Source of the DNA: Acidobacteriaceae bacterium
GTDB taxonomy: Bacteria; Acidobacteriota; Terriglobia; Terriglobales; Acidobacteriaceae
DNA: 34,075 bases
Assembly (NCBI GenBank): GCA_003165005.1
Contig: PLSB01000065.1
Coordinates: forward strand, 158 to 34,232
Direction of reading: 5' to 3'
In this document: positions 1-34,075 of the stretch, piece by piece
Position numbering within the stretch: the stretch's first letter is position 1
How the letters are laid out: the number at the start of each line of letters is the position of its first letter
Translations under genes and position numbers: made by a program
Notes under the pieces: generated by a model
Told to the model about the DNA's origin: nothing
Database searches by the model: none
The model's input: only the letters and a program-made list of their open reading frames with translations

Positions 1-443
1 GTGTGCAGGCAGACGCGCAGCACCTGCCACACCTCGAAGGCGTGCGTGAGCATAAGCAGCTTGGCCTCGGTGTTGGCGGCGGTGCGGATGGCGTCGCGCG
101 TGAGCCAGGTGTAGCCGATCTCGCAGACGTCGGGGTGCGGGCGGCCGTGGCGCGCGTGACCCTCGGGCCACGCCCAGGTCTCGATGTCGAAAAATCGCGT
201 CGACCCCAGAACCGCGCCATCCGCGATGCGAACCGTGGCGAAGGCAACGGCTTTGCCCGCTTCGCGCCAGGCGAGCGCGGTCTCGATGTAGCATGAAACC
301 GCGTCGCGCCCCACCGGAACTGCGCTCCACCGGTAGAGCGAAGGATCGACGGCGGACGCGGCAACCAGGCCGTCGAGATGCTTGATCGACAGCGGCTCCA
401 GGCGCACCTGCGTCCCGACCAGAGTGGAGAATTCGAGGGTCAT
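1..443 (-). CDS. GNAT-family N-acetyltransferase (RimJ/RimL-like), C-terminus cut by window edge
   Basis: About 147 N-terminal residues are visible, starting MTLEFSTLVG at the ATG on 443-441 and running off the window at base 1. The order of elements fits the Acetyltransf_3/RimJ-RimL type of GNAT fold: an N-terminal 'VRLEPLSIKHLDGL' strand-helix, then a 'GAVLGSTRFFDIE' strand pair, then 'CEIGYTWL' followed by 'NTEAKLLMLTHAFE', where the acetyl-CoA pyrophosphate loop and following helix lie. Members transfer an acetyl group from acetyl-CoA to an amine, often a protein N-terminus or a small molecule. The substrate cannot be told from sequence. It reads in the same direction as the exported protein upstream of it but is separated by 98 bp containing a hairpin, so it may be a separate transcription unit. 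Confidence 0.8.
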   Translation of the reverse strand, partial: MTLEFSTLVGTQVRLEPLSIKHLDGLVAASAVDPSLYRWSAVPVGRDAVSCYIETALAWREAGKAVAFATVRIADGAVLGSTRFFDIETWAWPEGHARHGRPHPDVCEIGYTWLTRDAIRTAANTEAKLLMLTHAFEVWQVLRVCLH

Positions 444-475
444 GTTCACGTTCAGTTTACCGGGACGGAGGCGCA

Positions 476-512
476 ACGCGAACGGCTCCGCACCTGGCAG
501 AGCCGTTCGCGT
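476..512 (-). terminator. Perfect 13-bp hairpin between two minus-strand genes
   Basis: Bases 476-488 and 500-512 are perfect reverse complements around an 11-nt loop. The hairpin lies just past the stop of the minus-strand gene at 542-1438 and before the start of the GNAT gene at 443. No clear T-run follows on the minus strand, so an intrinsic terminator is plausible but not certain; an mRNA-stabilising hairpin is the alternative. Confidence 0.5.
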
Positions 513-541
513 GCAAGAAGAGCAATGCTCAGAAAGACGCG

Positions 542-1438
542 TTATTGCGTGGGGTTTTTCGCCGCGCTTGTGGGCTTTGCGGCGGGTGCGGCAGCGGGTG
601 CGACAGCGGCCTTTGGCCTCCAGAATTCAGGATCGGCCTTGATCCAGTCGTCGCTCACGTAGCTCTGCTTTGGATTGACTTGAAATAGCTCGCTGCGCGA
701 AGACTCGACCGCATCGCCGAATTTCTCATCGAGCTTGCGCATGCCTTCGTCGCCGCCAATGGCATCACGGAACTTCGTGTCTTCCGCGAAGCCGAGATCG
801 ATGGCCGACATGGAAGGATCTCCGGTGAGCAAGATGAAGGTGCCGTCGGGAGCGCCGAAGGCAATTTCGTACATGCCCCAGTGAGCGCTGGTTCCAGCCT
901 TCTCGTGGGCGTCCTTGACCATCTTCACCACTTCGCGCCACTCCTTCTGCTTGCCGGGGCGAACGTGAAAAACAGAGATCTGGTAGATGCGGTGCTTGTC
1001 GAGGTCGGTGTGGGGGTGAAAGCTCAGGTCTTCGTCGTAGGTGAAGACCATCTGGTCGACTTCGTCCAGCAGCTCACCGTCGGCCAGGCCGGCTCGCTCC
1101 AGGCCGGCCGACAAGGCGGGGTTCGCGTCCACGAGCTTGTTGTCCTTCTCCCACTCCGCAAACGAGTCGTAATGGGTCATGAAAAGCGCCCGCGACTTGC
1201 CGGACAAGGCGTTCATGGCTACGTAGTAGACGGGAAACTTGGCGCGCGTTTCCGCGGCAATAAACGCGCTCTCCGTCTTATCGTGCGCGGCGCCGCCCTT
1301 ATACGGCTTGGTGTATTCGATCGTAATCTGCAGAATCTTGGGAAGAGTCGAGGTGGATGGAACGCTTTGCGCCGCGGTGAGTGTGCTGCCAGCAACCGCG
1401 AAAGACAGTCCCAGCAAAACGGGGCTGATGATCTTCAT
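542..1438 (-). CDS. Exported protein with two tandem dimeric alpha/beta-barrel-like domains
   Basis: 298 residues. An N-terminal signal peptide (MKIISPVLLGLSFAVAGSTL, likely cleavage after TAAQ) predicts export. Two similar halves follow: about residues 34-135 ('KILQITIEYTKPYKGG' with 'FMTHYDSFAEWEKDNK') and about 150-250 ('RIYQISVFHVRPGKQKEW' with 'DLGFAEDTKFRDA'). Each has the strand-helix-strand pattern with a short 'xFAExxKxxxA' stretch seen in NIPSNAP/EthD-like dimeric alpha/beta-barrel proteins. The tail is Ala/Pro-rich. No catalytic motif is evident, and the domain assignment is inference from pattern only. The start is supported by a strong ribosome-binding site, AAGGAGGA on the minus strand at 1454-1447. 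It is divergent from the gene at 1769. Confidence 0.65.
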   Translation of the reverse strand: MKIISPVLLGLSFAVAGSTLTAAQSVPSTSTLPKILQITIEYTKPYKGGAAHDKTESAFIAAETRAKFPVYYVAMNALSGKSRALFMTHYDSFAEWEKDNKLVDANPALSAGLERAGLADGELLDEVDQMVFTYDEDLSFHPHTDLDKHRIYQISVFHVRPGKQKEWREVVKMVKDAHEKAGTSAHWGMYEIAFGAPDGTFILLTGDPSMSAIDLGFAEDTKFRDAIGGDEGMRKLDEKFGDAVESSRSELFQVNPKQSYVSDDWIKADPEFWRPKAAVAPAAAPAAKPTSAAKNPTQ

Positions 1439-1768
1439 GGGTGGAATCCTCCTTGATGTGCCCGGAGACAGGTTGCGGCGGGGAGGGTGAAAGGGAAGCG
1501 CAAGTTCTCCGAAGCAAAGCGATTATGCGTGGCGAGCCCCCGCGATGTAAAGAAGTTTCTTGAAAAGGAATGTAGATGTGGGAGCGATCGCACCCGCAGC
1601 AAAGGCAGAAACGGCGGCGTTCCGTTCGCGATGCGCACGGCCGTCGGGACGCGGATTGGGGAGGTGTGCGCGGTCACAAACCAAATTGCGGATGCGGCGC
1701 GGGTGTGCGAGATTGAAGAGAGAGAAAGCGCCCGCCGACTCCGTTTTCTTTGAGACTGGAATGCCTTC
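1439..1768. other. Divergent intergenic region, 330 bp
   Basis: This stretch separates two divergently transcribed genes, so it should hold promoters for both. Apart from the minus-strand ribosome-binding site at 1447-1454, I see no clear -35/-10 pair, hairpin or repeat. The short open frames that cross it lack convincing starts and composition. Confidence 0.4.
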
Positions 1769-2215
1769 ATGAAAAGAGAATCCGAACAGCCTTCCCTCGA
1801 TCGCACGCTGGAACTGGTGCGCGCCCACGGCTTCGACGTGGCTCCCTATGCCGCGGCCGCCCGAGGAGCGCTGGTGACGAAGTACGGCGTGGGAGCCGTG
1901 CTGGTGGCAGCGCCCGAAAGCACGAACACAGAAGACGCGATCGCGGCCTTTGCTGTGCATCCCGGATTGCTGGTGCGTGGCGAGGTGTCGCGGCTGCTCG
2001 ACCGCGGCTACCAGAAATTCATTAAGACTTCTCAATATGAGCTTCCCGCCTCGGCCAGCCAATTGCAGGCGATTCACACGTTCAGCGAGGAGCTGAAGCA
2101 GCTGACCGGCGCCATCAGCCTGTACAACGAGTCGCTGGGCACAACCAGCGACGTCTATCGCTACGATCGGCTGATGGGACGGGGGGATGCGCAGCCGGCG
2201 CCCGCACAGCCCTGA
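1769..2215 (+). CDS. Conserved hypothetical protein, 148 residues
   Basis: Function not recognised. The protein is soluble, without signal peptide or membrane segment. It has an N-terminal alpha/beta-like region (residues 10-75, 'LELVRAHGFDVAPYAAAARGALVTKYG', 'AVLVAAPES') and a helical C-terminal half (about 85-140) with 'VSRLLDRGYQKFIKT' and 'SEELKQLTGAISLYNESLGT', ending in an Ala/Pro tail. Codon use fits its neighbours, and no competing frame in the same place looks as good. It stands alone between the divergent exported protein and the double-PilZ gene. A triplet repeat begins immediately after the stop codon. Confidence 0.6.
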   Translation: MKRESEQPSLDRTLELVRAHGFDVAPYAAAARGALVTKYGVGAVLVAAPESTNTEDAIAAFAVHPGLLVRGEVSRLLDRGYQKFIKTSQYELPASASQLQAIHTFSEELKQLTGAISLYNESLGTTSDVYRYDRLMGRGDAQPAPAQP

Positions 2216-2216
2216 G

Positions 2217-2270
2217 ACCCGCAGAGCCTTGGGAACCCGCGGAGCCTTGGGAACCCGCAGAGCCTTGGAA
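2217..2270. repeat. 18-bp tandem repeat, three copies
   Basis: Three head-to-tail copies of acccgcagagccttggga (2217-2234, 2235-2252, 2253-2270), with one substitution in copy 2 and one in copy 3. The array starts one base after the stop codon of the 1769-2215 gene. Confidence 0.9.
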
Positions 2271-2360
2271 AATTGACCCGCGGGCACTGATCCCCGCCGT
2301 CTAAGGGAGTGCGATCGGGCCCCGGCTCCGAAGCAGGCGATGGACAGGCCGGAGCAGGCG

Positions 2361-3410
2361 ATGGACGGGAATGAGCACGAGGAGTGTTCCGCGAGCCAAG
2401 GGCAGGAAGCGCGCGCCCATCCACGCTACTCTGTCGACGAAGATTCCGTGCTGATGCTTGTCAACCACGGCATGCCTGTGAAGGCACGCGTCGTCGATCT
2501 AAGCCTTGAGGGTTGCCGCGTTCGCACCTACGACAAATTCACCGGCAAATTCGGACGGCCTGTTGAAATCACCTTCAAAGTGAGAGGTTGTGCCTTTCGA
2601 TTCAGCGGCGTCGTGCGCTGGTGCGAAGGCCAGCACATGGTCGGCATCCGCTTTGAGACCATGATTCCGCGGCGTAAGGCTGAACTGATTGAAGTGATTG
2701 AGGAGATGGCCGCGGCTGCGGCAGCTCGGGCGAAAGCTGTCAAGCAATTGGTTGCGGAACAGGCGGCGCCGCGACCTGCCCTTCCGCAGCCCAAAGCGGT
2801 CGAAGCCAAGCCTGCCGAGCCGGAAGCAGCAAGGGCGAGCGAGCCGCCCGTCGCGGTGACAGAAGCCAAACCGCCGGTTGCGGTGACCGAAAGCAAGCCG
2901 ACCGTTGCGGTGGCAGAAAGCAAGCCGACCGTTGCCGCAAAAGCCATTGAACCTCCCGCTCCGCCACAGGCCGCGGCTGCGGAGACCCCCGCGAAGATTG
3001 AACCCCCGGCGCATCGGCCCGCCAAGGCCCGCGACCGGCGCGCACAGGCCCGCAGCGAGATAGACACCACTGCCACCATCCTCCTGGTCAACGTCGGGTC
3101 GGCGTTGCGGGGCCACATTCTCGACCTCAGCGTAGGCGGTTGCCGCATCCGCACCGACGAAAAGTTCCCCGTGGGCATCTACACGCGCGTGGAAACGGAA
3201 TTCCACCTTCAGGGTCTGCCCTTCCGGCTCGGCGGCGTTATTCAGGCCATCCACAACCGCTTCATGGTGGGCATCCGCTTTCTCGATCTCAGCGAGCGCA
3301 AGCGGCAGCAGGTTCTGGATCTGATCGACGAGATCGAGCAGCTGCGCGCAGAGATGCCGCATGAAATAGATTCATCAACAGCGGAGCACAATCCGGCAGA
3401 CAATCGCTGA
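2361..3410 (+). CDS. Double PilZ-domain protein, probable c-di-GMP receptor
   Basis: 349 residues from the ATG at 2361, preferred because GGAG lies six bases upstream; an in-frame ATG at 2340 would add seven residues. Two PilZ domains flank a long Ala/Pro/Lys linker. Domain 1 (about residues 15-115) has RAHPR, a match to the RxxxR motif, and DLSLEG, a match to DxSxxG. Domain 2 (about 228-335) has RAQAR and DLSVGG. Both therefore keep the residues that bind cyclic di-GMP in known PilZ proteins. The linker holds a degenerate repeat of 'VAVTESKPT' type (about residues 160-195). No enzymatic output domain or membrane segment is seen, so it probably acts as a cytoplasmic sensor or adaptor for motility, exopolysaccharide or similar c-di-GMP outputs. 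The target is unknown. Confidence 0.85.
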   Translation: MDGNEHEECSASQGQEARAHPRYSVDEDSVLMLVNHGMPVKARVVDLSLEGCRVRTYDKFTGKFGRPVEITFKVRGCAFRFSGVVRWCEGQHMVGIRFETMIPRRKAELIEVIEEMAAAAAARAKAVKQLVAEQAAPRPALPQPKAVEAKPAEPEAARASEPPVAVTEAKPPVAVTESKPTVAVAESKPTVAAKAIEPPAPPQAAAAETPAKIEPPAHRPAKARDRRAQARSEIDTTATILLVNVGSALRGHILDLSVGGCRIRTDEKFPVGIYTRVETEFHLQGLPFRLGGVIQAIHNRFMVGIRFLDLSERKRQQVLDLIDEIEQLRAEMPHEIDSSTAEHNPADNR

Positions 3411-3437
3411 CCCGCGGCGCGCACCCGGACAAGCAAA

Positions 3438-5399
3438 TTACCAGGCAATGGTGGCGCGCCGCAGCCCCCGCACGGCATTGGCGAGGTAAACTTGATCGGC
3501 CTGGCGCAGGTCTTCCGGAAAGAGCACGCGCTCTCGGATCTCCGGGCGCGTCGCGAGCAGATGCCGGCGGAATACGCCCCCCAGTAACCCGCACTCAACC
3601 GGCGGCGTCAGCATCCTTCCACCTACTTCCACAAGCACGTTATGATGCGCGCCTTCGGTGATCTCTCCACGCTCGTTCGAAAAAATCACTTCATCGTACC
3701 CGTCGCGCACAGCCTCCGCGAGCTCCTTGGCGTACAGCGGCCTGTGCGTCGTCTTGTGGTAGAGCATTCTGTCTCCGGAGTCTGTCCGCGTCCGCGCCAT
3801 CCGCGCGCGGAGTGGCCGGGTCGAGGGACCCAGCGTCTCCTCCGCAATTGCCTCACCCTCGACACGCAGCCCTCCGTTGGCTGCCAGCAGCAGCCGTACC
3901 TTCCGCGGCCCCGTCGCCTGCAATTCTGCCGCGTAACCCAGCAAGGCTGCCCTTGCCGCCTCGCGCTCGCAAGCGAAACCGAAATACTCTGCCGACTCCT
4001 CGAGCCGGTCCAGGTGCAGCTCGAGAAGCGGATATTCCCCACGCCAAAGCAGGCTCTCCAGCAACTCGAAGCGATCCGCAACTGTCTCGTCCGCTGTCAT
4101 CAGAAACTTTCCTTTCAGCAAGCACTCTCTGTACTCGCCCGCCGCATCGGAGTCGATGACAACGCCGCTGCCCGCGCCCATGATTCCACGTATATCGCCG
4201 CCGCGCCCTCCTTCGAGCTCGAGCGTGCGAATGGCCACGTTGAAAACCGTTTGCCGCGGCGAAAAAAAACCGATGGCGCCCGTGTACACGCCGCGCGGCG
4301 CATCTTCGAGGCCGGCCACGAGCTGCATGGCCCGCACTTTGGGAGCGCCCGTCACCGAGCCTGAGGGAAAGAGCGCGCGAAAGATCTCGTGAAACCCCGC
4401 TTCGGGCCGCAACTCCGCGCTCACCGTCGAAGTCATCTGCCAGAGCGTGGCATAACGCTCGACCTCGAAGAGCCGCTCCGCGCGCACGCTCCCCGTGCGG
4501 GCCACGCGGCCCAGATCGTTGCGCAGCAGGTCGACAATCATCACGTTTTCGCTGCGGTTTTTGGGGTCGTTGCGCAGCCACTCGGCAATCTCGCGGTCCT
4601 CGCGCGTGGTGCGCCCGCGCGGCGCGGTGCCCTTCATAGGGCGCGTGACGATGTGGCGGCCAGGTCGATCTTCGGCGCCGTGATTCTCGATGCGGAAAAA
4701 CAGCTCCGGCGAGAACGACTGGATGAATCGCCCCCGCTCCCAATGCAACAGCGCGCCGTAATCGACAGGCTGGCGCGCGCGCAGCCGCGCGTAGAGCGCG
4801 GCAACGCTGCCGTGCGTCTCAATGCCAAACGGCGCCGTGAAATTCAGCTGGTACACGTCGCCGGCGCGGATCCATTCATGAATCGCCGCGATGCGCTGGA
4901 CGTATTCGGCTTCGGTGAGAGCGAAGCTGGCGGCGATCTCCGGCTCCGGCGCGCTGGTTCCAATCCCCGCAACGGCTCTATGGCCTCGAAACCGCTCCAG
5001 CTCCGCCGGTTCGCCGTCCGCAAAGTTCCCGGTTGTGTGATCGAAGGCGTAGCTCCGCTCGTAGATTCCGAACCACGCCAGCGGCTGCGGCGATTCCAGA
5101 GCAGATCGGCGGCTGGCGCGCATCCCGGCTTTCGGCTCAAAGCAGTTGCCGCACTCGTAGGCGAAAAATCCCGCCGCGCTCCAGCCCGCGGCCACGGCGC
5201 TCTCAATCTCCCGAAAGAGCTGAGGAATCTCTGCAGCCTGCCAAGCGGCCGAGACACGCACGGGAGCCGTGAACAGGCGCGTCCACGGTTCTTCACTGCC
5301 TTCGGAGTAGTTCTGCTTTCCACCCTCCAGCAGCACCGTGGCCGGCGTGTGCTCCACCAGCGCATAGACCTCCGCGGGAACGGGAAGCCGGCGATTCAT
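3438..5399 (-). CDS. pabBC: Fused aminodeoxychorismate synthase component I / aminodeoxychorismate lyase
   Basis: 653 residues covering two steps of p-aminobenzoate (folate) synthesis. Residues about 90-435 are the chorismate-binding PabB part: 'PMKGT' with the lysine (K256) expected in aminodeoxychorismate synthases, 'ENVMIVDLLRNDLGR', 'FPSGSVTGAPKVRAM' and 'IMGAGSGVVIDSD'. Residues about 440-653 are the PabC part, a class IV PLP enzyme, with the expected PLP lysine at K549 in 'YHKTTHRP', 'EITEGAHHNVLVEV' and 'QADQVYLANAVRG'. PabB makes 4-amino-4-deoxychorismate from chorismate with ammonia supplied by PabA, and PabC eliminates pyruvate. Such fusions are known in several bacterial lineages. 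No pabA is present in the window. The gene is complete and lies 44 bp from the gene upstream on the same strand. Confidence 0.93.
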   Translation of the reverse strand: MNRRLPVPAEVYALVEHTPATVLLEGGKQNYSEGSEEPWTRLFTAPVRVSAAWQAAEIPQLFREIESAVAAGWSAAGFFAYECGNCFEPKAGMRASRRSALESPQPLAWFGIYERSYAFDHTTGNFADGEPAELERFRGHRAVAGIGTSAPEPEIAASFALTEAEYVQRIAAIHEWIRAGDVYQLNFTAPFGIETHGSVAALYARLRARQPVDYGALLHWERGRFIQSFSPELFFRIENHGAEDRPGRHIVTRPMKGTAPRGRTTREDREIAEWLRNDPKNRSENVMIVDLLRNDLGRVARTGSVRAERLFEVERYATLWQMTSTVSAELRPEAGFHEIFRALFPSGSVTGAPKVRAMQLVAGLEDAPRGVYTGAIGFFSPRQTVFNVAIRTLELEGGRGGDIRGIMGAGSGVVIDSDAAGEYRECLLKGKFLMTADETVADRFELLESLLWRGEYPLLELHLDRLEESAEYFGFACEREAARAALLGYAAELQATGPRKVRLLLAANGGLRVEGEAIAEETLGPSTRPLRARMARTRTDSGDRMLYHKTTHRPLYAKELAEAVRDGYDEVIFSNERGEITEGAHHNVLVEVGGRMLTPPVECGLLGGVFRRHLLATRPEIRERVLFPEDLRQADQVYLANAVRGLRRATIAW

Positions 5400-5410
5400 G
5401 CTGACAGTGT

Positions 5411-5430
5411 AGAGCCTGTCGCCAGGCTCT
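5411..5430 (-). terminator. 8-bp hairpin downstream of the Ig-like protein gene
   Basis: agagcctg (5411-5418) and caggctct (5423-5430) pair around a 4-nt loop. The hairpin occupies the 44-bp gap between two minus-strand genes. It is GC-rich but has no T-run, so termination is only a possibility. Confidence 0.35.
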
Positions 5431-5443
5431 CAGGGGAACGGCC

Positions 5444-6451
5444 TTACTGGACGGTCAGCACCATCGTCGTGCTATTGGTGATGGCGGTGACTCCGTTGCT
5501 CGACTGCCCGGTGACGGTCACGTTAAACGTGCCTGTGGGCGTCTCGTGCGGGTTGCTTGGGCCGTGGTTGTAGTAGCGATGGAGCGGACTGCAGCCCGTC
5601 GTTCCCAGGGTAGTCACGAGTCCCACCAGCAAAACCAGTGAAAGCCGCTGCAGCCAACGGCGCCGGCGCGCGCCCCACGCCAATCCTCCCAGGCCCAGCA
5701 TTCCGGGCAGCAGAATGGCCCAGGCAACGGGACTGCTTCTATGCCCGAGCCCCGCGGGCGGCACGGCGCGGACGGTTCCGGATTGCGTCTGAATCAGAAT
5801 GGTGCTGGTGACGCCGGCATCCTGGCCCGGCAGGATCTCCAGATCCGCCGGCGTCAAGGCGCAGGACGAGAGACTAGGCAGGCCCGAGCAGGAAACCGTG
5901 ACAAACGCCGGGGCCCCGGTCGTGTTCAGGGAGGCCACGTACTCCTGGGACGGTGTCACCGTGACGGTCGCCGTTCCCGATTCACCAGGCGACAGAGTCA
6001 TCGTCGAAGAAGTGGACGGCGTGATATCGGAAACCGAGACCGCAAAGAAACTGTCACACTGCGAGCTGATCGATGCGGACACCGAATTGGAGTTGGAGGT
6101 CGAGTTGGCCGCATCGCCGGCATAGACGGCCTGGAGCGTGTGCGAGCCGTCGCCGAGGTAAAGAGAAGCCGTGGCCTGGCCGCTGCTGTTGAGCGTTGCG
6201 CTCGCAACCTGACTTGCGTTGTCCAGGATGTTCACCGTGCCCGAGGGCGCGCTGCCGGTGACGGCGATCGCCAGCGTGGTCAGCGTCGTGGTATCCCCCT
6301 GCGTCGCGCAGCTTTGCGTGGTGGAACCCGCCGATAAGGTGGTGGATGTTGTGGCGAGGGTGACGCCGCGCGCCACGGGGCAGAGCGCCAGCGCAATGCC
6401 GAATCCCGCAACCCAATAAAGCCGCAGACCGCGGCAGATTTTGCCTATCAC
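5444..6451 (-). CDS. Exported protein with bacterial Ig-like repeat and C-terminal membrane segment
   Basis: 335 residues from the preferred GTG start at 6451, which has GGAG about nine bases upstream and is followed at once by a hydrophobic signal segment ('LYWVAGFGIALALCPVARG'). An in-frame ATG at 6646 would add 65 residues of unlikely composition. After the signal come Ser/Thr-rich beta-sandwich regions: one resembles Ig-like repeats that end 'GDGSHTLQAVYAGDAANSTS', the next is a 'DITPSTSSTMTLSPGESGTATVTV' module. Near the C-terminus two short hydrophobic stretches ('WAILLPGMLGLGGLAWG', 'LSLVLLVGLVTTLGTTGC') precede 'TPTGTFNVTVTGQSS', a tail common in acidobacterial surface proteins. A surface-exposed or envelope structural role is inferred. 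No enzyme domain is seen. Confidence 0.7.
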   Translation of the reverse strand: MIGKICRGLRLYWVAGFGIALALCPVARGVTLATTSTTLSAGSTTQSCATQGDTTTLTTLAIAVTGSAPSGTVNILDNASQVASATLNSSGQATASLYLGDGSHTLQAVYAGDAANSTSNSNSVSASISSQCDSFFAVSVSDITPSTSSTMTLSPGESGTATVTVTPSQEYVASLNTTGAPAFVTVSCSGLPSLSSCALTPADLEILPGQDAGVTSTILIQTQSGTVRAVPPAGLGHRSSPVAWAILLPGMLGLGGLAWGARRRRWLQRLSLVLLVGLVTTLGTTGCSPLHRYYNHGPSNPHETPTGTFNVTVTGQSSNGVTAITNSTTMVLTVQ

Positions 6452-6698
6452 GTGCACCTGCTCCAACTCTTCCAGAAAGATAGCGTATCGCCCTGCGGCG
6501 GCTCGCCGGTTTCCCTTCACGTAAACCCCTATTGTATCTGGCCGGGGCGCTGCCCAGCCAACCCCACCGCCTGCCCTTTTCCCCGCTCCATTCCCCGCCT
6601 CATTCCCCCGCTTCATACTTTGACGCGCCACCCGCCGGAAGGCCATCCAGCTCCCGCGCTATGCCGCCACGCTACACTTTGTCCGTAGGTGTTTTGCC

Positions 6699-7913
<1,215 letters not shown>

Positions 7914-7920
7914 GTTCCGA

Positions 7921-8511
7921 ATGATCGCTCATCTTCGCGGCAAGCTCATCTTCAAACAGCCCGGTCAGGCCATCGTCGAGGCCGGCGGCGTCGGCTACGA
8001 CGTTGCCATCTCCATTCCCACCTTCACAGCGCTGCCCTCCGTCGGCGCCGAAGCGGCCCTCCATATCCACACCCAGGTCTCGGACGACCAGATCGCTCTC
8101 TTCGGCTTTCTCGACCGCGAAGAGAAGCGGCTCTTCGAGCGGCTGATCACGGTGGGTGGCGTGGGCCCGAAGCTCGCCATCAAGATGCTGAGCGGTTTGT
8201 CTCCAGAGCGCACGGTGCAGGCCATCCGCGCCCAGGACCACGCGCAGCTCACGCGCATTCCCGGAGTCGGCAAAAAACTCGCCGAGCGGCTGGTAGTCGA
8301 GCTCAAAGACAAGCTCGACGACTTTGCCGTCGCTCCCGCGCAGCCATCGGTGCAGGGACCGGCCGTGGACGATGTGCTCTCGGCGCTGGTAAATCTCGGC
8401 TATCAGCGGGTGGCCTCGGAGAAGGCCATCGAGCAGGCCATCGCGAAGGAGAAGGCGCTGGCCGCGGATTTCGACGGCCTCTTCCGCGGAGCGCTCAAGC
8501 TCATCCGGTAA
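7921..8511 (+). CDS. ruvA: Holliday junction branch migration protein RuvA
   Basis: 196 residues, normal length for RuvA. The N-terminal OB-fold domain starts 'MIAHLRGKLIFKQPGQAIVEAGGVGYDV'. The central domain has two helix-hairpin-helix motifs ('TVGGVGPKLAIKML' and 'RIPGVGKKLAERLVVEL') that contact the junction. The C-terminal RuvB-interacting domain ('VLSALVNLGYQRVASEKAIEQA') is intact. RuvA tetramers hold the four-way junction while RuvB drives migration. ruvB and ruvC are not in the window. The gene lies 7 bp after the kbl-like gene and 13 bp before a VOC protein gene, in an apparent operon. Confidence 0.96.
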   Translation: MIAHLRGKLIFKQPGQAIVEAGGVGYDVAISIPTFTALPSVGAEAALHIHTQVSDDQIALFGFLDREEKRLFERLITVGGVGPKLAIKMLSGLSPERTVQAIRAQDHAQLTRIPGVGKKLAERLVVELKDKLDDFAVAPAQPSVQGPAVDDVLSALVNLGYQRVASEKAIEQAIAKEKALAADFDGLFRGALKLIR

Positions 8512-8524
8512 GCGAGGGGGCCAA

Positions 8525-8938
8525 ATGCCCAAATATGTCAGAGCGGTGATTCCGATGCTGGTGTGCCGCGATGCCGCGTCGGAGATCGAATTCTTGAAAG
8601 CCGCGTTTGGCGCTGTGGAGCTGTCGCGGCGATCTGCCCCCGATGGAAGCGTGCTCCATGCCACGCTGGGGATTGGCGAACTCCTGCTTATGCTGCACGG
8701 AGAAACCGAGCGCCTGGCCAGCCGCGCGCCGCAACCGGACGGCAGCTCGCCGGTGGTGGTCTACCTTTACCTTGAAGACGTCGATGCCGCGATGGCGCGG
8801 GCAGTTGCTGCCGGGGCCGGTATCCTGACTCCAGTGGCGGATCAGTTCTGGGGCGATCGCATGGGCCGGATTGTCGATCCCTCAGGGCACGTGTGGAACG
8901 TTGCCAGCCGAGTTGATGAGAATTCCAAGGAGCGCTGA
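8525..8938 (+). CDS. VOC-superfamily protein (PhnB/glyoxalase-like)
   Basis: 137 residues with paired beta-alpha-beta-beta-beta units of the vicinal oxygen chelate fold: 'AVIPMLVCRDAASEIEFLKAAFGAVEL', 'DGSVLHATLGIGELLLML', 'VVYLYLEDVDAAMARAVAAGA' and the terminal 'FWGDRMGRIVDPSGHVWNVAS', typical of PhnB-type proteins. Family members bind a divalent metal and include glyoxalases, dioxygenases and antibiotic-binding proteins. The substrate is unknown. Start at ATG 8525 with GAGGGGG just upstream. It is probably the last gene of the kbl-ruvA operon. Confidence 0.85.
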   Translation: MPKYVRAVIPMLVCRDAASEIEFLKAAFGAVELSRRSAPDGSVLHATLGIGELLLMLHGETERLASRAPQPDGSSPVVVYLYLEDVDAAMARAVAAGAGILTPVADQFWGDRMGRIVDPSGHVWNVASRVDENSKER

Positions 8939-9089
8939 AGGTGATTTGCTGAAAGCCTCTATCAGCTCTCCGCATTCAACTTTGCGCGAGCGGCGACGGC
9001 AAGGCAGGCTCCGGGCTACGGTGACCGGAGACTCAACTTGTTATCCTGCTGAATGAGATCGAGAATAACCGGGACGGGCAGGTAAATTC

Positions 9090-9749
9090 ATGAGGATCGT
9101 TTTCAAGCTTTTTGCTTTTTTGGTGGTTCTGTGTGCATTGGCGGGAGCCGGATGGGGAGGGTATTGGCTGTATCGCCATTACGCGCCGCCCGGGGGATCG
9201 GGCCGCAACATGGAGGTTCGCTTGCTCGCCCGGCACGGGGTGGACGCGCTGACGGACGCGACTTCGACGGTCGACATCCTCCCGGAAGGGGACGTGCGCG
9301 CCTACGTCGCGAGCGGCAACGCTCCCAGCGGCTGGAGATGGCTCCCCGTGGCCAATGGAGTAGAGCGGGAGGTGACCGGGAGCGCGCCGGCCGGCTCCGA
9401 CAACGAATACGTCTCGCGGACCAGCAACGGACAGATGTTTCTTCTGGCAGCCGACCAGCCGGACATGACGCTGACGCACGCGAGCGACATCCGTGCGTGG
9501 GGCGTGGATTCGGTCAGGGTAGAAAACTACGGGACTCCCGTGGTCGAGATCCATCTGGACCGGGCGGGCGGCGACCTGATGCACGATTTCACCCAGAAGT
9601 ACCTGAGGCACAGGATTGCCGTAGTCGTCGGCGGCCAGATTTGCGAAGTCGCCTTGATCCAAAGCCCCGTGAGGAGCGCGATCGAAGTCAGGCTCCCCGC
9701 CGGCCAGCAAGCCGAAGCCGAAAGCCTGCGGGATTCGCTGATGAAGTGA
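9090..9749 (+). CDS. Membrane-anchored protein resembling a SecD periplasmic (P1) domain
   Basis: 219 residues. A single N-terminal membrane segment (residues 4-27, 'VFKLFAFLVVLCALAGAGWGGYWL') leaves the rest outside the cytoplasm. Residues about 40-135 have the look of an 'ARHGVDAL...VYLL' module. Residues about 145-219 ('PVVEIHLDRAGGDLMHDFTQKYLRHRIAVVVGGQI' region, then 'LPAGQQAEAESLRDSL') resemble the P1 head of SecD, where 'FTxxNxGxxiAIvLDG' and 'eeAxxLaxxL' occur. It lacks the transmembrane bundle of SecD, so it is not a translocase itself. Assignment is by motif resemblance only. No partner gene is adjacent. Confidence 0.6.
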   Translation: MRIVFKLFAFLVVLCALAGAGWGGYWLYRHYAPPGGSGRNMEVRLLARHGVDALTDATSTVDILPEGDVRAYVASGNAPSGWRWLPVANGVEREVTGSAPAGSDNEYVSRTSNGQMFLLAADQPDMTLTHASDIRAWGVDSVRVENYGTPVVEIHLDRAGGDLMHDFTQKYLRHRIAVVVGGQICEVALIQSPVRSAIEVRLPAGQQAEAESLRDSLMK

Positions 9750-9758
9750 GCGATAGGA

Positions 9759-9786
9759 CAGCTTTCAGCCGTCAGCTCTCAGCTGC
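9759..9786. repeat. Heptamer array, four exact 7-nt units (CAGCTNN type)
   Basis: cagcttt, cagccgt, cagctct and cagctgc follow each other without gap, 9 bp after the stop of the SecD-like gene. The same YAGCTNN pattern returns near 19.7 kb and 20.4 kb. The rest of the 9750-9929 gap shows nothing recognisable apart from the ribosome-binding region of the next gene. Confidence 0.75.
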
Positions 9787-9929
9787 TTCGGGATCGTGCT
9801 GGTTGCGCTGCCAAGGTGTCCTCCCGGATTTTGTAACCGCCGCGTGATGAATTCCGTCTAAAATAGATAAGCCGCTGAAATGCAATCCACGAATGCGTCA
9901 GCCCTTCCTGTGCCTTAAGGATAATTTAC

Positions 9930-10874
9930 TTGCGTCTTCTTTTTGTCATTGCAAGCCTGGGTGTATCCCTTTGTATCCGCGCCGGGGCGTCGCCGGTTCC
10001 GAACTCCGGCGGGCTCGCCGGAACCCCGTCCGTATGTGCGGTCGCGGCTGATTCCGCGCCAGGACTCTCGGACTGCAACGTCACCTTAGACTCGGATTTC
10101 GCGTCCGGCGAAGTTTCTTACCAAGCTGCGCAATCCGATTCGGGAGCCAGTTCCAGCGGACAAAAGGCCAGCCCTGCACCGGCGCCCGATCCCAAGGCTC
10201 CCGTTGACGCGAACGGAAAACCCATTCCCCTCGAGCACAGACAGCCGCAGCGCATTCTCGGCTTTATGCCCAATTTCCGCTCTGTCTCCGCCGGAGCCAA
10301 ACCTCATCCACCCGGATGGAGGTACAACTTCACCGTTGCCACGCGCCAGGCCACAGATTACTCGTCGTTCATCTTTCTTGGTCTCACATCTCTCTCTGCC
10401 GAGGGCATCAACGAGCACCCGGTTCTCGGCAAGGGCATTGGCGGCTTTTATGCCTACACCTGGCGCGGCTTCCTCGATAAAACCGATGGCACTTATCTCT
10501 CCGCATGGCTCCTGCCCAGCTTGCTGCACCAGGACACCCGCTTCTATGCGCTGGGCGCCGGTCACAGCATCGTGGTCCGCAGCCTCTACGTGATCAGCCG
10601 GCAGGGCGTGGCGCGCACCTATGGCGGCCGCAATACGCCCAATTTTGCCGGACTCGGCGGCAAAGTCCTCACCCAGGTGGTCTCGCGCAACTACTACCCA
10701 ACCGGCGCAACCAGCTTTAGCGTTCTTGCCACCAAGTTTGGTTACTCCACGATGCGCGACGTGGCCTTCACCTCGATTCGCGAGTTTTATCCCGATATAG
10801 CGGCGTACGTCGTTCGCAAGCACCAGGCAAAGATGGCAGCCAAAACCGCGCGGGCCGATACGGCAGCTCACTGA
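9930..10874 (+). CDS. Exported acidobacterial-type protein of unknown function
   Basis: 314 residues from a TTG start at 9930, with AAGGA about eight bases upstream; the following signal peptide (MRLLFVIASLGVSLCIRAGA) supports this start. Residues about 60-95 form a Pro/Ala/Ser-rich linker. The conserved part begins 'QRILGFMPNFRSV' and continues with 'ATDYSSFIFLGLTSLS', 'TYLSAWLLPSLLHQDTRFYALG' and 'REFYPDIAAYV'. I recognise this as a lineage-typical acidobacterial exported protein, with hydrophobic segments that could be membrane-embedded in the outer envelope. No function is known to me. It appears monocistronic. Confidence 0.7.
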   Translation: MRLLFVIASLGVSLCIRAGASPVPNSGGLAGTPSVCAVAADSAPGLSDCNVTLDSDFASGEVSYQAAQSDSGASSSGQKASPAPAPDPKAPVDANGKPIPLEHRQPQRILGFMPNFRSVSAGAKPHPPGWRYNFTVATRQATDYSSFIFLGLTSLSAEGINEHPVLGKGIGGFYAYTWRGFLDKTDGTYLSAWLLPSLLHQDTRFYALGAGHSIVVRSLYVISRQGVARTYGGRNTPNFAGLGGKVLTQVVSRNYYPTGATSFSVLATKFGYSTMRDVAFTSIREFYPDIAAYVVRKHQAKMAAKTARADTAAH

Positions 10875-11011
10875 CGCAAGCGTTCGTTTCTCTACTGCGA
10901 TCGGATCGAATACCTCTCTCTGCAAGGACACTCTTCCTGCTGGCAAATCTCAGGTAAACTGCCACTCGAATTGCATTGACATCGAGTGCGGCATTGCCGC
11001 ACAATGAGGTT

Positions 11012-11371
11012 ATGCCCGTTCTTCTCCCGACTGTTGTGGAGACCAGTACTTTTCGGCGCAAAGCAGAAAAGCTACTCACAAGCGAAGAATACGACGACCT
11101 GCTGCTTTATCTTTCCAGGTATTACTCGGCAGGTGATGAGATCCCGGGCACGGGCGGCGTGCGCAAGCTCAGGTATGCAATAGGCGGGCGCGGAAAGTCT
11201 GGCGGAGTGAGGGCGATCTATTACTTCTTCGACGAGGTAAATCCCGTCCTTGCACTTTTCCTTTACGGGAAGAATGAACAGGCGAATCTAACGCCAGCAG
11301 AAAAGAAACTTGCAACATCTCTTGCGGCGGCAATGAAGGCGGAAGCAAAGGCCAGGAGGGCGAAGCAATGA
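11012..11371 (+). CDS. Type II toxin, RelE/HigB family
   Basis: 119 residues from the ATG at 11012; a longer TTG-started reading at 10976 is less likely. The core 'GDEIPGTGGVRKLRYAIGGRGKSGGVRAIYYFFDEVNPVLALFLYGKNEQANLTPAE' region matches the RelE-like toxins paired with HigA/NadS-type antitoxins: 'GtgGvRKlR' strand, 'GGvRaiYy' strand and 'lyaKNeqaNLt' C-terminal motif. Such toxins cleave mRNA at the ribosome. The stop overlaps the antitoxin start by 4 nt (ATGA at 11368-11371), giving a toxin-first order as in higBA. The Lys/Ala-rich C-terminus is ordinary for the family. Confidence 0.85.
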   Translation: MPVLLPTVVETSTFRRKAEKLLTSEEYDDLLLYLSRYYSAGDEIPGTGGVRKLRYAIGGRGKSGGVRAIYYFFDEVNPVLALFLYGKNEQANLTPAEKKLATSLAAAMKAEAKARRAKQ

Positions 11372-11670
11372 AGCGCAAAAGCATTGGCCCCGAGTTGATT
11401 GAATCCATGAAAGAGGCACTTGCCATCGTTCAAGGCAAGGTGAAGCCGGCCCGCGTTACCACTTTCAAGCCATCCCTTGCCTTGGAGATTCGCAAAATCC
11501 GCCTTGCCACCGGATTGAGCCGCGCCGAATTTTGCCGCCGTTATGCGCTCGACGCGCGCGCCCTGCAAGACTGGGAACAGGGCCGCCGCCGCCCCGACCG
11601 CGCGGCGCGGGCTTACCTCACTGTGATTGCAAAAAGGCCGAAGGCCGTTGAGGAGGCGCTGGCGAGCTGA
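11368..11670 (+). CDS. Type II antitoxin with helix-turn-helix domain (HigA/NadS-like)
   Basis: 100 residues. After an N-terminal 'GPELIESMKEALAIVQGK' helix, a Cro/C1-type HTH occupies about residues 42-92 ('IRKIRLATGLSRAEFCRRYALDARALQDWEQGRRRPDRAARAYL' region). The sequence 'LqdWEqGrrrPdraArayL' is typical of NadS-type antitoxins. It should neutralise the overlapping upstream toxin and autoregulate the operon. The 4-nt overlap indicates translational coupling. Confidence 0.87.
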   Translation: MKRKSIGPELIESMKEALAIVQGKVKPARVTTFKPSLALEIRKIRLATGLSRAEFCRRYALDARALQDWEQGRRRPDRAARAYLTVIAKRPKAVEEALAS

Positions 11671-11703
11671 GATCTTTTGGCGCTGAAACAGATAAAGCAA
11701 CTC

Positions 11704-12567
11704 TCAGCCGTCAACTTCATCGGATTCATCGGGCTCGTGCTGGTAGCGGCGCCACGGCTTCCCGGCAGCGTCGCGCTCGGCACACCAGCCAAGCGGAAGA
11801 TCAGCCAGATCCTTGAGCGATGGATCGTCGTCGACCGGGTGGTGCATGCAGGAGAGAACTCCACCGCTTTCGGACATGCTGTCGCCGAGGAATTGCCACG
11901 CACCATCATCGGCATCGTGCGAAACATAAGTGACCGGCTCTGCGCCTTGCTGGACAGCTCTCGAGAGGTACGCCCCCGTGTGCGGCGGATCGGGAAAGGC
12001 CCAGTCCCGGAATTTGCCGGCTTCCTCCACTGAGTCCCAGAATTCCTTTTCCACTTCAGTGAATTCATATCCGGGTTGCATAAGAGGCTGGGCGAACCTT
12101 GAGTCGAATCCTTCTTCTCCTGGAAATCTGTTTTCAAGATCCGGATAAACGACCTGCAATACTGGATAGTCTGTCCTCCCGTAATACCAATTTGCCCAAT
12201 TCATCAGGTGTTTCACCCATCTCGCATCCACAGGGCGAAGTTCGCAGTCGACGTTCCCGAGCAAGTCAGCGTGGCGCCCCTTCGTCAGATCGGCCCCGTC
12301 GCGCAGGCGTCGTGCGGCCTCGTTCAGGCAACTTTGAGCCACTTTGAACTTCAGCCCCACAGTGATGAGGTCGGGCTTGCCGCAGGTGTCATAGACGCCG
12401 ATAGAGTAGGTCCAACTTGGATCTTCACTGCAGTGTCTACCGACCGAGATGATCGAGCATCCATACTCCTCGATCTGGCAGATGGTTCGCTCATCCGCCG
12501 GATCGAGTTCAGTCGCTCTCCACTTGCGTGTGCGCTCGGTTTGAAACTTCATTGTGTGATCGGTCAA
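11704..12567 (-). CDS. DUF4262-domain protein with DUF2185/Imm33-like C-terminus
   Basis: 287 residues. Residues about 20-160 match DUF4262: 'IEEYGCSIISVGRH', 'PSWTYSIGVYDTCGKPDLITVGL' and 'ARWVKHLMNWANWYYG'. Residues about 210-275 ('VTYVSHDADDGAWQFLGDS', then 'SLKDLADLPLGWCAERD') resemble DUF2185, which I recall being renamed an Imm33-type immunity domain. No signal peptide or membrane segment is present. Both domains recur in polymorphic-toxin immunity settings, but no toxin gene is adjacent and the role is inference. The gene is convergent with the toxin-antitoxin pair (33 bp between stops). An alternative ATG start lies five codons downstream, at 12552. Confidence 0.75.
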   Translation of the reverse strand: MTDHTMKFQTERTRKWRATELDPADERTICQIEEYGCSIISVGRHCSEDPSWTYSIGVYDTCGKPDLITVGLKFKVAQSCLNEAARRLRDGADLTKGRHADLLGNVDCELRPVDARWVKHLMNWANWYYGRTDYPVLQVVYPDLENRFPGEEGFDSRFAQPLMQPGYEFTEVEKEFWDSVEEAGKFRDWAFPDPPHTGAYLSRAVQQGAEPVTYVSHDADDGAWQFLGDSMSESGGVLSCMHHPVDDDPSLKDLADLPLGWCAERDAAGKPWRRYQHEPDESDEVDG

Positions 12568-12645
12568 GAAACACCCAATTCAACTCACACGCATGATACT
12601 CCACAACCGTGCGAGCGGACCGCCTTGTTCGATAGACTCTCTCCC

Positions 12646-13386
12646 ATGGCATCGAAGAAGTCTCCCGCACCCGCCGCCCTTCCCTACTTCCGTCCCGAAG
12701 CTCTTACCTTTCTGCGCTCGCTCGCACGGCACAACGATCGCGCGTGGTTTCAGCCACGCAAGGCGCAGTTTGAAGCCGAGCTGCGCGAGCCGATGCTGGC
12801 CGTCGTGCGCAAAATTACCGACGCCATGGTGGACTTTGCGCCCAACCACGTGCGCCCGGCGGAGAAATCCGTCTTCCGCATCTATCGCGACACGCGCTTC
12901 AGCGCCGACAAGCGGCCCTACAAGACCCACGTGGCCGCGTGGTGGTCGTACCAGGGATTCGAGAAGACCTCGGGCGCGGGCTACTACTTCCACGTGAGCC
13001 CGAAGGAAGTGATCGTCGCCGCCGGCTCCTACATGCCCGACAAGGATCAACTCGCCGCCATCCGCCGCTGGCTGCTCGATCATCATGAGGAGTTCCGCAA
13101 GCTCCTCCGCAGCCCGAAGGTGCGGAAGCTCTATGACGAGTTCGAAGGAAATCCGTTGGTCCGCCCCCCGAAGGGGTTTCCATGCGAGCATCCGGGGATG
13201 GACCTGATCCGCTGCCGCCAGTGGGGACTGGCCGCGGAGCTGCCCGCAAAGGCCGCGCTCAAAAAAGACTTCGCCGACGTCGTGATCCGCTATTTCAAGG
13301 TGGCCGCGCCGGTGGTCGATGCGCTCAACACGCCGCTGGCCGCGGCCTCGGTGCCGAAGAAGCGCGTGCTCTTCGGACTGCGCTGA
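12646..13386 (+). CDS. DUF2461 (TIGR02453) family protein
   Basis: 246 residues from ATG 12646. Family signatures are 'FRPEALTFLRSLARHNDRAWFQPRKAQFE' at the N-terminus, 'SVFRIYRDTRFSADKRPYKTHVAAWW' in the middle, 'GYYFHVSPKEVIVAAGSYMP', and 'RPPKGFPCEHPGMDLIRCRQWG' towards the end. This is a widespread uncharacterised soluble family and the length is normal. No biochemical function is established to my knowledge. A longer in-frame extension upstream runs antisense through the DUF4262 gene and is rejected as coding. A palindromic repeat element follows 24 bp after the stop. Confidence 0.88.
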   Translation: MASKKSPAPAALPYFRPEALTFLRSLARHNDRAWFQPRKAQFEAELREPMLAVVRKITDAMVDFAPNHVRPAEKSVFRIYRDTRFSADKRPYKTHVAAWWSYQGFEKTSGAGYYFHVSPKEVIVAAGSYMPDKDQLAAIRRWLLDHHEEFRKLLRSPKVRKLYDEFEGNPLVRPPKGFPCEHPGMDLIRCRQWGLAAELPAKAALKKDFADVVIRYFKVAAPVVDALNTPLAAASVPKKRVLFGLR

Positions 13387-13410
13387 GTCATCGCTCTCGC
13401 GAGCATCCCG

Positions 13411-13544
13411 AGTGGAAATCGTCCGGCCCTACGGGGCGGAGAGGTCTGCGGGATTGCGTTCCCAGGGTTCCGTCCGCTAGGGCGGACTTCACCCTGGGCT
13501 ATTTTCGGCCGCTCCTCCGGAGCGGAGGTCCGGGGCTTTCCACT
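13411..13544. repeat. 134-bp element with terminal inverted repeats and nested hairpins
   Basis: agtggaaa (13411-13418) and tttccact (13537-13544) form terminal inverted repeats. Inside are nested stems: cccagggt (13461-13468) with accctggg (13491-13498) enclosing gtccgc/gcggac (13472-13477/13482-13487), and ccgctcc/ggagcgg (13509-13515/13519-13525). No coding sequence is present. It looks like a REP- or MITE-type interspersed element, compatible with the element near 33.1 kb in general style. Confidence 0.7.
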
Positions 13545-13838
13545 TGGCTGAACCCGCGCCAAATGCGGGTTTCAGGGGCCCGGGAGGCCAAAAACCGGCA
13601 AAAATCGGCGTTTCCCCCACAAAAACCCAAGAAAATTGTGGAAATCAGGCATTTTTAGATTGACTTTCACTACCTTCAAGCCGCATTGTTACCTTCGGCA
13701 GGGTTCTTCGTAGCCGCATGAACACAGGGGTTCCGCGCACTTGAGTCCCATCGACCACCCACCATGCGGTATTCACACAGCAGGCGGAAGCCCACCACAC
13801 CGGCGGCCCGAAGGGCTCGCACAGAAGGAGACATACTC

Positions 13839-14135
13839 ATGGCAACAGGACTGACCAAGACAGCGCTGACTCGGCAATTGGCCGAAAAGCTCGAACTGAC
13901 CAACAAGCAGGTTGCGGCCTTCCTCGATCTGCTGGCTGAGACCGCGATCAAGGAAACCAAGAAGAATGGCGTCTTTGTGATTCCCGGGATCGGACGCCTG
14001 GTGAAGGCAGAGCGCAAGGCTCGCATCGGCCGCAACCCCCAAACCGGAGAGGCCATCAAGATCAAGGCCAAGACCGTGGTGAAGTTCCGCGTGGCCAAGG
14101 CCGCCAAGGACACGATCGCCCCTCCGAAGAAGTAG
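13839..14135 (+). CDS. HU-family DNA-binding protein
   Basis: 98 residues, starting at ATG 13839 with GAAGGAG eight bases upstream. Typical HU/IHF features are 'LTKTALTRQLAEKLELTNKQVAAFLDLLAETAIKE' for the helical N-terminus, 'VFVIPGIGRLVKAERKARIGRNPQTGE' for the beta region leading into the DNA-binding arm, and 'AKTVVKFRVAKAAKD' at the end, where the final strand and helix pack. HU dimers bend and compact DNA. The C-terminal tail is short and basic. A strong terminator follows. The spacing and isolated position suggest a monocistronic, well-expressed gene. Confidence 0.93.
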   Translation: MATGLTKTALTRQLAEKLELTNKQVAAFLDLLAETAIKETKKNGVFVIPGIGRLVKAERKARIGRNPQTGEAIKIKAKTVVKFRVAKAAKDTIAPPKK

Positions 14136-14163
14136 CATTCCCCGGACTGCCGCTACGGCAACG

Positions 14164-14198
14164 CGCAAAAGGGAGAGCCTCGTGCTCTCCCTTTTGCG
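14164..14198 (+). terminator. Strong rho-independent terminator after the HU gene
   Basis: Bases 14164-14178 and 14184-14198 form a 15-bp perfect stem with a 5-nt loop. The arms contain AAAA and TTTT, so the structure could terminate both the HU gene and the convergent methyltransferase gene that stops at 14277. Confidence 0.85.
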
Positions 14199-14276
14199 TA
14201 TCCGCTTGCGTATCCGCGCTTCGTGCCGCGCAGCAGATTCCCGCACCCCGGCCGGATCGGCAAGCACGGGGCCCGA

Positions 14277-15143
14277 TCATGCCGCGTTTGCTTTGGCTTC
14301 TTTGCGCGGCAGAAGCGCATACGCAATCAGTGCCAAGCCAAAAGCAATCAGCAGCGCCTTGGGAACGGCCAGATGGAGGCCGAAGCGCACGATCGGCGCC
14401 ACGGCCAAGAATACGACCGTGGGAATCGGAGCTTTCATCAATCCCCTCACCACCATCGAAAGCACAAAGGTCGCCAATATGAATTGGAGCATCAGCCATT
14501 TGTCGTAGCTCCACGACAGAAACGCAAACGCAATGAAGATTCCGATTGGATTCAGTTCGGTGATTATTGCGTTTAGCCAATGCGGGCGCGCTGCCACGGC
14601 GGGAAGATTGGAGCGCAGGCGCGGCCAAAGCCGCGGCACGGCACGCAGATACTCCCGGTACGGCTCGCCGAGCTTTGCCGCGAGAAACGCCTCTTCGCCC
14701 AGGATCAGGCGCTGAAAATGGATCGTGAAGAGAACGATGGTAAAGAGCGTGCCCGAGGGCGGCATCAGCAGGCAAATCGCCAGCATCATGAACCACCCGC
14801 CCAGGTAGAGCGGATTGCGCACGTAGCGGAACGGTCCGGCCGCCATCACCGCGCCGCCCTGCATGTCCTCGTGGTGCACCACGCCGTAGCCAAGGTAGGC
14901 AGTGCCCCACACGCGCAACACCATGCCAATTGCCGCGGCCAGCGCACCCGCCACAATCACCACCGGCGCCGCCACGCCAAAGCTGGCAATGCCCAGGCGA
15001 CCGATTTCCATGGCCAGCCACGCCAGCGTGGAAATTCGCCGGCTCCAATCGAACGGCCCCAGCCACGGCGCCCAAAAACCAAGAAAGATGATGACGATTT
15101 GAATCCACATCCGCAGGCGAAACTCGATTGCGCTTGCTTTCAT
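14277..15143 (-). CDS. Isoprenylcysteine carboxylmethyltransferase-like membrane protein
   Basis: 288 residues from the ATG at 15143, which has GGGAG upstream; a longer start at 15182 is possible. At least seven hydrophobic segments are visible, for example 'MWIQIVIIFLGFWAPWL', 'APVVIVAGALAAAIGMVL', 'LFTIVLFTIHF' and 'IGIFIAFAFLSW'. 'AAGPFRYVRNPLYLGGWFMML' followed by 'GEPYREYLRAVPRLWPRL' is the SAM-binding signature of the ICMT/PEMT (phospholipid methyltransferase-like) fold. The substrate in bacteria is generally unknown. The extra C-terminal membrane segments after the catalytic core are notable but not unique. It is convergent with the HU gene. Confidence 0.82.
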   Translation of the reverse strand: MKASAIEFRLRMWIQIVIIFLGFWAPWLGPFDWSRRISTLAWLAMEIGRLGIASFGVAAPVVIVAGALAAAIGMVLRVWGTAYLGYGVVHHEDMQGGAVMAAGPFRYVRNPLYLGGWFMMLAICLLMPPSGTLFTIVLFTIHFQRLILGEEAFLAAKLGEPYREYLRAVPRLWPRLRSNLPAVAARPHWLNAIITELNPIGIFIAFAFLSWSYDKWLMLQFILATFVLSMVVRGLMKAPIPTVVFLAVAPIVRFGLHLAVPKALLIAFGLALIAYALLPRKEAKANAA

Positions 15144-15314
15144 GCCGTTCTCCCGCCGGGATGGCCGTATGGAGCCTGCCATCCTCTTTCAAGAGTACGC
15201 AATCGGGCGCGGCAAAGGTTTGCGCCGTTGCCGCGCATCGCACGGCGAGTCGAATCGAGAGTAAAATGCTCTCAATTTCAAGGCCTCAGCTTAAGCTGCG
15301 CGAGAGGAAGGGCG

Positions 15315-15983
15315 ATGAAAGCACTTTGTACGGGGATTCTGATGCTCTTGCTCGGCGGCTTGGCGGCCGCGGGCCAAAGCTCCCAAGGGCAAACCGCCGC
15401 GCCCAGCCTGGACGAACAGGTTTTCAGAGCCATCGAGAATGCCGATTCCGCGGCCCTTGCGCAACTGCTGGCCCAGGGAGCACGCGTCGACGCGCAAAAC
15501 GATCATGGCTACACGCCGCTGATGGCCGCTGTGGGCCTGGGCCATACAGAGATGGTGAAGCTGTTGCTTGATCATGGAGCAAACCCAGCCCTGAGCGACA
15601 AAACCGGCCGCACCGCTCTGCACTATGCGGCAATGACCGGAAATCTCGAGGCCGCAAAGCTGTTGCTCGACAAAACCGCGCCCGTGAACGCGAAAGACAA
15701 CGATGGATTTACGCCGCTGATGTACAGCATCGTTTCGCACAACCTGGAGCTGGTGAACCTGCTGCTTGATAAGGGCGCCGACGTGGAGGCGCACGACCCG
15801 CGCGGCTTTACGCCGTTGATGGCGGCCGCGGGCGGGGGATTCGCCGACATCGTGAAGACCCTTCTCGATCACGGCGCGGGCGTGAACGACAAGAGCCATG
15901 ACGGAACCACGGCGCTGAAACTCGCCACCGGCAGCAACCACACCGGCGTTGCCGATTTGTTGCGGGCAAAAGGTGCGCAATAG
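15315..15983 (+). CDS. Exported ankyrin-repeat protein
   Basis: 222 residues from ATG 15315, with GAGAGGAAGGG upstream. A signal peptide (MKALCTGILMLLLGGLAAAG) precedes about five ankyrin repeats between residues 35 and 220; clear examples are 'HGYTPLMAAVGLGHTEMVKLL' and 'GRTALHYAAMTGNLEAAKLL'. Ankyrin repeats mediate protein-protein contact, here in the periplasm or outside the cell. No enzymatic domain is present. It is convergent with the lipoprotein gene, with 19 bp between stops. Confidence 0.9.
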   Translation: MKALCTGILMLLLGGLAAAGQSSQGQTAAPSLDEQVFRAIENADSAALAQLLAQGARVDAQNDHGYTPLMAAVGLGHTEMVKLLLDHGANPALSDKTGRTALHYAAMTGNLEAAKLLLDKTAPVNAKDNDGFTPLMYSIVSHNLELVNLLLDKGADVEAHDPRGFTPLMAAAGGGFADIVKTLLDHGAGVNDKSHDGTTALKLATGSNHTGVADLLRAKGAQ

Positions 15984-16002
15984 CGCACTGCGCTCGAGCG
16001 CG

Positions 16003-16887
16003 TTACTTGAGTTGCCGGATGGTGGTTCCTTCGGGAATCTTCACCTGGAACTGGTCGTCCGTGACGGGGACATTCTCCTGCACGTCATCTACGGTGAGCA
16101 CCAGCTGGATTCCCTCCTGCGGGCGCTTGATGGTTATCTTTGAGGGATACTTGACGGCGCCGAATTGTATGTAGTTGCTATAGCGAATCTGCGTTTCCAG
16201 GTTGCCTTCGCTGTCGTAAACGTCCTGGTCGTAAGGCAGCATGTCGTCGCGATGAAACGTGATGACACGCAGCGGCAGTTTCTCCGGACCTGCCTTCGGC
16301 TGCATCACGCTCAGGGTGTATTCCTGCTCGATGTAGAGATGCTTCCGGGCCGGGTCTTCGATCGTCTCCGCATCGCCAGCCACCATGTACTCGTTGCCGG
16401 AGTCCAGCCCACGCACCGCAATGGCATCGAGGAAGAAATCGGGACGGAGATTGTAGAAGGGATGTTCGGGATCCTTCTCCTTGACCGAGCTGGTGCCTTC
16501 AAATGCCAGTTTCTCGGGCGGGATGACCAGTGTAAAACGGTTGCCGTCGCTCGCCGTGTCAAAGATTTTTATGGCAAAATCGGTGCCGACAACGCGCAAC
16601 TTGTTCGGTTTGCGCATGATAATGATGCCGCGGACCGTAGGCTCGTCCTTCTCCAGGCCCTGGGCTGTCTTGAGCTCCGTGGCTTGAATTTCCACCTTGG
16701 CCGTCATCGTGTTCAGCGCGTCCCAACGTTGGTTGAGCTGACCAACCAGTTCCTGGGGCGTCGCCGTTTGCACAGTCTTGGGCCTCGGCACCGGCAGATG
16801 GCGCGTGGTGGGCAAGAGCGAACATCCCGCAAGCAGGAGCGGAAGAGCCAGCGCCGCGGCGCAGCCGGAACGATGCGCGATCTTCAC
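16003..16887 (-). CDS. Lipoprotein with LolA/LolB-like fold (DUF4292-type)
   Basis: 294 residues from a GTG start that overlaps the mltG stop (GTGA). The lipobox 'LLLAGCSLLP' places the lipidated Cys at residue 22. The rest ('LNQRWDALNTMTAKVEIQATEL', 'GIIIMRKPNKLRVVG', 'LRPDFFLDAI', then 'GAVKYPSKITIKRP' and 'DDQFQVKIPEG') has the pattern of half-barrel lipoprotein carriers such as LolA/LolB and DUF4292 proteins. A role in outer-membrane lipoprotein or lipid handling is inferred from the fold pattern only. The translational coupling to mltG suggests co-expression with cell-wall enzymes. Confidence 0.75.
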   Translation of the reverse strand: MKIAHRSGCAAALALPLLLAGCSLLPTTRHLPVPRPKTVQTATPQELVGQLNQRWDALNTMTAKVEIQATELKTAQGLEKDEPTVRGIIIMRKPNKLRVVGTDFAIKIFDTASDGNRFTLVIPPEKLAFEGTSSVKEKDPEHPFYNLRPDFFLDAIAVRGLDSGNEYMVAGDAETIEDPARKHLYIEQEYTLSVMQPKAGPEKLPLRVITFHRDDMLPYDQDVYDSEGNLETQIRYSNYIQFGAVKYPSKITIKRPQEGIQLVLTVDDVQENVPVTDDQFQVKIPEGTTIRQLK

Positions 16888-17924
16888 CGTTCACCTGCCT
16901 TTTTCTGCGCGCGCCGGTACTCGGCCACATTGCGGTTGTGCTCGTCGAGGGTCTGGGCGAAGAGCGAGTGCCCCTGCGCATCGGTTCCCGCGGCCACAAA
17001 GTAAAGATAGTTGGTTTTGGGCGGATCCATGGCCGCGCGTAACGAGGGAATGCCGGGATTGGCTATCGGTCCCGGCGGCAAGCCAGCGTGGAGATAAGTG
17101 TTATAGGGCGTATCGCGGGTCAAATCGCTGGCATAAATTGTGCCCCGCCACTTGCCCGCCAGCTCCAATCCGTAAATCACCGCGGGATCGGTGCTCAAGG
17201 GCATGTTCTTTTGAAGCCGGTTGGCAAACACGCTCCCCACCAGCGGACGGTCCGCGTCCGCGGCCGTTTCGCGTTCCACCAGCGATGCCAGGGTAACCAC
17301 GTGACGCACGTTCTCCTTCAGCCCCAGTTGCCCGGCCACCGTGCGGAAGCGCCGCACCATGACCGTCACCATCTGCACCGCGTTCGTCCTGGGTGGAAAC
17401 CGGTACGTGTCCGGAAACAGATAGCCTTCCAGGCTCTTGGCTCCGGGATCGAGATCGGCAATCAGCCACACCTGGCTCACTGCCGCGGCCAAAAACTCCT
17501 GGTGCATGCAAAAGCCGGCCTGCTCCACGCGCGCGGCAATGTCAAAAATGTTGGCGCCCTCCGGAACGGTGACCGCTATGGTGGCCACATCGCCGCGCGC
17601 AATCCGCGCATACACTTCCGTCACCGGCGCGGGATGGTCGAACTGGTATACCCCCGCCCGCAGTCTTCCGCGCCGCAGCCAGCGCACCAGGTCGAATGCG
17701 TAGCGGCTGCGCACAACGCCCGCTGCTTCGAGCTTGCGGCCGATGGCCACGGCGGACGAGCCCGGCGTCACGTCCACGAGAGTCGCCGTTTCCGGCCCGT
17801 ACGGCGCGAGCACCAGCCACGCCACCGCGCCCCCGGCAAGCACGGCGGACAGAAACAACAGCCGCAGAAAGCGGCCGGCGCCGGAACTCCTCTTGCGTAC
17901 GCTACTCCGTCTGCGCCTTGCCAT
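16884..17924 (-). CDS. mltG: Endolytic murein transglycosylase MltG
   Basis: 346 residues from the ATG at 17924. An Arg-rich cytoplasmic start and one membrane segment (about residues 20-40) are followed by a LysM-like region ('VDVTPGSSAVAIGRKLEAAGVV') and the YceG/MltG catalytic domain: 'LEGYLFPDTYRF', 'TLASLVERET' with E217 at the position of the E. coli catalytic Glu, 'NRLQKNMPLSTDPAVIYGL', 'TPYNTYLHAGLPPGPIANPG' and 'YLYFVAAG'. The enzyme cleaves nascent peptidoglycan strands in the inner membrane. Reading further upstream would add 77 residues crossing a repeat element, which I reject. Divergent from ruvX, the common mltG neighbour. Confidence 0.94.
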   Translation of the reverse strand: MARRRRSSVRKRSSGAGRFLRLLFLSAVLAGGAVAWLVLAPYGPETATLVDVTPGSSAVAIGRKLEAAGVVRSRYAFDLVRWLRRGRLRAGVYQFDHPAPVTEVYARIARGDVATIAVTVPEGANIFDIAARVEQAGFCMHQEFLAAAVSQVWLIADLDPGAKSLEGYLFPDTYRFPPRTNAVQMVTVMVRRFRTVAGQLGLKENVRHVVTLASLVERETAADADRPLVGSVFANRLQKNMPLSTDPAVIYGLELAGKWRGTIYASDLTRDTPYNTYLHAGLPPGPIANPGIPSLRAAMDPPKTNYLYFVAAGTDAQGHSLFAQTLDEHNRNVAEYRRAQKKAGER

Positions 17925-18040
17925 CCTGCCGCTGTGGACCCTTCCTACTGAAAAATGACGTGGAAAATCCCGCCCGGGATTCTCTATCTTTCGATTGTAG
18001 CGGGGGAAAACCGGCATTACGCACCAACCGGCTTGAGGCC

Positions 18041-18179
18041 ATAAGCTGAGTATTAGGTCCTTATCGATCCGGCCCTCAAGAATAGGACTTGGGTGCCCCA
18101 TCCTTTCCGCGTTCTTTGCTTTGCGGAAAGGGTGGGAATGCACGGTCTCACGCAATCGGGCCGGATCAATAAGCTGAGT
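18041..18179. repeat. MITE-like element with nested inverted repeats, flanked by 11-bp direct repeats
   Basis: ataagctgagt occurs at 18041-18051 and again at 18169-18179. Between and overlapping them, 18060-18075 and 18158-18173 form a 16-bp inverted repeat with one mismatch. Inside that, 18097-18110 (cccatcctttccgc) pairs with 18123-18136 with one G-T wobble. The element has no coding capacity and sits between divergent mltG and ruvX; its right end touches the ruvX ribosome-binding site. Confidence 0.75.
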
Positions 18180-18194
18180 TTGAGGAAGGGCATT

Positions 18195-18650
18195 GTGCCA
18201 TCCGGAAGGCCATCTCGCTATCTTGGCCTCGACATCGGCAACCGCCGCATCGGCGTAGCCGTGTCGGACGAGCTGGGCCTGACGGCGCAGCCGGTGCTGA
18301 CGCTCGAGCGGCGCACGAGCCGCCGAGAGGACCTGCGCTCACTGGCGCGGCTCTGCCGGCGCTTCGGCGCAGTGGGCATCGTGGTGGGTAACCCGTTGCA
18401 TCTCTCGGGCGAGGCGAGCCCGCAAGCTGCCAAAAACAAAGCGTTTGCGGCTGAACTGGGCGAGCTGACCGGCCTGCCCATTCACCTGTGGGATGAGCGC
18501 CTGACCAGCCACGAGGCCCACCAGATCCTCTACCAAGCCGGCCACGCGCGGCAGACGCACAGCAAAGTCGTCGACCAGGTGGCGGCAACGCTGATCTTGC
18601 AGTCGTTTCTTGAAAACAGGGACGTGGGGACTAGGGAAATAGGGACGTAG
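18195..18650 (+). CDS. ruvX: RuvX/YqgF putative pre-16S rRNA nuclease
   Basis: 151 residues from the GTG at 18195, preceded by GAGGAAGGG. RNase H-like fold motifs are present: 'YLGLDIGNRRIGVAVSD', 'VVGNPLHLSGEASPQA', 'WDERLTSHEAHQIL' and 'KVVDQVAATLILQSFLE', with the expected acidic residues in the first, third and fourth. YqgF proteins process the 5' end of 16S rRNA. The natural C-terminus seems to end near 'QSFLEN'; the last about ten residues (RDVGTREIGT) are encoded by the left inverted repeat of the cassette at 18616-19096, and so is the stop codon. This gives an added tail but should not break the fold. Confidence 0.92.
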   Translation: MPSGRPSRYLGLDIGNRRIGVAVSDELGLTAQPVLTLERRTSRREDLRSLARLCRRFGAVGIVVGNPLHLSGEASPQAAKNKAFAAELGELTGLPIHLWDERLTSHEAHQILYQAGHARQTHSKVVDQVAATLILQSFLENRDVGTREIGT

Positions 18651-19096
18651 GGAACTGAGGGGGGATCCGATGAGCAAGTCTTTTAAAGACCTCGAGGCGT
18701 GGCAGCGGGCAATTGAGTTGACGGTTGCTGTTTACCAGCTAACCTCTTCGTTCCCGCCGTCCGAGCAGTTTGGCCTGATCAACCAGCTCCGCAGAGCGTC
18801 CGTCTCGGTGGCAAGCAATATCGCGGAAGGATATGGACGCTCTACAAGAGGTGAGTACGTACAATTCCTCGGAAACGCGCGCGGGTCGAACTCGGAAGTT
18901 GAAACTCAACTCGTGATCGCCAAGGCACTCGGGTTCGGCTCGAAGGAAAGAATTGAGCTTGCGGAAGGATTGTGCAGCGAAACCGGCCGCATTTTAAACG
19001 CAATGATTCGATCCTTGCGGAATACCAGCTAGGGCATCTCGGTTCAACCGCACGGCAGGGCCCCGAGCCCTACGTCCCTAGTCCCTACGTCCCTGT
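18616..19096. repeat. IVS-like cassette: four-helix-bundle gene bounded by long inverted repeats
   Basis: Left arm 18616-18652 and right arm 19068-19096 are inverted copies (left begins acagggacgtggggactagg). They match at 28 of 29 positions, apart from 8 extra bases (aaataggg) in the left arm. The arms are built from TCCCT-type 7-8-nt units. The only gene inside is the four-helix-bundle gene at 18670-19032. The left arm overlaps the end of ruvX, and a TATAAT lies two bases beyond the right arm. Confidence 0.85.
18670..19032 (+). CDS. Four-helix-bundle protein, 23S rRNA IVP/S23 family
   Basis: 120 residues, complete. 'FKDLEAWQRAIELTVAVYQLTSSFPPSEQFGLINQLRRASVSVASNIAEGYGR' followed by 'GEYVQFLGNARGSNSEVETQLVIAKALGF' is the standard signature of the four-helix-bundle proteins (TIGR02436, PF05635 group). 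They were first seen encoded in intervening sequences of 23S rRNA and are related to the accessory Avd proteins of diversity-generating retroelements. The function is not established; a nucleic-acid-binding role is inferred from Avd. Start ATG 18670, with GGGGGGA upstream. The gene is enclosed by the inverted repeats described separately. Adjacent genes (ruvX, greA) are not rRNA. Confidence 0.93.
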   Translation: MSKSFKDLEAWQRAIELTVAVYQLTSSFPPSEQFGLINQLRRASVSVASNIAEGYGRSTRGEYVQFLGNARGSNSEVETQLVIAKALGFGSKERIELAEGLCSETGRILNAMIRSLRNTS

Positions 19097-19098
19097 CT

Positions 19099-19104
19099 TA
19101 TAAT
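19099..19104 (+). promoter_or_regulatory. Possible -10 hexamer for greA
   Basis: A perfect TATAAT starts two bases after the right inverted repeat and about 64 bases before the greA start. The bases 17 nt upstream (within the repeat) do not resemble TTGACA, so this is a weak call. Confidence 0.3.
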
Positions 19105-19167
19105 GATGTTTCAGGAACGCTTATTTCTTGCGGCTGGAGTGGTTCCTTCCCCGCAACCGGATCACGG

Positions 19168-19677
19168 ATGCCCGAGCACATCAAGAAGAAACTTGAGGAC
19201 GAGATCAAGCAGCTCGAGTTCGAGCTGACCTCCGAACTCCCGGCCGAGATCAAGAAGGCCCGGGCCATGGGCGATCTCTCGGAGAACGCCGAGTATCACA
19301 TGGCCAAGCAGCGGCAGGAGTTCGTCAACGCCCGCCTGGGCCAACTCAAGAAGCGCATGGGAGAGCTTTCGCTGGTTAATCTCGCCAACATTCCCCGCGA
19401 TAAAGCCGGATTCGGGTCCACGGTGGTCGTCTACGACGTGACCAAGGACGAAGAGATTGAGTATCGCCTCGTAACCAGCGAGGAATCCGACGTCACCAAG
19501 GGCCTGATCTCCACCACTTCGCCCATCGGCCGCGGGATTGTGGGCAAAAGGGTGGGCGACACGGCCACCATCGTGACGCCCAATGGCAAGCGCCAACTGG
19601 AAATTCTGAAGCTGACGACGATCCACGACGAAGCCACCGCGGAAGCGGGCGAAGCTGCGGCCGGCGCAGCGCAGTAG
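19168..19677 (+). CDS. greA: Transcription elongation factor GreA
   Basis: 169 residues. The N-terminal coiled coil (about residues 1-75) carries the tip motif 'GDLSENAEYH' with D36 and E39, corresponding to the acidic residues that place the second Mg2+ in the RNA polymerase active site. The C-terminal FKBP-like domain ends 'SPIGRGIVGKRVGDTATIVTPNGKRQLEIL'. GreA stimulates transcript cleavage in backtracked complexes. A short Ala/Glu-rich tail (about residues 156-169) goes beyond the usual end. Downstream is a heptamer repeat and then a lipid synthase gene. Confidence 0.96.
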   Translation: MPEHIKKKLEDEIKQLEFELTSELPAEIKKARAMGDLSENAEYHMAKQRQEFVNARLGQLKKRMGELSLVNLANIPRDKAGFGSTVVVYDVTKDEEIEYRLVTSEESDVTKGLISTTSPIGRGIVGKRVGDTATIVTPNGKRQLEILKLTTIHDEATAEAGEAAAGAAQ

Positions 19678-19693
19678 CATCGAGAGCGGCTGC

Positions 19694-19785
19694 CAGCTTC
19701 TAGCCACTGGCTCCAGCTCCTTTGCGCATCAAACGTGATGAATTAGGAAAAGGCTAGAAGCTGGAAGCTAGGAGCTAGTAGCTTA
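19694..19785. repeat. Pair of inverted heptamer arrays (YAGCTNN type) between greA and the lipid synthase gene
   Basis: 19694-19720 reads cagcttc, tagccac, tggctcc, agctcc. 19752-19785 contains the reverse-complement arrangement, with a perfect 12-bp inverted match (19694-19705 to 19752-19763). The units keep a 7-nt period. The array ends directly at the start codon of the CDP-alcohol phosphatidyltransferase gene at 19787. Confidence 0.75.
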
Positions 19786-19786
19786 A

Positions 19787-20413
19787 ATGACCTGGACAAG
19801 TGCTTTTGGCCGTGCCTGCGGATGGTTGCTGGACCGCATCGTGCATGGATTGGCGCTCACTCGCATCTCACCCAACGTCCTCACCTTCCTCGGGCTGGTG
19901 ATCAACATCGCCGCCGCGTTCCTGTTCGGCCACGCCAACGCCGCCAACGGCGACCGCATGTTTTTCCTGGCAGGCGTGGTGATCTTCGGCGCCGGCATCT
20001 TCGATATGGTCGACGGCCGCGTCGCCCGCCGCATCAACAAGGTCACGGTCTTCGGCTCGTTCTTCGATTCCGTCATCGACCGCTACTCCGACGTGGTGCT
20101 CTTCTTCGGTTTGCTGGTCTACTACGGCCGCATCAATCGTTTCCGCTATGTGGTGCTGGTGGCCTTCGTCATGATCACTTCGCTCATGGTCAGCTACACG
20201 CGCGCCCGCGCCGAGGCGCTCATCGGCCAGTGCAAGGTGGGCTTCATGGAGCGGCCGGAGCGCATCGTGCTCATCCTGCTGGGCGCGATCTTCAACCACT
20301 GGGGCGTAATGGCTCCGGTGCTGTGGATTCTGGCCGTGCTTTCCACCATCACCGTCGCGCACCGCATTGTCTACACCTACCAGAACACCAAGCATCTGGC
20401 GCCGCTGAGCTGA
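19787..20413 (+). CDS. CDP-alcohol phosphatidyltransferase
   Basis: 208 residues with about six membrane segments. The family signature D-x2-DG-x2-AR-x8-G-x3-D-x3-D is complete at D73, D76, G77, A80, R81, G90, D94, D98. These Asp residues bind the metal ions that transfer a phosphatidyl group from CDP-diacylglycerol to an alcohol in the inner membrane. 'GFMERPERIVLILLGAIF' after the core is also seen in phosphatidylinositol-phosphate-synthase-like and archaetidyl-type members, so the acceptor alcohol may be inositol phosphate or glycerol phosphate; sequence does not settle it. Heptamer arrays in opposite orientation lie just before the start and just after the stop. Confidence 0.9.
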   Translation: MTWTSAFGRACGWLLDRIVHGLALTRISPNVLTFLGLVINIAAAFLFGHANAANGDRMFFLAGVVIFGAGIFDMVDGRVARRINKVTVFGSFFDSVIDRYSDVVLFFGLLVYYGRINRFRYVVLVAFVMITSLMVSYTRARAEALIGQCKVGFMERPERIVLILLGAIFNHWGVMAPVLWILAVLSTITVAHRIVYTYQNTKHLAPLS

Positions 20414-20426
20414 GAAAAGCAGCTTT

Positions 20427-20454
20427 TAGCTATTAGCTCTTAGCTTCTAGCTCG
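20427..20454. repeat. Heptamer array, four exact TAGCTNN units
   Basis: tagctat, tagctct, tagcttc and tagctcg follow in register just after the lipid synthase stop. The reverse complement of 19752-19785 matches this array closely (about 24 of 28 positions), so the gene at 19787-20413 is bracketed by inverted arrays. Confidence 0.8.
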
Positions 20455-20621
20455 GTTGCGATTGAACTGAGGATCTTGCGCCGGCCATCGGCGCTTGTCG
20501 CCGGTTCGCAACGCTGTTTGCGCTTTGGGCTCGGCGCGGCCGCCGGAAACCGGCTGACTGCGCGGTAATTGCGATAAAGTGATACGGTAGTGGCAGATTC
20601 CCGAAGGAAGGCGGAGCAGCC

Positions 20622-21905
20622 ATGGCCCAACACCCGTTTCTCAAGTCGATCCGCCCGGTCAATCTGCTCTCCTTCGGCCCCAACACCAAAGAGATCGAGC
20701 TAAAGCCGCTGAACATTTTGATCGGGCCGAACGGGTCGGGAAAATCGAATCTGATCGAGATTCTCGCGCTGCTCGGATCCCTTACCTCTAAGAGGCCGTG
20801 GAATCATGTGACGGGAACAGGCGGTGCAAGCGAATGGGCATGGAAGAACCCACAACAAAACGGCCCCTCCCGAATGCCGCCTGCGTCCGAGATTCATGCA
20901 GTCCTGCATGTACCGTCATCCCCTTTCCTGCCATCCCCGATATTGCAATTGGCGCCGCGACCTGAATCAGTCGGGACCGACTACCTTTATTGGACGAGGT
21001 TCAGAACCTCTTTCTCGGCAGCTACGTTCGTTTTCGAAAACGAAGCGATCTTCCCCTACCCTCCTCCTGCAAATGCCACTGAATCTGAATCCGATCTTTG
21101 GCGAGAGGGCGAGCGCACGACTTTTCCAAAGGCGAAAGATGACTCTCCTCAGATTGAAATCACTGAGCAAATTTCAGTTTTGTCCCAGGTTCCAGGTATT
21201 GCTGGATCCTTTGCCTTTCAATTGTCCGGGGCGGGACACGCTGCGCATTCCGTTCGTGATTTGTTTGAGCGATTTTCCCTTTATCGCGAATGGACTTTCG
21301 GGGCTAAGTCTACGCCGAGAAGTTTGGAACAGGCGGGGAGGGAAACCGGTTACCTTGAAGAGGACAACAGCAATCTTGCACACGTTCTGAACTTCATATT
21401 GACGCATCAAGACCCTGAACCTGCACGAAAATTGCGCGAGGCTTTCGGGAAGTTTAGTGGAGATGCGAAGGACGTTGAGACGCGCATCCAGGAAGGATTT
21501 GTGCAGCTTCGGGTTCGCGAATCCTCCGGCATCAGCATTCCGGCGATCCGGTTATCCGACGGGACTTTGCGATGGTTGGCGCTGCTAGCGATTTTGCTCA
21601 ATCCTGCTCCTCCGCCCGTAACCTGCATCGACGAGCCGGAACTTGGCCTCCATCCTGACATTCTCCCCACGCTCGCCGACCTGCTTGTCGAGGCGTCTAC
21701 ACGGACTCAGTTGATTGTTACAACACATTCGTCTGCTCTCGTCGACGCGTTTTCGGACGACCCCGAGAGCGTTTGCGTATGCGAAAAGGTTGATGGTTCT
21801 ACCGTGATCCGGCGACTCGCGCGAGAGAGACTGGAAGTTTGGTTGAAGGATTACTCTCTTGGTCACCTTTGGGCGAGCGGTGAAATCGGGGGAAACCGCT
21901 GGTGA
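20622..21905 (+). CDS. AAA (AAA_21-type) ATPase, probable defence ATPase
   Basis: 427 residues. Walker A 'GPNGSGKS' (residues 35-42) follows the N-terminal strand 'SIRPVNLLSFGPNTKEIELKPLNILI', the RecF/OLD-like beginning of AAA_21 ATPases. Near the C-terminus are a signature-like 'RLSDGTLRWLALLAIL', Walker B 'CIDEPELGLHPD' (D337, E338) and the switch 'IVTTHSSALVDAF'. The middle (about 55-300) is a variable insert rather than a long SMC coiled coil. The stop overlaps the start of the next gene by 4 nt, so the two act as an operon. Similar ATPase-plus-effector pairs occur in anti-phage systems. Confidence 0.88.
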   Translation: MAQHPFLKSIRPVNLLSFGPNTKEIELKPLNILIGPNGSGKSNLIEILALLGSLTSKRPWNHVTGTGGASEWAWKNPQQNGPSRMPPASEIHAVLHVPSSPFLPSPILQLAPRPESVGTDYLYWTRFRTSFSAATFVFENEAIFPYPPPANATESESDLWREGERTTFPKAKDDSPQIEITEQISVLSQVPGIAGSFAFQLSGAGHAAHSVRDLFERFSLYREWTFGAKSTPRSLEQAGRETGYLEEDNSNLAHVLNFILTHQDPEPARKLREAFGKFSGDAKDVETRIQEGFVQLRVRESSGISIPAIRLSDGTLRWLALLAILLNPAPPPVTCIDEPELGLHPDILPTLADLLVEASTRTQLIVTTHSSALVDAFSDDPESVCVCEKVDGSTVIRRLARERLEVWLKDYSLGHLWASGEIGGNRW

Positions 21906-22513
21906 AGGTGAGAATCTATGTCGAAGGAGGCCCGCAAGCCATCGACGCGAACGGCCTCAGGCGATTTAGGTCAGGATTTAAGCGGCATTTCGAACGAGTG
22001 GACCCGCGACTTGAGGCAATTGAGGTTGTCGCTCCGGGCTCCACGGAACAAACCATAAAGCGCTATGCTCAAGGATTGAAACAATACTCCGATCATTCCA
22101 GGGTCGCTTTGTTGGTCGATTCGGATTCTCCTGTCACCGCGAATTCCCCGGCAGAGCATCTTCGGGCCAAGCTGGACTCCGCGAAGGTGCCACAGGATGC
22201 GCGCACAAATATTTTCCTGATGGTTCAATGCATGGAATCTTGGTTCGCCACAGATGCAACCGCCTTGAAGGCGTGTTTTGGTGATAGGTTGCGGGAGAAT
22301 GTGCTACCTCGAAATCCTGATATTGAAGTAGTCCCCAAGAAAGATACTCTGGCCAAGCTGGCGGCCGCTGTCAAGCCCACCCCTGCAGGGCGTTATCAAA
22401 AGATTCAGCACGGGGCGAAAATCCTAGCGGAACTCAATCCCGATACGGTCGCAAAGCGATCCAGGCACGCGAGCGGCCTTCACGCTTTTCTCTTGAGGTC
22501 GCTCCGCGCGTAG
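21902..22513 (+). CDS. DUF4276-family protein, Toprim-like predicted nuclease partner
   Basis: 203 residues from a GTG start inside the preceding ATPase stop (GTGA at 21902-21905). 'KVRIYVEGG' with E8 and '[10 protein letters not shown]' with D73/D75 match the Glu plus Asp-x-Asp pattern of Toprim-fold proteins; '[14 protein letters not shown]' is typical of DUF4276. These proteins are usually found next to AAA ATPases. By analogy to ATPase-Toprim defence pairs (PARIS, AbiL/RloAB, Gabija-like), it would be the effector nuclease held by the ATPase. This is inference; I do not know an experimentally characterised system with exactly this pair. Confidence 0.8.
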
Positions 22514-22629
22514 AAGTCGGCTGGACGCGAAGAACTCCGCACTCCCGCCAAGGGCAGTGGAAGCCCAAAAACAACCAATCCGATCTCAGAATTTGTCGCT
22601 CTTGGGCTAAATCGCGCATCTTACCATCC

Positions 22630-23109
22630 ATGAGCATCGAGAAGGCGACATTCGGGGCGGGGTGTTTTTGGGGCGTGGAGGCTGCATTTGCGGCCATTCC
22701 CGGCGTAACGGCAACGGCGGTAGGTTATGGGGGCGGAACGCTCTCGAAGCCCACCTACAAGGACGTGTGTACCGACCAGACCGGCCACGCCGAAGTGGTC
22801 GAAATCGACTTCGACCCGGGAAAAGTGAGCTACGGGCAACTGCTCGATGCGTTCTTCGAGCTCCACGACCCCACCACACTCAACCGGCAGGGTCCGGACT
22901 GGGGCACGCAGTACCGCTCGGTCATCTTCTTCCACTCGCCGGAGCAGGAGGCGCAGGCGCGCGCAAAGATCGAGCAGCTTACGGCCGAGGGCCGCTTCAA
23001 GCCCAAGCGCATTGTCACCCAGGTGGTTCCCGCCGAGACCTTCTGGCGCGCGGAAGATTACCACCAGCGCTATCTTGAAAAGCGCGGCCTGGCAAGTTGC
23101 CACATCTAA
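22630..23109 (+). CDS. msrA: Peptide methionine sulfoxide reductase MsrA
   Basis: 159 residues. '[13 protein letters not shown]' contains the catalytic Cys12. '[31 protein letters not shown]', '[23 protein letters not shown]' and '[17 protein letters not shown]' complete the family pattern. The C-terminal 'ASCHI' supplies a Cys157 that could serve as the resolving cysteine. The enzyme reduces methionine-S-sulfoxide, using thioredoxin. No msrB is fused or adjacent. Length is on the short side but complete. Confidence 0.96.
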
Positions 23110-23240
23110 AGACGAGTGGTTAGTGTGTGTGTGAGTGTGGTCGTATCTTCGCGGCGCACTCACACACTCGCACTCACACTCCTTGCTAGTTCCTACTCTC
23201 CGGTCCCTGATCCCTGTTCCCTGTTCCCTGTTCTTCCGTG
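23110..23240. repeat. GTGTGTG/CACACAC inverted region and TCCCTGT heptamer array
   Basis: A GT-rich stretch (about 23120-23140) and an AC-rich stretch (about 23157-23179) form an imperfect inverted repeat downstream of msrA. At 23204-23231 there are four units: tccctga, tccctgt, tccctgt, tccctgt. This array lies inside the 3' end of the minus-strand membrane-protein gene. Confidence 0.75.
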
Positions 23241-23977
23241 TCCGGCTCGTCGGTCCACAGGCAGGCAATCCACCAAACCAGCACGACTAGAAAAATAATA
23301 CTGTTGGCGTTGTTCAACGAATTCACCAGGTCCATCACGCGCTTATAGTCGCCCTGGCTGTGGATGGTGGTGTTCTTGGCGATGTGCTCGACCGCGCCGC
23401 GGATGGTCAACTGCGCAATCGAGGCCATGGAGAGCCCGATGGCAAGCTGCTGCGTGTGGCTGTGCCAGCCGGCCTTGAAGTACCTCCCGAAGAGCACCAC
23501 AAGCAGGCCGACGAGAACGATCAGTACATTGGCGAGCAGGTCGGCCTTTTGCGCGAAGAGATCCATCAGCCGCAGGGTGGAAATCAGCGAGGCGGCAAAG
23601 AGCGTTTTGAAAGAGGGCCACGGACCCCACAGAGCCAGCACCGTTCCGCCCACCGCGAGCAGAACTGCGGTTGCCCCAATCCACATTCTGCGCCCCGCGC
23701 CCGCAAAGGCCCGCCGCGCGATCTCGACCACGAGGAGCAGGGAAACGATCGCGGCCAGATCGGCCAGCGGGAGGAAGATCTCTCCAGCGGCCACCGGCGC
23801 CATGCGGTGAAATAGCAGCTTGCCGACGAGCAAGCGCACGACCACGAAAGCCATCGACGCCGTGAACCAGGGAAAACGGCGCGCGCGATCGCGCCCCAGC
23901 AACACCACCAGCAACACCAGCAGGGCGGCAAAAGTAAGCGTCCAGAGAATCTCGTCCGTGGAAAAATTGAAGTGCAT
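23186..23977 (-). CDS. Multi-pass membrane protein of unknown function; C-terminus encoded by a heptamer repeat
   Basis: 263 residues from the ATG at 23977 (AAGG upstream); a TTG eight codons earlier is less likely. About seven membrane segments are visible, such as 'ILWTLTFAALLVLLVVLLG', 'ASMAFVVVRLLVGKLLF', 'LADLAAIVSLLLVVEIA' and 'ANVLIVLVGLLVVLFG', plus a C-terminal 'SIIFLVVLVWWIACLW'. A conserved-looking loop 'RGAVEHIAKNTTIHSQGDYKRVMDLVNSLNNAN' precedes the last segment. No known function. The last about 16 residues (EEQGTGNRDQGPESRN) are encoded by the TCCCTGT repeat, so the ancestral protein probably stopped near 'WTDEPD'. Confidence 0.7.
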   Translation of the reverse strand: MHFNFSTDEILWTLTFAALLVLLVVLLGRDRARRFPWFTASMAFVVVRLLVGKLLFHRMAPVAAGEIFLPLADLAAIVSLLLVVEIARRAFAGAGRRMWIGATAVLLAVGGTVLALWGPWPSFKTLFAASLISTLRLMDLFAQKADLLANVLIVLVGLLVVLFGRYFKAGWHSHTQQLAIGLSMASIAQLTIRGAVEHIAKNTTIHSQGDYKRVMDLVNSLNNANSIIFLVVLVWWIACLWTDEPDTEEQGTGNRDQGPESRN

Positions 23978-24085
23978 TCGAACCTTGTCCGGGCCCGGCA
24001 ATTTCGTAGTGCCGGCCCTTCTCTTAGTCTAAATGGGCCGTTTCAACGGGCAAGAAGGGTCCGCCCGGCCTGCCATAATGCCAAC

Positions 24086-24754
24086 ATGCTGGTTCTCGCC
24101 TCCGCCTCGCCTCGCCGCCGCGATCTGCTGGTGCAGGCCGGCTACCGTTTTGAGGTGCATCCCGCGCATATTCCTGAAGATCCGCTCCCCGGCGAGGATC
24201 CGATCGTCTACGTCACGCGGCTGGCGCGGGAGAAAGCCGAGGCGGTGTATCGCGAGCTAAGCGGCATTTCTCACAGATCTCTCGATGGTGGAGACGGCAA
24301 GGAAGATGGTCCATCTTCAGGCGCCGCCGGCCCTGCGGGGGTCGGGAGACCCCCGCTACAGCCGGTCAGGAGACCGGCGCTACAGGTGCTGGGCGCAGAC
24401 ACCACCGTCACGCTGGACAACGCGATCCTGGGCAAGCCGGAAGATGCGGCCGATGCCGCACGCATGTTGCGTCTGCTTTCGGGCCGCACGCACCGCGTGA
24501 TCACCGGCGTAGCCCTGGTGACCGCAACGAGCGCGGAAGTGGCCGCGGAGGTGACGGCGGTTCGTTTTTTGACGCTCTCGGACGAAGAGATTGCCGAGTA
24601 CGTAGCCACCGGCGAGCCCATGGACAAGGCGGGCGCGTATGGAATCCAGGGCCGCGCCGCGCGCTGGATTCCCCGCATCGAGGGATGCTACTTCAACGTG
24701 ATGGGCCTGCCGCTGGCGCTGGTCTCGTCGTTGCTGGAGCCATGGTCCTCGTGA
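24086..24754 (+). CDS. maf: Maf-family nucleotide pyrophosphatase with an in-frame repeat insertion
   Basis: 222 residues, about 30-40 longer than usual. 'LVLASASPRRRDLL' at the start, 'VTRLAREKAEAVY', 'VLGADTTVTLDNAILGKP', 'RTHRVITGVALV' and 'YVATGEPMDKAGAYGIQGRAARWI' are the family motifs, all intact. Maf proteins hydrolyse dTTP, UTP or modified NTPs to the monophosphate. Residues about 61-100 (between the 'REK' helix and 'GADTT') are an insertion in a place where homologues have only about a dozen residues. It is encoded by three DNA hairpins and keeps the frame. The likely outcome is a surface loop; activity is expected but unproven. Start at ATG 24086. Confidence 0.9.
   Translation: MLVLASASPRRRDLLVQAGYRFEVHPAHIPEDPLPGEDPIVYVTRLAREKAEAVYRELSGISHRSLDGGDGKEDGPSSGAAGPAGVGRPPLQPVRRPALQVLGADTTVTLDNAILGKPEDAADAARMLRLLSGRTHRVITGVALVTATSAEVAAEVTAVRFLTLSDEEIAEYVATGEPMDKAGAYGIQGRAARWIPRIEGCYFNVMGLPLALVSSLLEPWSS
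24302..24385. repeat. Three consecutive hairpins inserted in maf
   Basis: gaagatgg/ccatcttc (24302-24309/24311-24318); gcgggggtc/gacccccgc (24335-24343/24348-24356); gccggtc/gaccggc (24361-24367/24372-24378). The second and third are each followed by gctacag (24355-24361 and 24379-24385), so they are tandem units of one palindromic family with different stem sequences. Confidence 0.88.
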
Positions 24755-24816
24755 ATGCGCGCCGCGCGGGACTGCGGCATCGAGGAGAATTCCCGTGCCT
24801 GGCGAACCCATTCGGT

Positions 24817-24836
24817 CTAGAATGATCGCACTCTAA
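24817..24836 (+). promoter_or_regulatory. Conserved upstream box of DUF3857 gene 1
   Basis: ctagaatgatcgcactctaa lies 17 bp before the ATG. The same box, with two changes, precedes the second paralogue at almost the same distance. The TAGAAT inside could be a -10 hexamer. Confidence 0.4.
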
Positions 24837-24853
24837 GATCAGGACCAAATCTC

Positions 24854-26806
24854 ATGCCGAAATCGCTCTTCCTGCACAGTACGGTTCTGTTGCTCGCCGC
24901 AGTTGCGCCCGCGGTGGTTTGCGCCCAGTTCCAGCCGATCAATCCCGACGAGCTCAAGATGACTTCCGATCCCAAAGCGCCGGGAGCGGACGCAGAGTAC
25001 CTCTATTTTGAGGAAATCGACAACGATGCGATTCATAGTCAGAACTACTACGCGCGCATCAAGGTGTTTACCGAAAAAGGCAAGGAGGCGGCCACGGTCG
25101 AACTTCCCTATTGGGGAGAGGAGTTCTCGATCAGCAGCGTCAGCGGCCGGACCATCCACGCCGATGGAACCGTGGTTCCCCTGACCGTCAAGCCGGAAGA
25201 TCTCACGGTGACAAAGACCGGCGAGGCGCGAATTGAGAAGAAAGTCTTCACGCTGCCCAGCGTCGAAGTTGGCAGCGTACTGGAATACGAGTACCAGCTG
25301 AACTTCAAGGCCCAGTTCTACGTGCATCTGAGTCCGGAATGGGAGGTGCAACGAAGGTACTTTGTTCGCAAGGCCCATTATTTGTTCACTCCCACCCAAA
25401 TGTTGAATCTGGTTTGGTGGGCCAATCTGCCGCCGGGTGCGAGCGTCAAGACTGACGCCAGCGGCCGTTACTACCTGGACGCGACCGATATTCCGGCCAC
25501 TCCCGACGAGGAGAAGATGCCGCCGATCGACAGCTTCCTTTATAGGGTGCGCTTCTATTATCGGGGCCCCGGCGATCCCCTTGTGCCTGAGGACTACTGG
25601 AAGGCGCAGGCCAAGCAGTGGTCGAAAGACATCGACCATTTCGCCGAGCCGGCCAAAAACATTCGGGACGCGGTTGCCGGCCTGATTGCGCCCTCCGACA
25701 GCGATCTCGTGAAGGCGCAGAAGCTCTATACCGCCGTCGAGGCTCTCGACAACACAAGTCATTCCCGTCAGAAGACCGAGTCGGAGCGGCAGGAGCTGAA
25801 ACTGAAAACGGAAAAGCACGCCGAGGACACCTGGACGCAGAAGAGCGGCAACAGCAACGAAATCGCGCTGCTTTATTTAGCCATGCTGCGCGCCGCCGGC
25901 CTTACCGCCTATGCCATGAGCGTTGTTGACCGCGATCGCGGAGTCTTCGACCCCAGCTACATGACGCTTGAGCAGCTCAATCACACGCTGGTGATCCTGA
26001 GCACCGGCGGCAAGGAAATCCTTCTCGATCCCGGCGAAAAAATGTGCCCCTTTGCGACCGTGAACTGGAAGCATTCCGGCGCCGAGGGTCTGCGGCAGAG
26101 CGCCGAGGGGCCCGGCCGAGCCGCAACTCCTGCCCAGGCTTTTGCGGTCAACACAGTAAAGCGCTCCGGCGAGATCGCCGTGGATCCTCAGGGTGGGGTC
26201 AGCGGGACCCTCCAGATCCTGATGACCGGCCAGGAGGCTCTTTTCTGGCGGCAACGCGCGCTCGAAGTCGATGCGTCGGAGCTGAAGAAGCAGTTCGACA
26301 GCGGCCTCGAAAAGATCGCGCCTGAAGGCGTCGAGATTCGTGTGGATCACTTCCTGGGACTGGATGAACCCGACAGGATCTTCATGGTCTTTGTCCAGGT
26401 AAAGGGCACCTTGGGCACGGCAACTGCCAAGCGCCTGATCTTGCCCAGCTTCTTTTTTGAGACCCGCGGCGGCGAGCCGTTTGTGAGCCAGGAAAAGCGC
26501 TTGGAGCCGGTGGACATGCAATACGCCTGGCAGATCACCGACCAGTTGACCTACGATCTGCCCGCCGGTATGACGGTGGAGGGTTCGCCACAGGATGCGA
26601 AGTTCTCCTGGGAGGGTCACGCTGTTTACATCGTGAAGACCAAGCCGGAACCCGGCAAGATCACTGTGGCTCGCCTCTTGGCCAACGCCTTCACGCTGGC
26701 CAAGCCCGAGGAGTATCAGGACTTACGCGGGTTCTACCAGAAGGTGGCCGCGGCTGACCAGGGACAACTGGTGCTGGACGCCGGGGCCAAACCGAAAGGC
26801 AACTGA
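24854..26806 (+). CDS. DUF3857/transglutaminase-like exported protein, copy 1; catalytic Cys replaced by Ser
   Basis: 650 residues. A signal peptide (to about residue 24, ending 'AVVCAQ') is followed by 'LKMTSDPKAPGADAEYLYFEE' and 'YYARIKVFTEKGKE', the start of the DUF3857 domain (about 45-220), including 'GRTIHADGTVVPLTVKPEDL' and 'LPSVEVGSVLEYEYQL'. The transglutaminase-like domain spans about 265-400. By alignment to copy 4, the Cys position is S334 ('SGNSNEIALLYLAML'), His is H377 ('QLNHTLVIL') and Asp is D392 ('LLDPGEK'). A C-terminal beta-rich domain follows (about 440-650). Without the Cys, normal transglutaminase or protease chemistry is unlikely; a binding role is inferred. First of four genes in a row. 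Confidence 0.88.
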   Translation: MPKSLFLHSTVLLLAAVAPAVVCAQFQPINPDELKMTSDPKAPGADAEYLYFEEIDNDAIHSQNYYARIKVFTEKGKEAATVELPYWGEEFSISSVSGRTIHADGTVVPLTVKPEDLTVTKTGEARIEKKVFTLPSVEVGSVLEYEYQLNFKAQFYVHLSPEWEVQRRYFVRKAHYLFTPTQMLNLVWWANLPPGASVKTDASGRYYLDATDIPATPDEEKMPPIDSFLYRVRFYYRGPGDPLVPEDYWKAQAKQWSKDIDHFAEPAKNIRDAVAGLIAPSDSDLVKAQKLYTAVEALDNTSHSRQKTESERQELKLKTEKHAEDTWTQKSGNSNEIALLYLAMLRAAGLTAYAMSVVDRDRGVFDPSYMTLEQLNHTLVILSTGGKEILLDPGEKMCPFATVNWKHSGAEGLRQSAEGPGRAATPAQAFAVNTVKRSGEIAVDPQGGVSGTLQILMTGQEALFWRQRALEVDASELKKQFDSGLEKIAPEGVEIRVDHFLGLDEPDRIFMVFVQVKGTLGTATAKRLILPSFFFETRGGEPFVSQEKRLEPVDMQYAWQITDQLTYDLPAGMTVEGSPQDAKFSWEGHAVYIVKTKPEPGKITVARLLANAFTLAKPEEYQDLRGFYQKVAAADQGQLVLDAGAKPKGN

Positions 26807-26884
26807 ACCGTCTGCGTTCCTGCGGGAGCACCTGGAAGCGCCGTGAATCCCGCAAGTTGAGCGATACATTGGCGCCCATCTGAG

Positions 26885-26904
26885 CTAGAATGGTCGCACT
26901 TTAA
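26885..26904 (+). promoter_or_regulatory. Conserved upstream box of DUF3857 gene 2
   Basis: ctagaatggtcgcactttaa, 18 bases before the ATG at 26923, is nearly identical to the box at 24817-24836. Its position after copy 1 suggests copy 2 has its own promoter or that the regulatory region was duplicated with the gene. Confidence 0.4.
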
Positions 26905-26922
26905 TAACAAGGCCATCCTCTT

Positions 26923-28995
26923 ATGCGAAACTCGCATCCTCTTTGCAGCACAGTCTTGATCGCTGCCATGTTGCCCGCAGTTCTGGTTCGCGCGCAGTTG
27001 CAGTTCCAGCCACCGACACCTGGTGAATTGAAAATGACCGCGGACCCGGATGCTCCGGGGGCCGATGCCGTGTACCTCAATATCGAAGAGACCGACAACA
27101 ATCCCATGAGTTACGAGAGCCATTATGCGCGCATCAAGGTGCTCACCGAGAAGGGCAAGGAGATGGCCACGGTCGAGCTTCCCTACCTGAATCTTTCCTC
27201 AAAGGTGACCGACATCAAAGGCCGGACCATTCATGCGGATGGAACCATCGTTCCTCTCAACGTCAAGCCGGAAGACCTGATGATCGCAAAGAGCGGCGAT
27301 GAGCAGTTTAAGAGGAAAGTGTTCACCCTGCCCAGCGTCGAAGTGGGCAGCATCCTCGAGTACCGGTACGATATCAGCAACTGCGATCAGAAGTATGGCG
27401 GTTGCTTCGTCGTGCCGCCGACGTGGGAGATCCAGAAGTCTCATTTTGTGCACAGGGCCCATTACCAGTTCACGCCGCCTCCGTCACTCATGCCGGCTCA
27501 TGCGTCCGCCTCGTTTACCGACCTATCCACCTGGGCCGACAGCCACGGACGCATCATCCAGAGCATCGCTTTCTTACAGCGTTTGCAGCCAGGCTCGGCG
27601 GTTAAGGTGGGCACGACTGCCTACACCGTGGATGCGACCGATGTTCCGCCTGTCCCCACGGAGGAGTGGATGCCTCCCCTCGCGAGTCTGCTGTACAGGG
27701 TGAGTTTCTACTATACCTTCGCCCGCAACGGGACCGAGTTTTGGCAGAGCGACGGCAAGCTCTGGTCGCAGGACGTGGACAAGTTCGCTGAGCCGTCGAA
27801 GGCCATCAAGAACGCGTTGAACGGCCTCGTCGCACCCGGCGACAGCGACCTGGACAAGGCGAAGAAGCTGTACGCGGCGGTCGAGGCGCTCGACAATACC
27901 GACTATTCGCGCAGGAAGACCGCGTCGGAGATGAAGGAACTCGGGATCAAGGCGGCCAAGCACGCCGAAGACACATGGGCGCAGAAGAGCGGCACAAGCG
28001 AAGACATTGCCATGCTCTACCTGGCCATGCTGCGCGCCGCCGGACTCAACGCCATCGCGGTCAAGGTGGTGGATCGCGATAAGGGAATCTTCGATCCGTC
28101 CTACTTGACTCTCTATCAGTTGGACGCGACCCTGGTGGCGTTGAACGCGGGCGGCAAGCAGATGGTCCTCGACCCTGGCGAAAAGATGTGTCCGTTCGGG
28201 ACGGTGAACTGGCGTCACTCCGGCGCCGGGGGCATCAACCAAAGCGACAAGGGAATCCAGATCTCGACCACGCCCGAGCAAAGCTACAAAGATAACTCAG
28301 TGAATCGCGTCGCCGACCTGACGCTCGACGCGCACGGGGGTGTTACGGGATACGTTCAGATCGTCATGGCCGGGCAGAAGGGGCTGCAATGGCGCCAGGC
28401 AGCACTGAGGAACGACGACACGGAGCTGAAGAAACAGTTCGACCATGACGAGTTGGAGGGCCTTGTGCCCGAAGGCGTCGAGGCCCACGTCGATCATTTT
28501 CTTGGCGTCGACCAGCCTGGCCAGAACCTGATGGCGGTTGTGAAAGTGACGGGGACTCTGGGCACTGCAACGGCAAAACGTCTCCTGCTTCCGGGCCTTT
28601 TCTTTGAAACCCGCGCCGGCGCTCCGTTCGTCAACGAAGAAAAGCGGCTGGAGCCGGTGGACATGCACTTTGCCGAACGCATCACCGACGACGTGACCTA
28701 TCACCTGCCTGCCGGCATGACCGTGGAAGGCGCGCCGCAGGATGCGTCCGTGCCCTGGCAGGGCCATGCCGTGTTCATCCTCAAGAGCAAGGCCGACGCA
28801 GGCCAGATTGAGGTCGTCAACACCCTGGCAAGAGCGTTCAGTGAGGCCAAGCCGGAGGAGTACCAGGATTTGCGCGGTTTCTACCAGCAGGTGGCTGCAG
28901 CCGAACAGGCGCAACTGGTCCTGAAGATCGCTCCGGCGGCGTCGGCGGCTCCAGCGGCGCCGGCAACTTCAACGCCGGCAGGAAAGGGCAACTGA
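26923..28995 (+). CDS. DUF3857/transglutaminase-like exported protein, copy 2; Cys and His replaced
   Basis: 690 residues, the longest of the set. The signal peptide ends near 'VLVRAQ'. DUF3857 motifs are 'ELKMTADPDAPGADAVYLNIEE', 'RIKVLTEKGKEMATVELPY', 'GRTIHADGTIVPLNVKPEDL' and 'LPSVEVGSILEYRYDI'. An extra segment (about residues 190-220, 'HASASFTDLSTWADSHGR') is absent from copies 1 and 3. In the transglutaminase-like domain the Cys position is S359 and the His position is A402, while D417 remains. The C-terminal domain resembles copy 1, and the end adds an Ala/Pro tail. Probably a non-catalytic paralogue exported to the periplasm. Confidence 0.88.
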   Translation: MRNSHPLCSTVLIAAMLPAVLVRAQLQFQPPTPGELKMTADPDAPGADAVYLNIEETDNNPMSYESHYARIKVLTEKGKEMATVELPYLNLSSKVTDIKGRTIHADGTIVPLNVKPEDLMIAKSGDEQFKRKVFTLPSVEVGSILEYRYDISNCDQKYGGCFVVPPTWEIQKSHFVHRAHYQFTPPPSLMPAHASASFTDLSTWADSHGRIIQSIAFLQRLQPGSAVKVGTTAYTVDATDVPPVPTEEWMPPLASLLYRVSFYYTFARNGTEFWQSDGKLWSQDVDKFAEPSKAIKNALNGLVAPGDSDLDKAKKLYAAVEALDNTDYSRRKTASEMKELGIKAAKHAEDTWAQKSGTSEDIAMLYLAMLRAAGLNAIAVKVVDRDKGIFDPSYLTLYQLDATLVALNAGGKQMVLDPGEKMCPFGTVNWRHSGAGGINQSDKGIQISTTPEQSYKDNSVNRVADLTLDAHGGVTGYVQIVMAGQKGLQWRQAALRNDDTELKKQFDHDELEGLVPEGVEAHVDHFLGVDQPGQNLMAVVKVTGTLGTATAKRLLLPGLFFETRAGAPFVNEEKRLEPVDMHFAERITDDVTYHLPAGMTVEGAPQDASVPWQGHAVFILKSKADAGQIEVVNTLARAFSEAKPEEYQDLRGFYQQVAAAEQAQLVLKIAPAASAAPAAPATSTPAGKGN

Positions 28996-29066
28996 TGCGC
29001 GCGCTGCGACCGCTATGGAGAGTCGAAAGCTGACGTCATCGCGAGCGACGGCCGAGGGTTGATCTA

Positions 29067-31016
29067 ATGCGGCTTCATCTTCTCATTCGTAGTGCAGCTC
29101 TGCTTGTCATCGCCGCGGCGCCTCTTGCGCTGCGCGCGCAGTTCCAGGATCCCACGCCGGAAGAGCTCAAGATGACCTCCGACCCCAAGGCGCCGGGGGC
29201 GCCGGCGGTTTATTTATATCGAGAGGAAATCACCGAAGGGGCGAACGGATTGAGCACCATCTATGCGCGCATCAAGGTGCTCACCGAAAAAGGTAAGGAG
29301 TTGGCCTCCGTGGAGGTTCCCTTTTTGCGCGGTGCGGCCAAAGTGGAAAAGGTGGAAGGGCGGACCATTCGCCCTGACGGCACTATAGTTCCTCTCAACG
29401 TGAAGCCGGAAGAACTGGTGGTGGCGAAAGGCAAGCACTTTCAGGTCGATTCGATCGCCTTCACGCTGCCCGACGTGGAAGTGGGCAGCATTCTTGAATA
29501 CAGGTTGCATATCAGGTTCAAGGACGAAGCTCCCCTCCCAAGCTGGGAACTGCAAACGTCTTACTTCATCCACAAGGAACATTTTTTCTTCGATTCGGGG
29601 CAGATGATGAGCGCTGCCATAGGTGGCATCGCAGCGGTGACCACTCCATCCGACAGTCCTGTCAAGATGCAGTACAAAAAGAGCCAGTCCACGGTGGACC
29701 TCGCCGACGTTCCCCAGGCCCCGGATGAGGATTGGATGCCGCCCACGAATACCATTCGCTGGCGCGTTGAATTCTTTTACACCCATGCCGACAGCATTGA
29801 CCATTATTGGAAGCGGGAGCTCAATGAGTGGATCTACGGTCTAAAAGATTTCATCGAGCCCACGGGAGCCATCAAGAAGGCAGCAGCGTCGCTGGTTTCC
29901 CCAGATGACACCGACGAGCAGAAGGCGCGCAAGCTCTACGCTGCGGTGATGAAGCTGGACAACACCGATTTCAGCCGCGAGAAATCCGAAGCGGAGCGCA
30001 AGAAGGATAAGCTCAAGGAGATACTTGGTGCTGACGACGTCTGGAAGAACCAGGCGGGGAACGGCAACCAGCTGGCGCTGCTTTACGTGGCGCTGGCTCG
30101 CGCAGCAGGCCTGAAATCATGGCCGATGTGGATTGCGAATCGCGATCGTGAGATCTTCAACAGCGCCTACTTGAGCACCTCTCAACTGGACGATTCCCTG
30201 GCCATTGTGAGTCTCGGCGGCAAGGAGATTTTTCTCGATCCTGGGCAGAAGGACTGTCCCTTCGGTCTCCTCGAGTGGACACACTCGCTGGCGGGCGGCA
30301 TCCGCGATTCGGCGACCGGCCCCAGGATCGGGCAATCTCCAGCCATGACTTACAAGCAGAATGCGGCGAATTACATTGCCGGCTTGACTGTGGATGCCGA
30401 TGGAAATATGCAGGGATCGGCGCGCGTCCTGCTCAATGGTTCCGACGCATTGCACTGGCGGCAGCAGGCCCTTGAAAACGATGTGGAAGAGGTCAAGAAG
30501 CAGTTTATCGAGGATCTCGAGGGCGATCTTCCCGAGGGTGTCACGGCCACTTTCGATCACTTCGTGGGACTTGACGATTACGAGTCGAACCTGATGGCCA
30601 TCGTCAATTTGAGCGGCAGCATTGGGACGCCGACTGGCAAGCGAATGATTCTGCCTGGCCTCTTCTTCGAGACGCGCGCCAAGCATCCCTTCGTGGCCCA
30701 GGACAAGCGCACCACGCCCATCGATGTGCATTTCCCGAGGTTGGAGAGCGACGATGTGGTTTATCATCTTCCTCCGGGATACACCGTGGAGAGCGCGCCG
30801 CACACCGCCGATGTCACCTGGCCGGGATCTGCGTTGCTTCGCATCAATTCCGCAGCCAAGGAAGACCAGCTTGAAGTAGGGCGCACCTTTGCCCGGAACT
30901 TCACCCTGCTCGGGCCGCAGGATTACAGCAACCTCCACGATTTCTATCTCAAACTGGCGGCGGCCGATCAGCAGCAGATCGTGCTGTCGCGCGCTGCCCC
31001 ACCCAAAGGGAACTGA
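29067..31016 (+). CDS. DUF3857/transglutaminase-like exported protein, copy 3; Cys and His replaced
   Basis: 649 residues. The signal peptide is 'MRLHLLIRSAALLVIAAAP' to about residue 25. It carries the same N-terminal motifs ('ELKMTSDPKAPGAPAVYLYREE', 'GRTIRPDGTIVPLNVKPEEL', 'LPDVEVGSILEYRL'). The transglutaminase-like domain has G333 in the Cys position and D376 in the His position; D391 remains. It is 71 bp after copy 2, and copy 4 begins only two bases beyond its stop, so at least copies 3 and 4 should be co-transcribed. The C-terminus 'AAPPKGN' matches the 'AKPKGN' and 'AGKGN' endings of copies 1 and 2, supporting descent by tandem duplication. Confidence 0.88.
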   Translation: MRLHLLIRSAALLVIAAAPLALRAQFQDPTPEELKMTSDPKAPGAPAVYLYREEITEGANGLSTIYARIKVLTEKGKELASVEVPFLRGAAKVEKVEGRTIRPDGTIVPLNVKPEELVVAKGKHFQVDSIAFTLPDVEVGSILEYRLHIRFKDEAPLPSWELQTSYFIHKEHFFFDSGQMMSAAIGGIAAVTTPSDSPVKMQYKKSQSTVDLADVPQAPDEDWMPPTNTIRWRVEFFYTHADSIDHYWKRELNEWIYGLKDFIEPTGAIKKAAASLVSPDDTDEQKARKLYAAVMKLDNTDFSREKSEAERKKDKLKEILGADDVWKNQAGNGNQLALLYVALARAAGLKSWPMWIANRDREIFNSAYLSTSQLDDSLAIVSLGGKEIFLDPGQKDCPFGLLEWTHSLAGGIRDSATGPRIGQSPAMTYKQNAANYIAGLTVDADGNMQGSARVLLNGSDALHWRQQALENDVEEVKKQFIEDLEGDLPEGVTATFDHFVGLDDYESNLMAIVNLSGSIGTPTGKRMILPGLFFETRAKHPFVAQDKRTTPIDVHFPRLESDDVVYHLPPGYTVESAPHTADVTWPGSALLRINSAAKEDQLEVGRTFARNFTLLGPQDYSNLHDFYLKLAAADQQQIVLSRAAPPKGN

Positions 31017-31018
31017 CT

Positions 31019-33025
31019 ATGAAGAGCGCATTCTGTCTGCGTATGCATCTCGTTTCTGTCCTTTCAGCCGCGTTGTTGGCCGGCGCCGCCGTTCCGGCGC
31101 ACGCCGGCCTCTTCGGCAAAGACTCGCCCGTGCCGCAGTGGGGACTGGACGCCGCCAAGACTCCCACGCCGGCCAACATCGGCGATGCCTCTGCCGTGAT
31201 TCTCTTCGACGAGTACGTGGAAGCCATCGACGGCCAGGGCCGCGCCGTGGAGCGGGAGCGCGAGGCCATCCGCATTCTCAAGCCGCAGGCCCGTCACGAA
31301 TTCTGCGCTGTCAGCTATGACGTGGACGAAAAAATCAATTACTTCCGCGAGTGGACGCTCGCCGCCGACGGCAAGACCTTCCAGGCCAAGGACACGGACT
31401 TTGTCGATGTAGGCGCCGGCGAGGAAGATGCTGTCCGTGACATTCCCATCCTGCTGCAGACGGAAAAGACCCGCATTGTGCGCCCTCCGGCCGAGGACGT
31501 GGGAGCCACCATCCTTTGCGAGTCCGAGGAACTGATGGCGCCCTGGAAGCGGGAGAAGGTTTGGAACATTCAGGAGGGTCGGTTCGTCTACGAGGCGCTG
31601 GAGATCGATCTTCCGCCAGGATCTCAATTCGCGGAGTCGTGGCATCGCTATCAGCCCGTGAAGCCCGTTGAGGACGCGCCCAACCATTGGCGCTGGGAGA
31701 TCAAGGACATGCCTCGGCTCGACCTCCGCGATGTGAAAGCGAGCCCGGCTTGGGATGCGCTAGCTGCGCGCATGTCGGTTCGATGGGGCGATCTTGCCGC
31801 AGATGGAAGGGACAACCAGTGGCGGGCGCTTGGCGAGTGGATCGAACAATTGGAAACGAATCGGCCCAGTCCGTCTCCGGAGATTAGCGCAAAGGCGCAG
31901 GAATTGACCGCCGGAAGCTCCGATTTCTTTGCCAAGCTTACGGCGATCACCGCATACATCCAGAAGAACATTCGGTACTTTGTGATTGAGCGCGGCATTG
32001 GCGGTTATCAGGCACACTTTGCGAGCGACATCTACCGCAACCGTTACGGCGATTGCAAAGACAAGACCACCCTGCTCATCTCCATGCTTCAGGCGGTGGG
32101 CATTCGCGCTCATTATCTGCAAGTGGATAGCGACCGTGGCGTGGTCGATCCGGATTCGCCCTCTCTGTATAGCGACCACATGATTACCGCAATCGAAATC
32201 CCGTCCGGCTTCAAGGACCCCCGCCTCCAGGCCGTAGTGACAGCCAAAGACGGCATGCGTTATCTGATCTTCGATCCCACCGACGAGCGGACTCCGGTGG
32301 GCAATTTGCCTTCGTATCTTCAAGGCGGCTATGGGCTGCTGGCGACCGGTCCCTCAAGCCAGGTCATCGAACTGCCGGTGCTCGATCCTTCAGCCAACGG
32401 CAGTGAAAGAAGCGGCAAATTCACGCTCGCGGCCGACGGCACTCTGTCCGGATCCGTGGACACACTGAACTTCGGGCCCCAGGGCGCAGAACTTCGTCAG
32501 TTCCTCAAATTCACCGACGAAAAGGAGAGGCGCGAATATTGGGAGTCCATGGTGGCGCGCGATCTGCCCGGCGTGGTGCTCGATTCCTTCCAGTTTGTCG
32601 AGCCTGACTCGCTGGCCAAGCCGCTCGAGTTTCACTTCAAGGTCACTGCGCATCAGTACGCGCACATGGCCGGGCCTTTGCTGCTGGTGCGCCCGCGCGT
32701 TCTTGGGTCTGCGGCGAGGTACTTTGACGACAAGCCACGCAAGGTGCCCTTCGACCTCGAAGCCACCGGCCGCTGGCACAATAGTTTCGACATCGCCCTT
32801 CCCACCGGCTACGTCGTCGACGAAACCCCCGATCCTGTGGACCTCGACATGGATTTCGCCAGCTACCATGCCTCGGTCACAGCCAAGGACAATGTTCTTC
32901 ACTACGAGAGGACGTACACAGTGCGGCAGGTGGAGCTTCCCGCGGACCGAGCTGCCGATTTTCGCAAGTTCGAGTCCACAATCCTCTCCGACGAAAAGGG
33001 CACGGCGGTGCTCAGGAAGCAGTAG
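31019..33025 (+). CDS. DUF3857/transglutaminase-like exported protein, copy 4; full catalytic triad
   Basis: 668 residues with a signal peptide ending near 'VPAHA'. It is more diverged at the N-terminus ('DAAKTPTPANIGDASAVILFDEYVE') than the other three. DUF3857 spans about residues 50-250. The transglutaminase core (about 280-430) is canonical: 'YRNRYGDCKDKTTLLISML' with C346, 'SDHMITAIEI' with H387, and 'YLIFDPTDE' with D419. A C-terminal beta-domain follows. The protein probably acts in the periplasm as a cysteine-dependent protease, peptidase or transamidase; the substrate is unknown. Its start lies two bases after the stop of copy 3. Confidence 0.9.
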   Translation: MKSAFCLRMHLVSVLSAALLAGAAVPAHAGLFGKDSPVPQWGLDAAKTPTPANIGDASAVILFDEYVEAIDGQGRAVEREREAIRILKPQARHEFCAVSYDVDEKINYFREWTLAADGKTFQAKDTDFVDVGAGEEDAVRDIPILLQTEKTRIVRPPAEDVGATILCESEELMAPWKREKVWNIQEGRFVYEALEIDLPPGSQFAESWHRYQPVKPVEDAPNHWRWEIKDMPRLDLRDVKASPAWDALAARMSVRWGDLAADGRDNQWRALGEWIEQLETNRPSPSPEISAKAQELTAGSSDFFAKLTAITAYIQKNIRYFVIERGIGGYQAHFASDIYRNRYGDCKDKTTLLISMLQAVGIRAHYLQVDSDRGVVDPDSPSLYSDHMITAIEIPSGFKDPRLQAVVTAKDGMRYLIFDPTDERTPVGNLPSYLQGGYGLLATGPSSQVIELPVLDPSANGSERSGKFTLAADGTLSGSVDTLNFGPQGAELRQFLKFTDEKERREYWESMVARDLPGVVLDSFQFVEPDSLAKPLEFHFKVTAHQYAHMAGPLLLVRPRVLGSAARYFDDKPRKVPFDLEATGRWHNSFDIALPTGYVVDETPDPVDLDMDFASYHASVTAKDNVLHYERTYTVRQVELPADRAADFRKFESTILSDEKGTAVLRKQ

Positions 33026-33059
33026 CATTCAAGAAGAATGCACCGGCGCGAAAACAGGC

Positions 33060-33142
33060 GCGCCGGAGGCGCAGTGTTTTTTAGCCCAGCGCTTAAGCGC
33101 TGGGAAAGGAATCACCAAAACACTCCTGAGTCCCGTAGGGAC
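33060..33142. repeat. Palindromic element downstream of the DUF3857 array
   Basis: gcgccggaggcgc (33060-33072), outer arms agtgtttt (33073-33080) and aaaacact (33117-33124) around a perfect 20-bp palindrome (33085-33104), then gtcccgtagggac (33130-33142). Nothing codes here. The rest of 33143-33322 holds only the upstream region of the MerR gene. Confidence 0.75.
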
Positions 33143-33322
33143 GGTGCAAGAACCTTCGCGGGGTGCGATGACCCTTGACGCGCTGAATTTGTCCCCGGTT
33201 TTCCTATGTAAAGTATGGTTCATGCTGTTTTTTGACTGGCGAAAACGCAAAACACCTGTCCTATACTGCGAACAGTGCGAGGAATTTCCCCCGGATCGAG
33301 GCGGTTTCCTCGCCAGCTTTCT

Positions 33323-33817
33323 ATGGCAACGCAACTGAATCGGAAGCGCGCTTACGAGCCACCGCCCATCCCGGACCGGCTTTATTTCAAAATTGGCGAT
33401 GTGGCGGAACTGTGCGGCGTGGAGACATACGTGCTCCGCTTCTGGGAGTCGCAGTTTCCGCAGTTGAAGCCCAACAAAAGCGGAACCGGGCAGCGGCTCT
33501 ATCGCCGCCGCGACGTGGAACTGGCGCTCGACATCAAGCGGTTGGTCCACGCTGAAGGCTACACGCTCGCGGGCGCGCGCGCGGTGCTCGAGCAGGAACA
33601 GCGCCGTCCCGGCAAACCCAATCAACCCGAGGCCGCTTTGCCGCTGCTGGCCGATCGCAACCAGAATCTGGACGGAGTGGCCGCCGCCATCGGCCACGCC
33701 CGCGCCGAGTTGCGCGAATTGGTTCACCTTTTGTCTGCTCCGGCCGAGCAGCCCCCGCGCCGCCGCAGCCGCCTGACGGCCATCTCCGCCGTTTCCGGAG
33801 CGCTGTTTCCGTCGTAA
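33323..33817 (+). CDS. MerR-family transcriptional regulator
   Basis: 164 residues from ATG 33323; an in-frame GTG at 33275 is an alternative start. The winged-helix DNA-binding domain is at about residues 17-90: 'YFKIGDVAELCGVETYVLRFWESQFPQLKPNKSGTGQRLYRRRDVELALDIKRLVHAEGYTLAGARAVLEQE'-type sequence with the expected 'LRFWE' and 'RLYRRRDV' motifs. The C-terminal part is a short helix and a basic tail, with no metal- or drug-binding Cys pattern, so the effector is unknown. It precedes pyrG by 213 bp. No promoter with an unusual 19-bp spacer, the usual MerR target, was found nearby. Confidence 0.9.
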   Translation: MATQLNRKRAYEPPPIPDRLYFKIGDVAELCGVETYVLRFWESQFPQLKPNKSGTGQRLYRRRDVELALDIKRLVHAEGYTLAGARAVLEQEQRRPGKPNQPEAALPLLADRNQNLDGVAAAIGHARAELRELVHLLSAPAEQPPRRRSRLTAISAVSGALFPS

Positions 33818-34030
33818 ACCCCACCCCAGAAGCCGCGCCCAGGTTTGCGGTCGCATCGCCCGCACTTCCCGGCGCAAAGCGTTCATTTCCCTCTCATTCA
33901 GCGGGATGTTGCCCCACTTATCTTAAGCCCCGCCCAACTTTCCTCTTTCGCCGCACCCGCATCTCTGTCATACTTGATTGTGCCCCCCTCCTACGGCCAA
34001 ACCCCACAATCCAACAAAGAGGTTGCATCG

Positions 34031-34075
34031 ATGTCGGCAAAGTATGTCTTTGTGACGGGCGGAGTTGTGTCCAGT
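34031..34075 (+). CDS. pyrG: CTP synthase, first 15 residues only
   Basis: MSAKYVFVTGGVVSS matches the invariant beginning of CTP synthase (xKYIFVTGGVVSSLGKG), which aminates UTP to CTP. The start has AGAGG about eight bases upstream. The gene continues past the window edge. The gap 33818-34030 contains no other recognisable feature. Confidence 0.9.
   Translation, partial: MSAKYVFVTGGVVSS

Follow-up and report, generated by a model that had tools for sequence, protein, structure and literature searches.

The 34,075-nt stretch of Acidobacteriaceae DNA analysed here (the window) carries, between ruvX and greA, an S23 gene enclosed by inverted arrays of 7–8-nt units. It is probably a member of a widespread class of mobile-type cassettes, in which the S23 protein would bind its own array. 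The layout and the dispersal of these arrays suggest a so far undescribed class of selfish DNA. Our best reading of the arrangement is a REP–RAYT-like layout without a transposase, in which a ring of S23 reads one unit per subunit.

The element between ruvX and greA

The element and its immediate neighbours are as follows.

18093..18650, + strand: ruvX, upstream neighbour; longest open reading frame, with its C terminus written by the left arm
18616..18652, + strand: left arm, tandem TAGGGAC-type units; the AG strand reads inward; codes for the last residues and stop of ruvX
18670..19032, + strand: S23/IVP four-helix-bundle gene, 120 amino acids; PF05635, TIGR02436
19068..19096, + strand: right arm, reverse complement of the left array; CCCTACGTCCCTAGTCCCTACGTCCCTGT
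19099..19104, + strand: TATAAT, likely −10 of greA, 2 nt past the right arm; read by eye
19168..19677, + strand: greA, downstream neighbour; open reading frame and family match

The S23 open reading frame matches Pfam PF05635 (E = 7.4e-36) and NCBIfam TIGR02436 (E = 1.4e-34), and profile searches identify the upstream neighbour as RuvX (PF03652, E = 4.6e-41) and the downstream neighbour as GreA. All three genes lie on the + strand, with S23 between the other two. An initial annotation of this DNA had described inverted arms that agree at 28 of 29 positions apart from an 8-nt insertion, and we obtained the same figures: by eye, 28 of 29 positions match once 8 nt (AAATAGGG) are removed from the left arm. 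An inverted-repeat scan places the arms at 18613–18644 and 19068–19099. The arm score of the element is 20, and 0 of 240 control positions in S23 loci scored above 13 in a narrower scan. The proposal that ruvX ends within the left arm also holds: the longest ruvX reading frame stops at 18650, within the arm, which therefore codes for the final residues and stop codon.

Absent from the initial annotation were the composition of the arms, which are tandem heptamer arrays, and the position of the right arm, which stops 2 nt short of the TATAAT at 19099–19104. We take this motif to be a promoter element upstream of greA; by eye, TATAAT also lies near the arms in several relatives.

The cassette encodes only S23, with no recognisable nuclease or transposase. 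Its protein has no match to PF01797 (Y1/RAYT) at E = 0.001 and a weak match to Pfam bAvd (1.8e-5, under the cut-off), and we found no PADLOC match that would indicate a defence role. At Rfam gathering scores the window contains no rRNA. Elsewhere in the window, an Acido-Lenti-1 RNA (RF01687) lies on the minus strand at 33059–33104 (48.1 bits, over the gathering score). The element sits in sense after ruvX and is probably read by run-through transcription. Among the best 80 of at least 585 matches in named records, the nearest relatives of the window S23 are mostly from Acidobacteriaceae; among the S23 loci that we collected, the nearest relatives (74%) lie between gcvH and gcvPA in two genomes (G021 and G019) and have AGGGACT-type arms.

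Arms of S23 genes and the junctions that they occupy

The source genome (3.9 Mb in 327 contigs, 75% complete) has eight PF05635 matches, one of which (L034) has an in-frame stop. All eight lie between inverted, short-unit tandem arms, a further point absent from the initial annotation, and the unit is different for each: TAGGGAC type (window), GAGTGT, TAGCTAT, CAGTGAT, TAGCGGAGT, TAGTGGT, CAGGGAA and CAAGTTGG-like. The weakest arms of the eight (L038) score 12.

We collected S23 loci from named genomes (the best 80 of at least 585), from 149 Acidobacteriota genomes, from the same genus and from plasmids. The family is present in 75 of the 149 Acidobacteriota genomes and in 47 of 59 genomes of the genus; 36 plasmid records carry S23, 30 of them cyanobacterial, and eight plasmid regions were read. 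The 227 S23 genes reduce to 216 distinct ones, and to 212 after four at contig edges were dropped. Inverted arms scoring at least 13 flank 172 of the 212 genes, compared with 9 of the 635 control positions taken within those loci, and arms scoring at least 20 flank 111 of 212, compared with 0 of 635. In an earlier scan over a narrower span, a score of at least 15 was reached by 70 of 117 genes and 0 of 240 controls. Forty of the 212 genes fall under the arm threshold; many of these show arrays by eye. The 80 named loci span Planctomycetota, Bacteroidota, Firmicutes, Fibrobacter, Patescibacteria, Gemmatimonadota and Deltaproteobacteria, and in the narrower scan at least one locus of each group has arms above the control maximum of 13. 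Five of the eight plasmid regions score 22–29; two of the five are near-identical and come from different plasmids of the same strain. The remaining three score 8–10.

Some S23 loci have unusual surroundings. For example, an element with TTAGCTT-type arms on a Pseudanabaena galeata plasmid (L220, NZ_CP112875.1) is flanked by cas6 and cas4 in a type I-D CRISPR operon. Five other loci (L193 (G092:C223), L194 (G118:C7), L195, L196 and L197) hold two to four S23 genes per contig, approximately 2–4 kb apart, on one strand and mostly with unlike arm units.

Among the 168 of 212 elements with an arm score of at least 14, the best arm period is 7 nt in 124 and 8 nt in 34, whereas shuffled arms give a flat distribution. 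Of 130 upstream arrays, 98 conserve an AG at fixed phase, compared with 51 in a column-permuted null, and 87 of 136 downstream arrays conserve a CT. The arms lie close to the gene (median distance between arms, 423.5 nt), and in several elements the right arm codes for the last residues and stop codon of S23 itself.

The arm unit is tied to the protein that it encloses. We compared pairs of S23 genes for which no flanking gene in common was detected (up to 1,200 nt on each side, compared in six frames; short flanks can hide sharing). The arm unit is common to 11 of 11 pairs at 80% or more protein identity, 79 of 104 pairs at 70–80%, 110 of 422 at 60–70% and 1–3% of sampled pairs below 60%; these pairs are non-independent and many come from one genus, and we place weight on the gradient rather than on a p-value. 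One of the 11 closest pairs is within the source genome (L033 and L036, 80% identical, with units CAGTGAT and TAGTGGT). An unsystematic look turned up no genome in which two unrelated sites carry near-identical cassettes, and two Calothrix plasmid S23 copies have flanking genes in common.

This gradient bears on the possibility that S23 genes drop into hairpins that arise independently, as intervening sequences do at the tips of rRNA helices, so that the arms belong to the target. A gene falling into existing hairpins should leave related S23 genes in unrelated arms, and the opposite is seen. Target-derived arms were rejected on this ground, as the unit goes with the S23 protein from site to site. 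In favour of this explanation, relatives do have gene-free hairpins at the same junctions, S23 genes are fewer than arrays, and three S23-free genomes of the genus are rich in arrays (see below); given the strain that the pair comparison already puts on it, we consider it very unlikely.

The same junction can be compared across genomes. Of the best 30 genomes with ruvX, the window included, 18 have loci that hold both ruvX and greA. A script classed these as one S23 element (that of the window), six with inverted arms and no S23, four with one-sided arrays and seven with none. The classes are rough, and two of the six inverted-arm calls are doubtful; L058, classed as having inverted arms, has no visible array, and for L040 the script arms differ from the heptamer arrays seen by eye. 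In this last locus (from G017) the heptamer arms enclose, at the site of the window S23, a different open reading frame, which from its sequence we presume to be shikimate-kinase-like. The initial annotation had proposed comparing the ruvX–greA gap in relatives; empty, one-sided and gene-free hairpin states are all found.

A second panel covers 35 gcvH–gcvPA loci, comprising the best 30 and five picked by hand, among them the source genome and G019, the latter known to hold S23. These include four S23 cassettes, 19 gene-free inverted hairpins, five one-sided arrays, five loci with none and two empty junctions. The gene-free hairpins have units of the TAGCTTC, CAGTGATC and CAGAGAT types, and of the GTGATTC type in the source genome. 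Hairpins of different families thus occur at a single junction. All four S23 cassettes there are of the AGGGACT type, whereas most gene-free hairpins at the junction carry other units, which again argues against arms that belong to the target. The empty junctions (L359 and L381) have 9 and 3 nt from stop to start; their genomes are diverged, and no target duplication was read. A locus without S23 (L371) has flanks and unit type in common with one that has it (L387); by eye, L371 carries short arms of about two units, and the script class for it is ‘no array found’. In another comparison by eye, two loci (L384 and L368) appear to have loops homologous to those of two others (L385 and L389), and both arms have switched together from the TAGCTTC to the CAGCTTT type. 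To the eye this is a concerted change of both arms.

Gene-free arrays and the genomes that carry them

Arrays without S23 occur throughout the source genome, including in the window.

19751..19784, + strand: TAGCTNN-type array, no S23, directly downstream of greA; array scan
20421..20453, + strand: TAGCTNN-type inverted partner array; the pair with 19751..19784 encloses the open reading frame 19787–20413
23197..23236, + strand: solo array, CCCTGTT type (complement of the CAGGGAA type), no S23; array scan

The enclosed open reading frame (19787–20413) is presumably CDP-alcohol phosphatidyltransferase-like, judging by eye from its sequence. A further TAGCTNN copy is visible by eye near 19692–19720, and the array at 19751–19784 may be the right half of a hairpin that follows greA.

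A 238-kb sample of the source genome (20 contigs taken by number, and the window) has 41 arrays of 6–10-nt units, compared with one in a shuffle, and several of these are short-loop hairpins without S23. The pattern TAGGGACTAGGGA has 92 matches in the genome (42 + 50) at no more than one mismatch; matches overlap within arrays, so there are fewer sites, and the reversed control gave 141 matches (78 + 63), more than the pattern, the reversed pattern being itself an array unit. Across our samples, the AG strand reads inward in 30 gene-free hairpins and outward in 4, with 19 unclear (53 hairpins, a few double-counted because of overlap between the arrays of a hairpin).

The solo arrays are similar to S23 arms from their own genomes. 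Of 93 arrays more than 1,500 nt from any S23 gene, 24 match arms of the same genome at a score of at least 14, whereas arms of other genomes lead one to expect 3.3; this matching omits six of the sampled genomes, which had no arm data. The mean match is 11.1 to same-genome arms and 6.7 to other-genome arms, a looser exclusion of 400 nt gives 25 of 94, and the matches include odd 6- and 9-nt units. Gene-free copies therefore have ends in common with gene-bearing copies, in the same genome or at the same site, a MITE-like relation.

Array abundance also follows S23 across genomes. In 20-kb samples outside S23 loci, 20 S23-rich Acidobacteriota genomes have 56 arrays in 375 kb and 20 S23-free genomes have 0 in 356 kb; the contigs of the S23-rich samples were partly known from S23 matches, four of the 20 samples hold S23, and the count omits arrays up to 400 nt from it. 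Counting three array patterns in whole genomes (148 besides the source), we found at least five matches in 35 of 74 S23-positive and 1 of 74 S23-free Acidobacteriota genomes (p = 7e-12), with the five-match cut set after the counts had been seen. At least one match to the three patterns occurs in 21, 34 and 40 of the 74 S23-positive genomes, compared with 2, 11 and 15 of the 74 S23-free genomes. The third pattern was a reversed control, GGTGANNGGTGANNGGTGA, found to be an array unit itself and common in other S23-bearing genomes (91 matches in G121 and 73 in G162). The remaining 39 of 74 S23-bearing genomes have fewer than five matches for all three unit types counted. Within the 13 families that contain both kinds of genome, arrays reach five matches in 20 of 33 S23-positive and 1 of 36 S23-free genomes.

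The genus of the source genome gives a mixed picture. There is no difference in 20-kb samples (five arrays in 160 kb from eight S23-bearing genomes; five in 176 kb from 12 S23-free genomes). In whole genomes, an AGGGA pattern has 35–268 matches in the eight S23-bearing genomes and 0, 0, 0, 0, 1, 2, 3, 5, 7, 40, 71 and 72 in the 12 S23-free genomes (median, 2.5; p = 1e-4); this pattern and one of those used for the 148 genomes read alike when reversed, in their fixed letters, and have no useful reversed control. The three array-rich S23-free genomes (G011, G034 and G222, with 40, 71 and 72 matches) are 96, 93 and 80% complete. Outside these, one genome (G094) has five array matches and no S23 found. 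A search with PF05635 found no gene in the 12 S23-free genomes or in G094; no S23-positive genome was among those searched, but the same search finds the family in the source genome. Recent loss of S23, missing contigs or independence of the arrays from S23 could explain the arrays in the three genomes.

These counts bear directly on the suggestion, made in the initial annotation, that the element is a mobile cassette, against which arms occurring everywhere without the gene had been held to count. Taken literally, arms without the gene are everywhere, yet the mobile reading survives because gene-free arrays are mainly in S23-bearing genomes, as non-autonomous copies would be. The three S23-free genomes of the genus, however, are rich in arrays as well. 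Support for mobility is indirect: the arm unit travels with the gene across sites, and relatives have empty or otherwise filled sites.

The arrays might instead be REP-like elements moved by Y1/RAYT (PF01797), with S23 as a hitchhiker. Their layout and dispersal are indeed REP–RAYT-like, and PF01797 has eight matches in the source genome and is present in 94 of the 149 genomes. The distribution of arrays argues otherwise: at the five-match cut they occur in 0 of 38 genomes that have PF01797 without S23, and in 5 of 19 that have S23 without PF01797. We rejected RAYT as the mover of the arrays, as they track S23 and not PF01797, and regard this explanation as extremely improbable.

Possible mode of action and related systems

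S23 elements have a strong orientation bias. Of the 182 with both flanking genes within 600 nt (12 others are ‘far’ and the rest lack two flanks), 132 lie between co-directional genes, 111 in sense and 21 in antisense; 36 are between convergent and 14 between divergent genes. The elements touch the stop codons and start regions of their neighbours. This sense bias fits either an RNA step or a need for run-through transcription.

Such placement could also mean that the array hairpins are binding or processing sites on mRNA and that S23 is an RNA-binding regulator of array-bearing transcripts, on the model of TRAP and CsrA, making the arrays a regulon rather than mobile DNA. The window transcript folds with the arms as its outer stem (z = −3.9), and the repeats of Geobacter metallireducens have been called predicted regulator sites (PMC2700814). 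Mismatches between arms tell against selection on an RNA stem: across the 168 elements there is no significant excess of G–U over A–C (247 versus 214, p = 0.14), and in the 58 best-matched (at least 90%) the counts are 32 and 37, although register noise in tandem arrays could dilute a signal. RNA-stem selection on the arms accordingly finds no support in these counts. The hairpin unit at one junction also changes between genomes and is absent from some, unlike a conserved regulon. We consider an RNA regulon unlikely. The self-folding RNA proposed in the initial annotation fares similarly, in that the capacity to fold and the sense placement agree with it and the mismatch counts do not. The arms may be kept alike by copying or conversion at the DNA level.

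Arms of 7-nt units have a mode of five (102 of 245 at one setting, with the mode unchanged at all three settings), and 8-nt arms are broader, with a mode of 4–5. Consecutive AGs at the exact period number five in 48, four in 26 and six in 13 of 162 upstream arms; for consecutive CTs in downstream arms the counts are also 48, 26 and 13, of 159. Five units are present in 56 of 168 solo arrays. The only S23 matches in the PDB are 2gsc (XCC0516) and 2rld, with five chains listed for each, and XCC0516 is described as a toroidal homopentamer (PMC4990558). This correlation suggests one unit per S23 subunit.

Plain slippage could produce simple tandem repeats of varying copy number, and the arrays might then be microsatellites that flank S23 by coincidence. 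Slippage would not be expected to give inversion around a gene, fixed polarity, units shared within a genome, a five-unit mode or a tie to S23. For the set as a whole the inversion, the S23 tie and the same-genome unit matches already contradict it, and we find this explanation scarcely tenable.

We hypothesize that the mobile-type cassette works as follows. The array unit mostly carries AG at a fixed place in the strand that reads inward, and a pentameric S23 ring may bind its own array, one AG unit per subunit, as RNA or single-stranded DNA. Binding would let the cassette, and gene-free hairpins as its non-autonomous copies, spread, most often between co-directional genes. Cutting and copying would be left to host replication, repair or another enzyme, because the cassette has no recognisable nuclease or transposase. 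The S23 protein has no known catalytic function, which counts against the mobile reading.

A bolder proposal is possible, and we lean against it at present. The S23/IVP family could be the partner of dispersed DNA hairpins, with a pentamer that reads exactly five AG-headed heptamers and each paralogue reading its own unit; it could spread its array without a transposase by loading onto the arm while transcription or replication leaves it single-stranded; and the heptamers of cyanobacteria and the S23 genes in 23S rRNA could be two faces of one element. If true, this would provide a function for a large orphan family and a partner for the heptamer repeats of many genomes, and repeat dispersal could be aided by a small ring-shaped binding protein without a nuclease.

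Among the titles and opening lines of abstracts listed for openly licensed papers (CC0, CC-BY and CC-BY-SA), we found no S23/IVP genes joined to heptamer arrays. We find the class of repeat-plus-S23 elements undescribed in the literature searched, with parts of it, the Geobacter and Nostoc repeats, already in print. Avd partners a reverse transcriptase, whereas the S23 cassette holds S23 alone. The fold of Avd and bAvd, from diversity-generating retroelements, is reported as homologous to S23 (PMC10053308). Geobacter metallireducens has 3–5 tandem hepta- or octanucleotides, several classes of which are paired on opposite strands, in alignments of 16 to 48 sequences (PMC2700814). In contrast to the S23 cassettes, these paired repeats are annotated as ‘predicted global regulator binding sites’, and the passages of that paper drawn on here state no link to S23 (PMC2700814).

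The intervening sequence (IVS) of Coxiella is 428 nt, with an open reading frame that has complementary ends and encodes S23p (PMC4990558). The likeness to 23S rRNA IVSs (for example, in Coxiella and Leptospira) noted in the initial annotation stands for the layout, with complementary ends that form a terminal stem, for the protein family and for the size, about 430 nt. It fails for the location, as the window element lies outside rRNA, with ruvX and greA as neighbours; unlike IVSs, these elements also have tandem-array arms and gene-free hairpins dispersed genome-wide. Excision from RNA by RNase III is a further characteristic of IVSs. The window element is not a 23S rRNA intervening sequence. 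Cyanobacterial STRRs are heptamers, and some cyanobacterial plasmid S23 genes lie in arms of this kind (five of the eight regions by score). The heptanucleotide repeats of the Nostoc trnL-intron P6b, which base-pair into a hairpin and vary by indels of other sequence, are, unlike those of the S23 cassettes, not linked to S23 in the relevant passages of PMC3488679.

In layout the element resembles REP–RAYT units (REPtrons) of REP-associated tyrosine transposases, in which a single gene always lies between two inverted copies of a repeat that is dispersed in the genome (PMC2817692). The S23 gene similarly lies between inverted copies of a dispersed repeat, the repeat is commonest in gene-bearing genomes and gene-free copies abound. 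The differences are that S23 is not a transposase, that the repeat is tied to S23 and not to PF01797 and that, in place of the GTAG-headed palindromes of REP–RAYT, the arms are arrays of about five 7–8-nt units, otherwise free in sequence and varying between elements.
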